This document shows positions 1 through 64,000 of a stretch of 64,000 bases of DNA, one piece after another. Position numbers and translations under genes: made by a program. Origin of the DNA: Rhizohabitans arisaemae (GTDB lineage: Bacteria; Actinomycetota; Actinomycetes; Streptosporangiales; Streptosporangiaceae); contig NZ_BLRH01000060.1 of NCBI RefSeq assembly GCF_025996515.1, positions 1,054,001 to 1,118,000 on the forward strand, read 5' to 3'. The notes beneath the pieces were generated by a model. The model was not told the DNA's origin. It made no database searches and saw only the letters and a list, made by a program, of their open reading frames with translations. How positions within the stretch are numbered: position 1 is the first letter of the stretch; each line of letters starts with the position of its first letter.

Positions 1-547
1 CGACCATCGCCTCGACCAGGTAGAAGAAGTAGGCGGGACCGCTTCCCGACAGCGCCGTCGCCGCGTCCTGCTGGGACTCGGGGATCCGCAGCACCTTGCC
101 CACCGGCGTGAGCAGCTCCTCGGTGAGCCGCAGGTGCTCCTCCCCCGCGTGCGCCCCGGCCGAGATCACGCTCATCGCCTCGTCCACCAGCACCGGCGTG
201 TTGGACATGACCCGGACCACGGGAACCGCGTCCCCGAGCCGGGCCTCCACGAACGCGGTAGTGATACCGGCCGCCGCCGAGATCACCAGCCGGCCCGCGG
301 GGATGCCCGGCGCGATCTCCTCCAGCAGGGCGGCCATGTCCTGCGGCTTGACGGCGAGGATGAGCGTGTCGGCGATCTTGGCTGCCTCGGCGTTGGAGAC
401 GACCTCGACCCCGTATCGGTCCCTGAGCGCCGCCGCCCGCTCCGGGCGGCGCGCGGTGGCGATGATCTCGTCCGGTCGGCGACCGGACCTGATCAAGCCG
501 GACAGCAGGGCCTCGCCCATCTTTCCCGTGCCGAGAATTGCGATCAC
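1..547 (-). CDS. proC: Pyrroline-5-carboxylate reductase, 3' end cut by window
   Basis: This enzyme catalyses the last step of proline synthesis, the NAD(P)H-dependent reduction of pyrroline-5-carboxylate in the cytosol. Translation from the GTG at 547 gives an N-terminal Rossmann motif (IAILGTGKMGEALLSGL) and continues through the conserved VKPQDM, VRVMSNTP and ALSGSGPAYFF segments before the window ends, so about 180 residues are visible and the C-terminus is missing. A GGAGG-like ribosome binding site (ATCGGAGGATCC) precedes the start by a few bases. It reads in the same direction as the proline dehydrogenase gene just upstream (52-bp gap), so the two may be co-transcribed although they act in opposite directions of proline metabolism. 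Confidence 0.93.
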   Translation of the reverse strand, partial: MIAILGTGKMGEALLSGLIRSGRRPDEIIATARRPERAAALRDRYGVEVVSNAEAAKIADTLILAVKPQDMAALLEEIAPGIPAGRLVISAAAGITTAFVEARLGDAVPVVRVMSNTPVLVDEAMSVISAGAHAGEEHLRLTEELLTPVGKVLRIPESQQDAATALSGSGPAYFFYLVEAMV

Positions 548-598
548 TGGATCCTCCGATACGCCCAAACCTGCCCTCAGACTACTGGTGACGGCCGG

Positions 599-1549
599 CT
601 AGCCCGCCGTGACGAGGGAGCGCAGGTGGGGACGGAGGTTCGCCGGACGCTCCGCCAGCCTGCGCAACAGGTACCCGTACCAGTCCTCGCCGTACGGGAC
701 GTAGACGCGGACCCGCGCGCCCAGGTCGACCAGGCGGCTCTGCTCCCCCGGGCGCACGCCGTACAGCATCTGGTACTCGAAGCTGTTCTCGTCCCGCTCG
801 TTGAGCACGGCGAGCGCGGAGGCGATCTCGATCATCCGTGGGTCGTGCGTGGCGAGCATCGGGTACCCGTCCCCCGCCATCAGGACCCGCATGCAGCGTA
901 CATAGGAGGTGTCGGCCTCCCGGCCGCGGGCGTAGGCGACCGAGGTGGGCGCCCCGTAGGCACCCTTGACCAGGCGTACCCGCACCTTGCCGACCGCCAG
1001 GTCACGGCACTGCTCCTCGGCCCGGCGCAGCCGGGCCTGGACGGCCACCCCCGTGGCGGGGAACCCGGCGCGCAGCTCGGCGACGACGGACAGGGTCGAG
1101 TCGACCGTCCCGTGCTCCTCCATGTCGACGGTGACCGTGGCGCCGACGGAGTTCGCGGCCTCGCAGATCCTGGTCGCGTGCTCCAGCGCCATCAGCTCCG
1201 CGTCCCGTTCCGGACGCACCCCGTCCCACCCGATCCGCTGCCCCAGCGCGCTCAGCTTGACCGAGACGTCCGCGCCGCGGGCCAGGCCCGCCTCGTCCAG
1301 CCGGACCAGCAGATCCTGGTAGCAGGCGACCGTCCGCAGGGCCTCGGACGGCTGCCTGACGTCCTCGCCCAGATAGTCGAGGGTGATGAGCAGACCGGCG
1401 GCCCGCAGCCGCCGCGCCGCGCCAACGGCGTCCTCGACGTGCTCACCGGCGACATACCGCCCGATGACGCCGCGCACCCCCGGCGCGGTGCGCAGCGTCC
1501 GCGCCATCCAGGTGCACCTGGACAATTCCTGCAGCATCCGGCGCAACAT
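599..1549 (-). CDS. Monofunctional proline dehydrogenase
   Basis: The 316-residue product is a flavin-dependent proline dehydrogenase that oxidises proline to pyrroline-5-carboxylate. The length fits the monofunctional actinobacterial form rather than the large bifunctional PutA. Conserved blocks are seen in order: a lysine strand (VSVKLSALG), the VDMEEHGTVDSTL segment, RVRLVKGAYGAP, LATHDPRMIE, the FEYQMLYGVR block and the C-terminal RVYVPYGEDWYGYLLRRLAE, which supplies substrate-binding residues. The ATG at 1549 gives an N-terminus matching the family's usual start. The gene lies directly upstream of proC on the same strand and has no pyrroline-5-carboxylate dehydrogenase beside it in this window. 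Confidence 0.92.
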   Translation of the reverse strand: MLRRMLQELSRCTWMARTLRTAPGVRGVIGRYVAGEHVEDAVGAARRLRAAGLLITLDYLGEDVRQPSEALRTVACYQDLLVRLDEAGLARGADVSVKLSALGQRIGWDGVRPERDAELMALEHATRICEAANSVGATVTVDMEEHGTVDSTLSVVAELRAGFPATGVAVQARLRRAEEQCRDLAVGKVRVRLVKGAYGAPTSVAYARGREADTSYVRCMRVLMAGDGYPMLATHDPRMIEIASALAVLNERDENSFEYQMLYGVRPGEQSRLVDLGARVRVYVPYGEDWYGYLLRRLAERPANLRPHLRSLVTAG

Positions 1550-1623
1550 CTGTGGCCCCCTCCGTCGCCGACGACGCCGGGGGGATAGCTCCCAGGGTAA
1601 ACGCCCTGGTCAGAGCCGTAAGC

Positions 1624-2223
1624 TCAGGGTGCCGCCGGGGGCTCGGGACGGAGATGGTGCGCGACCGCCGGGATCAGCTGCTCGGCCAGCTCGTCCAGGT
1701 CGGCCGAGGCGAGCGGTTCGAGCCGCAGGACGTACCTCGCCGCGAGGGCGCCGAACAGCTGGGCGAACGCCAGTTCCATCCGGAGGAGCGGGATCTGCAG
1801 CGCCTCCGCCAGCCTGGCCAGAACCGCCTGGACGAGGAACGGCCGCACCATCGCCAGAGCCTGCTCATTGGTGATCGCGGACCGGATCAACGCCAGCATC
1901 GGCTCCCGGGCCTCCTCGGTCGCGGTGATGCTCAGAATGGTTCTGACCAGCCGCTCCGCCGCCTGCTCGCGGGGCCCGCCCGCGACGAAGGGGATGACCA
2001 CCGCGGGATCCAGCGGCAGCTTCATCGCCTCGACGAAAATGCTCTCCTTGCTGTCGAAGTAGTGGTGGACCAGCGCCGGATCGACCTGGGCCTCCCGGGC
2101 GATGCCTCGGATCGACGCGCCGTCGAACCCCTTCTCGGCGAACATCCGCCGCGCCGCGGCCAGGATCTCCGTCCGGGTCTCGGAAACCCCCGGCCTGCGC
2201 CCGGGGCGCCGTGCAGCCGTCAC
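1624..2223 (-). CDS. TetR-family transcriptional regulator
   Basis: This 199-residue protein has an N-terminal TetR helix-turn-helix (ILAAARRMFAEKGFDGASI, then VDPALVHHYFDSKESIF) and a C-terminal ligand domain with the AMVRPFLVQAV segment typical of actinobacterial TetR regulators with a TetR_C_7/33-like tail. The GTG start at 2223 overlaps the stop codon of the methyltransferase gene in a GTGA, so it is the last gene of a three-gene coupled operon (TIM-barrel protein, methyltransferase, regulator). A longer reading frame exists upstream but it is only the shadow of the methyltransferase gene. The target and ligand are unknown. Confidence 0.87.
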   Translation of the reverse strand: MTAARRPGRRPGVSETRTEILAAARRMFAEKGFDGASIRGIAREAQVDPALVHHYFDSKESIFVEAMKLPLDPAVVIPFVAGGPREQAAERLVRTILSITATEEAREPMLALIRSAITNEQALAMVRPFLVQAVLARLAEALQIPLLRMELAFAQLFGALAARYVLRLEPLASADLDELAEQLIPAVAHHLRPEPPAAP

Positions 2224-2981
2224 GGGCGCCGCCCGAAGGCCAGGTAGACCCGCAGCGGCTCGACGACGACACCGTCGGCGAACACCTTGGCGAGTTCCTG
2301 CCGTTCCTGCGTGAGCAGCGCGTTCGCCACCGGCGGCGCCAGCGAGGCCACGTAGGAGTGCGACTTCAAGTCCTGGATGTACTGCTCCAGGTAGACCCGG
2401 CGCAGCCAGGGCACCCACCCCTCGGTCACCGTGTAGCCCAGCTCCCGCATCCGGCCGGCGACCGGCGGCGGGGACCAGCCGGGGAGCGCGGGCCCCCGGT
2501 AGCCGGGGCAGACCTCGGCGAGCCGGACGTGCAGCGCGGCGAGCCAGTCCGCCGCCGCGGCGTCCGCAGCGTTCCACCACGCCGCGACCAGCCCGGAGAC
2601 CCGCAGGGCCCGGGCTGCCTCGACGAGCGAGCCGCGGGGATCGAGCCAGTGCCAGGACTGGGCGTAGCAGACCACGTCGGCGACCCCGCTCCGCACCGGC
2701 AGCACGTTCCCGTCGCCGAGTACGGCCCGCGCCCGCGCACCCGCCGTACGGGCCCTCAGGCGCTCCAGCATGCGCCAGCCGCGGTCCACGGCGATCACGC
2801 GTGCCCCCCGGTTGAGCAGCCCGCGGGTGGCCAAGCCGGTGCCCGCGCCCACATCCACCACCGTGGTGCCCTGCAGCGAGCGTCCGAGCGCCCCCTCCAG
2901 CGCGTCGTAGACCTCTTCCGGATAGGTGGGGCGGCCTGTGTCGTAGGCGTCCGCCACCTGGTCGAAGAGCGTATAGCTCAT
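2220..2981 (-). CDS. Class I SAM-dependent methyltransferase
   Basis: The 253-residue product has the class I fold signature: [15 protein letters not shown] (motif I, near residue 42) followed by [11 protein letters not shown] and a [10 protein letters not shown] / [11 protein letters not shown] block. It resembles the methyltransferases that begin [18 protein letters not shown], a group usually annotated only as UbiE/Methyltransf_11-like. The ATG at 2981 overlaps the upstream stop in an ATGA and its own stop overlaps the TetR start in a GTGA, so it is translated within one operon. Substrate is not predictable; small-molecule O- or N-methylation is the family's general role. Confidence 0.85.
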
Positions 2982-3799
2982 GAGCCGGCTACGGAGGAGG
3001 AGGCGAGGTGCAGCCGGGCGAAGGCCAGCGCCTCCGCCAGGTCGTCGATGCGCTCCGTACGGCTGCTCGCCTTCCGCGTGTTGATCTCCAGCACGATCAG
3101 CCCCCGGTAGCCCGTCCGCGCCAGCCGCTCCAGCAGCGGCGCGCACGGCTGATTGCCCCTCCCCGGCACCAGGTGCTCGTCCTTGTTGGTGACGCCCAGT
3201 CCGTCGGCGAGGTGCACATGGGCGAGCCTGTCCCCCAGCCTGGTCGCCATCTCCATCGCGTCGGAGCCGGACAGCGCCGTGTGCGAGAGGTCGAGGGTGA
3301 CATCCGGGTAGTCCTGCCCCACCGGATCCCAGTGCGGCGCGTACGGCACCATCTCCGTGCCCCGCGCCCGGATGGGGAACATGTTCTCCACCGCGAACGT
3401 GATGTCGGTCTCCTCGCGCATCCGCGCGAGGCCTTTCTCGAAGTCTCGTGCGTACTCCCGCTGCCAGCGAAACGGCGGGTGGACCACGACCGTGCGCGCG
3501 CCGAGCCGGGTGGCGGCCCGCTGCGCCTTCTGGAGTTTGCCCCACGGATCCCTGCCCCACACCCGCTGGGTCACCAGCAGACAGGGCGCGTGAATCGCGA
3601 GAATCGGGAGCTTGTAGTGGTCGGACAGCCGCTCCAGGACGTCGATGTCCTGGCTGACGGGATCTGCCCCGACCATGATCTCTACACCGTCGTATCCCAG
3701 CCTGGACGCCAGTTCGAATGCGTCCGGTGTGCGTTCCGGGTATACGGACGCGGTGGAGAGCGCGATCTTCGCATTGGGAACACGGATGACATCGCTCAC
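2978..3799 (-). CDS. Sugar phosphate isomerase/epimerase-like TIM-barrel protein
   Basis: The 273-residue protein matches the AP-endonuclease-2-like TIM barrel family (xylose isomerase-like). Metal-binding positions expected for that fold are visible: [45 protein letters not shown] and [10 protein letters not shown]. Such proteins isomerise or epimerise sugars, or act as hydrolytic enzymes, with two divalent metals. The GTG at 3799 ([20 protein letters not shown]) is preferred over longer readings because the barrel's first strand begins right after it. It is the first gene of the coupled operon with a methyltransferase and a TetR regulator. Its specific reaction cannot be told from the sequence. 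Confidence 0.83.
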
Positions 3800-3889
3800 G
3801 CTTGCCAGCCTATGCGTCGCATCGCCTTGACGACGAGCGACCGCCCGTGTAAGTGCGTTTCGCCGTCGGCGGGCCTCTAATGTGAGACG

Positions 3890-4588
3890 GTGCCCGAAGT
3901 AGCCGCCGGGGCGATTCCCAGCCCAAACATCTGGAACACGCCCCACATCTACGAGATCGAGAACCGCGCCGTCGACCCCGACGCCCGAATCTACGACGCC
4001 ATGGCCGCGATCCGGCCCACGGAGGGCGCGACCGTCCTCGACATCGGCTGCGGCACCGGCTACCACCTGCCGTTCTATTCCCGTACGGCGACACGCGTGA
4101 TCGGCGTGGAGCCGCACGCCGGACTCGCCTCCCTCGCCGAACGGCGCTGCGCCGGACTCCCCAACGTCGCGATACGCGTGGGCACCGCCCAGTCCGTCCC
4201 CGTACCCGACGGCTCCGTCGACGTGGCCTGCGCCCGATGGGCCTACTTCTTCGGCCCCGGCTGCGAACCCGGCCTCGCCGAGCTCGACCGGGTGGTCCGC
4301 CGCGGCGGAGCCGCCTTCGTCCTCGACGTCGACGCCACCCGCGGCCCGTACGGGCGCTGGTTCCGCCGCTGGCTCACCAGCTACGACCCGGAACGGGTGG
4401 CACGGTTCTGGACACGGAAAGGCTGGAGCCGGACCGAACTGACCATCCGCTGGGCCTTCCCCACCCGCAAAGACCTGGAAGCCGTCCTCCGCATCGAATT
4501 CCCCGCCAAAATCGCCGAAGGCTTCCTCGCCGAGGTGAACGGCACCGAGTTTGACTACGCCGCGAACCTCTGGTGGCGCAGGTTTTAG
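3890..4588 (+). CDS. SAM-dependent methyltransferase (UbiE-like)
   Basis: A 232-residue class I methyltransferase with motif [15 protein letters not shown] near residue 48, a following VIGVEPHAG, and the post-I/II segment [20 protein letters not shown]. The GTG start at 3890 is the only start in frame close to a plausible N-terminus, and the product opens with an Asn/Ile-rich [14 protein letters not shown] segment seen in actinobacterial homologues of unknown function. It is divergent from the TIM-barrel operon, with about 90 bp of shared promoter space. It ends at a TAG directly before the hairpin-rich intergenic region. Confidence 0.82.
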
Positions 4589-4691
4589 GTAGACCCCTGG
4601 GTCCTATGGTCTCCATAGGCATGGTGTGGGTGACAACAACGGACATGGGGACCGTGTTAAGCGAGGTCGCCGTCAAGAACCAGTATTTTTG

Positions 4692-4804
4692 GGCCGAGCT
4701 CCGCTCGGCCGGCTCGAAACGCCGGTAACCCGCGTCTTCCCTCCTAGTCGTCGCCGCCGGCGCGACGACGCCGTCGTCAGTCCAGACGCGGGGGCGTTTC
4801 GAGC
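4692..4804 (+). ncRNA. Candidate structured RNA (compound stem-loop)
   Basis: A simple hairpin (GGCCGAGC/GCTCGGCC, 4692-4710) is followed by a nested fold. GCTCGAAACG (4712-4721) pairs with CGTTTCGAGC (4795-4804), CCCGCGTC (4729-4736) with GACGCGGG (4785-4792), and GTCGTCGC (4747-4754) with GCGACGAC (4762-4769). All three helices are perfect and coaxially nested, which is hard to get by chance even at high GC. The strand is assigned only by analogy with radA. A HEARO/omega-RNA-like element is one possibility because a GTGA lies just upstream at 4630-4633, but I cannot match a covariance model by eye. Confidence 0.4.
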
Positions 4805-4937
4805 GCGCACGTGCCCGACCCGTAAGAGAGAGTCACGCTAGGCCATAGCCGGTAAGACCCGAGATTTCCTACAGGGGTTCCGCATGCTGGTTGTAAGTAT
4901 GGCTGGACGCTAGGCGCCCAAGGCGCTACATCCGCAC

Positions 4938-5033
4938 TTCTCGCGCCGCGTACTTTGCGGCGCGAGAATGCGCGCGAAGGTCCGTGCCGCGCGGTCTTTG
5001 CGCGGCACGGACCGTCGCGGTCAATGTTGAAAA
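4938..5033. repeat. Two adjacent perfect hairpins plus first CGCGGTC tail
   Basis: TTCTCGCGCCGC (4938-4949) pairs with GCGGCGCGAGAA (4957-4968) around a 7-nt loop, and GGTCCGTGCCGCGC (4979-4992) pairs with GCGCGGCACGGACC (5000-5013) around another 7-nt loop. Both loops end in CTTT or TCTTT. The tail CGCGGTCAATGTTGAAAA occupies 5016-5033. The stems could act as terminators for a plus-strand RNA, but there is no long T-run. Confidence 0.55.
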
Positions 5034-5203
5034 CACTGGCTTGTGAGAGAGGTTTCCCTTAAGACGGTGGGCACGTCCGTGGTCGCAACCGGGGCCACAA
5101 CCTACCTGCCTGGCCCGGTAAGCACGGTCGAAGGAAAACCCGAAGGTGCGGACCGCGTTAAGTGCGGGCGGGTTTACAAGAACAGTGCCGTCGACATGAG
5201 CGC

Positions 5204-5263
5204 GCGGCGGTTCGCGCCGGACGCCCTTCGTCCGACGCGAACCGCCGCGGTCGGTGTTGAAAA
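5204..5263. repeat. Long hairpin plus second CGCGGTC tail
   Basis: GCGGCGGTTCGCG (5204-5216) pairs perfectly with CGCGAACCGCCGC (5236-5248), with an inner CGGACG/CGTCCG helix (5218-5223 with 5229-5234). The tail CGCGGTCGGTGTTGAAAA (5246-5263) repeats the one at 5016-5033 with two changes. It ends 33 bp before the radA start, so it lies in the radA promoter or leader. Confidence 0.55.
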
Positions 5264-5295
5264 ATCTGTCGGCCTCAGGCCGTACGCTGCGGGGC

Positions 5296-6675
5296 ATGGC
5301 GAAGGCGAGCACGTCGTTTCGGTGCGCGGAGTGTGGGTGGCAGACCACCAAATGGGTGGGTCGCTGCGGGGAATGCCAGTCCTGGAGCACGATGGAGGAG
5401 GTGGGTGCCCCCAGCGCGGTCACGCGCGCCGTGAGCGCCGGCCGGGTCACCGCTCCGGCACTGCCCATCGGCGAGGTGCCGGTGGACGAGGCGACCGCGT
5501 TGCCGACCGGCATGGACGAGCTGGACCGGGTGCTGGGCGGGGGCCTGGTCCCGGGTGCGGTGCTGCTGCTCGCGGGCGAGCCGGGGGTCGGCAAGTCGAC
5601 GCTGCTGCTGGAGATGGCGGCGCTCCGCGCCGACCGCGCCAAGGTGCTCTATGTGACCGGTGAGGAGTCCGCCGCCCAGGTCCGGCTCCGGGCCGACCGG
5701 GTCGGGGCGCTCGCCCCGCACCTCTACCTCGCCGCCGAGACCGAGTTGGGCGCGCTCGTCGCGCATGTGGAGGCGGTCCGGCCCGAGCTGCTCATCGTGG
5801 ACTCGGTGCAGACCATCGCGTCGACCGGGGTGACGGGGACGCCCGGCGGCATGACCCAGGTCCGCGACGTGGCGAGCAACCTGATCAAGGTGGCCAAGGA
5901 TCGGAACCTCGCGACCGTCCTCGTCGGCCACGTCACCAAGGACGGCTCCATCGCCGGGCCCCGCGCGCTGGAACACCTGGTCGACGTGGTTCTCTACTTC
6001 GAAGGTGAACGCCACTCCCGGCTCCGCATGATCCGTGCGGTGAAGAACCGGTACGGGCCCACCGACGAGATCGGCTGTTTCGACCTGTCCGACTCGGGGC
6101 TCGCCGGGCTGCCGGACCCCAGCGGCCTGTTTCTCACCCACCGGGTCGAACCGGCCGCGGGGACCTGCGTCACGGTGACGCTGGAGGGCCGGCGTCCGCT
6201 CGTCGCCGAGGTGCAGGCGCTGGTCGTCCCCACCCACCCCGAGGCCAATCCCCGCCGTACCACCGCGGGGCTGGAGAACGCCCGGATGACCCTGGTGCTC
6301 GCGGCCTTGCAGCGGCACGGCAAGGTGCGGCTGAACCAGCACGACGTCTACGCGGGCACGGTCGGCGGGGTCCGGCTGACCGAACCCTCGGTGGATCTCG
6401 CGGTCGCCCTCGCGGTGGCCGGTTCGTCGAGCGGCATGCCGCTGCCTTCGGGTTTCATCGCGCTCGGCGAGGTGGGGCTGGCCGGCGAGATCCGCAGGGT
6501 GCAGGGGGTACGGCGCAGGCTGGGTGAGGCGGCTCGGCTTGGTTTCCGGCACGCGGTGGTGCCGACCGACTCGATCACCGCGGACTCGCTCGCCCCGAAC
6601 TCAGGAGTCCCCGAGGGGATGACGGTCACCGAGACGAGCGACCTGGCCTCGGCGATCCGCGCCGCGTTCGGGTAA
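5296..6675 (+). CDS. radA: DNA repair protein RadA
   Basis: RadA (Sms) processes branched recombination intermediates together with RecA. The 459-residue protein has all expected parts. A four-Cys zinc finger comes first (CAECGWQ...CGECQSW, residues 9-27). A RecA-like ATPase follows, with Walker A GEPGVGKST and an LIVDSVQT Walker B. The RadA-specific KNRYG motif is present, and a C-terminal Lon-protease-like domain closes the protein. The ATG at 5296 gives the usual MAKASTSFRCAECG N-terminus; a longer reading from 5254 would begin in a hairpin repeat. The gene is followed after about 100 bp by disA, the normal actinobacterial order. Confidence 0.97.
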   Translation: MAKASTSFRCAECGWQTTKWVGRCGECQSWSTMEEVGAPSAVTRAVSAGRVTAPALPIGEVPVDEATALPTGMDELDRVLGGGLVPGAVLLLAGEPGVGKSTLLLEMAALRADRAKVLYVTGEESAAQVRLRADRVGALAPHLYLAAETELGALVAHVEAVRPELLIVDSVQTIASTGVTGTPGGMTQVRDVASNLIKVAKDRNLATVLVGHVTKDGSIAGPRALEHLVDVVLYFEGERHSRLRMIRAVKNRYGPTDEIGCFDLSDSGLAGLPDPSGLFLTHRVEPAAGTCVTVTLEGRRPLVAEVQALVVPTHPEANPRRTTAGLENARMTLVLAALQRHGKVRLNQHDVYAGTVGGVRLTEPSVDLAVALAVAGSSSGMPLPSGFIALGEVGLAGEIRRVQGVRRRLGEAARLGFRHAVVPTDSITADSLAPNSGVPEGMTVTETSDLASAIRAAFG

Positions 6676-6782
6676 GGCAACTCCTCTCCCCACTCAGGCG
6701 TCACATAGACAAACAGGCTCAGGAGGCTCGCTGGGGAGGGCCTCGCTAAACTGGGCGACCGTCAGCGACCAGCGGGGGTCAT

Positions 6783-7874
6783 GTGTCAGCAGTGGACAGA
6801 GGTCTTGGCGAACGTCTGAGAACCACCCTCGCGGCCGTCGCGCCCGGGACCGCGCTCCGTGACGGGCTGGAGCGGATTCTGCGTGGGCACACCGGTGGGC
6901 TGATCGTGCTCGGCCATGAGGCCGCGGTGGAGGAGTTGTGCACCGGCGGCTTCGAACTCGATGTCGAGTTCTCCGCCACGAGACTCCGTGAGCTGGCCAA
7001 GATGGACGGTGCGATCGTCCTCGACGGCGGTTACACCCGGATCGTCCGGGCCGCCGTCCACCTCGTCCCCGACCCGGCCATCCCCACCGACGAGTCGGGC
7101 ACCCGCCACCGTACGGCGCAGCGGGTCTCGAAGCAGACGAGCCGCCCGGTCATCTCGATCAGCCAGTCGATGCGGATCATCGCCCTCTACCTGGACGGTG
7201 TCCGTTATGTCCTGGAGGACTCGGCGGCGATCCTCTCCCGCGCCAACCAAGCCCTCGCCACCCTAGAACGCTACAAACTCCGCCTGGACGAGGTGTCGGG
7301 CACGCTGTCCGCGCTGGAGATCGAGGACCTGGTCACCGTGCGGGACGTCTGCGCGGTAGCCCAGCGGCTGGAGATGGTACGGCGCATCGCACGGGAGATC
7401 GAAGGGTACGTGGTCGAGCTCGGCACCGACGGCCGGCTGCTCTCCCTCCAGCTGGAGGAGCTCGTCTCCGGGGTCGAGACGGACCGGGAGCTGATCATCC
7501 GGGACTACGCCCCGGAGCCCCGTCTCCCCGGCCGGCTGCGGCAGGTGCAGGACGCCCTGGTCGGGCTGGACCGGCTCTCCCCCACCGAGCTGCTCGACCT
7601 GACCATGGTCGCCGAGGTCCTCGGCCGGACCGGGACCGACGCACTGGACCGGCCGGTCAGCCCGCGCGGGTATCGCCTGCTCGCGAAGGTGCCCCGGCTG
7701 CCCAGCAGCGTGGTCGATCGGCTCGTCGACCACTTCGGCGGTCTGCAGAAGCTGCTCGCCGCGAACGTGACCGACCTGCAGGGGGTCGGCGGCGTCGGGG
7801 AGTCCCGCGCGCACAGCGTCCGGGAGGGGCTCTCCCGGCTCGCGGAGTCCTCGATCTTGGAACGCTACGTCTAG
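6783..7874 (+). CDS. disA: DNA integrity scanning protein, c-di-AMP synthase
   Basis: DisA forms an octamer that scans DNA for branched structures and converts two ATP into cyclic di-AMP. The 363-residue product has the diadenylate cyclase domain with the catalytic [14 protein letters not shown] (DGA motif) and [10 protein letters not shown] (RHR motif). A linker spine and a C-terminal helix-hairpin-helix DNA-binding segment ([20 protein letters not shown]... [12 protein letters not shown]) follow. The GTG at 6783 gives the full-length family protein. This is the likely source of the ligand for the c-di-AMP riboswitch found 10.8 kb further on in this window. Confidence 0.97.
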
Positions 7875-7884
7875 CCTGCCGGCT

Positions 7885-8565
7885 TCACCGCAGCAGGAAC
7901 ACCGACTTGCCCGTCCGGTGCTGCCCGGCCCGGACGACCGCGACATAGGTCCCGGGGAGGGCCTCGGCCCGTTCCCTACGGCAGTCCTGCGCCGAACGGC
8001 GTCTGTCCCAGTCGACGACCCGGACGTAGGGGACGCCCCTGGCGAACTTCCGCAGGCTCGCACCCTCGCCGCTCACGCAGTCGGCCGACGACCAGATCCG
8101 GTCCCGCCCGGAGGTGATGAGCAGCTCCACGGCCCGCGGGCCCACATCCATCGAGCACGCCTGCTCGCCGGTGTTCACCACGGTGAGGATGAAGCGGGGC
8201 AGCATCCCGTCGGGATAGGTGGTGCCCGATCCGATCAGGCTCACCACGACGTTCTTCGGGTCGCAGACGTCACCCGGCGCCTTTGCCGCGGGCGAGGGGG
8301 CAGCCGTCGGCTTCGCCACCGTCGTCACGGTCACCGTGGGCACTGGGGTCGGCGCGGCCGCCACCGCCGCAGGGTCCAGCGCCACCGGCGTGGGCAGGGC
8401 CGACGAGCCGGCCGACGACGGGCTCCGCTCCTCGGACGACCCCGAGCAGGCCCAGGCGATCACGGCCACCACGACGAGCACGACGATGAGGGCGACCGCG
8501 CGCCGACGCCAGTAGGTCTCCGGCCCTTCGACCTCCACCCCACTACGGAACGTGTCGGGATCCAT
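7885..8565 (-). CDS. Single-TM anchored secreted protein, unknown function
   Basis: The 226-residue product has a short cytoplasmic N-terminus, one hydrophobic segment (ALIVVLVVVAVIAWA, about residues 25-40) and a Ser/Pro/Thr/Ala-rich linker. A compact extracellular domain follows, beginning with GDVCDPKNVVVSLIGSG and containing three further cysteines (QACSMD, SADCVS, AQDCRR). The domain resembles the DUF4232-like or adaptor-like beta domains found in actinobacterial surface proteins. The hydrophobic segment ends in AWACS, which is a poor lipobox, so transmembrane anchoring is more likely than lipidation. It converges with disA (10-bp gap) and is divergent from mutY. The ATG at 8565 is the best start; a GTG two codons upstream is also possible. 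Confidence 0.8.
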   Translation of the reverse strand: MDPDTFRSGVEVEGPETYWRRRAVALIVVLVVVAVIAWACSGSSEERSPSSAGSSALPTPVALDPAAVAAAPTPVPTVTVTTVAKPTAAPSPAAKAPGDVCDPKNVVVSLIGSGTTYPDGMLPRFILTVVNTGEQACSMDVGPRAVELLITSGRDRIWSSADCVSGEGASLRKFARGVPYVRVVDWDRRRSAQDCRRERAEALPGTYVAVVRAGQHRTGKSVFLLR

Positions 8566-8662
8566 ACGCACAGTATGGGGATCCGAAGCCGTTATCGGCG
8601 GCCGACCCGCCGTAGGCGCCGTCGAACTGCGACCGGGTCCGCCGCGGCCTAAGCTCACACGG

Positions 8663-9538
8663 GTGGACCCCCAAACCCTTCTCGACTGGTACTCCGCGAA
8701 CGCCCGGGATCTGCCGTGGCGCCGTCCCGACGCCTCCCCTTGGGCGATCCTCGTCAGCGAGATCATGCTCCAGCAGACCCCCGTCGCCCGGGTTCTCCCC
8801 GTCTACCAGGACTGGCTGACCAGGTGGCCCACGCCCGCCGCGCTCGCCGCCGAGCCGCCCGGCGAGGCCGTACGCCACTGGGGCCGGCTCGGCTACCCCC
8901 GGCGGGCGCTCAACCTGCACGCCGGCGCCGGGCAGATCGTCGAGCGCTACGGGGGACGGGTCCCGGACACCTACCAGGAGCTTCGCACCCTCCCGGGGAT
9001 CGGGGACTACACCGCCGCGGCCGTCGCCGGTTTCGCGTACGGCCGACGCCACCCCATCCTCGACACCAACGTCCGGCGGGTTCTCGCCCGAGCCGTCACC
9101 GGGGTCGAGTACCCGGCCGTCGCCACCTCCGCCGCCGAGCGGAGGCTCGCCGAGTCGCTGCTTCCTGTGGCGGACGCACCGCGCTGGAGTGTCGCCGTCA
9201 TGGAGCTGGGCGCGTTGATCTGTACGGCTCGCGCGCCGCGATGCGACGGCTGCCCCATCGCCTCCTCCTGCACCTGGCGCCTCGCCGGGCACCCGCCGCA
9301 CCAAGGTCCGGCCCGGCGCGGCCAGACGTATGCAGGAACCGACCGCCAGTGCCGGGGCCGCCTGCTGGACGTACTCCGTACGGCCTCGGGCCCGGTCCCC
9401 AAGGCCGCCCTCGACGCCGTCTGGGACGACCCGCTGCAGCGAGAACGGGCCCTGGACGGCCTGGTCGCCGACGGCCTGGTCGAACCCCTGGACGAGGACG
9501 TCTACCGCCTTCCGGGCGTCGCGGAGGCCGGGAAGTAG
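8663..9538 (+). CDS. mutY: A/G-specific adenine glycosylase MutY
   Basis: MutY removes adenine mispaired with 8-oxoguanine. The 291-residue protein has the MLQQTPVARVLP segment and a helix-hairpin-helix (LPGIGDYTAAAV) followed by the catalytic aspartate region HPILDTNVRRVL. The iron-sulfur cluster loop has the spacing C-X6-C-X2-C-X5-C (CTARAPRCDGCPIASSC). The protein is short at the C-terminus, where the NUDIX-like 8-oxoG recognition domain is reduced to a winged-helix-like stretch of about 80 residues, as in other actinobacterial MutY proteins. The GTG at 8663 puts the start just before the first helix of the domain. Confidence 0.93.
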   Translation: MDPQTLLDWYSANARDLPWRRPDASPWAILVSEIMLQQTPVARVLPVYQDWLTRWPTPAALAAEPPGEAVRHWGRLGYPRRALNLHAGAGQIVERYGGRVPDTYQELRTLPGIGDYTAAAVAGFAYGRRHPILDTNVRRVLARAVTGVEYPAVATSAAERRLAESLLPVADAPRWSVAVMELGALICTARAPRCDGCPIASSCTWRLAGHPPHQGPARRGQTYAGTDRQCRGRLLDVLRTASGPVPKAALDAVWDDPLQRERALDGLVADGLVEPLDEDVYRLPGVAEAGK

Positions 9539-9575
9539 AGCAGCAGGTAAGGGGCTCAGGGAATATCGGGGTGAT

Positions 9576-10484
9576 CTAGGCGGCGGCCACGTTGGTGAGG
9601 CCTAGCTGGGTAAGGCGGCGGCGGGTGCCGTCCAGCTCGGTGACCAGGCCGGTGACCAGGCCGGTGACGGTACGCGGGCGGCGCGCCGCGGGCAGGTCGA
9701 GCTCCAGGTGGTGGGTGACCGGGACCTCCCCGCCGAAGAGGGTGGCGAGGGTGGTGTCGCGTTCGCACTGCTCGTCCTGGAGCGCCACCTTGATGACAGG
9801 GAGGCCGGCGGAGGCGAGCGGGCGGAGGCTCTCCCGGCCGGCACCGGCCATGTGGCGGGTGTCCAGGCAGATGCCGAGATGCGCGGGGTCGAATCCGGCG
9901 AGCTGCTTGGCGGCCTGGTCGGTCGTCTCGATCACGCAGCCCGGCTGCGGTTCGAACCCGACGCTGATCGTCCGGCCGCTAATGGTGGCGAGGCTGCGGA
10001 GCTCCTTGGCGAGCCGCTCCAGCCGGCGGGCGGCGATGTCGGCCAGCGCGGGTGGCCAGTCGCCTCGCCTGGCGAGCGGAAGCGTGGTGATCGTCCCTTG
10101 CGCGACGTCCTCGGGCAGCAGGAAGGAGAGGATCCGGGCGAGGTTGAGGGTGTAGCGGTACCGCTCCGGCTTGGCCCAGTCCAGGTCCCGCGCCCCGGGC
10201 TGACGGCTCCCGCAGCGAAGGCCGTCCAGGGTGACGACCTCGAGTCCCCGTTCGGCGAGAATCCGGCTGAGCCGGACGAGTTCGATGCGATCCATGATGA
10301 GGTGCTCGGCGACGGCGGGCGGTATCCACAGTCCGAGCCCGAGCCTCCGCACCCCGAGCTTCCTCCGTACCGGAACCGCGTAGCGGGTCAGGTGCGCGAT
10401 CAGATTCTCCAGGTCGTCGGCCGGATGGACCCCCGCGTTGTAGACGAGATGAACCAGCGTGCCGTCGTGATGACGCAAGCGCAT
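9576..10484 (-). CDS. EboE-like TIM-barrel protein (metabolite traffic family)
   Basis: The 302-residue protein begins MRLRHHDGTLVHLVYNAGVH and continues with RRLGLGLWIPP, GLEVVTLDGL, the YTLNLARILSFLLPED block and FEPQPGCVIETT / LGICLDTRHMAG. These are the hallmark segments of EboE, a TIM-barrel protein of the eboABCDEF clusters thought to move polyprenyl or other metabolites. It is about 80 residues shorter than the usual EboE because the C-terminal part is condensed, and none of the other ebo genes are nearby. A strong GGAGG site (CCGTAGGAGGCCCCGA) precedes the ATG at 10484. The function is inferred from family membership only. Confidence 0.72.
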   Translation of the reverse strand: MRLRHHDGTLVHLVYNAGVHPADDLENLIAHLTRYAVPVRRKLGVRRLGLGLWIPPAVAEHLIMDRIELVRLSRILAERGLEVVTLDGLRCGSRQPGARDLDWAKPERYRYTLNLARILSFLLPEDVAQGTITTLPLARRGDWPPALADIAARRLERLAKELRSLATISGRTISVGFEPQPGCVIETTDQAAKQLAGFDPAHLGICLDTRHMAGAGRESLRPLASAGLPVIKVALQDEQCERDTTLATLFGGEVPVTHHLELDLPAARRPRTVTGLVTGLVTELDGTRRRLTQLGLTNVAAA

Positions 10485-10882
10485 TCGGGGCCTCCTACGG
10501 CTTTGTACAAAACCCGTTGACCCGCGTCCACGACCCCCGGTCCCGGACCGGGAATCCTCACACATGTGGCGGGGTCCCCATGCAGCTGTCGGACGCCCGG
10601 TCTGCCCTCACCGCCGGTCACTCTCAGCGGCGGCTTCCGAGGGCGACGGCGTCGATGAGGCTCCAGAATGCCGGAGTGCCACTCCGTCAGACGTCCTCCG
10701 TAGAGCTGACTTCGTTCTACGCTCTACGACGGATATTACTCTACATCCCGTAGTACTACTCTTCGTCAAGTCACATGGGGATTGATATCGGGCAGCAATA
10801 CAATCGCGCCCCAGGATCCTCGCACGGGAGACGGCGCCGGACGGGGTGATCGACGATATCGCCCCGGGCACAGACCGCTGAC
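10485..10882. promoter_or_regulatory. Gene-free control region upstream of the EboE-like gene
   Basis: No gene is seen in these 400 bp. Just upstream of the EboE-like gene lie a perfect 10-bp palindrome TTTGTACAAA (10502-10511) and the 17-bp palindrome CCCGGTCCcGGACCGGG (10536-10552), both possible operator sites. The part 10690-10800 is markedly AT-richer and holds repeated TCTAC words (TACGCTCTACGACGG, TACTCTACATCC). I cannot assign a regulator. Confidence 0.35.
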
Positions 10883-10922
10883 AAAACGGAACGCGCGGGA
10901 TGCGATCATCCCGCGCGTTCCG
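10883..10922 (-). terminator. Rho-independent terminator of clpC
   Basis: A perfect 16-bp stem CGGAACGCGCGGGATG (10887-10902) pairs with its complement at 10907-10922 around a 4-nt loop. Read on the minus strand it is followed directly by TTTT, 18 bp past the clpC stop. Confidence 0.9.
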
Positions 10923-10940
10923 CCAAACCGCTGCGAAGGC

Positions 10941-13454
10941 TCAGTCCTTGTGGTTCACCGGCTCACCCTCGACCCTGGGCGGGCTGTCGGGTATGGCCTG
11001 CGGCTTGGGAACGCCGTTGAACGTGAACTTCGCCTCCTCGCCTTCGCCTTCGACACCGACGATGACGATCTGACCGGGACGGAGCTCCCCGTAAAGGATC
11101 TTCTCCGACAGCAGGTCCTCGACCTCGCGCTGGATGGTCCGGCGCAGCGGCCGGGCCCCGAGCACCGGGTCGTAGCCGCGGGAGGCGAGCAGCGCCTTGG
11201 CCTCGGGCTTGAGCTCCAGGCCCATGTCCCGATCCTTGAGCCGATCGTCCACCTTGGCGATCATCAGATCGACGATCTCGACGATCTGCTCCTCGGTGAG
11301 CTGGTGGAAGACCACGATGTCGTCGACACGGTTGAGGAACTCCGGCCGGAAGTGCTGCTTCAGCTCTTCGTGGACCTTGTTCTTCATCCGGTCGTAGTTG
11401 CTCTCCACATCGTGGGACTTCGCGAACCCGACCCCCTGACCCTTGGAGATGTCCCGGGTGCCGAGGTTGGTCGTCATGATGATGACGGTGTTCTTGAAGT
11501 CCACCACCCGACCCTGGGCGTCGGTGAGCCGACCGTCCTCCAGGATCTGCAGCAGCGAGTTGAAGATGTCCGGGTGGGCCTTCTCGATCTCGTCGAAGAG
11601 GACCACGGAGAACGGCTTGCGCCGCACCTTCTCGGTGAGCTGGCCGCCCTCCTCATACCCGACGTAGCCGGGCGGGGAACCGAACAGCCGTGAGACGGTG
11701 TGCTTCTCCATGAACTCGGACATGTCCAGCTGAATCAGCGTGTCCTCGTCGCCGAAGAGGAACTCGGCCAGGGCCTTGGAGAGCTCGGTCTTACCGACAC
11801 CGGACGGGCCGGCGAAGATGAACGAACCACCGGGCCGCCTGGGGTCCTTCAGACCGGCGCGGGTACGCCGGATCGAGCGGGAGAGCCCCTTGATGGCGTC
11901 GTTCTGGCCGATGACCCGCTTGTGCAGCTCATCTTCCATCCGCAGCAGTCGCTGCGACTCCTCCTCGGTGAGCTTGAAGACCGGGATGCCGGTGGCGGTG
12001 GCCAGAACCTCGGCGATGAGGTCCTCGGTCACCTCCGCCACGACGTCCATGTCGCCGGCCTTCCACTCCTTCTCCCGCTGCGCCTTCTTGGCCAGAAGCT
12101 GCTTCTCCTGGTCGCGGAGGCCCGCGGCGAGCTCGAAGTTCTGGGCGTCGATCGCGGATTCCTTCTCCCTGCGGACATTCGCGATCTTCTCGTCGTACTC
12201 CCGCAGGTCCGGCGGCGCGGTCATCCGGCGGATGCGCATCCGCGAACCGGCCTCGTCGATGAGGTCGATCGCCTTGTCCGGCAGGAAGCGGTCGCTGATG
12301 TACCGATCCGCCAGCTGGGCGGCGGCGACCAGCGCCCCGTCGGTGATGGACACCCGGTGGTGCGCCTCGTAGCGGTCGCGCAGACCCTTGAGGATCTCGA
12401 TCGTGTGCGACAGCGACGGCTCCGCCACCTGGATCGGCTGGAAGCGCCGCTCCAGGGCCGCATCCTTCTCCAGGTGCTTGCGGTACTCGTCCAGGGTGGT
12501 CGCGCCGATCGTCTGCAACTCGCCTCTGGCCAGCATCGGCTTGAGGATCGAGGCGGCGTCGATCGCGCCCTCGGCGGCGCCGGCGCCGACGAGCGTGTGC
12601 AGCTCGTCGATGAACAGGATGATGTCGCCTCGGGTGCGGATCTCCTTGAGGACCTTCTTCAACCGCTCTTCGAAGTCGCCTCGGTAGCGGGAGCCCGCCA
12701 CCAGGGCCCCGAGGTCGAGCGTGTAGAGATGCTTGTCCTTGAGGGTCTCGGGCACCTCGCCCTTGACGATCTTCTGGGAGAGGCCCTCGACGACGGCCGT
12801 CTTGCCGACGCCGGGCTCGCCCACGAGTACGGGGTTGTTCTTGGTCCTTCGCGACAGGACCTGCATGACCCGCTCGATCTCTTTCTCACGGCCGATGACC
12901 GGGTCGAGCTTGCCCTCACGGGCGGCCTGAGTGAGATTTCGGCCGAACTGGTCGAGCACGAGAGACGTGGAGGGCGCAGACTCCTGAGGGCCCCCCGCCG
13001 CGGCGGGTTCCTTGCCCTGGTAGCCGTGGAGCAGCTGGATGACCTGCTGCCGCACCCGGTTCAAATCGGCGCCAAGCTTTACCAAAACCTGGGCCGCGAC
13101 GCCCTCGCCCTCTCTGATCAGCCCGAGCAGGATGTGCTCGGTGCCGATGTAGTTGTGGCCGAGCTGGAGTGCCTCACGCAAGGAGAGCTCAAGGACCTTC
13201 TTGGCCCGCGGGGTGAACGGGATGTGCCCCGACGGCGCGGACTGCCCTTGACCAATGATCTCCTCGACCTGCTGGCGCACGCCTTCGAGGCTGATGCCGA
13301 GACTCTCGAGAGCCTTGGCAGCAACGCCTTCACCCTCATGGATCAGACCCAGGAGGATGTGCTCGGTGCCAATGTAGTTGTGGTTGAGCATCCGGGCCTC
13401 TTCTTGAGCCAGGACGACAACCCGCCGCGCACGGTCGGTGAACCTCTCGAACAT
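10941..13454 (-). CDS. clpC: ATP-dependent Clp protease ATPase subunit ClpC
   Basis: ClpC unfolds substrates and feeds them to ClpP1P2. The 837-residue protein has every expected domain. Two N-terminal Clp_N repeats begin [20 protein letters not shown]. The first AAA module has Walker [19 protein letters not shown]-type middle domain follows, and the second AAA module has [14 protein letters not shown] with an [10 protein letters not shown] Walker B. The VGF tripeptide (GVGFAK) contacts ClpP. The ATG at 13454 has a GAGGAG site and the standard N-terminus; longer readings have no family support. It is read toward a strong terminator and is preceded by a 380-bp control region shared with the lsr2 side. 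Confidence 0.97.
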
Positions 13455-13834
13455 CTCGTCGCTCCTCACAGAGCGGTCAGGCAGGTCCGGAAGGTCCGGT
13501 CCTGTCGTTCCGCATGGTAGCCCGGCATTCAAGGGCCTCATGCTTTACGACATCTTGTCTAGCCGACGCCGACTCGCTCCATGCATGAGACGTTCCCAGA
13601 GTGCAGGGCGTTCACCCACCATCCAACTACTGTTGGGGGGATAGGTGTTCCCGCTACGCCGCAAGCGAACGCGGATCTCCGCCGAAACGGGCCGTCCCAG
13701 ACGCCAAATGATCTTGCAGAAGACTCCCACGCACGCCTGCGGGGAACTCCTGTAAGATCATTTGACAAGCGGGAAGCGGAACTCCCCTCAACACGCGTTT
13801 AGTTGTACGGCGCCCGGGCGAGGCGCCGGAATTG
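13455..13834. promoter_or_regulatory. clpC upstream region with long inverted repeat
   Basis: This 380-bp stretch has no gene. CAAATGATCTTGCAG (13705-13719) and CTGTAAGATCATTTG (13750-13764) form a 15-bp inverted repeat with one mismatch around a 30-bp loop, midway between clpC and lsr2. A ClgR-like half-palindrome (GTTCCCGCT ... AGCGAAC, 13647-13670) lies 200 bp before clpC; ClgR is the usual activator of clpC in actinobacteria, but the match is only partial. A 7-bp hairpin at 13808-13828 (CGGCGCC/GGCGCCG) follows the lsr2 stop and may end its transcript. Confidence 0.4.
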
Positions 13835-14155
13835 TCAGTGCGCGGCGTTGTAAAGGTCAACGATCCGCTGGGCAATACGGCCGCGCTCGCTGACCTGCTG
13901 CCCCTGCTCCTTCGCCCATTCCCGGATCTTCGCAGTCTCATCACGAGACATGCCACGCGACGGCTTCAGCGCCCGGCGGGTGCCACCCCCGACTTTGCGA
14001 CCCTTTTCGATGAAGGGCGTGAGGGCGTTGCGCAACTTCGACGCATTGCCCTCGTTGAGGTCGATCTCATAGGTGACTCCGTCGAGAGCGAAGTAAACCG
14101 TCTCGGCCCCCGAGGTTTGGTCGAGGTCATCGACAACGACCGTCTTCTTCGCCAT
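13835..14155 (-). CDS. lsr2: Nucleoid-associated silencer Lsr2
   Basis: Lsr2 is the actinobacterial H-NS analogue that binds AT-rich, often horizontally acquired, DNA and silences it. The 106-residue product has the N-terminal dimerisation strand region (MAKKTVVVDDLDQTSG... VTYEIDLNEGNASKLRNAL), a Gly/Arg linker and a C-terminal DNA-binding domain. That domain carries the minor-groove-binding RGR tripeptide in SERGRIAQRIVDLY. The start at 14155 is fixed by the conserved MAKK N-terminus. A promoter-like pair is seen at 14200-14228. Confidence 0.96.
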   Translation of the reverse strand: MAKKTVVVDDLDQTSGAETVYFALDGVTYEIDLNEGNASKLRNALTPFIEKGRKVGGGTRRALKPSRGMSRDETAKIREWAKEQGQQVSERGRIAQRIVDLYNAAH

Positions 14156-14199
14156 GTGAACAGACCCTTCGAACCAGCAATGATTGATTTGACGTCCAA

Positions 14200-14228
14200 A
14201 AGATATACCCGCGGACCCGCAATGACAA
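14200..14228 (-). promoter_or_regulatory. Putative lsr2 promoter
   Basis: On the minus strand TTGTCA (plus 14223-14228) and TATCTT (plus 14200-14205) are separated by exactly 17 bp, ending about 45 bp before the lsr2 ATG. This is a fair match to a primary sigma factor promoter in an unusually AT-rich patch. Confidence 0.45.
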
Positions 14229-14272
14229 TTCGACGGGCGAAACCGTTTCCCAGCAACGTGTTTTGAAGGGAA

Positions 14273-14419
14273 TCAGTCGGCGGACTTGCCGCCCACCGGG
14301 ACGTCCTCGTCCTTGTCATTGTCTCGGGCGACCGCCTCCGAACGCACGAGCTTGACGACACCGTAGATGAACGCCCCGCCAACAAGCAGAGGAGGCGCGA
14401 GTGCTGCCAATACTTCCAT
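14273..14419 (-). CDS. Small membrane peptide upstream of lsr2 (48 aa)
   Basis: The frame from ATG 14419 to TGA 14273 encodes 48 residues: one hydrophobic segment (VLAALAPPLLVGGAFIYGVV) followed by a charged tail (ARDNDKDEDVPVGGKSAD). A strong GGAGG site (GACAGGAGGGCGTTTG) precedes the start with good spacing, and codon use is normal for the genome. It is probably a single-pass inner-membrane peptide with its charged tail in the cytoplasm. The function is unknown. It reads in the same direction as lsr2, 118 bp upstream, but lsr2 appears to have its own promoter in between. Confidence 0.7.
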   Translation of the reverse strand: MEVLAALAPPLLVGGAFIYGVVKLVRSEAVARDNDKDEDVPVGGKSAD

Positions 14420-15164
14420 CAAACGCCCTCCTGTCGGCGGCGGATGCCATTCACGTCACCTGCGACAATTGTCACATAGGGCCCATGCCGTCTCCCATGG
14501 GGCCCTCCCCGGTTCCCGGGCCCGAAATCCAGGGCCGACTCCCCGACCCTAGCGCCTGATCAGCGCAAGCGTGCACGTGAGATGGTACAAACCGGGAAGG
14601 ATCTTCTGCCAAGCGGCCTTACCCGATCCCCTCGCGACGAATTCCGACGCCAACACTGGCATGGTTTTTCCGTCCATGCTTAGGGTTTGCCGGATCAGGC
14701 GAACATCACTTCGCCTTCTGACGAGGGAGGCGACTTCCGGATGAGTGATCCGGTCATCTTGACAGATGACCGGGCCCACCCGATCCTCTTCCCAGGATCG
14801 GCCGATCCACACCGGAACTCTCAGAACCATAGATGCCGTCGAGGTTTCCAGCGATGCGGTCGCGACTAGCGCGGAGCCTTACGAATCCCGGCTGACTCTC
14901 CCTGGACCGATCCCAGCTTCGCCTTGTCAGAAGAAGGTGTGGGAAAACCGGCCGTGCGAACACCACGGGACAAACAATGATCCACCTCAGAAGGGACCCG
15001 TCCAGCATTCAGGACACCCGTTCTCAAGGTAGTTCCGGGATCCCTCTCGGTACACGACACCCGATGGCACGGTCCGACCACCCACTCTACGACCGCGCGT
15101 TCCGCACAGGAGCTCCCAGGGTGGAAAAGACTCTTAGCCTGCCCTGTGTATGTGTACAAATGCT
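14420..15164. other. Gene-poor, lower-GC intergenic stretch
   Basis: About 745 bp with noticeably lower GC than its neighbours and no convincing gene. A perfect palindrome GACAATTGTC (14464-14473) sits in the leader of the 48-aa peptide gene. A 93-codon minus-strand frame (14549-14830) lacks a ribosome site and has codon use unlike the genome. No tRNA or known RNA could be recognised. Lower GC makes it a plausible Lsr2 binding region, which is inference. Confidence 0.4.
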
Positions 15165-15197
15165 GAGGCGGGGATCCCCCATCGGGATCCCCGCCTC
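15165..15197 (-). terminator. Terminator after the RDD gene
   Basis: A perfect 14-bp stem GAGGCGGGGATCCC (15165-15178) pairs with GGGATCCCCGCCTC (15184-15197) around 5 nt, 16 bp past the RDD stop. T-rich sequence lies on both sides (AGCATTTGT on the minus strand, TTATATTTTT on the plus strand), so it could work in both directions. Confidence 0.8.
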
Positions 15198-15212
15198 CGG
15201 TTATATTTTTCC

Positions 15213-16580
15213 TTACTGGACCTTCACCACCACTGTGCCCGCGTACTTGTCGTGCAGACAGCGCTGAAGCGGCTTGTCCACGAAGAGCCAGACCCCGTTG
15301 ACGGCCATGCCGACGGCGGTGAGCAACGAACCGACGATGGGAATCCAATAGCCGGCATAAGGCGATATGAAGGCACCTGCCCGCTTCATCGCCGTGGTCT
15401 GGTCCAGGCCACCCGGGTGCAGGTGCCCGCCGATGTTCACCACCTTGATGCCCATGACAATCTTGCCGAGGGTCTGCCCGCGGAGTTTGAGCATCAAGAA
15501 CTCGTAGCCGAAGTAGAGCGCGATGACCAGAAGCGTGATCACAATGCCCGCGAGCAGGGCGCCGCTGGCCGGGATGAGAGCCCCCGTGCGAGTGTCGAAG
15601 GAAGCCGCGGTCACCAGGAAGACCGAGATCACCGCTGTGATCAATGAGGTGACCACCCCGAGGATGAGTCCGTCGATGATCCGGGCGACCAGGCGCTGCC
15701 ACCACTCGGCGAGCGGTGCCGGGGCCCCCGGGGGTATCGTCGCGGCCGCATATCCGTAACCCGGCTGCGCGTAGCCCTGTCCGTACTGGGCCGCCGGCTG
15801 CGCGCCGTACCCCTGCTGCCCGTACTCGCCCGACGAGTAGCCGCTCTGCGCCGGCTGGCCGTAGGACTGCTGCTGCTGGCCGTATCCGGCCTGACCGTAG
15901 GAGTCGGTCCCGGAGCCGTACGCCGCCTGCTGCGGCTGCCCGTAACCGGGCTGGCCGTAGGAGTCGGTACCCGCCGACTGGCCGTAACCCTGCTGCCCGG
16001 CCTGGCCGTAGGACTGCTGACCTGACTGGCCGTAGGCGGGCTGGCCGGACTGGCCGTACCCGGCCTGCTGGCCGTAGGACTGCTGAGGCGGCGAACCGTA
16101 CCCGCCCTGCTGGCCGTAGGACTGCTGACCGTAGGACTGCCCGCCGTACCCCTGGCCGCCCTGTCCCGCCTGCCCGTACCCGGCCTGCTGGCCGTAGCCC
16201 TGCTGACCGTAGGAGTCGGTACCGCCCGACTGGCCGTAGGCGGGCTGGCCGGACTGGCCGTACCCGGCCTGCTGGCCGTAGGACTGCTGAGGCGGCGAAC
16301 CGTACCCGCCCTGCTGACCGTACGCCTGGGTCTGGTCGTAGGACTGCTGAGGCTGGGAGCCGTAGCCCTGGCCCCCCTGGCCGTACCCACCCTGCTGGCC
16401 GTGCCCCTGAGCGAATTCGCCGGGCCGGATCGCGCGAGTCTCGCCGAAGTCCATCCCGCCGGAGTCGGTCCCGCCCGCAGGCGTCTCAGCGCGTTGCTGA
16501 CCGTATCCCGACGCCCCATAGGGTGAATTCCGATCACCCTCGGACTCGTGCGACGGATACGGTGGCTGTCCGGTGCTCAC
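15213..16580 (-). CDS. RDD-family membrane protein with long Gly/Gln/Tyr repeat domain
   Basis: The first 270 or so residues are low-complexity repeats built from YGQQ, GYGQ and SYGQ units (for example [20 protein letters not shown]), resembling prion-like or adhesive repeats. The C-terminal 170 residues are an RDD domain with about three membrane segments, beginning [20 protein letters not shown] and ending [23 protein letters not shown] proteins are membrane proteins of mostly unknown role, some acting as ion antiporters. The GTG at 16580 is preferred because GAGG lies 7 bp before it, whereas the GTG at 16604 has none. Such Gln/Gly/Tyr heads are common in actinobacterial RDD proteins, but this one is long. 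Confidence 0.88.
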
Positions 16581-16664
16581 CGTTTTACCTCGATTCGGAT
16601 CCACTTGATGCTGTCAACGTAGCGATCCCACGCCGCCTACGTCACGTATCCCAACCGCCCAGGC

Positions 16665-17216
16665 TCAGGAGCGCGCGTTCAAGTGCAACAGCATGCGCGT
16701 GTTTCCCAAGGTGTTGGGTTTCACCCGCTCCAGATCCAGGAACTCGGCCACGCCCTCGTCGTACGACCTGAGTAACTCCGCGTACACCTCGGACGACACC
16801 GGGGCGCCCTGAATCGGAACGAACCCATGACGGGCGAAGAACTCCACCTCGAAGGTGAGCACGAACACTCGGTCCAGTTCAAGGGTTTGTGCCGTATCGA
16901 GCAGCGCCGTGACGATCCTGTGGCCTATCCCCATCCCACGACAGGACGGGTCCACGGCGACCGTGCGTATCTCCGCGAGATCTTCCCACATCACGTGCAG
17001 CGCGCCGCAGCCGACCACAACCCCGTCGAAGACGCGTTCGGCGACCCAGAACTCCTGCACGTCCTCATAAAGGGCGACCATGGTCTTCTCAAGCATGCGC
17101 GGCCCGGGACCCGAGTGCATTTCGACGAGCTTGCCGATCGCGCGGATGTCGGGTGTCCGGGCACGCCGGACCCTGACCTCCTGCCCTACCTCCACGGCCA
17201 CACCCACCTGCTCCAT
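16665..17216 (-). CDS. argA: Amino-acid N-acetyltransferase (N-acetylglutamate synthase)
   Basis: The 183-residue GNAT protein matches the short actinobacterial ArgA type, the single-domain enzyme that makes N-acetylglutamate for arginine synthesis. Characteristic segments are VRRARTPDIRAIGKLVE, LYEDVQEFWVAE, GCGALHVMWEDLAEIRTVAVDP, the acetyl-CoA loop RGMGIGHRIV, and VFVLTFEVEFFARHGF. The C-terminal FLDLERVKPNTLGNTRMLL block is diagnostic for this subgroup. Start choice between ATG 17216 and an internal GTG is uncertain because the ribosome site is weak. It is divergent from the riboswitch-controlled NlpC/P60 gene. Confidence 0.9.
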   Translation of the reverse strand: MEQVGVAVEVGQEVRVRRARTPDIRAIGKLVEMHSGPGPRMLEKTMVALYEDVQEFWVAERVFDGVVVGCGALHVMWEDLAEIRTVAVDPSCRGMGIGHRIVTALLDTAQTLELDRVFVLTFEVEFFARHGFVPIQGAPVSSEVYAELLRSYDEGVAEFLDLERVKPNTLGNTRMLLHLNARS

Positions 17217-17496
17217 GAAGCGCCAGGGTAGTGGCACCGCAGGCGCTCGTTCACCTCTGAAAGCGCAATATCGGTCAGCCGCTATCCGGGGACTCACTCC
17301 TGATTGATAACGATCCGCACTGTTCTCGGCGCGCTGGGTAATGGTGTCGGCGAACAGGGCTCTTCTGGGGTTTTTGCCTGGGGAAAAGGTCCGTCGTTGT
17401 CACGTTGTCGCTGAACAGGGCCGGTTTAACCAAGATCCAATGTAATCTGACCGTGATTGAGAAGTTGTGAATCCTCTACCAATTTTTGGTTTTCGG
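17217..17496. other. Gene-free divergent control region
   Basis: This stretch between argA and the riboswitch holds a direct repeat, GTGTCGGCGAACAGGGC (17344-17360) and TTGTCGCTGAACAGGGC (17405-17421), 61 bp apart, which could be a protein-binding site. The sequence is AT-richer around 17380-17500. Confidence 0.35.
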
Positions 17497-17526
17497 TTGA
17501 GCGTCAACAAGAACGTGCACTAGTGT
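17497..17526 (+). promoter_or_regulatory. Putative promoter of the riboswitch-NlpC transcript
   Basis: TTGAGC (17497-17502) and TAGTGT (17521-17526) are 18 bp apart, placing a start of transcription near 17533, about 40 bp before the riboswitch core. Confidence 0.4.
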
Positions 17527-17569
17527 CCAGCCCAAATGTCGGCCCCCGCGGCACCTCCGGCGGTGGGCT

Positions 17570-17731
17570 GAACCGCTGTATCCTCTCGCGTTCCGCGTTC
17601 GGAGTGTGTGGGGAGCCGGGACCCACCGCGGGCGCCCGGGGACCTCCCCGCGCGCCGTACTCAGGCGGGATGAACCCGAACGGCAGGGCCCCTCCCGGCC
17701 CGAGCCCGTCGGTGAATCCGGTAAGCGGCCG
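17570..17731 (+). promoter_or_regulatory. c-di-AMP riboswitch (ydaO/yuaA type)
   Basis: The leader of the NlpC/P60 gene carries the conserved blocks of the ydaO class in order: GGGGAGCCGGGACCCA (17610-17625), GGCGGGATGAACCCG (17664-17678), and a 3' segment AGCCCGTCGGTGAATCCGGT then AAGCGGCC (17703-17730). The class binds c-di-AMP. In Streptomyces it controls resuscitation-promoting-factor and NlpC/P60 cell-wall hydrolase genes, usually turning them off when ligand is high. The location (riboswitch, short spacer, GAGAGGAG site, TTG start) fits. Exact 5' and 3' limits are estimated. Confidence 0.78.
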
Positions 17732-17745
17732 ACGAGAGGAGCCGT

Positions 17746-18768
17746 TTGGACAGGTACGCGGGCGCCCACGCTCGGGAACGCCACCCCAAAGGTGTTTCGG
17801 TACTGACCACGATGCTGGCCGCGGCGATCGCCGTCCTGACCGTGCTGGCCCCCGCCGGATCCGTGACCGCCGACCCGGAGCCGACCGGCGAGCGGCTCAA
17901 GGAGCGGGTGGAGCAGCTGCACCTGGAGATCGGGCAACTCACCGAGGAGTACAACGGGCTGCGGGTCCGGCTTCAGCAGGCCAGGAAGACCGCCGGCGCC
18001 GCCCGGGGAAACCTCGCCAGAAGCGAGGAGCGACTCGAAGAACGCCGGCAGAAGGCCGCACTCCTCGCCGGCGGCTCCTACATGACGGGCTCCTTGGACT
18101 CCGCGCTGCTGCTGGCGTTCTCCACGAACCCGGACGGGTACCTCGACCGGGCGACCATGCTCCACGAGCTTCAGCTGAGCCATGGTGAGGAGCTCACCGA
18201 GCTCGTGAACGCGATGGAGGCCGCCAAGCGGGCGAGCACCCTCGCGGAGGCCCGGGAGGCGGAGGTCGGATCCCTGGTCGACGAGGTCGAGGCCCGCCGG
18301 GCCAAGATCACCGCACTGGTGGCGAAGGCGGAGACCCGTCTCTTCCGGGAGGCCGCGGAGGAGGCGGACAGCTCGCGTGGCCGCCGGACCAGGGTCGACG
18401 TGCCGATCATCGGCTCGGGCCGGGCCGCGCAAGCCGCGAAGTGGGCGCTCACCCAGCAGCTCAAGCCCTACGTCTGGGGCGCCGAGGGGCCGAACTCCTA
18501 CGACTGCTCCGGCCTGGTGATGGCCGCGTTCCAGACCGTCGGCATCAACCTGCCGCACTACACCGGCAACCAGTGGACCTCCGGCACCCACATCTCCAAA
18601 GAAGAGCTTAAGCCGGGCGATCTGGTCTTCTTCTACAAGGACCTGCACCACGTCGGGATCTACGTCGGCGGCGGCCTCATGGTGCACGCCCCGCAGTCGG
18701 GCGACGTCGTCCACGTCACCCCGATCGACAGACGCCCCTTCGCCGGCGCCGTTCGCATCGCCGACTGA
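17746..18768 (+). CDS. Secreted NlpC/P60 peptidoglycan hydrolase
   Basis: The 340-residue product has a signal peptide (hydrophobic TTMLAAAIAVLTVLAPAGSVTA) and a coiled-coil region of about 160 residues (ERLKERVEQLHLEIGQL... AKAETRLFREAAEEA). A C-terminal NlpC/P60 domain follows, with catalytic Cys in YDCSGLVMAAF, His in DLHHVGIYVGGG and the third polar residue in MVHAPQSGD. It is a D,L-endopeptidase of the RipA/RpfB-associated type that trims cell-wall cross-bridges. A GAGAGGAG site lies just before a TTG start at 17746. The c-di-AMP riboswitch in the leader links its expression to DisA activity. Confidence 0.93.
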   Translation: MDRYAGAHARERHPKGVSVLTTMLAAAIAVLTVLAPAGSVTADPEPTGERLKERVEQLHLEIGQLTEEYNGLRVRLQQARKTAGAARGNLARSEERLEERRQKAALLAGGSYMTGSLDSALLLAFSTNPDGYLDRATMLHELQLSHGEELTELVNAMEAAKRASTLAEAREAEVGSLVDEVEARRAKITALVAKAETRLFREAAEEADSSRGRRTRVDVPIIGSGRAAQAAKWALTQQLKPYVWGAEGPNSYDCSGLVMAAFQTVGINLPHYTGNQWTSGTHISKEELKPGDLVFFYKDLHHVGIYVGGGLMVHAPQSGDVVHVTPIDRRPFAGAVRIAD

Positions 18769-18783
18769 AGATCCGGCGGATCT

Positions 18784-19098
18784 CTAGATAAGGCTTCGGC
18801 GGGCCGCCCAGACCACGGCCTCGATGGCGGTCGCCACGCCCAGCCGGTTGCAGATTCCGCGCAGCCGCCGGCGTACCGTACGCGAGCTCACCTCCAGCCG
18901 GCGCCCCACGGTCTCCACGGTCACCCCTCGGGCGAGTTCCCCCAGAAGAAGCAGATCCTCCGCGGAGAGCCGGTCGTCCGCGGAGGCGGGGGCGGGGGCG
19001 TCGGCCGCCGGAGGTATGAGGGAGACGCCCGAATGCACGGCGACGGTATTCAGCGCACCGGATCCCGGTGGCGGCGGAACCACCTCAGCACGTGCCAT
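18784..19098 (-). CDS. Small LuxR-type helix-turn-helix protein
   Basis: The 104-residue protein has a Pro/Ala-rich N-terminus and a C-terminal helix-turn-helix: LSAEDLLLLGELARGVTVET, then VGRRLEVSSRTVRRRLRGIC and NRLGVATAIEAVVWAARR, the usual LuxR/GerE pattern. It has no receiver or sensor domain, so it is a stand-alone DNA-binding protein. GAAGGA precedes the ATG at 19098. Similar short LuxR-like proteins occur near lysS in related actinomycetes, as far as I recall; the function is not known. It converges with the NlpC/P60 gene. Confidence 0.75.
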   Translation of the reverse strand: MARAEVVPPPPGSGALNTVAVHSGVSLIPPAADAPAPASADDRLSAEDLLLLGELARGVTVETVGRRLEVSSRTVRRRLRGICNRLGVATAIEAVVWAARRSLI

Positions 19099-19239
19099 CG
19101 AAGTGTCCTTCCCCTCGCGGATCCCACGGCCGGGACTCGGGAGAGAGGAGATCGTGAAACGTTCGGGCTACCCGTGAGGAACGGTAAAGCGGGTTATCAA
19201 ATGTCGTCAAGACGGGATCGTTCCATCGGGCTCACCGCG

Positions 19240-19425
19240 TTAGCGCCGGCGGAACCGGCCACCTGCGCCGCGAAGGCCCGTACCCACGCCGCCGAGGTGG
19301 AGGGCGAGCAGGAGAAGGCCCAGGGTGACCAGGGTCAAGGTGCTGAAGGCCGACCCGAGTTCGGCGTCGAGCAGGTCGAGCAGAAGGGCGAGACCGAACA
19401 CCGCCGCGGCGACAAAGGCGAGCAT
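19240..19425 (-). CDS. Small two-segment membrane protein (61 aa)
   Basis: The product has two hydrophobic segments (LAFVAAAVFGLALLLDLL and STLTLVTLGLLLLALHL) with a short turn, then a Gly/Arg-rich tail (GLRGAGGRFRRR). GGAGGA with good spacing precedes the ATG at 19425 and codon use is normal, supporting a real gene. The function is unknown. It lies between the LuxR-type gene and lysS, all on the minus strand. Confidence 0.68.
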   Translation of the reverse strand: MLAFVAAAVFGLALLLDLLDAELGSAFSTLTLVTLGLLLLALHLGGVGTGLRGAGGRFRRR

Positions 19426-19553
19426 GGATTTCCTCCGGGTCGAGCCGACTGGACGGCCCCGAGCCGGTCAGGGAGGCGCCCGCCGACCGGCTCGTGGTGG
19501 ATGTCCTGCTCTCCCCGGAGGCCGGGTTTAAACGGCCCCTCGCGGACGACGGG

Positions 19554-21053
19554 TCAGCCGGTCGGCTTCACCAGCGGGAAGAGGATCGTCTCCCGGATGT
19601 TCCGCCCGGTGAACGCCATGATCATCCGATCGATCCCCACGCCCACGCCTCCGGTCGGCGGCATCGCGTACTCCAGCGCCTGCAGGAAGTCCTCGTCCAG
19701 CTGCATCGCCTCGAGGTCGCCCCCCGCGGCGAGGACGGACTGCTCGGTCAGGCGCCTGCGCTGCTCGATCGGGTCGACCAGCTCGGAGTAGGCGGTGCCG
19801 AGCTCCGCCCCGAAACCGATCAGGTCCCACTTCTCCGTCACCCGCGGGTCGTCGCGGTGCTGGCGGGTGAGCGGGGAGGTCTCCAGCGGGTAGTCCATGA
19901 CGAACGTCGGCTGGACCAGCGTGTGCTCGACCAGGGCCTCGAAGATCTCCTGGACGAGCTTGCCCTGGCCCCACTTGGGATCCCAGTGGATCTCCCGCTG
20001 GTCGGCGTACTTGCGGACCTGGTCGAGCGGCGTCCCGGGGTCGACCTCCTCGCCGAGGGCCCCGGAGACCGCGTCGTACAGGGTGATCCTCGGCCACTGC
20101 TCGACGCCCAGGTCGATCTCCTGCCCGCGGTGGACCACGACGGTCGTGCCGAGCGCCGCGACCACGGCCTTCTGGAACATCCGCTGGGTCAGGTCGGCCA
20201 TCGTGTGGTAGTCCGCGTAGGTCTGGTACGCCTCAAGCATGGTGAACTCGGGGTTGTGGGTCGAGTCGGCCCCCTCGTTACGGAAGTTCCGGTTGACCTC
20301 GAACACCTTCTCGATACCCCCGACGACGAGTCGCTTGAGGTAGAGCTCGATGGCGATCCGGAGGTACAGCTCCATGTTGTAGGCGTTGATGTGCGTCTTG
20401 AACGGCCTCGCGGCGGCACCGCCGTGGATGGGCTGGAGCATGGGGGTCTCGACCTCGAGGTAGCCCTCGTCATGCCAGAAGTCGCGCACCGCCCGGACGG
20501 TGTCGCTGCGCAGCCTGGCCATTTTCCGGGCCTCGTCGTTGACGATCAGGTCGACGTAGCGCAGCCGTACCCGCGCTTCGGGGTCGGTGAGACCGGCGTG
20601 CTTCTCCGGGAGGGGACGCAGGCACTTGGAGGTGATCGCCCAGCTGTCCGCCATGATCGACAGCTCGCCTCTGCGGGAGGTGATCACCTCACCCTCGACG
20701 CCGATGTGGTCCCCCAGGTCGACGTCGCGCTTCCAGGAGGCGAGCGACTCCTCCCCGACCTTGTCCAGGGAGATCATGATTTGCAGGTCGCCGGAGCCGT
20801 CCCGGACGGTGGCGAAGCACAGCTTGCCGCCGACGCGGGAGAGCATGACCCTGCCGACGACGCCGACCCGGTCGCCGGTGGACGTGCCGGGCTCCAGATC
20901 CTGGTATTTCTCCCGGACCTCCGAGACGGTCGCCGTACGCGGGAACCCCACGGGATAGGGGTCCACACCCTCCGAGCGGAGGCGCTCCAGCTTCTCCCGG
21001 CGCACGCGCATCTGCTCGGGAAGATCGACATCTCCGGTCACGTCTTCGGTCAT
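19554..21053 (-). CDS. lysS: Lysyl-tRNA synthetase, class II
   Basis: The 499-residue enzyme charges tRNA-Lys. An N-terminal OB-fold anticodon-binding domain (VGVVGRVMLSRVGGKLCFATV) is followed by the class II catalytic core. Motif 1 lies around VRAVRDFWHDEGYLEVETPM, motif 2 at FRNEGADSTHNPEFTMLE, and motif 3 at GGVGVGIDRMIMAFTG. The ATG at 21053 is chosen because the resulting length matches the family; a TTG 27 bp upstream would add nine residues with no support. There is no clear Shine-Dalgarno site, so the mRNA may be leaderless or nearly so. Confidence 0.95.
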   Translation of the reverse strand: MTEDVTGDVDLPEQMRVRREKLERLRSEGVDPYPVGFPRTATVSEVREKYQDLEPGTSTGDRVGVVGRVMLSRVGGKLCFATVRDGSGDLQIMISLDKVGEESLASWKRDVDLGDHIGVEGEVITSRRGELSIMADSWAITSKCLRPLPEKHAGLTDPEARVRLRYVDLIVNDEARKMARLRSDTVRAVRDFWHDEGYLEVETPMLQPIHGGAAARPFKTHINAYNMELYLRIAIELYLKRLVVGGIEKVFEVNRNFRNEGADSTHNPEFTMLEAYQTYADYHTMADLTQRMFQKAVVAALGTTVVVHRGQEIDLGVEQWPRITLYDAVSGALGEEVDPGTPLDQVRKYADQREIHWDPKWGQGKLVQEIFEALVEHTLVQPTFVMDYPLETSPLTRQHRDDPRVTEKWDLIGFGAELGTAYSELVDPIEQRRRLTEQSVLAAGGDLEAMQLDEDFLQALEYAMPPTGGVGVGIDRMIMAFTGRNIRETILFPLVKPTG

Positions 21054-21276
21054 AGCAGCAAAGGTTACCGAGACCTTCAACCCGGTTGATGCACGAGGCG
21101 GTCTCTGGCTGCTTATACCACAAATCCAGTAAGGCTGTTGTAAGCCAACCCCGGTGACCTGCGAGTCAGGGAGCCTTCAGGGTGCCTGCAAGGCCCGGTG
21201 CGTTGACTGTGCCCACAAGCCCGGGGCCGTCCGACAGGCGAACCGGGGGGGACTTGCGAAACCGCAGGAGATCACA

Positions 21277-21783
21277 ATGACCCGCACCACCCGCGCACTG
21301 CTCGGAATCGCCGCCACGACCGCCACCGCCGCCGCCCTCCTGGTCGGCGTCCCCGCCACCGCCAACGCGGCGACCACCACCGGGCCGGCCTTCACCGCCA
21401 CCACCGACCACTGGGGTCCGTACTACTCCACCAACTACAAGGCCTACGCGAAGGGCACCGTCGACGCGGTCTTCGACGAGGAAGAGGACTTCCGCGCCAA
21501 CGTGCACATCACCGGCAAGGTGGTCGACCGCGACCCCCGCACCAAGCGCCAGGGCGGCAAGTGCGCCCTCGTCCGCTTCCAGGTGCACAAGGTCTACGAC
21601 GAGCACGACTCCGCGTGGGTTCCGTCCCGCACCTACCGTCAGTGCGGCTACCCCAAGGCGCGTCACTTCGCGTTCGGGGTGAGCAACGTGGACGCCGTCC
21701 GCGTTCAGGTCTGCCAGGTCAAGCCGTACACCAACCACCTCAAGAACTGCTCCGGCTGGAAGTACATCTGGGACATCCACTGA
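21277..21783 (+). CDS. Small secreted protein with four cysteines
   Basis: A 168-residue exported protein. The N-terminus is a clear signal peptide (MTRTTRALLGIAATTATAAA then VGVPATANAA), with cleavage likely at ANA-A. The mature part, about 137 residues, contains four cysteines (KCALV, RQCGY, QVCQV, NCSGW) that could form two disulfides, and an N-terminal HWGPYYSTNYKAYAKGTV strand region. I do not recognise the family; similar uncharacterised secreted proteins are frequent in Streptomyces relatives. A GGAG site (CGCAGGAGATCACA) precedes the ATG at 21277. It is divergent from lysS and converges with coaX. Confidence 0.8.
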   Translation: MTRTTRALLGIAATTATAAALLVGVPATANAATTTGPAFTATTDHWGPYYSTNYKAYAKGTVDAVFDEEEDFRANVHITGKVVDRDPRTKRQGGKCALVRFQVHKVYDEHDSAWVPSRTYRQCGYPKARHFAFGVSNVDAVRVQVCQVKPYTNHLKNCSGWKYIWDIH

Positions 21784-21797
21784 TAGACGGCCAGAGT

Positions 21798-21822
21798 CCC
21801 CGCCACCGCTGAGGTGGCGGGG
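21798..21822. terminator. Hairpin terminator between secreted protein and coaX
   Basis: CCCCGCCACC (21798-21807) pairs perfectly with GGTGGCGGGG (21813-21822) around 5 nt, located between two convergent stop codons. It has only a short T tract (GCTTTACG), so it may act on both strands. Confidence 0.7.
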
Positions 21823-21825
21823 GCT

Positions 21826-22604
21826 TTACGTGTTCCGCTGGTAGATAAGCCGCAGGCCGATCAGGGTGAGCCACGGCTCGTGGATGTCGATCGAGCGGGC
21901 CTCCTTGACCACGAGCGCGGCGGCCCCGCCGGTGGCGACCACCGTGACGTCGTCGGGGTTCTCCGCCAGCTCGGCCGCCATCCGCTCCACGATCCCGTCC
22001 ACCTGGCCGGCGAAGCCGTAGATGATGCCGGACTGAAGCGCCTCGACGGTGTTCTTGGCGATGACCGCCCGTGGCCGTACCAGCTCCACCTTGTGCAGCT
22101 GGGCGCCGGCCGAGGCGAGGGCGTCCACCGAGATGTCGATGCCGGGGGCGATCGCGCCCCCGACGTACTCACCCCGCGCGGACACCGCGTCGAAGGTGGT
22201 GGCGGTGCCGAAGTCGACGATCACGCAGGGGCCGCCGTAGAGCTGGATCGCGGCGAGGGCGTTGACGATCCGGTCGCTTCCGACCTCCTTGGGGTTGTCC
22301 ATGCGGACCGGCACCCCGGTCCGCACCCCGGGCTCGACGATGACGGCGGTCACGTCGCCGTAGTAGCGGCGGCACATCTCCCGCATCTCGTTGAGCACCG
22401 AGGGCACGGTGGAGCAGAGCGCGATGCCGCTGACGTCCACGTCTTTGAGCAACGGGCTCTGCGCCAGCAGCCCTTGGAGAACCACGGCGATCTCGTCGGC
22501 CGTGCGACGGGGGTCGGTGGCGACCCTCCAGTGTTCGACGACTTCGTCATCATCGAACAGCCCGAGGACCGTGTGGGTGTTCCCAACATCGATCGTCAGC
22601 AGCA

Positions 22605-22605
<1 letters not shown>
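21826..22605 (-). CDS. coaX: Type III pantothenate kinase
   Basis: CoaX phosphorylates pantothenate in the first step of coenzyme A synthesis. The 259-residue protein shows the ASKHA-fold motifs: phosphate 1 loop LLTIDVGNTHTVLGLF at the N-terminus, the MDNPKEVGSDRIVNALAA segment, phosphate 2 IVDFGTATTFDAV and the adenosine loop VVATGGAAALV. The ATG at 22605 shares its first base with the stop of the NadBC gene (TGATG), so translation is coupled; a TTG one codon upstream is an alternative start. With panC and panD close by, coenzyme A synthesis genes are clustered here. Confidence 0.95.
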
Positions 22606-25115
<2,510 letters not shown>

Positions 25116-25199
25116 GGGGGCGCCCTCCCATCGCGTTCTTTCGTCAACTTGACGATAAGGATAGCCCCCGGGAAACCCTCGGCCCGCCCGGGGGGCGGC

Positions 25200-25619
25200 T
25201 CAGCGCCCGGCCACCAGGTCCCCGCGAACCGCGGCCGTGCCGGGTACGGGCTGCGCCGGATCCTCGCCGAGGTGAACGACCGTGTTGGTCCGGTCCACAT
25301 GGACGATCTTCGGCTGGAAGGAGCGCGCCTCCGCGTCGGTCATCACCCCGTAGCTGATGACGATCACCAGGTCGCCGGTGTGGACCAGCCGCGCCGCGGC
25401 GCCGTTGACGCCCATCACACCCGTACCCCGGGGGCCGGGGATGACATAGGTCTCCAGACGCGCCCCGTTGTCGATGTCGACCAGGTGGATCTGCTCGCCC
25501 GGGAGCAGGTCCGCGGCGTCCATCAGATCCTCGTCTATGGTCAGGGATCCCACGTAGTGCAGGTCCGCCTGGGTGATCACGGCCCGGTGAATCTTGGACT
25601 TGAGCATGGTGCGAAACAC
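25200..25619 (-). CDS. panD: Aspartate 1-decarboxylase
   Basis: PanD makes beta-alanine from aspartate for pantothenate. It is made as a proenzyme that cleaves itself between Gly24 and Ser25 to form a pyruvoyl group; with the GTG start at 25619, Gly24-Ser25 fall exactly in HYVGS. This start has GAGAGG nine bases upstream and gives 139 residues, the normal length, whereas the ATG at 25607 would place the site at Ser21. The catalytic Lys9 (MLKSKIHRA), Tyr and Arg positions and the [11 protein letters not shown] segment are present. Confidence 0.95.
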
Positions 25620-25769
25620 GCGAATACACCTCTCGACTAGGTCGCGCCGTCCCGTGACGTGCACGCCTGAGGCCACCACATTACCCACGCCGCCGACGAG
25701 CCGCCGAAGCCGCCGCCCGAACCCGATCTTTGAGCAGGTCGGCGCCTCGTCGACCCCGGTTCACGGTGC

Positions 25770-25795
25770 CGGTACGGCCTGCGGCCGCCGTACCG
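25770..25795. repeat. GTACGGC palindrome between panC and panD
   Basis: CGGTACGGC (25770-25778) pairs with GCCGTACCG (25787-25795) around 8 nt, in the 189-bp gap separating panC from panD. The sequence GGTACGGCCTGCGGC resembles the palindromes found twice inside the glcE-like gene, so it looks like a member of a dispersed family rather than a simple terminator. Confidence 0.55.
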
Positions 25796-25808
25796 AATCG
25801 GGGAGAGC

Positions 25809-26678
25809 TCAGGCCGGGGGACCGCCGGGGAGGACGACGGCGGAGTTGTCGATGAGACGGGTGCTCCCCACCCGCGCGGCCACGGCGAGAATCGCCTCCC
25901 CGGCGAAACCGGGCGGCACCGGGGCGAAGGTCGCCGGATCCACCAGGGCGAGGTAGTCGACCTCAAGCGGTGGCTCCGCCTTGGCCGCCTGGTCGAGGAC
26001 CGCGCCCGCCTGGGCGAGTACGGCCTGCGGCCCCAGCTCGGCGTGCCCATGCCCGGCGGTCAGGGCCCGGGAGAGCGCGAGAGCCGTCACCCTGTCCTCG
26101 GCGGACAGGTAGCGGTTCCGGCTGGACATGGCGAGCCCGTCGGGGTCCCGCACGGTCGGGGCGCCGACGATCGTGACGGGTACGTCGAGGTCGGCCACCA
26201 TGCGCTTGATCACGGCCAGCTGCTGCGCGTCCTTCCGCCCGAACACCGCGACGTTCGGCTGGACCAGGTTGAACAGCTTGAGGACGACCGTGAGCACGCC
26301 GTCGAAGTGGCCCGGCCGGAACGCCCCCTCAAGCAGGGTGCCCATCGTCCCCGAGGAGACCGAGACCTGACGCCCCTCCGGATACATCTCCGCGGCCGAC
26401 GGGGTGAAGACCAGTGCGGCGCCCGCCTCCTCGCAGACCGCCAGGTCCCGCTCCAAAGTCCGCGGATAGCGGGAAAAATCCTCGTTTGGTGAGAACTGCA
26501 GGGGGTTGACGAAAATGCTCACCGCGACGTGGTCCGCGTGCCCACGGGCGAGGGAGATCAACGATCGGTGCCCCTCGTGGAGGGCGCCCATCGTCGGCAC
26601 CAAGGCGAGCGTCCCCCCGGAGAACTTGGCCCGCGCCTCCGCAAGCTCGGCCCGGCCGTCGGCGACGATCACACCCAT
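25809..26678 (-). CDS. panC: Pantothenate synthetase
   Basis: PanC joins pantoate and beta-alanine with ATP. The 289-residue protein has the ATP-binding VPTMGALHEGHRSLI (HIGH-like HEGH), the FVNPLQFSPNEDFSRYPRTL block, GTLLEGAFRPGHFDGVLTVV and VFGRKDAQQLAVIKRMV. The second ATP-site motif is represented by AMSSRNRYLS. It overlaps the end of the DUF2520 gene by 10 bp, so both are in one transcript, with panD 189 bp downstream. Confidence 0.95.
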   Translation of the reverse strand: MGVIVADGRAELAEARAKFSGGTLALVPTMGALHEGHRSLISLARGHADHVAVSIFVNPLQFSPNEDFSRYPRTLERDLAVCEEAGAALVFTPSAAEMYPEGRQVSVSSGTMGTLLEGAFRPGHFDGVLTVVLKLFNLVQPNVAVFGRKDAQQLAVIKRMVADLDVPVTIVGAPTVRDPDGLAMSSRNRYLSAEDRVTALALSRALTAGHGHAELGPQAVLAQAGAVLDQAAKAEPPLEVDYLALVDPATFAPVPPGFAGEAILAVAARVGSTRLIDNSAVVLPGGPPA

Positions 26679-27598
26679 GGCTTTCCTCCCAGCGCGTCCA
26701 GCAGCCGCTCGGCGTTCTCCGCCCTCAACAACCCCGCGGCCAGCGCCCGGTCGGCGGTGAGCCGCGCCATCGCCACGTAGGCGTTCGCCACCTCGGGGGA
26801 GACCTCGGTGAGCGCCTCCACGTGCCGTCGTACCGTTCCCGCGTCCCCGCGCACCACCGGACCGGTCAGCCCGGCGATTCCGAGCCGGAGCCCGTTGTCG
26901 AGCGCCGCGCCGAGCAGCGGGCCGAGCATCCGGCCGGTGTGCTCCACCCCGATCCCGGCGAGCAGCTCGGCCGACTCCGCCACCAGGGTGACGAGGTGGT
27001 TGGCCGCGTTGGCCAGCGCGGCGTGATAGAGCACCCGGGATTCCTCGGGGATCCAGACCGGCTCGCCCCCCATCTCGATGACGAGCGCCTCGACGACCGG
27101 TCTGAGCCGCTCCGGGGCGGTCACCCCGAACGAGCAGCCGCTCAGCCGGTTCACGTCGTCGTCCCGGCCGGTGAAGGTCATCACCGGGTGCATCGCCAGC
27201 GGGAGCGCCCCGGCGCCGAGCGCGGGCTCGAACGGGCCCAGGCCGTACGCGCCGCTGGTGTGCACCAGGAGTTTGCCGCGAAGCGGGGCACCGGTGGAGA
27301 CCAGCCCCGCGATCAGGCCGGGGAGCGCGTCGTCGGGGACGGTGAGCAGGACCAGCTCGGCGGCGTCGACCACCTCGGACGGGGTGACCAGCGGCAGGCC
27401 CAGGCGCCGGGCGGCCCTGTCCCGCGAGTCGTCGGAGACGCCGCTCGCCGCGACGAGCCGGTGACCGGCGAGGGCGAGTGCGGCGCCGAGCGCGCAGCCG
27501 ACCCGCCCCGCACCCACGATGCCGACGGTGAGACGGCTGGATCCACGATCAACGTTTGCGGCGGTGTTCACGGCGGCTCTCACAGCTGGGTCGTCCAT
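26669..27598 (-). CDS. Rossmann-like protein with DUF2520 domain
   Basis: The 309-residue product has an N-terminal NAD(P)-binding fold (VGIVGAGRVGCALGAALALAG) and the segment LVHTSGAYGLGPF followed by ALPLAMHPVMTF. The C-terminal DUF2520 helical domain (LYHAALANAANHLVTLVAESA) resembles the 6-phosphogluconate dehydrogenase C-terminal fold. In mycobacteria the homologue precedes panC and panD, exactly as here. It may be a ketopantoate-reductase-like enzyme, but that activity is unproven. The ATG at 27598 is preferred; an upstream frame adds ten residues. Confidence 0.85.
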   Translation of the reverse strand: MDDPAVRAAVNTAANVDRGSSRLTVGIVGAGRVGCALGAALALAGHRLVAASGVSDDSRDRAARRLGLPLVTPSEVVDAAELVLLTVPDDALPGLIAGLVSTGAPLRGKLLVHTSGAYGLGPFEPALGAGALPLAMHPVMTFTGRDDDVNRLSGCSFGVTAPERLRPVVEALVIEMGGEPVWIPEESRVLYHAALANAANHLVTLVAESAELLAGIGVEHTGRMLGPLLGAALDNGLRLGIAGLTGPVVRGDAGTVRRHVEALTEVSPEVANAYVAMARLTADRALAAGLLRAENAERLLDALGGKPWV

Positions 27599-27909
27599 CG
27601 CGTCCCAGGGTATCCAGCGTGATCGCACGCGTCCCCGCGACTACCCGATACCCACGTTTTGCCTGCTCAGCAGCATAGCGATATGTCCGAAGGGTATGGA
27701 TATTTCATAGATGGAAGTGGTTGGGGGTGATTTGCCCACAAACACAAAACCTTCTCACCCAAACAGCAAGGAATGCGGCGGGCTCGGATCAGCCGAGACC
27801 CGCAGAGGGAGTGGAACCAGCGCAGGCGCCGAGCCGATCGACGGACCCGGCGCCTGCTCGTGAGCGTCCACGGCGCCCTCATCACCGGGATGCTCAAGGG
27901 AGGAAAGCC
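27599..27909. other. Gene-free stretch with hairpin after the chaplin gene
   Basis: No gene is supported here. GCAGGCGCCG (27822-27831) pairs perfectly with CGGCGCCTGC (27848-27857); read on the minus strand it lies 50 bp past the chaplin stop and may end that transcript, although no T-run follows. The stretch 27640-27760 is AT-rich. Confidence 0.5.
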
Positions 27910-28122
27910 TCAGCGCGTGGTGGCCCCGCCCGCGCAGCCGGCGATGCCGATGCCGAGCACGGGGACGGCGTTCCCGCAGACGTTGATCGGGATCTCGAGC
28001 GGGGCGATGACCTGGTTCCCGGAGAGCACTCCGTGTCCCCCGTCGGTGTGATGCGCGTGCGCCGGTCCGGCGATCAGCAGCAACCCGGCGACGGCGAACG
28101 CGGCTCCGATTGTCTTCAGCAC
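27910..28122 (-). CDS. Small chaplin-family secreted protein
   Basis: Chaplins are secreted hydrophobic peptides that form amyloid-like layers on aerial hyphae. The 70-residue product has a signal peptide (TIGAAFAVAGLLLIAGPAHA) and one chaplin domain (GVLSGNQVIAPLEIPINVCG, then NAVPVLGIGIAGCAGGA) with the conserved pair of cysteines and the NVCGN core. The GTG at 28122 has AAGGAG nine bases upstream. It has no sorting signal or second domain, so it is the short, released type. This supports a hyphae-forming actinomycete host. Confidence 0.85.
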   Translation of the reverse strand: MLKTIGAAFAVAGLLLIAGPAHAHHTDGGHGVLSGNQVIAPLEIPINVCGNAVPVLGIGIAGCAGGATTR

Positions 28123-28378
28123 GGAACGTGCTCCTTTTCTGTACTCACGGTCAGACGAGATCGTGCTCCAACACGGCGGCCGGAATCGGACGATCCACCC
28201 GGGAAAGGACCAGCCGCAGCCGCCGACAGAGAGGAACGCTAGCGCAAATCGGCGACCTAGAGTAGTCAAAGAATCACTACTGGTACACACATCGGCATTG
28301 GCGACCGTCGCCACCTGGGATATTTACACATATGTCGATATATTGACGCACCTCTTGATCTGACGTTAGCGTGCATTA

Positions 28379-28401
28379 TTTGACGCTTCTGTTGAGATTT
28401 C
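28379..28401 (+). promoter_or_regulatory. Candidate regulon element before the ABC transporter operon
   Basis: TTTGACGCTTCTGTTG begins a 23-bp stretch that matches 16 of 23 positions of the elements at 44446 and 62056. It ends 15 bp before the start of the substrate-binding protein gene and overlaps a TTGACG-type -35 box. Confidence 0.3.
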
Positions 28402-28415
28402 AGGTGGTGGCTCCT

Positions 28416-30041
28416 ATGCCCGTTGACCTCGGCCTCCATGCCCCGCACCCCCGTCCCTCCCACCGTCCCCGACTCCGCGGCATCCTCGGCGTGGCCGTCA
28501 CGCTGGCGCTCACCGCGACCGCCTGCGGCACGGGCGGTTCCGCCGGGAAGACGAGCGGGCCCGGCGACGCCGGGGTCGTCGCGCGGCTCAACTCCGACTG
28601 GGACTCGCTCGACCCGGCCAAAACCCGGACGACCAACGGCTACCAGCTCGTCACCGCGCTCTACGACCGGCTGGTGGCCGTGGACGGCGACAAGGTCGTC
28701 CCCTACCTCGCCGAATCCTGGAAGCAGACCCCCGACACCGTCACGCTCACCCTGCGTACCGGGGTGACCTGCGCGAACGGGACGGCGCTGACCCCCTCGA
28801 ACGTGGCGGAGTCGCTGCGGCGGCTCGGTGCGAAGGAGACCGCGGCGCCGTACGCCAACCTGGTCTTCGGCAACGCCGGATACACCGTGGACGCCGACGA
28901 CGCGGCGCGCACGGTGACCGTGAAGACGAACAAGCCCTACAGCGACCTGCTGATCGGTCTCGCCCAGCCGATGGCCTCGATCGTCTGCCCCGAGGGCCTC
29001 GCCGACCCCGAAAAACTCGCCGCCACCCCGGCCGGCAGCGGCCCGTACACGCTCGGCGCGACGACCAGGGGCGCGAGCTACACCCTCAAAGCCCGCCAGG
29101 GGTACGCCTGGGGACCGGCCGGAGCCTCCGGCAAGTACCCCGCCGAGCTCACCTTCCGGGTGGTGCAGAACGACGGCACCGCCGCCAACCTCCTCGCCGC
29201 CGGGGACCTGGATCTGGCCTGGGTCGCCGGTCCGGACCTGCCGCGGGTCCAGGCCGACAAGTCTCTGACCCCGGTCACCCAGGCCATCTACGGGTCCTTC
29301 TTCCTGGCGTTCAACCAGGCCAAGGGGCGGCCGGGCGCCGACCCCGGCCTGCGCAAGGCCCTCGCCGGAGCGGTCGGGGCGGCCGACTTCAACCAGGCCG
29401 CGTTCTTCGGCGCGGGCGATGTGGCGGCGAGCCCGGTCAGCCCGGAGGTGCCCTGCTACACGAAGGTGCGGGAGCCGGTGACGACCGCCGACCCCGCCGG
29501 GGTCACCCGCGCGCTCGGGGAGGCGGGCTGGAACACGGAGAACGGCAAACCGGCCAAGGACGGCAAGCCCCTCACCCTCAAGGTCCTCGGTTCCACCGAT
29601 TACGCGGCGGGCTTCGAGTACGTGCTGGAGGCGCTGCGCAAGACCGGCGCCACGGTGGACCTCCGGCTGGTCGAGCTGAACGCGTTCGCCGAAACCCTTT
29701 TCAAGGGCGGCGACTGGGACGTCACGGTCTACCCGTTCACCCCGCTCGCGCCGAGCCTGGGCGCGCTCGGGCTGTTCGTGACCGGTGACGCCCCGCCGAA
29801 GGGCGCCAACTTCGCCGGGATCGCCAACCCCGCCTTCGAGGCCGCGGTGGCCAAGGCGCAGGCCTCCCTGGGCGAGGAGCGATGCGCGCACTGGGCCACC
29901 GCGCAGCGGGCCGTTGTCGAAACCGCCGACGTCACCCCGCTGGTCCACCTCAAGCCGCACTGGTTCGCCCGGTCCGGCGTCACCGCGGGCCTGGCCGGCG
30001 GCGGCACCATGGCCGACGTCCACCGGCTCGTCCGTTCCTAA
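28416..30041 (+). CDS. ABC transporter substrate-binding protein (peptide/nickel type)
   Basis: A 541-residue extracellular solute-binding protein of family 5 (DppA/OppA/NikA). An N-terminal export signal (GILGVAVTLALTATACGTG) contains a cysteine that may be lipidated, although the box is not canonical. Family segments include SDWDSLDPAKTRTTNGYQL, PYLAESWKQTPDTVTLTLR and FYGS-type cleft residues around QAIYGSFFLAFNQAKGRPG. The ligand is not predictable; family 5 proteins bind peptides, nickel chelates, sugars or small acids. Start ATG 28416 is chosen over a GTG at 28371 because AGGTGGTGG precedes it. It is the first gene of an importer operon placed at the head of the catabolic island. Confidence 0.87.
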   Translation: MPVDLGLHAPHPRPSHRPRLRGILGVAVTLALTATACGTGGSAGKTSGPGDAGVVARLNSDWDSLDPAKTRTTNGYQLVTALYDRLVAVDGDKVVPYLAESWKQTPDTVTLTLRTGVTCANGTALTPSNVAESLRRLGAKETAAPYANLVFGNAGYTVDADDAARTVTVKTNKPYSDLLIGLAQPMASIVCPEGLADPEKLAATPAGSGPYTLGATTRGASYTLKARQGYAWGPAGASGKYPAELTFRVVQNDGTAANLLAAGDLDLAWVAGPDLPRVQADKSLTPVTQAIYGSFFLAFNQAKGRPGADPGLRKALAGAVGAADFNQAAFFGAGDVAASPVSPEVPCYTKVREPVTTADPAGVTRALGEAGWNTENGKPAKDGKPLTLKVLGSTDYAAGFEYVLEALRKTGATVDLRLVELNAFAETLFKGGDWDVTVYPFTPLAPSLGALGLFVTGDAPPKGANFAGIANPAFEAAVAKAQASLGEERCAHWATAQRAVVETADVTPLVHLKPHWFARSGVTAGLAGGGTMADVHRLVRS

Positions 30042-30097
30042 CCGATGGCCCCGATGAACGCCCTCGGCGAAACGGCCCCGGCGAACGTGCCGCGCCC

Positions 30098-31042
30098 ATG
30101 ACCGCCCTGTCCTGGATCGCGCGCAGGCTCGCCGTGACGGCGGGTGTACTCGCCGGACTGCTCGTCGCGTCCTTCCTCCTGCTGCACCTGGTCCCCGGCG
30201 ACCCCGCGGTCCGGGTCGCCGGGCTGAACGCCACCCCCGAACAGGTGGCCGCCGTACGGCACGAGCTCGGCCTCGACCAGCCCGTCCACCGGCAGTTTCT
30301 GGCGTACGCGGGCCAGGTGGCCCGGCTGGACTTCGGCGATTCCTTCCAGACCGGGGAGCCCGTCACCGAGGTGATCGGCTCCCGGCTCGGGGTCACGCTG
30401 CAGCTCGCGCTGGCCGGGATCGCGGTGACCATGTTCACCGGTGTGGCACTCGGTGTGCTGATGGGCGTGCTCACCCGCGACGGCAGGAGACGCGGCACCG
30501 AGGCCGCGTTCGCCATGGGTACCTCCCTGGTCGGCGCGATCCCGGAGTACGTCGTCGGCGCCCTGCTGGCGCTGGTGTTCGCCGTGGGCCTCGGCTGGCT
30601 GCCCGTCGCGGGACTCGCCGACCCGGCCGGGCTGGTGCTGCCCACGCTCGCGGTGAGCCTCGCGCCGATCGCGGTCCTCTCCCGGATCGTCCGGGTGGAG
30701 ACGCTGACCGTGCTCGCCACGGAATACGTGCGGGCCGCCAGGGCCAAACGGCTGAGCACCCTGCGGGTGTACGGCGTGCACGTCCTGCCGAACGCCCTGA
30801 CGGCGGCGCTGACCGTGGGCGGCCTGGTGTTCGCCGGGCTGCTCGGCGGGGCGGTGGTGGTGGAGAACGTCTTCGCGCTGCCCGGGCTGGGCTCCCAGCT
30901 CGTCCAGTCGGTGAGCGCCCGCGACTATCCGGTGGTGCAGGCGGCGATCCTGCTGCTCGGCGTCTCGATCGTGACGGTCAACACCTGCGTGGAGGGCGTG
31001 CTCAAGCTGCTCGACCCGGCCGCGAGGACGGTGGCCGCGTGA
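30098..31042 (+). CDS. ABC transporter permease (DppB type)
   Basis: The 314-residue inner-membrane protein has the DppB/NikB pattern: a first TM segment (AVTAGVLAGLLVASFLLLHL), the VPGDPAVRVAG motif, a periplasmic part with LGLDQPVHRQFL, and five further TM segments. The EAA-type loop ATEYVRAARAKRLSTLRVYG contacts the ATPase. The start is the ATG at 30098. Its end overlaps the next gene in a GTGA. With the neighbouring genes it completes a peptide/nickel-type importer. Confidence 0.9.
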   Translation: MTALSWIARRLAVTAGVLAGLLVASFLLLHLVPGDPAVRVAGLNATPEQVAAVRHELGLDQPVHRQFLAYAGQVARLDFGDSFQTGEPVTEVIGSRLGVTLQLALAGIAVTMFTGVALGVLMGVLTRDGRRRGTEAAFAMGTSLVGAIPEYVVGALLALVFAVGLGWLPVAGLADPAGLVLPTLAVSLAPIAVLSRIVRVETLTVLATEYVRAARAKRLSTLRVYGVHVLPNALTAALTVGGLVFAGLLGGAVVVENVFALPGLGSQLVQSVSARDYPVVQAAILLLGVSIVTVNTCVEGVLKLLDPAARTVAA

Positions 31043-32892
31043 GCGCCCGGCGGGCCTTCCGGTCCTCCCCGGTGGCTTTGACCGCGCTCGGGACGCTGGG
31101 CGTGCTCGTCGTGCTGGCCGTGGTCGCCCCGATGCTGTGGGGCCCGGCGGCGGTGGCGGTGGACCCCGCGAACGCCGTACGGGGACCCGGCTCGGCGCAT
31201 CCGCTCGGCACCGACCGCCTGGGGCGGGACGTGCTCGCCAGAACCCTCGTCGCCACCCGGACCTCCCTGCTGCTCGGGCTGGTCGCGGCCCTGACGGCTA
31301 CCGTTCTCGGCCTGACGGCCGGGGGGCTGGTCGCCGTGGCGGGGCCGAGGGCGCGGGCGGCCGGGCTGCGCGTCCTGGACGCCGTGCTCGCCTTCCCGGC
31401 GATCCTCACGGCGATCCTGGCGACACTGGTGCTTCCGTCGGCCACCGTGAGCGCGGCGCTGGCCGTGGGCATCGCCGGGGCGCCCGGCGTCATGCGGATC
31501 ACGGTGACCCTGGCGGCCTCCGTGCTCGCCCGGGACTATGTGGCCGCGGCGAGGGGGCTCGGCGTCGGCAGGACCCGGGTGCTCCTCCGCCACGTCCTGC
31601 CGGGCATCGCCGACAGCCTCGCGGTGAGCCTGTCGGTCGTGGCCGGGGTGAGCCTGGTGGTGGTGTCGTCGCTGAGCTTCCTCGGGGTGGGCGTCCAGCC
31701 ACCCGGCTTCGACTGGGGCGGCATGCTCTCCCAGGGGCTGCGCGACCTCTACGTCACCCCGTGGGCCGCGATCGCCCCGGCCGTCATGATCGCCTTGGCC
31801 GGGCTGGCGTTCGGCCTGTTCGGCGAGGCGCTCGCCCGGGCCGCCAATCCGTCGGTGTGGACCGCGGGCCGGACCCGCCGTCCAGGCCGCACGCGCCCCG
31901 CCGCCCAGGCCGACCCGTCCGCCCTCCTCGACGTCCGCGGCCTGACCGTCACGGCCGACGGCACGCCGGACTCACCGGAGATCGTGTCGGAGGTGGACCT
32001 GCGGGTCGGGCGAGGCGAGATCGTCGGCCTGGTCGGGGAGTCGGGCTCCGGCAAGTCGCTGACGATGCTCGCCCTCGCCCGCCTGCTCCCCCACCCGGTG
32101 ACCGCCGACGCGAACATGCTCGTCCTCGACGGCTGCGACCTGCGCGAGCCGCCGTCCAAGCGGCTCGACGGCGTCCTCGGCACCCGGCTCGCCCTGGTGT
32201 TCCAGAACCCCGCGGCCTCCCTCAACCCGGCACTGCGGCTCGGTGTGCAGCTCACCGAAGGCCCCCGCAGGCACCGCGGCCTCAGCCGGGCGCAGGCCAC
32301 CCGGCTCGCCCTCGCCGGTCTGCGCGATGTGCGCATCCCCGAACCGGAGCGGCGGCTGCGCCAGTACCCGCACCAGCTCTCCGGCGGCCAGCGGCAGCGG
32401 GTGACGATCGCCATGGGCCTGGCGGCCGGGCCGGATCTGCTGCTCGCCGACGAACCGACGACCGCGCTGGACAACACCCTGCGCAGCGGCGTGCTCCGGC
32501 TCCTGCACGAGGTGAACGCCCGCCACGGCACCGCGATCGTGCTGGTCTCGCACGACCTGGCGGTGGTGGGCGGGCTCTGCGACCGGATCGCCGTCATGTA
32601 CGCGGGCCGGATCGTGGAGGAGGGGCCGACCGCCGCGGTGATGACGGACCCGCGGCACCCGTACACCCAGGCCCTGATCGGCAGCTCCCTCACCATGACC
32701 ACCCCGCTGGACGCCCCGGTCCCCGCCCTCGACGGCCGTCCCCCCAGGCCCGGCGAGATCACCGCGGGGTGCGCGTTCGCCCTGCGCTGTTCCCAGGCGC
32801 AAGAACAGTGCCGTTCGGTACGGCCGACACGGCGCGACCTCGGCGACGGCCGCGTCGTCGCCTGCTGGGTGGCCGAGAGGAGTTCCGCATGA
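31039..32892 (+). CDS. Fused ABC permease (DppC type) and ATPase (DppD type)
   Basis: The 617-residue protein joins two subunits. Residues 1 to about 275 are the second permease (HPLGTDRLGRDVLARTL, EAA loop DYVAAARGLGVGRTRVLLRH). From about 295 onward is an ATPase with Walker A GESGSGKS, Q-loop LVFQNPAASLNPAL, signature LSGGQRQRVTIAMGL and Walker B LLADEPTTALD. The C-terminal peptide-transporter extension contains CAFALRCSQAQEQC, whose cysteines may bind an Fe-S cluster as in related ATPases. Permease-ATPase fusions are common in actinomycete importers of this type. The stop overlaps an ATGA that opens a 48-codon spacer frame rather than the next subunit. Confidence 0.9.
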   Translation: MSARRAFRSSPVALTALGTLGVLVVLAVVAPMLWGPAAVAVDPANAVRGPGSAHPLGTDRLGRDVLARTLVATRTSLLLGLVAALTATVLGLTAGGLVAVAGPRARAAGLRVLDAVLAFPAILTAILATLVLPSATVSAALAVGIAGAPGVMRITVTLAASVLARDYVAAARGLGVGRTRVLLRHVLPGIADSLAVSLSVVAGVSLVVVSSLSFLGVGVQPPGFDWGGMLSQGLRDLYVTPWAAIAPAVMIALAGLAFGLFGEALARAANPSVWTAGRTRRPGRTRPAAQADPSALLDVRGLTVTADGTPDSPEIVSEVDLRVGRGEIVGLVGESGSGKSLTMLALARLLPHPVTADANMLVLDGCDLREPPSKRLDGVLGTRLALVFQNPAASLNPALRLGVQLTEGPRRHRGLSRAQATRLALAGLRDVRIPEPERRLRQYPHQLSGGQRQRVTIAMGLAAGPDLLLADEPTTALDNTLRSGVLRLLHEVNARHGTAIVLVSHDLAVVGGLCDRIAVMYAGRIVEEGPTAAVMTDPRHPYTQALIGSSLTMTTPLDAPVPALDGRPPRPGEITAGCAFALRCSQAQEQCRSVRPTRRDLGDGRVVACWVAERSSA

Positions 32893-33035
32893 GCAGACCG
32901 GAAGTATGCGACATGTCCATCTATCAGGGTCAGCGCAAGCCCACAGCCATTCATGATCGTTGCACTGTGCGCACCCCGGAAGGGGCACACCGCACAACGA
33001 TCAGGGGGACACGGGATTTCGAGGGGTCCGCGTGA
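32889..33035 (+). other. RTGA-bounded spacer frame between ATPase genes (48 codons)
   Basis: The ATG at 32889 overlaps the upstream stop (ATGA 32889-32892). The frame stays open for 48 codons and stops in GTGA (33032-33035), which is the start of the second ATPase gene. It contains an interrupted hairpin: GATCGTTG (32955-32962) with CAACGATC (32995-33002), TGCG with CGCA, and CCCC-GGAA-GGGG (32974-32985). Third-position GC is clearly lower than in the neighbouring genes. It could be a small insertion element or a tiny coupled peptide; no family is recognised. Confidence 0.4.
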
Positions 33036-33811
33036 GCGGGCTTGAGCTGCGTGGGGTGTCGGTGCGGTACGGGCGGGGCCGGAACGCCTCGGTCGCGGTG
33101 CGCGGGGTGGACCTGGAGGTGCCGGAAGGCGGGTCGGTCGGGGTGGTGGGCGAGTCGGGCTCCGGCAAGTCCACCCTGGCCCGCGCCATCACCGGGATGG
33201 TCCCGCTGTCGGCGGGCGAGATCCGCAGGGACGGGGTGCCGCTCCGGGCCGCCGGGCGGCGGTCGAAGCCGATCCCCGACATCCAGATGGTGTTCCAGGA
33301 CCCCTACGGCTCGCTCAACCCGCGGATGACCATCGCCGCCACACTCGCCGAAGCGGCCGGGCGGGCGGGCGAGACCGGCCGGAGCGCGGGCGCCGACTCC
33401 CTGGACCTCGTCGGGCTCCCGCCCGGCCTGCTCGGCGCCTACCCGCATCAGCTCTCGGGCGGCCAGCGGCAGCGGGTGGCGATCGCCCGGGCGCTGGCGG
33501 CCAAGCCGAGGACGCTCGTGCTCGACGAGGTCACCTCGGCCCTGGACGTCTCGGTCCAGGCGCTCATCCTCAACCTGCTCCGCGCACTGCGGTCGGAGCT
33601 GAACACGGCCTTCCTGGTCATCGCGCACGACCTGCCGATCGTCCGCTACCTGTGCGACTCGGTGGTGGTGATGTATCAGGGCGAGTGCGTCGAGCAAGGT
33701 CCCTGCGAGTCGGTGTTCGCCTCCCCCGGCCACCCCCACACCCGGGCGCTGCTCGACGCGGTGGACCCCGCGCCCCGTGCCGTACGGAACGAGTCCCGGG
33801 AGCCGGGGTGA
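33032..33811 (+). CDS. ABC transporter ATPase (DppF type)
   Basis: A 259-residue ATP-binding subunit with Walker A GESGSGKSTLARAITG, Q-loop MVFQDPYGSLNPRM, signature LSGGQRQRVAIARAL and Walker B VLDEVTSALD. The H-loop is FLVIAHDLPIVRYL. It lacks the longer C-terminal extension of the other ATPase. The GTG at 33032 has GAGGGG upstream and overlaps the stop of the spacer frame; an earlier in-frame ATG at 32960 falls inside that spacer and has no family support. It should pair with the ATPase domain of the preceding fusion protein. Confidence 0.9.
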   Translation: MSGLELRGVSVRYGRGRNASVAVRGVDLEVPEGGSVGVVGESGSGKSTLARAITGMVPLSAGEIRRDGVPLRAAGRRSKPIPDIQMVFQDPYGSLNPRMTIAATLAEAAGRAGETGRSAGADSLDLVGLPPGLLGAYPHQLSGGQRQRVAIARALAAKPRTLVLDEVTSALDVSVQALILNLLRALRSELNTAFLVIAHDLPIVRYLCDSVVVMYQGECVEQGPCESVFASPGHPHTRALLDAVDPAPRAVRNESREPG

Positions 33812-33895
33812 TCATGGCGGCCCGCACCGCCCGGCCCGCGGGCCGGCGCCTGGCGCCGTACCAGGCCGTACAGAACTGACTATTCAGGAGGAAGC

Positions 33896-35104
33896 ATGAC
33901 GGAGGCGGTCATCGTCTCGGCGGCGCGTTCGCCGATCGGGCGTGCGGTCAAAGGGTGCCTGCGGGAGATGCGGGCCGACGAGCTCACCGCCGCGGTGGTG
34001 TCGGCGGCCCTGGCGAAGGTGCCGCAGCTGGATCCGGCCGAGCTGGACGATCTGGTGCTCGGCTGCGGCAGCCCCGGCGGTGAGCAGGGGTGGAACCTGG
34101 CCAGGATGGTCGCGGTGCTGATGGGCCTGGACGGCCTGCCGGGCACCACGGTGACCCGGCACTGCGCGTCCAGCCTGCAGGCCCTGCGGATGGCGGCGCA
34201 CGCGATCCGGGCGGGCGAGGGGGACGCCTTCGTGGCGGCGGGTGTGGAGACGGCGAGCCGCTACGTGCACGGCAGTGCGGAGGCTTCGGGGGAGCCGAAC
34301 CCGCGCTATCGGGCGGCGGCGGACCGTACCGCGCGGCATCGGGCGGAAGGCGGGTTCGGCTGGGGCGATCCGCGCCTGCTCGGGGAGCTGCCGGACGCCT
34401 ATCTGGCGATGATGCAGACGGCCGAGTACGTGGCCGGGCTCCGGGGGGTGTCCAGGGAGGCGATGGACGCCTTCGCGCTGCGGTCGCAGACCCGGGCGGC
34501 GGAGGCCGAGGGGTTCTGGAGCTCGGAGATCACCCCGATCCGGCTGCCCGACGGCACCTTGGCCACCCGTGACGACGGCCCGCGCCGGGGGGTCACCCCG
34601 GAGGCGCTGGCCGCGCTGAAGCCGGTGCTTCATCCGGGCGGCCGGGTCACCGCGGGCAACGCCTGCCCGGTGAACGACGGCGCGGCGGCCCTGGTGGTGA
34701 TGTCCGATCGCCGCGCGGCCGAGCTGGGCATCCCGCCGCTCGGCCGGGTCGTCTCCACCGGTCTGTCCGCGCTCAGCCCGGAGATCATGGGCCTCGGACC
34801 GGTGGAGGCGTCCCGGCGGGCGCTGGCCCGGGCCGGGATGTCCATCGGGGATGTGGATCTCGTGGAGCTGAACGAGGCGTTCGCGGCGCAGGTGATCCCG
34901 TGTGCCGAGGACCTGAGGGTGGAGGAGGGGCGGTTGAACGTGTACGGCGGTGCGATCGCGATGGGTCACCCGCCGGGGATGACGGGCGCGCGTATGGTGG
35001 GGACGGTCCTGCACGCGCTCCGCGAGACCGACGGCACCGTCGGGCTGGTCACCATGTGCGTGGGCGGCGGCCAGGGCATGGCGATGGTGGTCGAACGGTT
35101 CTAG
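33896..35104 (+). CDS. Thiolase (acetyl-CoA C-acyltransferase)
   Basis: The 402-residue enzyme has all catalytic thiolase motifs: the nucleophilic Cys in TRHCASSLQALRMAA, the NEAFAAQ segment, the His-containing GGAIAMGHPPGMTGAR and the second Cys in CVGGGQGMAM. The middle part (FALRSQTRAAEAEGFWSSEI) matches degradative acyl-CoA thiolases. It would cleave a 3-oxoacyl-CoA with coenzyme A to shorten the chain by an acetyl unit. A strong AGGAGG site precedes the ATG at 33896. It lies after the importer operon, with a short unexplained frame of 23 codons starting at 33808 in the gap. Confidence 0.93.
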   Translation: MTEAVIVSAARSPIGRAVKGCLREMRADELTAAVVSAALAKVPQLDPAELDDLVLGCGSPGGEQGWNLARMVAVLMGLDGLPGTTVTRHCASSLQALRMAAHAIRAGEGDAFVAAGVETASRYVHGSAEASGEPNPRYRAAADRTARHRAEGGFGWGDPRLLGELPDAYLAMMQTAEYVAGLRGVSREAMDAFALRSQTRAAEAEGFWSSEITPIRLPDGTLATRDDGPRRGVTPEALAALKPVLHPGGRVTAGNACPVNDGAAALVVMSDRRAAELGIPPLGRVVSTGLSALSPEIMGLGPVEASRRALARAGMSIGDVDLVELNEAFAAQVIPCAEDLRVEEGRLNVYGGAIAMGHPPGMTGARMVGTVLHALRETDGTVGLVTMCVGGGQGMAMVVERF

Positions 35105-35173
35105 CCGACCGGATGTTGCTGCTGCCGTAAACTATTGGACCTATCCGTAAAGGCGCGTCGGAAGGCACCCCTG

Positions 35174-35860
35174 TTGACCAAACCCAGCTCGCGCAAGGAG
35201 CTCATGAGCAACACCGTGCTGGAGAAGGCGGCCGTGCTCTTCGCCGAGCGGGGATTCGCCGGCACCAGCCTGCGGGACGTCGCCGAGGCCATGGGCATGA
35301 CCAGGCCGGCCCTCTACTACTACTTCGACAGCAAGGAGACCCTGCTCAGAGAGCTGGTGCGTGGGATCACCGGGGTCGGCTCGCAGGAACTGCGCAAGCT
35401 CCGGGAGCGCACCGACCTCACCTCGGCCGAGAAGCTGCACACGGTGGTGACCGCCACCGCCGCCCGGGTCGCCGAGAGCCCGGTGCGCTTCCGCCTCCTG
35501 GAGCGGAGCGAGGCCGACCTGCCCCCGGCGATCCTGGAGGAGCACAACGCCAGCAAGGGCCGCATCCTGGACGAGCTCCGCGGCATCATCGCCGACGGCG
35601 TTCGCTCCGGGGAGTTCCGCCCGGTCAACGAGCGGGTCGTGGCGTTCTCCATCATCGGCATGATCAACTGGATCGCCTGGTGGTACAACCCGGAGGGCCC
35701 AAACACCCCCGAGGAGATCGCCGAGGAGATGTATTCCCTGGTCTCCCGCGGTCTGCTCCGCGCCGAGGACCGTACCCCCGCCAAGGGCATCGCGGGCGCG
35801 GTCGCCCTGCTCCGTGAGGATCTCACCCATCTGGAACGCCTCATCGCCGCCGGCGACTGA
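35174..35860 (+). CDS. TetR-family regulator of the catabolic island (KstR2/FadR-like)
   Basis: The 228-residue protein has an N-terminal HTH (VLEKAAVLFAERGFAGTSLR then MTRPALYYYFDSKETLL). The C-terminal domain contains the NWIAWWYNPEGPNTPEEIAE segment found in acyl-CoA-responsive TetR regulators such as KstR2 and FadR types. By inference it senses a CoA-thioester intermediate and controls the surrounding genes. The TTG at 35174 with GGAAGG upstream is preferred; another TTG at 35135 would add 13 residues. It is placed between thiolase and the hyuA operon. Four related 23-bp elements in this island are possible binding sites. Confidence 0.87.
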   Translation: MTKPSSRKELMSNTVLEKAAVLFAERGFAGTSLRDVAEAMGMTRPALYYYFDSKETLLRELVRGITGVGSQELRKLRERTDLTSAEKLHTVVTATAARVAESPVRFRLLERSEADLPPAILEEHNASKGRILDELRGIIADGVRSGEFRPVNERVVAFSIIGMINWIAWWYNPEGPNTPEEIAEEMYSLVSRGLLRAEDRTPAKGIAGAVALLREDLTHLERLIAAGD

Positions 35861-35959
35861 CCCGTTCCGGCCCTTTTCAGCAGTGCCATCACCATCCGGT
35901 GGTGGCACTACCCATTTGTCAGCTTTTATGCGCATATGAGAGACCTGTCTACCATTGAC

Positions 35960-35982
35960 TTTGACGCATGCTTCGAATAGTT
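35960..35982 (+). promoter_or_regulatory. Candidate regulon element before hyuA operon
   Basis: TTTGACGCATGCTTC followed by GAATAGTT matches the element at 44446 in 17 of 23 positions without gaps. It lies 53 bp before the hyuA-like start, overlapping a TTGACG -35 box. Confidence 0.4.
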
Positions 35983-36035
35983 TTCGTTGACGTCAGAATG
36001 TGATGGCGGCCACCCGGCCAGGAAGGCAGGCGGGC

Positions 36036-38135
36036 GTGACATACGTGATCGGCCTGGACGTCGGGGGGACCTTCACCGACGCGGTCGCGGCGGACCCCTC
36101 CGGCGCGCTGTACACCGCGAAGACCCCGTCGACACCGCCCGACTTCGCACGCGGCTTTGAGAACGCCCTGGATCTGCTGGCCGAACAGGCCGGCCTGAGC
36201 ACCGAGGAGCTGCTCGCCCGGACCAGCCATGTGGCGCACGGCACCACCGCCGCGCTCAACGCGCTGGTCACCGGGAACGTGGCGACCGTCGGCTTCCTCA
36301 CCACGAGGGGGCACGGCGACGCGATCACCATCATGAACGTCGAAGGCCGCTACCTCGGGCTCTCCCCGCACGAGGCACAGGACACCCTGCGCACCCGCAA
36401 GCCGGAGCCGCTCGTGCCCCGATCGCTGCGCCGGGAGGTCACCGAGCGGATCGACCGCGACGGCAAGGTCGTGGTGACGCTGGACGAGCAGGAGGTCCGC
36501 ACCCACCTGCGCGAGCTCGTCGCCCTGGGGGTGGACGCCCTCGCGGTCAGCCTACTGTGGTCGTTCCGGAACCAGGCCCACGAACTGCGGATCCGCGAGC
36601 TCGCCGCCGAGGAGGCGCCCGGGCTCTACGTCACCCTCTCCAGCGAGCTCACCCCGCGTATCCGCGAGTTCGCCCGAGCGGCCACCACGATCATGAACGC
36701 GCAGGTCGGCCCGACGCTCCGGGCCTACCTCGACCCGCTGGAGGCCAGGCTCCGCGCCAGAAAACTCGCCGGGCCGCTGCTGGTCATGCAGGGCTCGGGC
36801 GGCACGGTCTCGGCCCGCCGGGCACCCGAGGTGGCGATCACCACGGTCGGCTCGGTGCTCACCGGCGGGGTGGTCGGCGCGGCCAGGCTCGCCGAGCAGC
36901 TCGGTCACCCCAACGTGGTCTCCACCGACGTGGGCGGCACCACCTTCCTGGTGGGCCTGATCGTGGACGGCCGGCCGATCTCCACCTCCGGGACGGTGCT
37001 GGGTCAGCATCCGCTGAACACGCCCGCGCTGCGGGTGCACGCGATCGGCTCCGGAGGCGGCGCCATCGCCTCGGTGGACCGGGGCGGGAACCTGCGGGTC
37101 GGGCCGGAGAGCGCCGGGGCCAGCCCGGGACCCGCCTGCTACGGCCTGGGCGGCACGATGCCCACGGTCACCGACGCCGACCTGGTGACAGGCATCCTCA
37201 ACCCGGACTTCTTCCTCGGCGGCAGACAGCCCCTCTCCCGGGACCTGGCGGAGAAGGCGCTGCTTGAGCACGTCGGCCGCCCGCTCGGCCTGGCCGTGCG
37301 GGACGCCGCCGCCGCGGTCTTCGCCGTACAGAACGGGCAGACCGGCGATCTGGCCCGCAAGGTCGTGGTGGAGGCCGGGCACGACCCGCGGGACTTCGTC
37401 GTGTATGCCTTCGGCGGTGCCGGGCCCATGCACAGCTTCGCCTACGCCGCCGAACTCGGCGCGCGGGAGCTGGTCGTCCCGCTCGGGCCGACCGCCGGGG
37501 TGTTCTCCGCGTACGGCCTGGCGGCGAGCGCCGTCACCGTCTCAGCCGAACTGAGCGACCCGGCCCCGCTGCCGCTCGACCCCGCACGGGTCCAGGCCAA
37601 CTTCGACGCCCTCGCCGACCGGGTCCGTACCGCACTCGCCGACCAGGAGATCGACTTCGCCTCGGTGAGCCTCCGCCGCGAGGTGGACGCCCGGTACGGC
37701 CCGCAGATCTCCGAGGTCACCACCCCGGTGGCCGACGGCGACTTCGACGAGGCTGCGGTCGCAGGCATCGGCGACGCGTTCGAGGCCCAGTACGCCCGGC
37801 AATTCGGCCCGGGGACCGGCTACCGGGAGGCGGGGATCCAGGTGATCACCTACCGGGTGCACGGGGTCGGCACGCTCCCGGTCGACCCGGACCTGCCGGT
37901 GCTGCCCAAACCGGCCGGCCGGGTGGAGGACGCGCGCAAAGGAAGCCGCCCGGTCTTCCTGGACCTGCGGTACGGCTGGGCCGACACCGCCGTCTACGAC
38001 TACCGGGCGCTCGGCCCGGGCCACGTCATCACCGGTCCGGCGATCGTCGAGGTGCCGACCACCACGGTGGTCGTCCCGTCCGGCGCCGAGGGCACGATCG
38101 ACCGCTTCGGCAACCTCGCCATCCGGCTCGCCTGA
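36036..38135 (+). CDS. Hydantoinase/oxoprolinase A-family subunit (acetone-carboxylase-like)
   Basis: The 699-residue protein is an ASKHA-fold ATPase of the HyuA family: phosphate loop IGLDVGGTFTDAV at the N-terminus, SHVAHGTTAALNAL, MNAQVGPTLRAYLDP, STDVGGTTFLVGLI, the second phosphate motif and VYAFGGAGPMHSFAYAAELG. The family includes N-methylhydantoinases, 5-oxoprolinases and the ATP-hydrolysing subunits of acetone and acetophenone carboxylases. Given the HyuB partner with a Cys-rich tail, a ketone carboxylase or hydantoinase-like reaction is plausible, but not decided. The GTG at 36036 with AGGAAGG upstream gives the family N-terminus; ATGs at 36000-36003 are too far upstream. It is followed after 17 bp by hyuB. 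Confidence 0.88.
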   Translation: MTYVIGLDVGGTFTDAVAADPSGALYTAKTPSTPPDFARGFENALDLLAEQAGLSTEELLARTSHVAHGTTAALNALVTGNVATVGFLTTRGHGDAITIMNVEGRYLGLSPHEAQDTLRTRKPEPLVPRSLRREVTERIDRDGKVVVTLDEQEVRTHLRELVALGVDALAVSLLWSFRNQAHELRIRELAAEEAPGLYVTLSSELTPRIREFARAATTIMNAQVGPTLRAYLDPLEARLRARKLAGPLLVMQGSGGTVSARRAPEVAITTVGSVLTGGVVGAARLAEQLGHPNVVSTDVGGTTFLVGLIVDGRPISTSGTVLGQHPLNTPALRVHAIGSGGGAIASVDRGGNLRVGPESAGASPGPACYGLGGTMPTVTDADLVTGILNPDFFLGGRQPLSRDLAEKALLEHVGRPLGLAVRDAAAAVFAVQNGQTGDLARKVVVEAGHDPRDFVVYAFGGAGPMHSFAYAAELGARELVVPLGPTAGVFSAYGLAASAVTVSAELSDPAPLPLDPARVQANFDALADRVRTALADQEIDFASVSLRREVDARYGPQISEVTTPVADGDFDEAAVAGIGDAFEAQYARQFGPGTGYREAGIQVITYRVHGVGTLPVDPDLPVLPKPAGRVEDARKGSRPVFLDLRYGWADTAVYDYRALGPGHVITGPAIVEVPTTTVVVPSGAEGTIDRFGNLAIRLA

Positions 38136-38152
38136 ACACTAGGAGGGATCAC

Positions 38153-40444
38153 GTGCCCGCCGCATTCTCCGACCGGTTCGCCGGCCGCCCGATGCCGCTC
38201 GACGAGCTGCGCCGCGCCATCTCGCCCAAGCTCCGGCTGCACACCGTGACGCAGGAGGCGATCGACGGGATCGACCCGCTCACCTACGAGGTGATCCGGC
38301 ACCGCATCTGGTCGATCACCGACGAGATGGGCGACACGCTCAAGCGCATGTCCGGCTCCACCTCGGTCACCGAGGTGAACGACTTCGACTTCACCATCGG
38401 CGACGAGTTCGGGCAGGAGGTCCAGGTCGGACTGTTCAACACCGGACTGGTCGCCTCGATGGACCTCGCCGTCTACTGGACTCTGATCAACCGCAGCGCC
38501 AGCCCGGGGATCGACGAGGGCGACATGTTCCTCTGCAACGACCCCTGGGTAGGCGGCGGCCTACACCAGAACGACGTGGCGGTGCTCGCCCCGATATTCC
38601 ACGACGGGCTGCTCTTCGGCTGGGCCACCGCGATCTGCCACGTCGCCGACCTGGGCGGCAGCGCACCCGGCTCGTTCTCGCCGACCGCGACGGACGTCTT
38701 CTCCGAGGCCGTGCCGACCCCGCCCATCAAGATCGTGCGGGGCGGCGAGCTCCAGGACGACGTGGTCGACGCCTACCTGCGCCGCTCGCGGGTCCCGGAG
38801 ATGGTGGGGCTCGACCTGCGGGCCAAGATCGGCGCCAACCGGCTCGCCGTGGACCGCATCGCCACCCTGATCGGCAAGTACGGCCCCGACCTGGTCAAGG
38901 CCGTGATGAAGCGCATGATGGACGACGCCGAACGGCGGCTGCGGGCCAAGCTGGCCGCGCTGCCCGACGGCACCTGGCACGCGATCGGCTACCAGGAGCA
39001 GTCCCGGCTGGGCGACCGCGGCCTGCACAAGATCGAGCTGCGGATGACCAAGATCGGTGACCATCTCACCTTCGACTTCACCGGGACCGACCCGCAGCAA
39101 GGCATGATCAACTGCCCGTACTCGGGCATGCGGGCCGGGGTGATGTTCGCCCTGCTCCCGGTGCTCGCCGGGGACATCCCCTGGGCCGCGGGCGGACTGA
39201 TGCGCTGCTTCGACCTGATCAGCGAGGAAGGCACCATCAACAACGCCTCCTTCCCCGCCGCCGTCGCCAAAGCCCCGGTCGGCCCCGCCTGGGCCACCGC
39301 CAACCTCGTCGCCGAATGCCTCGGCAAGATGCTCGACACCACCGTGGAGTCCCGGCCCCGGGTCCAGTCGGTCTGCGCCGGCACCTACGACGGCTGCATC
39401 TTCACCGGGGTCGACGACCACGGCCGGCCGTTCCTCGGCGGGCTCGCCGACACGATGGCCTCCGGGTACGGCGCTCAAGCCGAATCCGACGGCGTCGACA
39501 CCGCCGGGCTCTTCGTCATCCCGATGGGCCGCGCGCCCGACGTGGAGATGACCGAGCTCACCCAGCCGCTGCTCTACCTGTGGCGCAGGGAGGAGACCGA
39601 CACCGGCGGCGCCGGACGGCAGCGCGGCGGTCTCAGCGGCTCCGCCTGCGTCATCCCGTACGGCGTCCGCTCCATGACCGCGATGTTCACCGGATCCGGC
39701 AAAGCCGCCTCGATGAGCCCGGGGCTCGCGGGCGGCTACCCCGGCGGCACCCAGCTCGACCTGGTGGTCCACGACACCGGAGCCCGCGCCGCCCTCGCAG
39801 CCGGACGGATCCCCGGGAGCGTCGACGAGCTCGGGGACAGCCGATGCGTCGTCCAGTCCCACGACGAGCTGCCCGTCCACCCCGACAGCGCCATGGTGCT
39901 GCGCTGGACGGCCGGCGGCGGCTACGGCGACCCGGTCCTGCGGGACCCGCACGCCGTCGCCCGGGACGTCGCCGACGCCAAGGTGTCCGGCGAGGCCGCG
40001 CTCACCCTGTACGGCGTGGTGCTCCTTACAGACGGCTCCGCCGACCTGACGGCCACGGAGAAGGAGCGCGAGCTCCTCCGCGCCCGCCGCCGCGAGCTGG
40101 CCGTCTCCCCGCCCGCCTCCCCGCCGGTGCGTGTCGTCCCCGGGGAACGCCGTCTGCTCGACGACAACCTCCGGCTCGCGCCCACCCCGGACGGCGGGCA
40201 GGCGGTGGTCTGCGCCCACTGCGACCAAGCGCTCGGCTTGTGGGGCGAGAACTACCTGGCCAGGCTGCCGCGCCGTACCGGACCTCCGGCCGAGGCCGGG
40301 CCCACCGCCTGGCCCGACCCGGGCGTCTACGTGGACGCCGCCATCGAGTTCCGCCAGTTCTACTGCCCCTGCTGCTACACCGCCCTGCTCACCCAGGTCG
40401 TCCCCGCCGACCAGCCCGTCCTCCTCGACCGTGCACCCGTGTAG
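38153..40444 (+). CDS. Hydantoinase B-family subunit with C-terminal Cys-rich domain
   Basis: The first 590 or so residues are HyuB: IDPLTYEVIRHRIWSITDEM, VGLFNTGLVASMDLA, DEGDMFLCNDPWVGGGLHQND, FTGTDPQQGMINCPYSGM and AGGGYGDPVLRDPHAVARDV. A further 170 residues follow, ending in two CxxC-type pairs (VVCAHCDQALG and FYCPCCYTALLTQV), a pattern like the zinc-binding gamma subunit of acetone carboxylase. The 763-residue length is about 200 more than plain HyuB proteins. Together with the HyuA protein this would give alpha, beta and gamma activities in two chains. The start is GTG 38153 after AGGAGGG. Confidence 0.88.
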   Translation: MPAAFSDRFAGRPMPLDELRRAISPKLRLHTVTQEAIDGIDPLTYEVIRHRIWSITDEMGDTLKRMSGSTSVTEVNDFDFTIGDEFGQEVQVGLFNTGLVASMDLAVYWTLINRSASPGIDEGDMFLCNDPWVGGGLHQNDVAVLAPIFHDGLLFGWATAICHVADLGGSAPGSFSPTATDVFSEAVPTPPIKIVRGGELQDDVVDAYLRRSRVPEMVGLDLRAKIGANRLAVDRIATLIGKYGPDLVKAVMKRMMDDAERRLRAKLAALPDGTWHAIGYQEQSRLGDRGLHKIELRMTKIGDHLTFDFTGTDPQQGMINCPYSGMRAGVMFALLPVLAGDIPWAAGGLMRCFDLISEEGTINNASFPAAVAKAPVGPAWATANLVAECLGKMLDTTVESRPRVQSVCAGTYDGCIFTGVDDHGRPFLGGLADTMASGYGAQAESDGVDTAGLFVIPMGRAPDVEMTELTQPLLYLWRREETDTGGAGRQRGGLSGSACVIPYGVRSMTAMFTGSGKAASMSPGLAGGYPGGTQLDLVVHDTGARAALAAGRIPGSVDELGDSRCVVQSHDELPVHPDSAMVLRWTAGGGYGDPVLRDPHAVARDVADAKVSGEAALTLYGVVLLTDGSADLTATEKERELLRARRRELAVSPPASPPVRVVPGERRLLDDNLRLAPTPDGGQAVVCAHCDQALGLWGENYLARLPRRTGPPAEAGPTAWPDPGVYVDAAIEFRQFYCPCCYTALLTQVVPADQPVLLDRAPV

Positions 40445-40471
40445 ACCAGGGGTTTTCGCCCCGGAGGTTCC

Positions 40472-42135
40472 ATGACCGACGTCATCCCCTACCCCGGCGA
40501 CCTGGCCCGCGCCTACCGCGAGGCCGGTCTCTGGCAGCCGTACACCATCGACGGTGAGCTGCGCCGCTCCGCCGAGACCTGGCCGGACGTCACCGCCGTG
40601 ATCACCGCGACCGAACGGATCACCTACCGCGAGCTGGATCTGCGGGCCGACCGGTTCGCGGTGGCCCTGCGCCGCCTCGGGCTCCGGCCCGGCGACCCGG
40701 TGGTCTTCCAGCTCGCCAACGAGGTCCACACCGTCGTCGCGCCTACTACGGGGTGCTCCGCGCCGGACTCATCCCGATCTGCTCCCTGGCCCAGCATCGG
40801 GCCCGGGAGATCGGCTACCTCATCCGGCACACCGGCGCCCGCGCCCACCTGGTCGAGGCCGCCTTCCGCGACTACGACCTGCCGGGCTTCGCCGCCGGGC
40901 TCGCCGCCGAGCACGAGAGCATCGCCGCGGTCGTGGTCTTCGGCGACCCGGCCAAGGCGCGGGAAGGGCAGCACTCCTACGAGGAGCTGCTCGCCTCGGT
41001 CGACCCCGGGGACGCGGCGGAGCAGACCCGCTCCTGGCCGTCCGACCCGGAGTCGGTGGGCGTGTTCCAGCTGTCCGGCGGCACCACCGGGGACCCCAAG
41101 GTGATCCCCCGGCTGCACTGCGAGTACGCCTACAACGCCCGGGCGTGGGCGCAGTCCTGGGGCTGGGGCCCGGGGACCGTGGTGCTGCACGCCACCCCGA
41201 TGATGCACAACGCGGGCATCGTGGTCTCCGTGCAGTCCGCCCACCTGACCGGGGCGACCGTGGTCCTGGTGCCGCGGATCGACGTGACGCTCTTCGCCGA
41301 GGCGATCGCCGCCGAGCGGGTCACCGACACCATGATGGGCATCGGCCTGATGACCCGGATCGTCGAGCATCCCGACGCGGACCGCTTCGACTTCTCCTCG
41401 CTCCGCCGGGTCTTCTTCGCCCCGTCCGTGGCCTCGGCCGGCGACCAGGCCGAGCGGCTGTTCGGCTGCACGGTGGTGCCGCTCTTCGGCGCGGGTGAGG
41501 GGATCTTCCTCACCGCCCCCGACGACGCCCCCGAGCAGGCCCGCAAGTCCACTTGCGGCGCCCCGCTCTCCCCGCTCGACGAGATCCGGGTGCTCGTCCC
41601 CGGGACCGAGGACGAGGTGTCGGTGGGCGAGATCGGTGAGCTGGCCGCCCGAGGGCCGTACACGATCCACGGGTACTTCCGCGCGCCCGACCGCAACCGG
41701 GACGCCTTCACCTCCGACGGCTTCTACCGCACCGGCGACCTGACCCGCGCCCACGTGATCGAGGGGGTCGTCTACTACTCCCACGAGGGCCGGATCACCG
41801 ACAACATCAGCCGGGGCGGGGAGAAGATCCACGCCGATGAGCTGGAGGCCCTGCTGGTCCGGCATCCGGCGATCGCCGAGGTGTCGGTGGTGGGCATGCC
41901 CGACCGGCTGCTCGGGGAGCGGGTGTGTGCGTTCGTACGGCCGTCCGGCGACCACACGCCGACCGTCGCCGAACTTGGCGAGTTCCTGCTCGCGGAGGGG
42001 CTGGCCAAGTTCAAGCTCCCCGAACGGGTCGAGATCGTGGACGACCTGCCGCGGACCAAGGTCGGCAAGGTCTCCAAGCGCGATCTGCGGACCCTGATCG
42101 CCGAGACGCTGGAGAAGGAAGCCGTGGATGGCTGA
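40472..42135 (+). pseudogene. 2,3-dihydroxybenzoate-AMP ligase-like gene with frameshift
   Basis: The product would be about 555 residues, like aryl-AMP ligases (EntE/DhbE, SdgA-type). The first frame encodes VIPYPGDLARAYREAGLWQP up to LANEVHTVVA; the rest (YYGVLRAGLIPICSLAQHRA, P-loop LSGGTTGDPKVIPRLH, FYRTGDLTRAH, core RITDNISRGGEKIHADELE, A10 lysine KVGKVSKRDL) continues in another frame. The change falls at 40738-40744 (GTCGTCGCGCCTACTAC), where one base is missing or two are extra. Both sides keep normal codon use, so the break is recent or a sequencing error. If real, only a 460-codon frame from ATG 40753, lacking the N-terminal domain start, remains. Confidence 0.75.
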
Positions 42136-43672
42136 GGCGGTGGGGTTCGGCACCCGGATCACGCTGATCGCCCGCTCCTCGCCCGACCGGCCCGCGCTCA
42201 CCTTCGCACCCGTGGCGGGTCCTGAGTCCGTCTACACCTGGGCCGAACTGGACGCCGAGTCCAACCGCGCGGCCCGGCTGCTCGCCTCCCACGGCGCCGG
42301 GCCGGGCACCACGGTGGTGGTGGCGCTGCGCAACGGGCCCGCGCACTTCCTCGTCTCGATCGGCGCCTGGAAGGCCGGCGCGATGGTGCTGCCGCTCAAG
42401 CCCTCGCTCACGCCCCGGGAGCAGGCGGCCTTCCTCGACCTGGTCCGGCCGGTGATCGTGGCGGCCGACGAGTGGGAGGGTGCGCCGGGCACGGTCTTCC
42501 TGGGTACCCCGCAGCTCACCGCGACCGGGCACCTGGACGCCGGGGGGCTCCCCCCGATCGTGCCCCATCCCGGCAAGGCGGTAGCCTCCGGCGGCTCGAC
42601 CGGGCGCCCCAAGGTCATCGTGGACCCGCGGCCGTGGACACACCGGCCGGGCGAGGTCGTCGGGGTCGGCTCGCCGCTCGGCTTCCGCCACGGCCAGACC
42701 CAGCTGGTAGCCGGGGCGCTCTCCCACAACGCGCCCTTCTGCTGGGCCCACTTCGGCCTGTGCGAAGAGCACCACCTGGTGCTCACCGACCGGTTCGACC
42801 CGGCGCACAGCCTCCGCCTGATCGAGCGGCACCGGGTGGGGTTCCTGTTCATGGCACCGGTCATGATGCAGCGGGTCATGAAGCTGCCCGGTGTCGAGCA
42901 CGCCGACCTATCCAGTGTGGAGACCCTCTTTCACACGGCGGCGCCCTGCCCGCCCTGGTTGAAGCGGGCCTGGATCGAGCGGCTCGGCCCCGACCGGGTC
43001 ATCGAGCGTTTCGGTGCCTCCGAGGCGGTCGGCAACACCCGCATCACCGGCGGCGAGTGGCTGACCCGTCCGGGCAGCGTGGGCCGCGGGGAGAACACCC
43101 GTATCCGCATTCTGGACGACCGCGGCGCCGACGTCCCGGTCGGCGAGGTCGGCGAGATCTTCATGCGGGCGCTGCACACGGACGAGCCGACATACGAATA
43201 CCTCGGCGCCGAACCGGCCACAACCACCCCCGACGGATACACCAGCGTCGGCGACATGGGGTGGCTGGACGCGGATGGCTACCTCTATCTCGCGGACCGG
43301 CGGCCCGACATGATCAACATTGGCGGGGTCAACGTCTACCCCGCCGAAGTCGAGGCCGTGCTCTCCGAGCATCCCGCCGTGGGCGACGTCGCCGTGGTGG
43401 GCCTGCCGGACGAGGAGTACGGGCAGCGGGTGCACGCCGTGGTCAAACTCGCCGCCAGCGTCGAGGCCGGCGCGGCCGAGCTGATCGCGTTCTGCCGGGA
43501 GCGGCTCTCCGCGGAGAAGGTGCCCCGGGGCGTGGAGTTCCGCGACCGGCTGCCGCGCGACGAGGCGGGCAAGCTGCGGCGACGTGGGCTTGTCCCGGTC
43601 GCGCACGCCGAAGGCGCCGAGTCCTCCGTACCGCCTGATCTTGTCGAAGGTCCCCTTAAGGAGAACCGATGA
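42128..43672 (+). CDS. AMP-dependent acyl/aryl-CoA synthetase
   Basis: The 514-residue ANL-family ligase has the P-loop ASGGSTGRPKVI, the A5 segment ERFGASEAVGNTRI and the A7/A8 stretch YTSVGDMGWLDADGYLYLAD followed by MINIGGVNVYPAEVE. It also has the C-terminal lysine region PRDEAGKLRRRG. It would activate a carboxylic acid to its CoA thioester. The pairing of an aryl-AMP ligase with a second ligase recalls the sdgA/sdgB pair of salicylate degradation in Streptomyces, and a salicylyl-CoA-hydroxylase-like gene lies at 60 kb. It overlaps the preceding gene by 8 bp and the next by ATGA. Confidence 0.88.
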   Translation: MAEAVGFGTRITLIARSSPDRPALTFAPVAGPESVYTWAELDAESNRAARLLASHGAGPGTTVVVALRNGPAHFLVSIGAWKAGAMVLPLKPSLTPREQAAFLDLVRPVIVAADEWEGAPGTVFLGTPQLTATGHLDAGGLPPIVPHPGKAVASGGSTGRPKVIVDPRPWTHRPGEVVGVGSPLGFRHGQTQLVAGALSHNAPFCWAHFGLCEEHHLVLTDRFDPAHSLRLIERHRVGFLFMAPVMMQRVMKLPGVEHADLSSVETLFHTAAPCPPWLKRAWIERLGPDRVIERFGASEAVGNTRITGGEWLTRPGSVGRGENTRIRILDDRGADVPVGEVGEIFMRALHTDEPTYEYLGAEPATTTPDGYTSVGDMGWLDADGYLYLADRRPDMINIGGVNVYPAEVEAVLSEHPAVGDVAVVGLPDEEYGQRVHAVVKLAASVEAGAAELIAFCRERLSAEKVPRGVEFRDRLPRDEAGKLRRRGLVPVAHAEGAESSVPPDLVEGPLKENR

Positions 43673-44406
43673 AACCGCAGACCATCGTCGTGGTCGGCGG
43701 CGGGGTGATGGGCGCGCAGATCGCCCAGGTCTTCGCCGCCCACGGGCATACCGTGCGCATCCACGACCTCACCTGGGAGCGGCTGACCGCCGCCCGCGAC
43801 CGCATCGTGGACGGCCGGTTCGGGCTGCGCTCGGCGGTGGCCCGGGGCAAACTGACCGAACCGGAGTCCCTGGCCGCGCAGGAGCGGATCAGCTACGTCG
43901 TCGACCTGGCCGAGGCGTGCGAGGGTGCCGACCTGGTGCAGGAGGCCGTACCGGAGGACATGGGACTGAAGGTCCGGGTCTTCCGCGAGCTGGACCGGCT
44001 CAGCCCGGCGGGGGCCGTCCTGGTGTCCAACACCGCCGGCCTCTCCGTGGCCGCGCTCGCCTACGCCACCGACCGGCCGGGCCGGGTGTTCGGCTGGCAC
44101 TGGTTCCAGCCGTGCGCGGTGATGCGCTGCGCCGAGCTGGTCGTGCACGACTCCGTGGACCCCGACGCGCTGAAGCTGGTGACCGAGGTCGCCGAGGGGT
44201 GTGGCCGCCGGGTCGTGGCGGTGAACGACCAGCCGCTGGCCTGGGGCTTCGTCGCCAACCGGATCAACGCGACGGTACGGCGCGAGGCGGAGGCGATCGT
44301 CTCCGAGGGGGTCGCCACCCGGGCCCAGGTGGACCAGATCATGCGGGACGCGCTCCGCTGGCCGATGGGCCCGTTCGAGATGTCCGGCACCGACTCGCTG
44401 GGCTGA
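43669..44406 (+). CDS. 3-hydroxyacyl-CoA dehydrogenase, short at the C-terminus
   Basis: The 245-residue protein has the NAD-binding VVVGGGVMGAQIAQVFAAHG, the EAVPEDMGLKVRVFRELD block, VSNTAGLSV (the equivalent of TSSLS), the GWHWFQP substrate motif and RWPMGPFE. Related enzymes continue for 40 or more residues past GPFE to complete the helical dimerisation domain. This one ends after MSGTDSLG, just before a promoter region, so its C-terminal domain is incomplete. It would oxidise 3-hydroxyacyl-CoA in a beta-oxidation-like step before the thiolase. The start overlaps the ligase stop in ATGA. Confidence 0.85.
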   Translation: MKPQTIVVVGGGVMGAQIAQVFAAHGHTVRIHDLTWERLTAARDRIVDGRFGLRSAVARGKLTEPESLAAQERISYVVDLAEACEGADLVQEAVPEDMGLKVRVFRELDRLSPAGAVLVSNTAGLSVAALAYATDRPGRVFGWHWFQPCAVMRCAELVVHDSVDPDALKLVTEVAEGCGRRVVAVNDQPLAWGFVANRINATVRREAEAIVSEGVATRAQVDQIMRDALRWPMGPFEMSGTDSLG

Positions 44407-44445
44407 TCCCACCGCTTTCCGGCCGGGGCTCCGCATGCCCAGAGA

Positions 44446-44468
44446 TTTGACACTTATGTAGAATAGTT
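44446..44468 (+). promoter_or_regulatory. Candidate regulon element before the VOC operon
   Basis: TTTGACACTTATGTAG followed by AATAGTT; its core CTTATGTAGAATA (44453-44465) is identical to the core upstream of the flavoprotein gene at 62059-62071 (opposite strand). It lies 25 bp before the VOC start with a TTGACA box at 44447-44452. Confidence 0.45.
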
Positions 44469-44493
44469 AACGAGAAAGATAGGAGGTGGTGAA

Positions 44494-45081
44494 GTGACGT
44501 TGCGACTCCGCGGTGTGGATCACGCCGCCTACGTGACCACCAAGCCCATCGAGACCATCCGCTTCTACCGCGACGTCGTCGGGCTGCGCACCCCGCACGC
44601 CATCACGGCCAAAGGCTGGGGCGGCAAGCCGCACCCCGACTTCGTGCACTTCTTCTTCGACATCGGCTCGGGCGACCGGCTCGCCTTCTTCTACTACTTC
44701 GGGGTGCCCGAGGGCCCGGACGCCGAGCGGCCGAACTACCACCTCGCGCTGCACGTGGAGACCGAGGAGGACCTGCTCGCCTGGCGCCGGCGCTTCGAGG
44801 AGCACGGGGTCCGGGTCATCGCCCAGATCATCCACGAGACCATCGAGTCGATCTACGTCCGCGACCCCAACGGAATGATCTTCGAGATCACCCGACCGCT
44901 CCGCGACCTCACCGAACGCGATCAGCGCGACGCCGAACTCTCCCTGGAAGCCCTGGTGGACTCGCTCACCGCGGACACCGGCGCGACCCTGGAGGACTTC
45001 TGGCGGCGCAAGGCCGAACTCGTGGCCAAAGAGCTCGACAACGAAGCCACCCCGGAAGAGACCGGGCAGGAGGACGACTGA
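44494..45081 (+). CDS. VOC-family metalloprotein (glyoxalase/extradiol-dioxygenase fold)
   Basis: The 195-residue protein has the vicinal-oxygen-chelate fold: VDHAAYVTTKPIETIRFYRD, a loop FVHFFFDIGSGDRLAFFYYF, NYHLALHVETEEDL and VRDPNGMIFEITRP. The His of DHAAY, His of ALHV and Glu of FEIT are the expected metal ligands. Members include glyoxalase I, epimerases and ring-cleaving dioxygenases; the GKPHPDFVHFF insertion is seen in several dioxygenase-like members. In this island a ring-cleavage role is attractive but unproven. GTG 44494 follows AGGAGGTGG. Confidence 0.82.
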   Translation: MTLRLRGVDHAAYVTTKPIETIRFYRDVVGLRTPHAITAKGWGGKPHPDFVHFFFDIGSGDRLAFFYYFGVPEGPDAERPNYHLALHVETEEDLLAWRRRFEEHGVRVIAQIIHETIESIYVRDPNGMIFEITRPLRDLTERDQRDAELSLEALVDSLTADTGATLEDFWRRKAELVAKELDNEATPEETGQEDD

Positions 45082-45082
45082 G

Positions 45083-45331
45083 ATGACCGCGATCTATGTG
45101 CTCGACGTCCCCGAGTTCTCCCCCCTGGCCGGCGCAGCCGTAGCCGACGAGCTGGAGCTCACCCGCCGCGCGGGCTACATCCGGCTGACCGCCCCGGGTC
45201 CGATCACGGTACGGCGGGCCGACGCCGCCATGGTCGACGCCGTCTGGTTCAGCGCGCTCGGCGGAGGCTACACCGGCCGGCTGGAGCGCTTCGACGACGA
45301 ACAGATCCGGGTCGTCCCGGACGGGGAGTGA
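45083..45331 (+). CDS. Small conserved-type hypothetical protein (82 aa)
   Basis: The 82-residue product starts one base after the VOC stop and overlaps the hydrolase start in GTGA, so it is translated within the operon. It has no cysteines or membrane segment. The sequence (LELTRRAGYIRLTAPGPITV, VDAVWFSALGGGYTGRLERF) suggests a compact alpha/beta protein of 5-6 strands. I do not recognise a family. Its tight packing between an enzyme and a hydrolase suggests a small accessory subunit. Confidence 0.75.
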   Translation: MTAIYVLDVPEFSPLAGAAVADELELTRRAGYIRLTAPGPITVRRADAAMVDAVWFSALGGGYTGRLERFDDEQIRVVPDGE

Positions 45332-46572
45332 GCCAGGTGACCAGCGTCCGCCGGCCCCCCGCGCTCAGCGGCGACTGGTATCCCGAGCAGCCGCCCGCCG
45401 GGACCGACATCTCCTCCCACCTCCTGCTCACCGCCGACGGCTCGGCCACCCGGGGCTGGCTGTACGCGCCGCCGAAAGCCCGCGCCGCCGTCACCGTCAT
45501 GCACCCCCGCGCCGACGCCGCCCGGCACCACCTCATCCCGCACCTGCTGCGGGCCGGGTTCGCGGTCTGGGCGCAGACAGGCCGGGGCGCGGGCACCGAC
45601 CTGCAGCTGATCCACGAGACCGCGCTGCTGGACGTCGCCGCCGGGATGCGCTTCCTGCGCGACCGCGGGTACGGGCGGATCGCCGCGCTCGGCAACTCCG
45701 GCGGGGCGAGCCTGTACACGTACTACGTCCAGCAGGCGCTGCGCGACCCGGCCAAACGGATCACGGTCACCCCCGGCGGGCGGCCCAGCGGACTCGACAC
45801 CGCCGAACTGCCCGCCCCCGACGCGGTCGCCTACCTCGCACCCCACCCCGGCCAGGGCGCACTCCTGCTCGGCTGCATCGACCCGTCGGTGACCGACGAG
45901 GACGACCCGCTCTCGGCCGACCCCGCGCTCGACCCGTTCAACCCCGCCAACGGCTTCGCCCCGGCGCCGGAGAGCTCCGCCTACGACCCGGCGTTCCTCG
46001 CCCGCTACCGGCAGGCCCAGCGGGACCGGGTGGCCCGGATCGACGCCCATGCCCGCGCGCTCATCCAGACCCGGCTCGCCGCACGAGCCCGGCACAAGAG
46101 CACCGGGGACGTCGCCGACCTGCGGCTCGCCACCCACATGCCGGTCGTCACCGTGCACCGCACCGACGCCGACCCGCGTACCGTCGACCTCTCCCTGGAC
46201 CCCTCCGACCGGCGGTACGGCTCGGTGTTCGGCCCCCGGCCCGACATCGTCAACTACGGCCTCTCCGGCTTCGGCCGCCGCACCACCCCCGAGGCGTGGC
46301 TGTCCACCTGGTCCGGGCTGAGCAGCAACGCCGAGATGGCCAGGACCGCGCCGGAGATGAAGCTGCCGACGATCGTGGTCGAGTACACCGGCGACAACTG
46401 CGTTTTTCCCACCCAGGTCGCCGCGATCACCGACTCCCTCGGCGCCGCGGACAAGAGCCATGTGCGCATCCGGGGCGACCATTTCGGCGGCCCCCTCCCC
46501 GGCGACGGACCCGAGGTCCCGGCGCAGGCCAAAACCGTTGTCACCGACTGGCTGCGCGACCGGCTCGGCTGA
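45328..46572 (+). CDS. Alpha/beta hydrolase
   Basis: The 414-residue protein has the nucleophile elbow ALGNSGGASLYTYYV (Ser in GNSGG), a late Asp in YTGDNCVFPTQ and the catalytic His in RGDHFGGPLPGDG, spaced as in the alpha/beta hydrolase fold. A long insertion of about 150 residues between strands 6 and 7 (DPALDPFNPANGFAP...) forms a large cap. The N-terminus has no signal peptide, so it is cytoplasmic. It could hydrolyse a CoA thioester, lactone or C-C bond after ring cleavage. Starts at GTG 45328 in GTGA overlap. Confidence 0.85.
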   Translation: MSQVTSVRRPPALSGDWYPEQPPAGTDISSHLLLTADGSATRGWLYAPPKARAAVTVMHPRADAARHHLIPHLLRAGFAVWAQTGRGAGTDLQLIHETALLDVAAGMRFLRDRGYGRIAALGNSGGASLYTYYVQQALRDPAKRITVTPGGRPSGLDTAELPAPDAVAYLAPHPGQGALLLGCIDPSVTDEDDPLSADPALDPFNPANGFAPAPESSAYDPAFLARYRQAQRDRVARIDAHARALIQTRLAARARHKSTGDVADLRLATHMPVVTVHRTDADPRTVDLSLDPSDRRYGSVFGPRPDIVNYGLSGFGRRTTPEAWLSTWSGLSSNAEMARTAPEMKLPTIVVEYTGDNCVFPTQVAAITDSLGAADKSHVRIRGDHFGGPLPGDGPEVPAQAKTVVTDWLRDRLG

Positions 46573-46600
46573 CCCCAAGCAGGACAGGAAAGGAACCCCC

Positions 46601-47503
46601 GTGCCCCCACTCGCCGGTCGCGTCGCGATCGTCACCGGAGCCGGCCGCGGCCTCGGCCGGGCCCACGCGCTGCTGCTCGCCGAACTCGGCGCGGCCGTCG
46701 TCGTCAACGACCTCGGCGGCGACGTGCACGGCTCAGGCCGCGACACCGCCCCCGCCCACCAGGTCGTCGAGGAGATCCGGGCCGCGGGCGGGCAGGCCGT
46801 CGCGGACGGGCACGACGTCGCCGACTGGGCCGGGGCGGCCGCCCTGATCGACCTCGCCGTCGGCGCCTTCGGCGACCTGCACGTCCTGGTCAACAACGCG
46901 GGCATCCTGCGTGACCGCACCCTGGCCAGGATGAGCGAGGCCGAATGGGACGCGGTCCTGCGGGTCCACCTCAAAGGCCACGCCGCGCCCACCGCGCACG
47001 CCCTCGCCTACTGGCGGAAGCGGGCGGCGGACGGTCCGATCGTCGACTCCTCCGTCGTGCACACCACCTCGGTGGCCGCCTTCGCCGGGAACGTCGGGCA
47101 GGCCAACTACGGCTCGGCCAAGATGGCGATGCTCGCGCTCTCCCGCTGCGTCAGCCTGGAAGCCGGGCGATACGGCGTACGCTCCAACGCGGTCTCCCCC
47201 GGCGCCCGCACCCGTATCACCTCAGGTCTTGCCGTCCCCGAGGTGGCGGACGGCGAATTCGACGCCGCCGACCCAGGCAACGTCTCCCCCCTGATCGCCT
47301 GGCTGGCCCGGGCCGACTGCCCCGCCGACGGCCAGGTCTTCCACGCCTCCGGCGAGGAGATCCTCGTCGTGGACATGCCCCGGGTCGCCGCCCGGCTCCG
47401 CACCGACGGCCGATGGACCCAGGACGCGCTGGACCGGACCCTTCCCGACCGGCTCACCGTCCCGCCCGGCCTGACCGACTTCTTCGGCGAGGCGGCCTCA
47501 TGA
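46601..47503 (+). CDS. Short-chain dehydrogenase (hydroxyacyl-CoA dehydrogenase type)
   Basis: The 300-residue SDR has the cofactor motif VTGAGRGLGRAHALLLAELG, VVVNDLGGDVHGSG (typical of the peroxisomal multifunctional enzyme 2-like group), NNAGIL, the catalytic Ser in VHTTSVAAF and YGSAKM (Tyr-X3-Lys). It would interconvert a hydroxyacyl-CoA and ketoacyl-CoA. The C-terminal extension of about 60 residues is usual in this group. GTG 46601 has AGGAAAGGAAC upstream. Its stop overlaps the ATGA opening a repeat-rich spacer frame. Confidence 0.9.
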   Translation: MPPLAGRVAIVTGAGRGLGRAHALLLAELGAAVVVNDLGGDVHGSGRDTAPAHQVVEEIRAAGGQAVADGHDVADWAGAAALIDLAVGAFGDLHVLVNNAGILRDRTLARMSEAEWDAVLRVHLKGHAAPTAHALAYWRKRAADGPIVDSSVVHTTSVAAFAGNVGQANYGSAKMAMLALSRCVSLEAGRYGVRSNAVSPGARTRITSGLAVPEVADGEFDAADPGNVSPLIAWLARADCPADGQVFHASGEEILVVDMPRVAARLRTDGRWTQDALDRTLPDRLTVPPGLTDFFGEAAS

Positions 47504-47976
47504 GCGCCCGCCCGCGCCGTACCCGCCCCTACTCGGACCGTACGGCCGAAAGCCCACACACCACAGCGGCGTCCGTGCCCGTCCCCGGCGACGACCACGC
47601 CTCCGGCCGTACCCCGAACCCAGGGGTCCGTACGGCCGGAGGCCCGCACGCCGAATCCCGGGCCACAACCACGGTCCTCCCGCCCTTGGCCGTACCCGCA
47701 GCCCGTTCCGTGAGCGGCCACCCCTCCGGCCGTGCCCGCTCCCGCGACACCTGTACGGCCCACGGCCGCCACCTCCGGGCCCAGACCACGGTGACGGACC
47801 CTGCCCATTCCCGGCGACCCGTTCCCGGCCGTACCCCGTATCGCGAAGTCCGTACGGCCGAAGGCCCGCACGCCGAACCCCTGGCCACCCCGCCCTCGGC
47901 CGTACCCAGACTCACGGCCTGCTCCGCAAGCGACCGCGCCGACGACCGTACCGACCTCCGGAAGGAGACCCGATGA
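47500..47976 (+). repeat. RTGA-bounded repeat-rich spacer frame (158 codons)
   Basis: ATGA at 47500-47503 overlaps the SDR stop and ATGA at 47973-47976 overlaps the amidohydrolase start; the frame between is open throughout. The sequence is built from GTACGGCC words. GGCCGTAC (47605-47612) pairs with GTACGGCC (47630-47637), and the same pair returns at 47827-47834 and 47852-47859, a 222-bp near-tandem duplication including GGCCCGCACGCCGAA. The translated product is a basic Arg/Pro/Thr/His-rich low-complexity chain without recognisable fold. A GGAAGGAG site precedes the next gene. A repeat insertion kept in frame explains it better than a normal gene. Confidence 0.6.
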
Positions 47977-49205
47977 GGACGCTCTACTCGGGGGCGGAGG
48001 TCTTCGACGGGACCGGACGGCCGCCTGAGCGGGCCGACGTGGTGGTGGAAGGTGACCGGATCGTCCAGGTCGGTTCCGGACTCGACGGCGACGTTCACGT
48101 CGACCTGTCCGGGATGACGCTGCTGCCGGGCTTCATCGACTGCCACGTCCACGTCACCGTCGACGGCATCGACACCCTGGAAAGGATCTCGGCGCCGTAC
48201 TCGCTCCGGTACTTCCGGACCGCCCGGAACCTGGGCGCCCTGCTGGACACCGGGCTGACCACGGTCAGGGACGCGGGCGGGGCCGACCTCGGGGTGAAGG
48301 CCGCCGTGGACACCGGGGTGACCCGCGGCCCGAGGCTGCGGATCTCCATCACGATCCTCAGCCAGACCGGCGGGCACTCCGACCCCTGGCTGCCCTCCGG
48401 CGGCTGCACCTCGCTCCTGCCGACCGGCCCCGGCCACCCGGAACCGGTGGTGGACGGGCCCGACGAGATGCGCCGGCGGGTCCGCGAGCTGGTGCGGGCG
48501 GGGGCCGACTGGATCAAGGTGGCCGCCTCCGGCGGGGTGATGTCCCCGCTCACCGATCCGCGCCGGGCCCAGTTCACCCCGGCCGAGCTGGAGACGGCCG
48601 TCGCCGAGGCCGCCGCCGCGGGGATCGGGGTGATGGCGCACGCCCAGGCCGGCCAGGGCATCCGCAACGCGATCCTGGCCGGGGCGCGGTCGATCGAACA
48701 CGGCATCTACCTGGACGACGAGCTGATCGACCTCATGCTGGACCGCGGCACCGTGCTCGTGCCCACCCTGATCGCGCCCCGCAGCGTGCTCGACGCCGCC
48801 GCGGCCGGGGTGGCGTTCAGCGAGGAGTCCCGGCGCAAGGTGGCCGAGATCGTCGAAGCCCACCGGGACTCCTTCAGCCGCGCGGTCGCCGCCGGGGTTC
48901 AGGTCGCCATGGGGACGGACGCCATCGGCTATCCGCACGGCCGCAACCTGGAGGAACTCGAACTCATGCGCGCCGGGGGCATGACCGCCCACCAGGCGCT
49001 GCACGCCGCCACCGGCGCCGCCGCGAAACTGCTCGGCCTCGACGGCGACCTGGGTGTCGTCGCGCCCGGCCGCCGCGCCGACCTGGTCGCCCTCACCGGC
49101 GACCTCACCGATCTGACCGGCCTGCGGGACCGGGTCGCCCTTGTGGTCAAGGACGGCCTCCCGGTGGCGGGCCCGCTCACCCTGGAGAACCGGAGGAACC
49201 CATGA
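47973..49205 (+). CDS. Metal-dependent amidohydrolase family protein
   Basis: The 410-residue protein has the TIM-barrel amidohydrolase motifs: LLPGFIDCHVHVTVDG (HxH), the carboxylated-lysine region ADWIKVAASGG, His in IGVMAHAQA and IEHGIYL, and Asp in VAMGTDAIG. The family (Xaa-Pro dipeptidase and imidazolonepropionase-like enzymes) hydrolyses amide or lactam bonds using one or two metals. With the HyuA/B proteins it fits opening of a cyclic amide or imide. Its start overlaps the repeat spacer in ATGA and its stop overlaps the next gene in ATGA. Confidence 0.87.
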   Translation: MRTLYSGAEVFDGTGRPPERADVVVEGDRIVQVGSGLDGDVHVDLSGMTLLPGFIDCHVHVTVDGIDTLERISAPYSLRYFRTARNLGALLDTGLTTVRDAGGADLGVKAAVDTGVTRGPRLRISITILSQTGGHSDPWLPSGGCTSLLPTGPGHPEPVVDGPDEMRRRVRELVRAGADWIKVAASGGVMSPLTDPRRAQFTPAELETAVAEAAAAGIGVMAHAQAGQGIRNAILAGARSIEHGIYLDDELIDLMLDRGTVLVPTLIAPRSVLDAAAAGVAFSEESRRKVAEIVEAHRDSFSRAVAAGVQVAMGTDAIGYPHGRNLEELELMRAGGMTAHQALHAATGAAAKLLGLDGDLGVVAPGRRADLVALTGDLTDLTGLRDRVALVVKDGLPVAGPLTLENRRNP

Positions 49206-50362
49206 CCCGTACCGGAGGCGGACGCGAGGTGCACATCGCCGGCGTCGCCGAGACCGCGCTCGGGGAGGTGCACGACCAGACGGAGCTGTCCATGTTCGCC
49301 CTGGCCGCCCGGGAGGCCCTCGCCGAGGCCGGGATGACGCTCCGCGACGTGGACGGCCTCTTCGTGAACTACATGGGTGAGGAGGGGACCGTCCAGGTCG
49401 GCGAGTACCTGGGCGTCACCGCGCCCCGCTACCTGGACTCCACCGACATCGGCGGCGCGGCCTTCGAGGCGTTCGTGCACCACGCCATGCTCGCCGTCGC
49501 CGAGGGCCGCTGCGAGGTGGCGCTCATCGGCTACGCCTCCCGCCAGCGGACCCGCCGGGCCCGCAACATCGGCGGCGGGGCGGTGGACCTGGACAGCCTC
49601 GCCGCCCAGTTCCAGACGCCGTACGGCCTGCCGGCCCCGATCGGCCACTACGCGATGATGGCCGCCCGACACATGCACGAGTACGGCACCACGCCCGAGC
49701 AGCTCGCCGAGATCGCGGTGGCCGCGCGGGCCTGGGCGCGGCTCAACCCCAAGGCGTGGTCCCGTGACCCGCTCACCGTCGACCAGGCGCTGAGCAGCCG
49801 TATGATCTCCACCCCGCTCCGGCGCAGCGACTGCTGCCTGGTCACCGACGGGGGCGCCGCCGTCGTGGTGACCAGCGCCGACCGGGCCCGGGATGCGCGC
49901 AAGCCCTCGGTGCGGGTCCTCGGCGCAGGAGAAAGCCAGAGCCACTGGCACATCGCCAGCATGCCCGACATGACGGTCACGGCAGGCGCGGTCTCCGCCC
50001 GGGAGGCCTTCGGCATGGCCGGGATCACCGCGTCCGACGTGGACGTGCTCCAGCCGTACGACTCCTTCACCGTCACCGTCCTGCTCGCCCTGGAGGACCT
50101 CGGCTTCTGCGCCAAGGGCGAAGCCGGTGCGTTCGTCTCCGGCGGCCGGCTCGCCCCGGGCGGCGCGCTGCCCGCCATGACCTCCGGCGGCGGCCTGTCC
50201 TACAACCATCCCGGGGCGCTCGGCGCGCTGCTGCTGGTGGAGGCGGTACGGCAGCTGCGCGGTGAAGCCGGCGACCGCCAGGTGGCCGACGCCGAGATCG
50301 CCGTCGCGCACGGGGTCGGCGGCTACAACTCGACCGCCTCCACGGTGGTCCTGGCCCGATGA
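49202..50362 (+). CDS. Thiolase-like protein lacking the usual active-site cysteine (Ltp2-like)
   Basis: The 386-residue protein has the SCP-x/lipid-transfer thiolase fold (VHIAGVAETALGEV, AGMTLRDVDGLFVNYMG, GGLSYNHPGALGALLLVEAV). At the place of the nucleophilic Cys it reads LDSTDIGGAAFEAFVHHAML, without Cys. The His of SYNHPG is kept, and the C-terminal Cys is replaced by AHGVGGYNSTAST. This pattern occurs in Ltp2-type aldolases, which work with a DUF35 partner to split beta-hydroxyacyl-CoA. The next gene encodes exactly such a partner. I infer a retro-aldol or related C-C cleavage. Confidence 0.85.
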   Translation: MTRTGGGREVHIAGVAETALGEVHDQTELSMFALAAREALAEAGMTLRDVDGLFVNYMGEEGTVQVGEYLGVTAPRYLDSTDIGGAAFEAFVHHAMLAVAEGRCEVALIGYASRQRTRRARNIGGGAVDLDSLAAQFQTPYGLPAPIGHYAMMAARHMHEYGTTPEQLAEIAVAARAWARLNPKAWSRDPLTVDQALSSRMISTPLRRSDCCLVTDGGAAVVVTSADRARDARKPSVRVLGAGESQSHWHIASMPDMTVTAGAVSAREAFGMAGITASDVDVLQPYDSFTVTVLLALEDLGFCAKGEAGAFVSGGRLAPGGALPAMTSGGGLSYNHPGALGALLLVEAVRQLRGEAGDRQVADAEIAVAHGVGGYNSTASTVVLAR

Positions 50363-50373
50363 GGAGCGATGAG

Positions 50374-50772
50374 ATGACCCAGACGTACGGCGACGCCGTC
50401 ACCGCCCCCTTCTGGGCGGGCGCCAGTGAAGGGCGGCTGCTGCTCCAGCGCTGCGACTCCTGCGGCGCCCACCGGTTCTACCCCAGGCCGTTCTGCCTGA
50501 GCTGCGACGACGATCGGAGCACCTGGACCGCCGTGAGCGGTGCGGGGGTCGTCTACTCCAAGACCGAGGTCCAGGTGAAAGTCCTGCCTGGCCTCGCCCC
50601 GCCGTACACCGTCGCCGTCGTGGAGCTGGCCGAAGGCCCCCGGATGACCGCCCTCATCGTCGGAGCCGACGGTGAACCCGGCCCCGGCTGCGAGATCGGC
50701 GACGCCGTCGACGTGGCCTGGCGCCCCCGCGAGGACGCCCCGCCGCTCCCCGTCTTCAGGAGGCGGCCGTGA
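50374..50772 (+). CDS. DUF35 OB-fold / zinc-ribbon partner protein
   Basis: The 132-residue protein has a rubredoxin-like zinc ribbon (CDSCGAHRFYPRPFCLSC, four Cys) followed by an OB fold (GAGVVYSKTEVQVKVLPGLA, YTVAVVELAEGPRMTALIVG). DUF35 proteins bind acyl-CoA and partner thiolase-like proteins such as Ltp2 or ChsH1/ChsH2. The ATG at 50374 has AGGAG seven bases upstream and is preferred over the ATG at 50359, which overlaps the preceding stop. The stop lies in a GTGA that opens a spacer element. Confidence 0.88.
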   Translation: MTQTYGDAVTAPFWAGASEGRLLLQRCDSCGAHRFYPRPFCLSCDDDRSTWTAVSGAGVVYSKTEVQVKVLPGLAPPYTVAVVELAEGPRMTALIVGADGEPGPGCEIGDAVDVAWRPREDAPPLPVFRRRP

Positions 50773-50915
50773 CCGTCCTCCCCTCCCCTAAGAGCGTCCT
50801 GCTTCCGGTGGACGGCGGTTCGCCTTGCGGCGAGTCGCCTGCCTCTGCCCTGCTCCGCCGGGATCCGATTCCTCCCCCGCCTGAAGGCGGGGGTTTCCTC
50901 GGAGGTATCCGATGA
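50769..50915 (+). mobile_element. RTGA-bounded 143-bp element with IS200/IS605-type terminal hairpin
   Basis: GTGA (50769-50772, overlapping the DUF35 stop) and ATGA (50912-50915, the GNAT start) bound the element. Near its 3' side is the hairpin CCCCCGCC-TGAA-GGCGGGGG (50874-50893) followed by TTTCCTC. A smaller TCGCC-TTGC-GGCGA hairpin lies in the middle. On the minus strand this looks like the right end of IS200/IS605/TnpB elements in actinobacteria (GGCGGGGGAGG), which insert next to short sites such as TCAT, the reverse complement of ATGA. It encodes no transposase. The 48-codon frame across it is open. Element class is inferred from the hairpin only. Confidence 0.5.
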
Positions 50916-51511
50916 CGCACGTCCGCCTGTTTGAGCCGGGCGACGCCACACAGGTGGCTGTGACCATGGCACGGGCCTTCGCCGAGTATCCGTACACCGT
51001 CTGGACCGTCCAAGCCGAGAACCGCCATGAGCGGCTGCGCGGGCTCTACACGCTCTTCGTGGCCGAGTTCGCCGCGAGCTTCGACGGGGTCTGGGTCACC
51101 GACGACTGCGCCGCCGTCGCCTCCTGGCTGCCGCCCGGCGTCATCGGCCCCGACGAGTCCTTCCTCGCCCGGCACGGGGCGACGTTCACCGAGTTGATCG
51201 GCGACCGGCTCCCCGCCCACCTCGCCGCATCCGAGGTCATCGATCCGCATCGGCCCGCCGAACCCCACTGGTACCTCGCCTCCATGGGCACCCACCCCGA
51301 CTGGTGGAACCGCGGGCTCGGTACCCGGGTCCTGCGGCCCGTGCTCGACCGCTGCGACGCGGAGGGACTCCCCGCCTTCACCGAGACCTCCACGGAGGAC
51401 AACGTGCGCTTCTACCGGCGCAACGGATTCGACGTCGTCGCCGAGGCCGACCTGCCCGATGGCGGACCCCACCTGTGGTTCCTCCACCGCAACCCCGGAG
51501 CGGGCCGATGA
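50912..51511 (+). CDS. GNAT-family N-acetyltransferase
   Basis: The 199-residue protein has the GNAT fold: an N-terminal VRLFEPGDATQVAVTMARAF, the acetyl-CoA binding strand and loop LASMGTHPDWWNRGLGTRVL (R/Q-x-x-G-x-G/A type), and C-terminal AFTETSTEDNVRFYRRNGFD. This subgroup is common in actinobacteria and often detoxifies small amines, but the substrate is unknown. Its ATG is at the 3' boundary of the inserted element, with CGGAGG upstream supplied by that element. The stop overlaps the next gene in ATGA. Confidence 0.85.
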   Translation: MTHVRLFEPGDATQVAVTMARAFAEYPYTVWTVQAENRHERLRGLYTLFVAEFAASFDGVWVTDDCAAVASWLPPGVIGPDESFLARHGATFTELIGDRLPAHLAASEVIDPHRPAEPHWYLASMGTHPDWWNRGLGTRVLRPVLDRCDAEGLPAFTETSTEDNVRFYRRNGFDVVAEADLPDGGPHLWFLHRNPGAGR

Positions 51512-52260
51512 CCGCATATCGGGTGGGCCTCGTCGTGCCCAGCTCCAACACCACCATGGAGACCGAGATCCCCGAGCTGCTCAGGCGGCGGCGGGAGCTG
51601 TACCCCGGCGAGGTCTTCACCACGCACGGCAGCCGGATGCGGATGAAGCACGTCACGCCCGACGAGCTCCGCCGGATGGACGCCGAGAGCGACCGGTGTG
51701 TCGCCGAACTCGCCGACGCCCGCTGCGACGTCCACGCCTACGCCTGCCTGGTGGCGATCATGGCTCAGGGGCCCGGCTACCACGAGGTATCCGAGAAGCG
51801 GCTCGCCGAGGTCGCCGCCTCCGCGGGCGGGCCCGCGCCCGTCGTCTCCAGCGCGGGCGCCCTCCTCGCCGGGCTCGACGTGCTCGGCGCGCGGACCGTC
51901 GCCATGGTCACGCCGTACCTGCCGGAGCTGACCGGGCTGGTCCGCGCCTACATCGAAGGCCACGGCGTCACCGTGCACGACGCCCTCAGCCTCGGCGTCG
52001 CCGACAACCTCGCCGTCGGCTGCCTCGACCCGGCCGGCCTGCTCGACCATTACCGTCGGCTCGACCTCACCGGCTGCGACGCGCTCATCCTGTCCGCCTG
52101 CGTGCAGATGCCCTCCCTGGCGGTCGTCCAGCAAGTGGAGGACGAGATCGGACTGCCCGTGCTCACCGCGGCGACCGCCACCGTGCACACCGTGCTGACC
52201 GCCCTCGGCCTGGACCCGGTCGTCCCCGGCGCCGGAGCCCTCCTCGCCGGACCCCGATGA
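51508..52260 (+). CDS. Maleate cis-trans isomerase / arylmalonate decarboxylase-like protein
   Basis: The 250-residue protein starts MTAYRVGLVVPSSNTTMETE, the classic N-terminus of the maleate isomerase group of the Asp/Glu racemase superfamily. It keeps the two catalytic cysteines (HAYACLVAIM and LILSACVQMPSL). Maleate isomerase converts maleate to fumarate in nicotinate and related aromatic pathways. Its presence suggests the island funnels carbon to the TCA cycle through maleate. The gene ends in an ATGA followed by two spacer frames. Confidence 0.85.
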   Translation: MTAYRVGLVVPSSNTTMETEIPELLRRRRELYPGEVFTTHGSRMRMKHVTPDELRRMDAESDRCVAELADARCDVHAYACLVAIMAQGPGYHEVSEKRLAEVAASAGGPAPVVSSAGALLAGLDVLGARTVAMVTPYLPELTGLVRAYIEGHGVTVHDALSLGVADNLAVGCLDPAGLLDHYRRLDLTGCDALILSACVQMPSLAVVQQVEDEIGLPVLTAATATVHTVLTALGLDPVVPGAGALLAGPR

Positions 52261-52657
52261 CCCATCGAACGCCGCCGTACGGTCGTACCACCCCGGAACC
52301 ACGGTGTACGGCCGCATCGGCGCCCCCTTCAGCACGTCCCGGGGTTCGGAAACGCCGCTCTCCGGCCCTGTGTACGGCCGACGGCGGCATAAACCACCCG
52401 CTCCCCGGGCTCCGGCGGACGTCGCCATCAGGCCGTACCGCCATGGGTACGGCCGCATCGGCGGCTCCCGCACCGATGGGTAGCCTGCCACTCACTCCGC
52501 GCGCTTCCAGGACCGTGCCCGGCGAGGCCCCGTATCCATGACCAGGCCCAGCCGCACACCCCATTGCAGCGGATACCGCCGTTCGGCCGTACCGGCTGCT
52601 CCCGCACGGCCGAACGGGTTCGGCTCAGCTCCCGTGACCAGGACGGTGATTCCATGA
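52257..52657 (+). repeat. Two consecutive RTGA-bounded spacer frames with GTACGGCC palindromes
   Basis: ATGA occurs at 52257, 52538 and 52654, and the two frames between them (94 and 39 codons) are both open, chaining the maleate-isomerase stop to the glcD start. The first contains GGCCGTACC (52431-52439) paired with GGTACGGCC (52446-52454) and two GTACGGCCGCATCGGCG words. The second contains CCGTTCGGCCGT (52579-52590) paired with ACGGCCGAACGG (52606-52617). A 21-bp word starting CGGCCGTACCGGCTG (52584) recurs with one change at 52736 inside glcD. Translated products are Arg/Pro/Ala/Thr-rich without fold features, so repeat insertion is favoured over genes. Confidence 0.6.
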
Positions 52658-54228
52658 CAGACCACGCGGACGTCTCCGGGTCGGCGGACCCAGCCACTCC
52701 AGGTGCGGATTTCGGCCATGGAGATCGCGGCCGGACGGCCATACCGGCTGCTCCCGATCAGCCGGGGTCCGGCGGGGTGGCGCGGGTGGCCGCCGTGCTC
52801 GCCGGGGTCCTGCCGGACGACGCGATCCTGACCGACCCCGAGCGGCTCCGCACCTACGACTGCGATGGGCTCAGCCACATCCGGGTGACCCCGGGACTCG
52901 TGGTGCTGCCCGAGACCACCGAGCAGGTGAGTGTGGTCGTCCGGGCCTGCGTGGCGGCCGACGTCCCGTTCGTCGCCCGCGGTGCGGGCACCGGGCTGTC
53001 CGGCGGAGCCCTCCCGGTCGCCGACGGCGTGGTGATCGCGCTCACCCGGATGCGCCGGATCCTGCATGTCGACCCGGTGAACAAGATCGCCGTGGTCCAG
53101 CCGGGAGTGGTCAACGCCGACGTCACCGCCGCCGTGGCCGGGCACGGCCTCTACTTCGCCCCCGACCCCTCCAGCCAGATCGTCTGCACCGTGGGCGGCA
53201 ACGTGGCGGAGAACTCCGGCGGGGCGCACTGCCTCAAACACGGCTTCACCGTGAACCACGTCCTCGCCGCCACCGTGGTCCTGCCCACCGGAGAGATCGT
53301 CGAACTCGGCGGAGAGGCACCCGACCCGCTCGGCTACGACCTGCTCGGGGCGTTCATCGGCTCGGAGGGCACCCTCGGCATCGCCACCGAGATCACGTTG
53401 CGGCTCACCCGCCGGGCCCAAGTCGTGGAGACCCTGCTCGCGGGCTTCCCCGACATCGGCTCGGCCGCGGCCACCGTCTCGGCCGTGATCGCCGCAGGCA
53501 TCGTCCCGGCCGCCGCCGAACTCATGGACGCCCTCGCCGTCGAGGCCGCCGAAGCCGCCGTCGGATGCGGATACCCCGCAGAGGCGGGAGCCGTGCTCCT
53601 CGTCGAGCTCGACGGCACCCGCGCCGAGGTCACCCACGCCCTCGCCCGCGTGGAGGAGTTCTGCCTACGGCACCACGGCTTCGGCTTGCGCCGGGCCAAG
53701 GACGAGCAGGACCGGGCCGCGCTGTGGCGGGGGCGCAAATCCGCGTTCGCGGCGGTGGGCCGGATCAGCCCCGACTACTACGTCCAGGACGGGGTGGTGC
53801 CCCGTACCGTGCTCCCCGAGGCGCTCGCCCGGATCGAGGTCCTCGCGCGGGAGGCCGGGCTCCGGGTCGCCAACGTCTTCCACGCCGGAGACGGCAACCT
53901 GCACCCTCTGGTGCTGTTCGACGGCGCGATCCCCGGCGCCGGAGAGACGGCGGAACGTCTCGCCGGCCGGATTCTCACCACCTGTCTGGACCTCGGCGGC
54001 TCCATCACCGGCGAGCACGGCGTAGGCATCGAGAAGCGTGCCTATCTCGCGCATCAGTTCACCCGCGACGACCTCGACGTCATGCAGCTGCTCCGTTGTG
54101 CCTTCGACCCGGCCGGTCTCGCCAACCCGGGGAAACTCTTCCCCACCCCCCGGCTCTGCGGCGAACGCCCTGGCCGCCGAAACGGCGTCCACCCTCTCCA
54201 AGCAGCCGGGCTGGCCGAGCTCTTCTAA
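52654..54228 (+). CDS. FAD-linked oxidase, GlcD-like subunit
   Basis: The 524-residue protein has the PCMH-type FAD domain (VVLPETTEQVSVVVRACVAA, PFVARGAGTGLSGGALPVAD, the FAPDPSSQIVCTVGGNVAEN segment and GSEGTLGIATEITLRLT). The C-terminal FAD-oxidase domain carries the HAGDGNLHPLVLFDG and GGSITGEHGVGIEKR motifs. It belongs to glycolate/lactate or D-2-hydroxyacid dehydrogenase subunits. The first 40 residues (SGSADPATPGADFGHGDRGR) are low-complexity and partly repeat-derived, so the true start may be downstream near residue 42. GlcE- and GlcF-like genes lie 3.3 kb away on the opposite strand. Confidence 0.9.
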   Translation: MTDHADVSGSADPATPGADFGHGDRGRTAIPAAPDQPGSGGVARVAAVLAGVLPDDAILTDPERLRTYDCDGLSHIRVTPGLVVLPETTEQVSVVVRACVAADVPFVARGAGTGLSGGALPVADGVVIALTRMRRILHVDPVNKIAVVQPGVVNADVTAAVAGHGLYFAPDPSSQIVCTVGGNVAENSGGAHCLKHGFTVNHVLAATVVLPTGEIVELGGEAPDPLGYDLLGAFIGSEGTLGIATEITLRLTRRAQVVETLLAGFPDIGSAAATVSAVIAAGIVPAAAELMDALAVEAAEAAVGCGYPAEAGAVLLVELDGTRAEVTHALARVEEFCLRHHGFGLRRAKDEQDRAALWRGRKSAFAAVGRISPDYYVQDGVVPRTVLPEALARIEVLAREAGLRVANVFHAGDGNLHPLVLFDGAIPGAGETAERLAGRILTTCLDLGGSITGEHGVGIEKRAYLAHQFTRDDLDVMQLLRCAFDPAGLANPGKLFPTPRLCGERPGRRNGVHPLQAAGLAELF

Positions 54229-54235
54229 GAGTCTC

Positions 54236-54364
54236 CTACCAACGGATTAGGCCGAGCAGGACCTCACCGGACTCCACGGCCTTGGCCAGATCGACGTCGA
54301 CCGATCCGGTGACCTTGCCCGCGGCGTCGACCACATGGACGCTCTTGACGGTCACCACCAGCAT
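54236..54364 (-). CDS. Possible small ORF (42 aa), uncertain
   Basis: In the 285-bp gap after glcD the minus strand reads MLVVTVKSVHVVDAAGKVTG then SVDVDLAKAVESGEVLLGLI, with a regular beta-hairpin-like pattern and normal codon bias. The frame extends upstream without a good start, and no proper ribosome site is seen. It may be a small gene or the remains of a longer one; I recognise no family. Confidence 0.25.
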   Translation of the reverse strand: MLVVTVKSVHVVDAAGKVTGSVDVDLAKAVESGEVLLGLIRW

Positions 54365-54514
54365 CCCGCCCTTCGCCGTGCAGGCCCGAACGTACCGGGC
54401 CGCGACCCGGTCACTCGGCGCCCGCCGACCGGCGGATGCGGCCCCCCGATCGGCCGGTCAACCACCACCGGTCGACGGGTGCCGGGACACGCGCGCCCGC
54501 GGAAGGCTTGCGCC

Positions 54515-55792
54515 ATGTCCGCAGACCTCCGGGAAGCGCCCGCCTCCGGCCAGACCCGCATCCCCTCACTCGACGTCCTGCGCGGAATCGCCATCCTCGG
54601 CACCCTCGCTTCCAACATCTCGTTGTTCGGCATGTCCACCGGGATCATCGGGACGGTCATTCAGGGTCAGGCCGTGCCGGGGGACGAGGCGCTCCTGCTC
54701 GCCCTCGACGTGCGCAGCGTGATGACAACCCTGGTCAACGGGGTCTTCCTCGCCCTGCTGACCATCATGTTCGGGGTGGGGGTGGAGATCCAGCGGCAGT
54801 CGGCGGTACGGCGGGGCCTGGCCTGGCCCGGGCGGTACATCCGCCGCGCCGCCCTGCTCTTCGTGGAAGGCGCGGTGCACTTCGTCCTGGTCTTCGCCTA
54901 CGACGTGCTCATGTTCTACGCGATCGTCTCACTGATCGTCGCGTTCACGCTGCGACACCGTGCATGGGTGATCAGGGCCGTGATGATCGGTGCGGCCATC
55001 GCCCACGTCGCCGTCACCTACTTCAACGCGGGCCCCCTGTTCGCGGTGACAAGCACCTCCCAAGCGTCCACGGAGGGTTCCGTGGATTTCCTGCCCTCGC
55101 AGGCTTCCGGGTACCTGCCCACGGGGGCTTCCCCGGGGTACCTGGACCAGGTCCTGCACCGCATCGACCCGGCCAACCTCCCGCTCAACCGGATGGAGTT
55201 CGTCTACATCCTGTTTCTCGGCATCGCGCTCTTCCTCGCCGGGGCCATGCTGGTCCGGGCCAATGTCCTGGTCGACACCGAGCGGGGCAGGCGGATCCGG
55301 TTCCGGCTCATGGTGGTCGGCTTCGGGGTGGGCGTGCCGCTGCGCCTGCTCGCCGACTACACCGCCATCCCCCATCTGCCGGACTCCCGCTACCTGGTGG
55401 CGCCTTTCCTCGCCTTCGGCCTCCTGGCCGCGGTGGCCGGATTCTGCCTGCGGCGCCCGGTGAACGGCCCGGTGCGGCGCGGGCTGACCGCGGTGGGCAG
55501 AACCGCGCTCTCCTGCTACGTCGGGCAGAACGTCCTGGCGAGTGTGGCCCTGGAGCGGTGGGGGCTCGATCTGCGGCCGTGGCTGGAGCCGCTGGGGCAA
55601 TGGGCCGACCCGCTGGCCTGGGCCGTACTCAGCGCATTGCTCGTCGCCCTCGCCCTGCTGTGGCTGCGGTGGTTCGAACGGGGACCGCTGGAACTCGTGA
55701 TGCACCGGCTCCTCGCCGGCCGAACCAAAACCGTTCAGCCGGTTGAACTTGTAGCGTCGGACGGTGATCCGAGTACTGGTGGTCGACGATGA
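54515..55792 (+). CDS. DUF418-family membrane protein
   Basis: The 425-residue protein begins with the DUF418 signature SLDVLRGIAILGTLASNISL and has about 8-10 membrane segments, with the C-terminal DUF418 domain including RTALSCYVGQNVLASVALER and a final WLRWFERGPLELVMHRLL. Family members, such as YeiB, are putative transporters of unknown substrate. GGAAGG precedes the ATG at 54515. The gene end overlaps the response-regulator start by 29 bp, so the three genes DUF418, response regulator and kinase form one operon. It has no obvious link to the neighbouring catabolic genes. Confidence 0.88.
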   Translation: MSADLREAPASGQTRIPSLDVLRGIAILGTLASNISLFGMSTGIIGTVIQGQAVPGDEALLLALDVRSVMTTLVNGVFLALLTIMFGVGVEIQRQSAVRRGLAWPGRYIRRAALLFVEGAVHFVLVFAYDVLMFYAIVSLIVAFTLRHRAWVIRAVMIGAAIAHVAVTYFNAGPLFAVTSTSQASTEGSVDFLPSQASGYLPTGASPGYLDQVLHRIDPANLPLNRMEFVYILFLGIALFLAGAMLVRANVLVDTERGRRIRFRLMVVGFGVGVPLRLLADYTAIPHLPDSRYLVAPFLAFGLLAAVAGFCLRRPVNGPVRRGLTAVGRTALSCYVGQNVLASVALERWGLDLRPWLEPLGQWADPLAWAVLSALLVALALLWLRWFERGPLELVMHRLLAGRTKTVQPVELVASDGDPSTGGRR

Positions 55793-56414
55793 GGCCCTCA
55801 TCCGTTCGGGGTTCCGCTACATTCTCAACACCGCCGACGACATCGACGTGGTCGGGGCGGTGACCGGAACGGCGGCGCTGGACGCGGTGAACGATCACGA
55901 GCCGGACGTGGTGCTCCTGGACATCCGGATGCCCGACGTGGACGGTCTCACGATCCTCAAGCGGATCCGTCTGCTTCCCCGCCCTCCGGTGGTGGCGATC
56001 CTGACGACCTTCGACGCCGACGAGTACGTGATGACCGCGCTGCGTTCGGGCGCCTCGGGCTTCCTGCTGAAGGACACCGACCCCGAGCAGCTCCCGCACG
56101 TGGTGCGGACCCTGGCGGGAGGAGGGGTCGTGCTCTCCCCCGGGGTGACCTGTGCCGTGGTCGGCGACCACCCGGCCGGAAGCGGTGCCGACCGGGCGGA
56201 CGACGCGGTCTCCCGGCTCACCGAACGCGAGCGGGACGTGCTGGTCCTGCTCGCGGACGGGCTGTCCAACCCCGACATCGGCGCGCGCATGCACCTTGGT
56301 GTGGGTACGGTCAAAGACCACGTCAGCGCGATCCTCACCAAGCTTGAGGTGGGCAGCCGGGTGCAGGCCGCCCTCATCGCCGAGCGCGCCGGGCTGCTGC
56401 GGAACCGGCGATGA
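55764..56414 (+). CDS. NarL/LuxR-type response regulator
   Basis: The 216-residue protein has a receiver domain (VLVVDDEALIRSGFRYIL; phosphorylated Asp in VVLLDIRMPDVDGL; conserved Thr and Lys in ILTTFDA and GFLLKDT). A C-terminal LuxR HTH follows (LTERERDVLVLLADGLSNPD then HLGVGTVKDHVSAILTKLEV). It forms a pair with the kinase encoded next, whose start overlaps its stop in ATGA. The GTG start at 55764 lies inside the end of the DUF418 gene. The target is likely the operon itself or a neighbouring transporter, by analogy. Confidence 0.92.
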   Translation: MIRVLVVDDEALIRSGFRYILNTADDIDVVGAVTGTAALDAVNDHEPDVVLLDIRMPDVDGLTILKRIRLLPRPPVVAILTTFDADEYVMTALRSGASGFLLKDTDPEQLPHVVRTLAGGGVVLSPGVTCAVVGDHPAGSGADRADDAVSRLTERERDVLVLLADGLSNPDIGARMHLGVGTVKDHVSAILTKLEVGSRVQAALIAERAGLLRNRR

Positions 56415-57595
56415 GCCCCCGCCGTCTCCCCGCCCCACTGGTCGACGGGCTCTTGATCGCTGTGAGCGCCGCAGACCTGCTGGCCGGCGTACGGGGGCCG
56501 CGGGAGATGGCACTGGGTGCCCTCGCCTGTCTCGCGCTCACCGTCCGGCGGCGGTGGCCGCTGCCGGTCTTCCTCCTCTGCCTCCCCTCACTGCTGTCGA
56601 GCGCCCCGATCGCCGCACAGGTCGCCCTCTTCACCATCGCCGCAATCGTCCGCAACCGGCTGGTCGTCTACGCCTGCGGCCTGATGTTCACCGCGGTCTT
56701 CCTCGCTCCGTGGCCCGAGGGCCTCCTGGTCGGAAACGCCCCGGGCGAAACCCTGATGTTCACCGCGGTCTTTCTCGCTCCGTGGCCCCAGGGCCTCCTG
56801 GTCGGAAACGCCCTGGGCGAAGTCCTCATCCACTTGATCTCCGCCGCGTCGCTCGCCGCCGCGCCCATCCTCATCGGCCGGCTCACCCAGGTGCGCGGGG
56901 ACCTGTCCCTGCGGCTCGCCGAACTCTCCGCGGCACGCGAGCACGAGCGGTTCCTCACCGCCCAGACGGTGCTGGTCCGCGAACGGACCCGGCTCGCCCG
57001 GGAGATGCACGACGTCGTCGCCCACCAGGTGAGCCTGATCGCCGTACGCGCCGGGGTGCTTCAGGTGGCCACGGCCGACCCCGAGGTCAGGGAGGCCGCG
57101 GTGACCATCCGCGGGCTCAGTGTGGACACCCTCGACGAGCTCCGGCACATGGTCACCGTGTTGCGCACGGCGACGGGACAGCCGGCCGAGCTCACCCCGC
57201 AGCCGGGCCTGGCCGACCTGGACCGGCTGGTCAAGGCGTGCGGCATCGAGGTCGCCCTGGAGGTCGATCTCCCCGGGGAGCAGCCGCGTCCTCCCGTCCA
57301 GCGGGCGATCTACCGGGTCGTCCAGGAGTCGCTGACCAACGTCCGCAAACACGCCGACGGCGCGTCCGCGGCCGTCCGGATCCGCCGGGAAGGCGATGGC
57401 ATCCGCACCACGGTGACGAACGGCCCGCCGACCAGGGCCACGCTTCCGCTGCCCAGCGCCCGGCACGGCCTGATCGGGCTCCGGGAACGGGCCGAGCTCC
57501 TCGGCGGGAGCATCGAGTACGGTCCCCTCCCGGACGGGGGCTATCGGCTACTGCTCCGTCTGCCCGCCGAGAAGGGCCCCTCGGCGTCCGGCTGA
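56411..57595 (+). CDS. HisKA_3-type sensor histidine kinase with duplicated membrane segment
   Basis: The 394-residue kinase has an N-terminal membrane region of several segments, a dimerisation/phosphoacceptor helix ARLAREMHDVVAHQVSLIAV-like (His in REMHDVVAH) and an HATPase_c domain. The HATPase_c domain shows N-box VVQESLTNVRKHA and G-box HGLIGLRERAELLGGSIEYG. The membrane part carries an in-frame 24-residue tandem duplication (LMFTAVFLAPWPEGLLVGNA and LMFTAVFLAPWPQGLLVGNA). It forms a two-component system with the preceding regulator. Its last 55 bp overlap the convergent glcF-like gene. Confidence 0.92.
   Translation: MSPRRLPAPLVDGLLIAVSAADLLAGVRGPREMALGALACLALTVRRRWPLPVFLLCLPSLLSSAPIAAQVALFTIAAIVRNRLVVYACGLMFTAVFLAPWPEGLLVGNAPGETLMFTAVFLAPWPQGLLVGNALGEVLIHLISAASLAAAPILIGRLTQVRGDLSLRLAELSAAREHERFLTAQTVLVRERTRLAREMHDVVAHQVSLIAVRAGVLQVATADPEVREAAVTIRGLSVDTLDELRHMVTVLRTATGQPAELTPQPGLADLDRLVKACGIEVALEVDLPGEQPRPPVQRAIYRVVQESLTNVRKHADGASAAVRIRREGDGIRTTVTNGPPTRATLPLPSARHGLIGLRERAELLGGSIEYGPLPDGGYRLLLRLPAEKGPSASG
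56681..56824 (+). repeat. 72-bp tandem duplication inside the kinase gene
   Basis: Units 56681-56752 and 56753-56824 are near identical and each encodes 24 residues of one hydrophobic segment. Only a few substitutions separate the copies, so the duplication is recent. The reading frame is kept. Confidence 0.9.
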
Positions 57596-58851
57596 TCCGC
57601 CAGGCCGAGCGCGAGAACCTCCATGACGTGCATGACCGGGATATCCGATCCGGACCGGCGGAGGGCCTGGCGGATCTGCATGGCGCAGCCGGGGTTGGCG
57701 GTGGCCAGCACGTCCGCCCCGGTGGCGCGAACCTGCTCCGCCTTGCGATCCCCCAGGCGGGCCGCGGTGTCCGGCTGGAGCAGGTTGTAGATCCCGGCGG
57801 AGCCGCAACACACCCCGGGCTCGGCGACTTCACGCAGCTCAAGACCGGGTACGGCGTTCAGCAGGGTCCTGGGCTGGCCCACGATCCCCTGCCCGTTTCT
57901 GAGGTGGCAGGCATCCTGGTAGGCGACGTTCAGCTCGACGGGGCGTTTCGCCGCGCCGGGCCCGAGCTCGGCCAGCCACTCGGTGGCGTCCCGTACCTTC
58001 GCCGCGAATCGGGTGGCCCGATCGGCCCACTCGGGGTCGTCGGCGAGCAGGTGCCCGTAGTCCTTGACCGTCGCGCCGCAGCCCGCGGCGTTGACCACGA
58101 CGATGTCGGCCCCGGAATCCTCGAACGCCTCGATCAGCCCGCGGGCGAACCGCCTGGCCTCCTCGGTGCGTCCGGCGTGGGCGCTGAGCGCACCGCAGCA
58201 GCCCTGGGCGCGGGGCACCCGCACCTCACATCCCTCGGCCGCAAGCACCTGGGCGGTGGCCCGGTTCACCTCGGGGAAGAAGACCCGCTGGACGCAGCCG
58301 GTGACCAGGCCGACCACGGCTCGCCGGGGCCCGGTCGGCGGGGTGAGCGCGGGCAGGGAGCCGCTCCTCAGATTCCGCACCTCGGGAGCGAGCGCCGCCA
58401 TGTCGCGCAGGACGCCCGGGAGCAGCCGGGAGACCAACCTGGCCAGGAAGCGCTGGTAAACCCAGAGCGCCGGGCGGATCAGTCTCAGCCGGGCCGGGTG
58501 AGGAAAGAGCGCGAAGACGAATCCACGCAGAATGCGCTCCCGTCGACTCCGCGAATGACCTTCCTCGACCTGTTCCCGGGCGTGCTCGATCAGCCTGTCG
58601 TAGCGGACCCCCGACGGGCAGGCCGGCATGCAGGCGAGACAGCCCAGGCAGTTGTCCAGGTGGGCGGCCTGCACCGGGGTCACCGTACCCGCGTCGGCGA
58701 TCTGCCCGATCAGCTGGATCCGTCCCCTCGGCGAATCCGGCTCGGCCGCGTCGAGCAGGTATGTCGGGCAGGCGGACAGGCAGAACCCGCAGTGCACGCA
58801 GTCGGCGAGCAGGCCTCGCAGGTCGTCGCCGGGGTCCGGCCGATCGGTCAT
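57541..58851 (-). CDS. Fe-S oxidase subunit, GlcF-like
   Basis: The 436-residue protein has two 4Fe-4S binding motifs (CVHCGFCLSACPTYLLD and CLGCLACMPACPSG, near the N-terminus). Two CCG domains follow (VTGCVQRVFFPEVN, RAQGCCGALSAHAGRT; AYQDACHLRNGQG, EPGVCCGSAGIYNLLQPD), as in GlcF and related heterodisulfide-reductase-like proteins. It passes electrons from the FAD subunits to the quinone pool. The ATG at 58851 overlaps the GlcE-like stop in ATGA. The 3' end overlaps the convergent kinase gene by 55 bp. Confidence 0.9.
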   Translation of the reverse strand: MTDRPDPGDDLRGLLADCVHCGFCLSACPTYLLDAAEPDSPRGRIQLIGQIADAGTVTPVQAAHLDNCLGCLACMPACPSGVRYDRLIEHAREQVEEGHSRSRRERILRGFVFALFPHPARLRLIRPALWVYQRFLARLVSRLLPGVLRDMAALAPEVRNLRSGSLPALTPPTGPRRAVVGLVTGCVQRVFFPEVNRATAQVLAAEGCEVRVPRAQGCCGALSAHAGRTEEARRFARGLIEAFEDSGADIVVVNAAGCGATVKDYGHLLADDPEWADRATRFAAKVRDATEWLAELGPGAAKRPVELNVAYQDACHLRNGQGIVGQPRTLLNAVPGLELREVAEPGVCCGSAGIYNLLQPDTAARLGDRKAEQVRATGADVLATANPGCAMQIRQALRRSGSDIPVMHVMEVLALGLADQPDAEGPFSAGRRSSSR

Positions 58852-60173
58852 AGGCCCTCCAGGAATCGATGCCGGTTGAGCCGGCGCCGGGGGTCGAACT
58901 GATTCTTGACGGCGCGCATGAGGTCGACGGCCTGCGGCGGCGGTCCCCACAGGTCGGCGTCGGGCACGGTCGTCCCGGGCCCGGTCCGCACCACCACGTT
59001 TCCCCGGTGTGTCCGGGCGGCCTCCCTGGCCCGGTCGAGGGCCCGCCTCCAGCCGGCGGGCGGTGCGTCCGGGGGCAACGAGAGGGTCGCGACGCCGACG
59101 CCGACCGACGCCTCGATCCACCCCGGCATGCCTTCGCGGGCGCATTCCGCCGTGACCGCGTGCACCAGTGCGGGCAGGCGCGAGGGCGGCGCGGTGAGCC
59201 GCAGCCTGACGGGGCCTTCGCCTGCGGTACGGCCTGACGGCGCCGCATCGGCCGTAACCGGCGCCGGGTGACCGCCCGCTGCCGCCGTACCGAACAATCC
59301 ATCCGAGACAACACCGACTTCGGGTTCCGTACGGCCTGACGGCGCCGCATCGGCCGTACCGGGCTCTGCGCCGTGGACCCGGGCGGCCGGGCCAAGCAGG
59401 CGGACGGCGTCGCGGAGGACCGCTTCCACGGCGTCCGGCTCACCCTCGAACAGCAGCTTCAGCTCGCCTGGGCCGGGTCCGGTGTGACCGTGCCACTGGG
59501 CGGCGGCGGGTTCCAGCGCGGCCTCGTCCACCGCTTGGGCGAAGGCGGAACCGGCCGTGAGGTCGCAGGGGACGGACATCCACCGGGCCGCGGGCGGCAG
59601 CGGGGCCGTGCGGAAGGTGAGCTCGGCGAGGATCCCCAGCGTGCCAAGGCTTCCGGTGTAGAGCTTGCCCAGGTCGTATCCGGCGACGTTCTTGACGACG
59701 TTCCCGCCGGCGTGGGCGATCCGGCCGTCGGCGAGGACGACGGTCACCCCGAGCAGCTGATCGCGCACCGTGCCGTGGCGGAGCCGGAGCGGCCCGGAGG
59801 CGTCCGACGCGACGAGGCCGCCGAGGGTGCCCCGTTCGTCCTCGGGGTCCAGCGCGAGCCGCTGCCCGTGGTCGGCGAGGATCCGGCGGAGCCTGGCGAA
59901 GGGCATCCCGGCCTGGGCCTTCACCACGAGTTCCCCCGGATCGTAGGAGAGCAGGGCGTCCAGGCGCCCGGTCGCCACCACCAGATCGGCGTCGAGCCAC
60001 GGCTCGGCTCCCGAGATCGAGGTGCCGGCGCCGACGACGGCCACGGTGGCGTCGTGTCCGGCGGCCAGCCGGAGCAGGCGGGCGAGCGCGGGCACCGTCG
60101 CGGGGTGCGCGCGGGGCGGCGCCCCCTCGGCGAGGACGGTGTCGGGAACGTCGTACAGGCCGTGGATCTCCAC
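58848..60173 (-). CDS. FAD-binding oxidase subunit, GlcE-like, with repeat insertion
   Basis: The 441-residue protein has the PCMH FAD-binding fold (TVAVVGAGTSISGAEPW, GTLGGLVASDASGPLRLRHG, VVKNVAGYDLGKLYTGSLGT) and the C-terminal KNQFDPRRRLNRHRFLEGL typical of GlcE. An extra stretch of about 50 residues in the middle contains TADAAPSGRT twice, 34 residues apart. It is encoded by two identical 30-bp copies of a GTACGGCC palindrome (59227-59256 and 59329-59359), so it is a repeat insertion kept in frame. GTG 60173 follows the flavoprotein stop by one base. Confidence 0.87.
   Translation of the reverse strand: MEIHGLYDVPDTVLAEGAPPRAHPATVPALARLLRLAAGHDATVAVVGAGTSISGAEPWLDADLVVATGRLDALLSYDPGELVVKAQAGMPFARLRRILADHGQRLALDPEDERGTLGGLVASDASGPLRLRHGTVRDQLLGVTVVLADGRIAHAGGNVVKNVAGYDLGKLYTGSLGTLGILAELTFRTAPLPPAARWMSVPCDLTAGSAFAQAVDEAALEPAAAQWHGHTGPGPGELKLLFEGEPDAVEAVLRDAVRLLGPAARVHGAEPGTADAAPSGRTEPEVGVVSDGLFGTAAAGGHPAPVTADAAPSGRTAGEGPVRLRLTAPPSRLPALVHAVTAECAREGMPGWIEASVGVGVATLSLPPDAPPAGWRRALDRAREAARTHRGNVVVRTGPGTTVPDADLWGPPPQAVDLMRAVKNQFDPRRRLNRHRFLEGL
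59227..59359. repeat. Two identical GTACGGCC palindromes inside glcE-like gene
   Basis: Each copy starts GTACGGCCTGACGGCGCCG and ends CATCGGCCGTA, an imperfect palindrome centred on CGGCGCCG; the second copy is completed to GGCCGTAC. Copies occupy 59227-59256 and 59329-59359, exactly 102 bp (34 codons) apart. Related palindromes occur at 25770-25795 and in the spacers at 47500 and 52257. Confidence 0.85.
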
Positions 60174-60174
60174 G

Positions 60175-62034
60175 TCAGGACGGGTTCCGGGAGCCGGCGG
60201 GGACGACGGGCCAGCATTCGGTGAGGTCGGCCTGCCCGGCCACGACCGCGGTGCGCAGCTGCTCGGTGCGGGCCGATCCGTCGCCGACGAGGACGGCCAG
60301 GCCGGTTTCCGCGCGCACCTCCTCGGCCAGCGCGTAGAGCGCCAGGTCGGGTGCCCGCCCGCCCTCGTGGACCAGGCGGACGACGTCGGCCCCCGCGTCG
60401 CGCAGCATGCGTCCCCCGGTCAGGGCCGACGCCGGGTCGGCGATCAGCGTCGCGGCGCGCAGCGGTGCGCCGACCGAGCCGACGGCCGACGCCAGGTCGG
60501 CGAGCGCGCCGCCGGCGAACTCCAGGTAGCCGAATCCGGCCTCGGCGGCCGCCTTGGCCTGGACGGGATCCGGGGTGAGGCGGACCCCGGGGACGGCGTG
60601 GCTGTGGGCGGCGATGAAGTCGGCGAGGCCGGCGAGCTCCGTCCAGTCCGGCGGGTCGGCCGGGACGGCGGTCAGGTCGGCGACGACCAGCCCGGCCCCG
60701 GCGAGTGCGAGCCCGCCGAAGAGCGCCAGGTCGCGTTCCCTGCGCGCCTCGACGTCTGAGTGGCTGGGCGGCCGGGTGACGACGACCCTGGTCGGCAGCG
60801 CGGTTCCGGCGACGCGCACCGGGGTGCAGATCGGATCGGCCCCGGCGTCCAGGGTGAGCCGGCTCTGGGCGGCGGTGGCGTCGGCGAACCAGTTCTCGAT
60901 CTCACGGGCCAGGCGTGGGTCGGCGGCGCGGAGCCGGTCGTAGGAGAGCGCCCCGGTGCGGGTGAGCCATTGGAAGGCGATCTGGCTGGGGTCGCGGTCC
61001 ATCCGGCGGTCGAAGGTCTCCCACCAGATCTGGCTGGCCATCGCCCTGGACTGCAGGTGTTCCACGGCAGGTCGCCGTTCGGCCTCGTAGCGGTCGAACG
61101 CCACCGCCGGCTCGGGGTGCTCGGCGAGGCAGCGGGCGAGGCTGACCGCGTCCTCCATGGCGAGTGTGGTGCCGGATCCGATGGAGAAGTGCGCGGTGTG
61201 GGCGGCGTCGCCGACGAGGACGGTGTTGCCGCTGCTCCACGTGGCGCAGCGGACGTTTCGGAAGTTGGCCCACCTGGACCTGTTGCCGAGGAGCGGGCGC
61301 CCGTCGAGGTCCGCGGCGAACAGCCGTTCCAGGTACTCCTTGCTGCGCAGGTCGGTGCCGTCGGGGCTGAGCGGCGCGCCCGGCCGGTCGAGCCCGGCCC
61401 GACGCCAGGTGCGTTCGTCGGTCTCGACCAGGAAGGTGGCCATCCCCGGTGCGTACGGGTAGGCGTGGGCCGCCCAGGAGCCGTTCTCGTCGGAGACGAA
61501 GCTGAACGTCATGCCGGGGAGGTCGAGCTCGGCGCCGAGCCAGATGTACTTGGCCCGGCCGAGCCCCTCTTCCACACCGAGCTCGCGGCTGAGCGCCGCC
61601 CGGGTGGCGCTGTTGGCCCCGTCGGCGGCGACGACGACGTCGGCGGCGGGGACGGCTCCCGGCTCCACGGCCGTACCGTGGCGCAGGACGGCCCCCGCCT
61701 CCAGGGCCTGCTCGCGGAGGATGTTCAGGAGTGCGGCGCGGGCGATGGCGGTGCCCCCTCGCGGGCCCCAGCGCAGGGCGGTTCCCCGGTGGCGCAGGTG
61801 GATCCCGTCGCCGACCACCCCGGCCTCGGTGATGCGTCGCCGGGTGTCCGGATCGAGCCGGGCCAGCGACTCCAGGGTCTTGTCGGCGAGGCCGATCCCG
61901 AATCCGAAGGTCGCGCCGGGGGCGTCGCGCTCGTAGACGGTGACCTGCCACGAGGGGTCGGCCCGGCGCAGCAGCCTGGCCAGAAAGAGACCGGCCGGGC
62001 CGCCGCCCAGGCAGACCAGGGTGCGGTCGCCCAT
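60175..62034 (-). CDS. Salicylyl-CoA 5-hydroxylase / 2-aminobenzoyl-CoA monooxygenase-like flavoprotein
   Basis: The 619-residue protein has an N-terminal FAD monooxygenase domain (CLGGGPAGLFLARLLRRADP, ERDAPGATFGFGIGLADKTL, VVAADGANSATRAAL, VLVGDAAHTAHFSIGSGTTL), about 400 residues long. The C-terminal part is TIM-barrel-like (DFIAAHSHAVPGVRLTPDPV... GRMLRDAGADVVRLVHEGG). The SdgC / ABMR family has both, acting on aryl-CoA thioesters. The family is usually about 750-790 residues, so the second domain is shortened by 150 or more and may have lost FMN binding. AAGGAGGG precedes the ATG at 62034. A regulon-type element lies upstream. Confidence 0.85.
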   Translation of the reverse strand: MGDRTLVCLGGGPAGLFLARLLRRADPSWQVTVYERDAPGATFGFGIGLADKTLESLARLDPDTRRRITEAGVVGDGIHLRHRGTALRWGPRGGTAIARAALLNILREQALEAGAVLRHGTAVEPGAVPAADVVVAADGANSATRAALSRELGVEEGLGRAKYIWLGAELDLPGMTFSFVSDENGSWAAHAYPYAPGMATFLVETDERTWRRAGLDRPGAPLSPDGTDLRSKEYLERLFAADLDGRPLLGNRSRWANFRNVRCATWSSGNTVLVGDAAHTAHFSIGSGTTLAMEDAVSLARCLAEHPEPAVAFDRYEAERRPAVEHLQSRAMASQIWWETFDRRMDRDPSQIAFQWLTRTGALSYDRLRAADPRLAREIENWFADATAAQSRLTLDAGADPICTPVRVAGTALPTRVVVTRPPSHSDVEARRERDLALFGGLALAGAGLVVADLTAVPADPPDWTELAGLADFIAAHSHAVPGVRLTPDPVQAKAAAEAGFGYLEFAGGALADLASAVGSVGAPLRAATLIADPASALTGGRMLRDAGADVVRLVHEGGRAPDLALYALAEEVRAETGLAVLVGDGSARTEQLRTAVVAGQADLTECWPVVPAGSRNPS

Positions 62035-62055
62035 GACCCTCCTTAGAGATGTGTC

Positions 62056-62078
62056 GAATATTCTACATAAGCGTAAAC
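62056..62078 (-). promoter_or_regulatory. Candidate regulon element before the flavoprotein gene
   Basis: On the minus strand the core CTTATGTAGAATA (plus 62059-62071) is identical to that at 44453-44465, and GTTTACG precedes it where TTTGACA is found at the other site. It ends 22 bp before the ATG at 62034. Confidence 0.45.
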
Positions 62079-62177
62079 GAATCTGCCGGAGGGGACAACC
62101 TCCCGTGCGGAGGTCCGTGATCAAGTGAGTCGCGGAACCCCGCTCGCCCGCGCCGGTTCCCCGGTACCGTCGAGGGC

Positions 62178-63170
62178 GTGTGGCTGACCTGGCGCGAGGC
62201 GATGCAGAGTGCGTTGTACGGCCAAGGCGGGTTCTACCTGCGCGAACGCCCCGATCAGCACTTCCGCACCTCGGTGCACGCCTCCACCGCCTTCGCCGGC
62301 GCGCTGGTCCGGGTGCTCACCGAGGTGGACGCGATGCTCGGCCGCCCCGACCCTTTCGACCTGATCGACGTGGGCGCGGGCGGCGGGGAGTTGCTGACCG
62401 GGCTCGTCCGGGGCGCTCCCCCCGAGATGCGCGCCCGGCTCCGCCCCCGCGGCGTCGAGGTCGCGGGGCGACCGGAGGGCCTGCCGGAGACGATCGAGTG
62501 GGCGACCGGGCCGCCGGAATCCGTCACCGGGCTCGTCGTGGCCAACGAGTGGCTGGACAACGTCCCGGTGGATGTGGTGGAGCAGACCCGGCGGGGTCCC
62601 CGGCTCGTGCTCGTCGACCCGGCGAACGGCGCGGAACGGCTCGGCCCCGCTCCCGAGGGGGCCGACCTGGATTGGCTGGAGCGCTGGTGGCCGATGGCGG
62701 CGCTGGGGGAACGCGCCGAGATCGGGCGGCCCCGCGACGAGGCCTGGGGCGCTTTGATCGGGACGATCCGGGACGGGGTGGCGATCACCGCCGACTACGC
62801 CCATCGGCTCGGAGGGCGCCCGCCGGGGGGAACCCTCGCCTCCTACCGGGACGGTGCTCTGGTCCGCGCCGTCCCCGACGGCTCGTGCGACATCACCGCG
62901 CACGTGGCGTTGGACGCGTGCGCCGCGGCGGGGGAGGCGGCCGGGGCGACCGCCACCGTGCTGACCACGCAACGGGAGGCGCTTCGCGTGCTCGGCGTCA
63001 CCGGGGAGCGGCCCTCGATCGAGCTGGCCCGCACCGATCCGCGCCGGTATCTGGCCGAGCTGGTCCGGGCGGGCGAGGAGGCCGAGCTCATCGACCCGTA
63101 CGGGCTGGGCGGCTTCGGCTGGCTGAGACAGGATCGTATTTCATATTTGACTTATATAAGCCATGACTGA
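62178..63170 (+). CDS. MidA/DUF185-family SAM-dependent methyltransferase
   Basis: The 330-residue protein begins with the MidA-like block REAMQSALYGQGGFYLRERPDQ followed by HFRTSVHAS, has a SAM site DLIDVGAGGGELLTGLVRG, and the VVANEWLDNVPVDVVEQ segment seen in NDUFAF7/MidA methyltransferases. In mitochondria the family methylates an arginine of complex I; the bacterial role is unknown. The start is GTG 62178; no clear ribosome site is visible. It is divergent from the flavoprotein gene and its last bases overlap the promoter of the ArsR gene. Confidence 0.88.
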   Translation: MWLTWREAMQSALYGQGGFYLRERPDQHFRTSVHASTAFAGALVRVLTEVDAMLGRPDPFDLIDVGAGGGELLTGLVRGAPPEMRARLRPRGVEVAGRPEGLPETIEWATGPPESVTGLVVANEWLDNVPVDVVEQTRRGPRLVLVDPANGAERLGPAPEGADLDWLERWWPMAALGERAEIGRPRDEAWGALIGTIRDGVAITADYAHRLGGRPPGGTLASYRDGALVRAVPDGSCDITAHVALDACAAAGEAAGATATVLTTQREALRVLGVTGERPSIELARTDPRRYLAELVRAGEEAELIDPYGLGGFGWLRQDRISYLTYISHD

Positions 63171-63176
63171 GATAGT
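63147..63176 (+). promoter_or_regulatory. Putative promoter of the ArsR gene (leaderless start)
   Basis: TTGACT (63147-63152) and GATAGT (63171-63176) are 18 bp apart, putting the start of transcription at or next to the ATG at 63183, so the mRNA would be leaderless. The AT-rich TTATATAAG inside the spacer could be the operator. Confidence 0.45.
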
Positions 63177-63182
63177 GGGGAT

Positions 63183-63554
63183 ATGCACGCGTTCGATGTC
63201 CTCGGCGACCCGGTACGCCGCCGGATCCTGGAGCTTCTCGCCGACGGGGAGCTGGCGGCCGGAGAGATCAGCACCATCGTCCAGCGGGAGTTCGGGATCT
63301 CCCAGCCCGGGGTGTCGCAACACCTGCGCGTGCTGCGCGACAACGGCTTCGCGACGGTCCGGGCCGAAGGCACCCGGCGGCTCTACGCCGTCGATCCCAC
63401 ACCCCTTCAGGAGGTCGACATGTGGCTTGAGCCCTATCGCCGGTTCTGGACGCCGCACCTGGACGCCCTCGCCACCGAACTCGCCCGGGGCAGGCGCGAA
63501 CGCCGTACCGCGGCGGCGGACCAGGAGGACCAGGCCGACGCCGCGGACGGATAG
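63183..63554 (+). CDS. ArsR-family winged-helix regulator
   Basis: The 123-residue protein has the ArsR fold: VLGDPVRRRILELLADGELA, the recognition helix region ISQPGVSQHLRVLRDNGFAT and the wing VRAEGTRRLYAVDPTPL. The C-terminal MWLEPYRRFWTPHLDALATE is typical of the subgroup usually paired with a SRPBCC/AHSA1 protein; none follows here. It has no metal-binding cysteine motif, so it is not a metal sensor of the classic type. The start is the ATG at 63183, likely leaderless. Confidence 0.9.
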   Translation: MHAFDVLGDPVRRRILELLADGELAAGEISTIVQREFGISQPGVSQHLRVLRDNGFATVRAEGTRRLYAVDPTPLQEVDMWLEPYRRFWTPHLDALATELARGRRERRTAAADQEDQADAADG

Positions 63555-63559
63555 CGGCC

Positions 63560-64000
63560 TCAGAACGACCTGAGGGCGTCGATCAGCCGGTCGATGTGCT
63601 CCTCGGTGGTACCGACGCCGATCGAGGCGCGTACGGCCCTCGCGGTCGAGTCGACGCACCCGCCACCGGAGCCCTCCAGCAGGTGGTTCACCAGCGGATG
63701 GGCACAGAACTGCCCGTCCCGGACCCCGATCCCGTACTCGGTGGAGAGCCTCTCCGCCACGTCCCGCGCGCTCACGCCGTCCACGACGAACGACACGATG
63801 CCGAGCCTGGGATGATCCGGCCCCCACAGGGAGAGTTCACGGACACCGGGCAGGGTGGCCAGCCCGGCGCGGAGCCGGGTGAGCAGCCGCTCCTCCTGCT
63901 CGATCAGCGAACTCCAGCCGACCCCGGCGAGGGCGTCGCACGCCGCGGCGAGGGCGATCACCCCGAGCACGTTGGGGGTGCCGGCCTCATGGCGCTGCTC
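63560..64000 (-). CDS. Class V aminotransferase / cysteine desulfurase-like protein, 5' part outside window
   Basis: The last 146 or so residues of a PLP enzyme are visible, entering the window at about EQRHEAGTPNVLGVIALAAA and continuing with LRAGLATLPGVRELSLWGPD and LGIVSFVVDGVSARDVAERL. The region GVRDGQFCAHPLVNHLL holds the Cys found in cysteine-desulfurase-like members. The C-terminal RASIGVGTTEEHIDRLIDAL is typical of the family. The exact enzyme cannot be told without the N-terminal part and the PLP lysine. It converges with the ArsR gene. Confidence 0.88.
   Translation of the reverse strand, partial: EQRHEAGTPNVLGVIALAAACDALAGVGWSSLIEQEERLLTRLRAGLATLPGVRELSLWGPDHPRLGIVSFVVDGVSARDVAERLSTEYGIGVRDGQFCAHPLVNHLLEGSGGGCVDSTARAVRASIGVGTTEEHIDRLIDALRSF

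Follow-up and report, generated by a model that had tools for sequence, protein, structure and literature searches.

A composite, structured repeat with covarying stems dispersed in the genome of Rhizohabitans arisaemae

The 64,000-nt stretch of DNA analysed here (the window) contains, between a methyltransferase gene (3890-4588, Methyltransf_11) and radA (5296-6675, with disA next), a composite element spanning approximately 4601-5264, with ends placed by similarity to other copies and by the 54-bp gap that separates the corresponding genes in a relative. The element is present in many copies in one genome, carries long inverted repeats, is missing from the equivalent site in that relative, and has stems kept by compensatory change. 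We lean towards interpreting it as a non-autonomous, dispersed, structured mobile repeat acting on host mRNA in the manner of ERIC, NEMIS and REP sequences. Such an element would multiply at the DNA level through a trans-acting enzyme and would persist where it does least harm, at 3' ends between convergent genes in its own genome and in operon spacers in related genera. Read-through from neighbouring genes would transcribe it, and the fold formed in the transcript could affect host mRNA, either as a barrier at the 3' end or between cistrons or as a processing site; such roles have been described for NEMIS and suggested for REPs.

Architecture, insertion site and genomic copies

The left end of the element is formed by an inverted repeat some 85 nt long (4606-4690), defined by alignment with the repeats found at either end of other copies and terminating in AGTATTTTT. 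The adjoining AC module includes a 19-nt terminal hairpin of the form GGCCGAG...CTCGGCC (4692-4710) and a nested stem (4712-4804) with homologues in other genera, composed of outer arms (4712-4723/4793-4804), inner arms (4729-4737/4784-4792) and the conserved strands TTCCCTC (4737-4743) and TCAGTCC (4777-4783). A loosely conserved linker (4805-4888) leads to the E module on the plus strand (4889-5038), delineated from 41 aligned copies, covariation and an excess of plus-strand wobble pairs, and comprising a conserved lead, hairpin 1 (4933-4972), hairpin 2 (4973-5019) and an A-rich tail. The element is completed by a right inverted repeat (5036-5114), the reverse of the left one, and by a second, truncated unit (5115-5264) that combines an inverted repeat with a hairpin-2-like stem (5203-5249) and gives a weak full-length match to the E covariance model, R1. 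The left and right repeats align, such inverted ends being shown for the composite element of this genome only.

Within the window copy, a 69-nt direct repeat (4970-5038/5200-5268) is 72% identical. Inverted repeats join 5203-5223 to 5229-5249 and 4973-4992 to 5000-5019 (95% each), as well as 4938-4949 to 4957-4968 and, around the nested fold, 4712-4723 to 4793-4804 (100% each). The fold of 4626-5045 has a z-score of -6.45, with 0/100 dinucleotide shuffles as good, and that of 5043-5275 a z-score of -3.03, with 1/200 as good. The hairpins, nested fold and duplicated units for which the initial annotation had singled out this spacer are all present, with copies of its GGACCGyGTTAAGyG...CAAGAACnAGT unit beginning near 4649 and 5151, and the extent it gave (4604-5263) is here corrected to the span stated above. 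GTGA, which it noted ahead of two of the units, does not mark a unit boundary: the occurrence at about 4629 lies inside the longer inverted repeat, and that at 5043 is not kept in other copies.

The methyltransferase-radA gap measures 707 bp here and 54 bp, without the element, in the relative (genome G004, locus L158), where the methyltransferase is an ortholog (143/232 residues identical). The spacer element is therefore an insertion, a claim underlain by this single empty site, the only one sought. A promoter-like block on the plus strand (5265-5298), ending in the radA ATG, lies outside the element and marks its right edge; locus L140 shares 28 of its 34 bases, as counted by eye. Because this block is downstream of the element, the element is not a radA leader, and the proposal of a radA-disA regulatory leader is abandoned on this ground and on that of the element-free gene pair in the relative. 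In the radA start region of the window, of L140 and of other radA loci, the conserved promoter-like block stops about 7 bases before the ATG, a position that would fit a leaderless mRNA. At another locus (L138), the left end of the element contains the stop codon of the adjacent gene.

A search of the spacer against its own 8.3-Mb genome returned at least 72 matches (40 of 99 candidates scored). Element copies are non-coding and dispersed over 43 intergenic gaps, a count that takes in pieces, two of the gaps holding a repeat fragment alone. The AC and E modules are co-oriented in 13 clusters, one of them with a partial AC, and many other copies consist of E and one repeat. Model R1, applied to the same genome at an E-value of 0.01, identified at least 68 matches (150 of 7821 candidates scored). 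Full-length matches number 41, each with an E-value of 1.1e-20 or lower; the remainder are weak, partial or on the opposite strand.

The 43 gaps comprise 27 convergent, 13 same-direction and 3 divergent ones, against 11, 66 and 35, respectively, among 112 element-free background gaps of 30-2500 bp, a background drawn from the element neighbourhoods and the window and not a random sample. This corresponds to a convergent excess (27/43 vs 11/112, Fisher p 6e-11) and a divergent deficit (3/43 vs 35/112, p 0.0015), with orientations taken from the predictions of a codon-based gene finder for which the window was the training sequence. A promoter and terminator scan gave results at chance level (1 terminator-like site found, 0.9 expected). 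Elsewhere in this genome (C54, L122 1170-2540), a 1.6-kb gap without predicted genes contains chance open reading frames with repeated peptide stretches, which suggests another repeat family.

Covariation, strand preference and distribution of the modules

Examination of covariation, as proposed in the initial annotation, revealed strong compensatory change in both modules. Among the 41 E sequences, counted after removal of a duplicate row (L036), 98.2% of cells are paired and changes on both sides occur at 20/36 pairs; double-change cells number 97, against 24.4 in shuffles (0/500), and slid controls collapse. Wobble cells read on the plus strand amount to 43 G-U and 12 A-C (8/4 in hairpin 1, 35/8 in hairpin 2), or 25 vs 3 when counted by sequence and 17 vs 11, not significant, by distinct pair. 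The E wobble pairs thus indicate a preference for a plus-strand fold. In other genomes, R1 produced no E match extending beyond hairpin 2; hairpin-2-only matches occurred in G133 among 341 family genomes and in G133 and G428 among 394 class genomes, two sets that overlap and include the source genome; remote E relatives may be missed, since 7-9 candidates were scored per genome.

A covariance model of the AC module (R2) matched 56 of the 341 family genomes, the source genome included, defining a searchable structured repeat family, without an Rfam 15 match, in 21 of the 68 genera of one bacterial family. The class sample gave matches in 5 of its 394 genomes, all belonging to this same family. 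Copies are often several per genome and sometimes tandem, their numbers being lower bounds because 10 candidates were scored per genome. Genome G336 contains four AC units head to tail at a spacing of about 114 bp, in arrays located at L183 1501-1955 and L237 1214-1669; three of the L183 units score alike. Comparison of the AC and E stretch of the window with 59 other genomes yielded weak matches in six. Two of these matches, both in G027, are true AC homologues, alike in hairpin, loop strands and nested stem; among the rest, which were rejected, that at L053 has the hairpin alone in common and the others are unrelated by eye. The L053 locus itself (about 1490-1650, G013) holds two close copies of another GC-rich unit that starts with a GGCCGAG..CTCGGCC-type hairpin and is devoid of the AC loop strands. 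A pattern scan of named genomes returned 49 stretches in scattered taxa, dismissed as chance from the listing alone. AC copies have in common a short tail, CATAAACACAG, after the terminal hairpin, with no similarity beyond it. At four loci (L205, L210, L213 and L231), an extra stem arm and hairpin seem, by eye, to come after this tail, as if the end had been duplicated.

The AC alignment (A5) comprises 86 matches from 77 sources, with 20 further loci and L194 left out. Double changes are present at 15/15 pairs of the hairpin and inner stem, and at 6/6 pairs of the 19-nt terminal hairpin. Over 26 pairs, 278 double-change cells were counted, against 71.1 in shuffles (0/500), in an alignment fitted to its own model. 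Part of the innermost helix is uncertain because one pair is mostly unpaired (58/80 cells). The outer stem, which is left out of the R2 structure owing to its misalignment in an alignment designated A3, was checked separately: its sequence differs while complementarity is kept, with 10-14 pairs in 60/85 sequences and fewer in 25. Single-sequence folds converge on one shape in the window, L170, L177 and L188 (z-scores of -5.3 to -9.3) and are looser in L183 (-3.5). The loop strands are near-invariant, with TTCCCTC in 81/85 sequences and TCAGTCC in 83/85, and this loop is predicted to be, probably, a protein-binding site. On a bolder and distinctly doubtful interpretation, AC would represent a small mobile nucleic acid of a new class, with a working core of its own, in which the near-invariant loop strands CTTCCCTCGTC and CTCAGTCCAG lie between freely changing helices; it would have spread through the bacterial family, reaching operons for ribosomal proteins, and in one lineage it would have combined with long inverted repeats and another structured module to form a composite. 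Such a core might resemble small ribozymes, or RNAs that bind proteins, in its architecture.

Counted as G-U/A-C on the plus sense of the window, the wobble pairs of the AC hairpin (1/15) and inner stem (2/23) point to the reverse strand, with p 1e-8 for cells and p 0.0015 by genus (3/18). The bias is opposite in the innermost helices (20/4) and the outer stem (10/3; 62 sequences), and over all 26 pairs, collapsed by genus, the ratio is 18/22 (p 0.64); AC copies of the source genome give 7/14. Given this helix-by-helix disagreement, a reverse-strand RNA fold for AC does not hold across the whole structure, and AC may fold either as RNA or as single-stranded DNA. A wobble-frequency control consisting of three tRNAs was put to no use.

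These counts bear on a possible, if somewhat unlikely, alternative in which the stems work as DNA and RNA plays no part, either as single-stranded hairpins or cruciforms that are substrates for a transposase or recombinase, or as palindromes kept alike by replication template switching. The long inverted repeats and tandem arrays are in keeping with it, as are the absence of a net strand bias in AC (18 vs 22) and the fact that G-U and A-C cells together are few in the AC hairpin and inner stem (41/1259) and yet double changes affect every pair. The clear one-strand wobble excess of E argues in the other direction, though the same excess would be expected if one strand folded as single-stranded DNA, and so do the lack of a Y1 transposase in the source genome and its weak association with AC in the family, detailed below. 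The contradictory AC wobble likewise weighs against the RNA-level part of the mobile-repeat interpretation that we favour. Among the three proposals of the initial annotation (an undescribed ncRNA, a HEARO-like element and a radA-disA leader), the first is the best: homologues, strong covariation and the lack of a credible Rfam match agree with it, but the spacer belongs to a dispersed repeat family and entered its site as DNA. Taken by module, an RNA fold is indicated for E only, through its plus-strand wobble excess.

For 78 AC copies in other genomes, neighbouring genes were oriented relative to the reverse-AC strand: both are co-directional in 36 cases and both opposite in 16, with 17 convergent, 6 divergent and 3 with one side unknown, counts that take in tandem and orthologous copies and derive from a gene finder trained on another genome. 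Pfam assignments place AC between the L23 and L2 genes (rplW-rplB) in L177 and between the L11 and L1 genes (rplK-rplA) in L185, and next to genes for ATP synthase epsilon, adenylosuccinate synthetase, UvrC, alanine dehydrogenase, S18 and TatC. Judged by protein start, the L2 site is occupied in five genomes, representing two genera (L170, L177, L179, L182 and L232). This recurrent position ahead of L2, the surplus of co-directional neighbours (36 of 78 vs 16) and the near-invariant loop strands are consistent with a cis-acting regulatory RNA of the riboswitch or leader type, spread by duplication. We consider this improbable, given that the downstream genes (L2, L1 and the six adjoining genes just named) have no common pathway and that 17 of the 78 copies lie between convergent genes, the type of gap that dominates in the source genome. 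The conserved loop and the presence of AC in ribosomal, ATP synthase and repair operons raise the questions of what moves the element, what binds the loop and what effect it has on essential operons.

Searches for known families and for a mover

No Rfam 15 family reached its gathering score in the window, in a check that the initial annotation had also put forward, and a relaxed search yielded sub-gathering matches only, the best being P17 at 26.4 bits against 45. At loci L052, L053 and L057, Rfam gave no match at an E-value of 1, and at L172 chance-level matches at 10. HEARO (RF02033) was rejected on the window searches, with no match even at an E-value of 10; the verdict rests on these because the search over the source genome, which also gave no match, was silent in control genomes too. 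The element is intergenic, structured and multi-copy, as a HEARO or omega-RNA relic that had lost its nuclease gene would be. Given the lack of a covariance-model match and the position of GTGA away from the boundary, such an origin is barely credible.

Y1 transposase (PF01797) was not detected in the source genome, with 5/14 controls positive, and within the family it occurs in 29/56 AC-positive and 111/285 AC-negative genomes (p 0.077). It was rejected as the mover on its absence from the source genome and on this unclear association. A search for an autonomous partner found the repeat consensus outside element copies as two fragments only (40 of 69 candidates scored), and no mover was recognized by eye among the open reading frames listed for seven regions located at element gaps or at the fragments. 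Target duplications were not obvious by eye in 15 short-form copies, whose ends are not sharp. These results, together with terminator-like sites at chance level, weigh against the mobile-repeat interpretation. Neither the window element nor the AC element matched plasmids, phages or viral contigs. Among the papers listed by the literature searches, none named such an element, and a word search found no mention in the available text of PMC11109978.

Comparison with known structured repeats

HEARO and omega-RNA (RF02033) resemble the element in being structured, intergenic and multi-copy, and differ from it at the level of the covariance model. REP, BIME and REPIN sequences are likewise palindromic repeats in convergent or same-direction gene gaps; PMC3733652 reports that most REPs lie in gaps of these two kinds and treats G-T pairs within their stems as indicating transcription, and PMC3116915 is a further reference. 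In contrast to these, the element described here is much longer, and its genome lacks a Y1 transposase, which across the family is not clearly associated with AC. The element comes closest to structured MITE-like repeats, including ERIC/IRU/RU, Correia/NEMIS and CIR, for which PMC2229807 reports stable stem-loops in transcripts and RNase III cleavage of NEMIS transcripts. As far as these sources extend, such repeats share with the present element a non-coding, dispersed and intergenic nature and stable stem-loops. The element differs from them in that no target duplication was seen, and in having two structured modules, a length of up to about 660 bp and an internal loop conserved over many genera.
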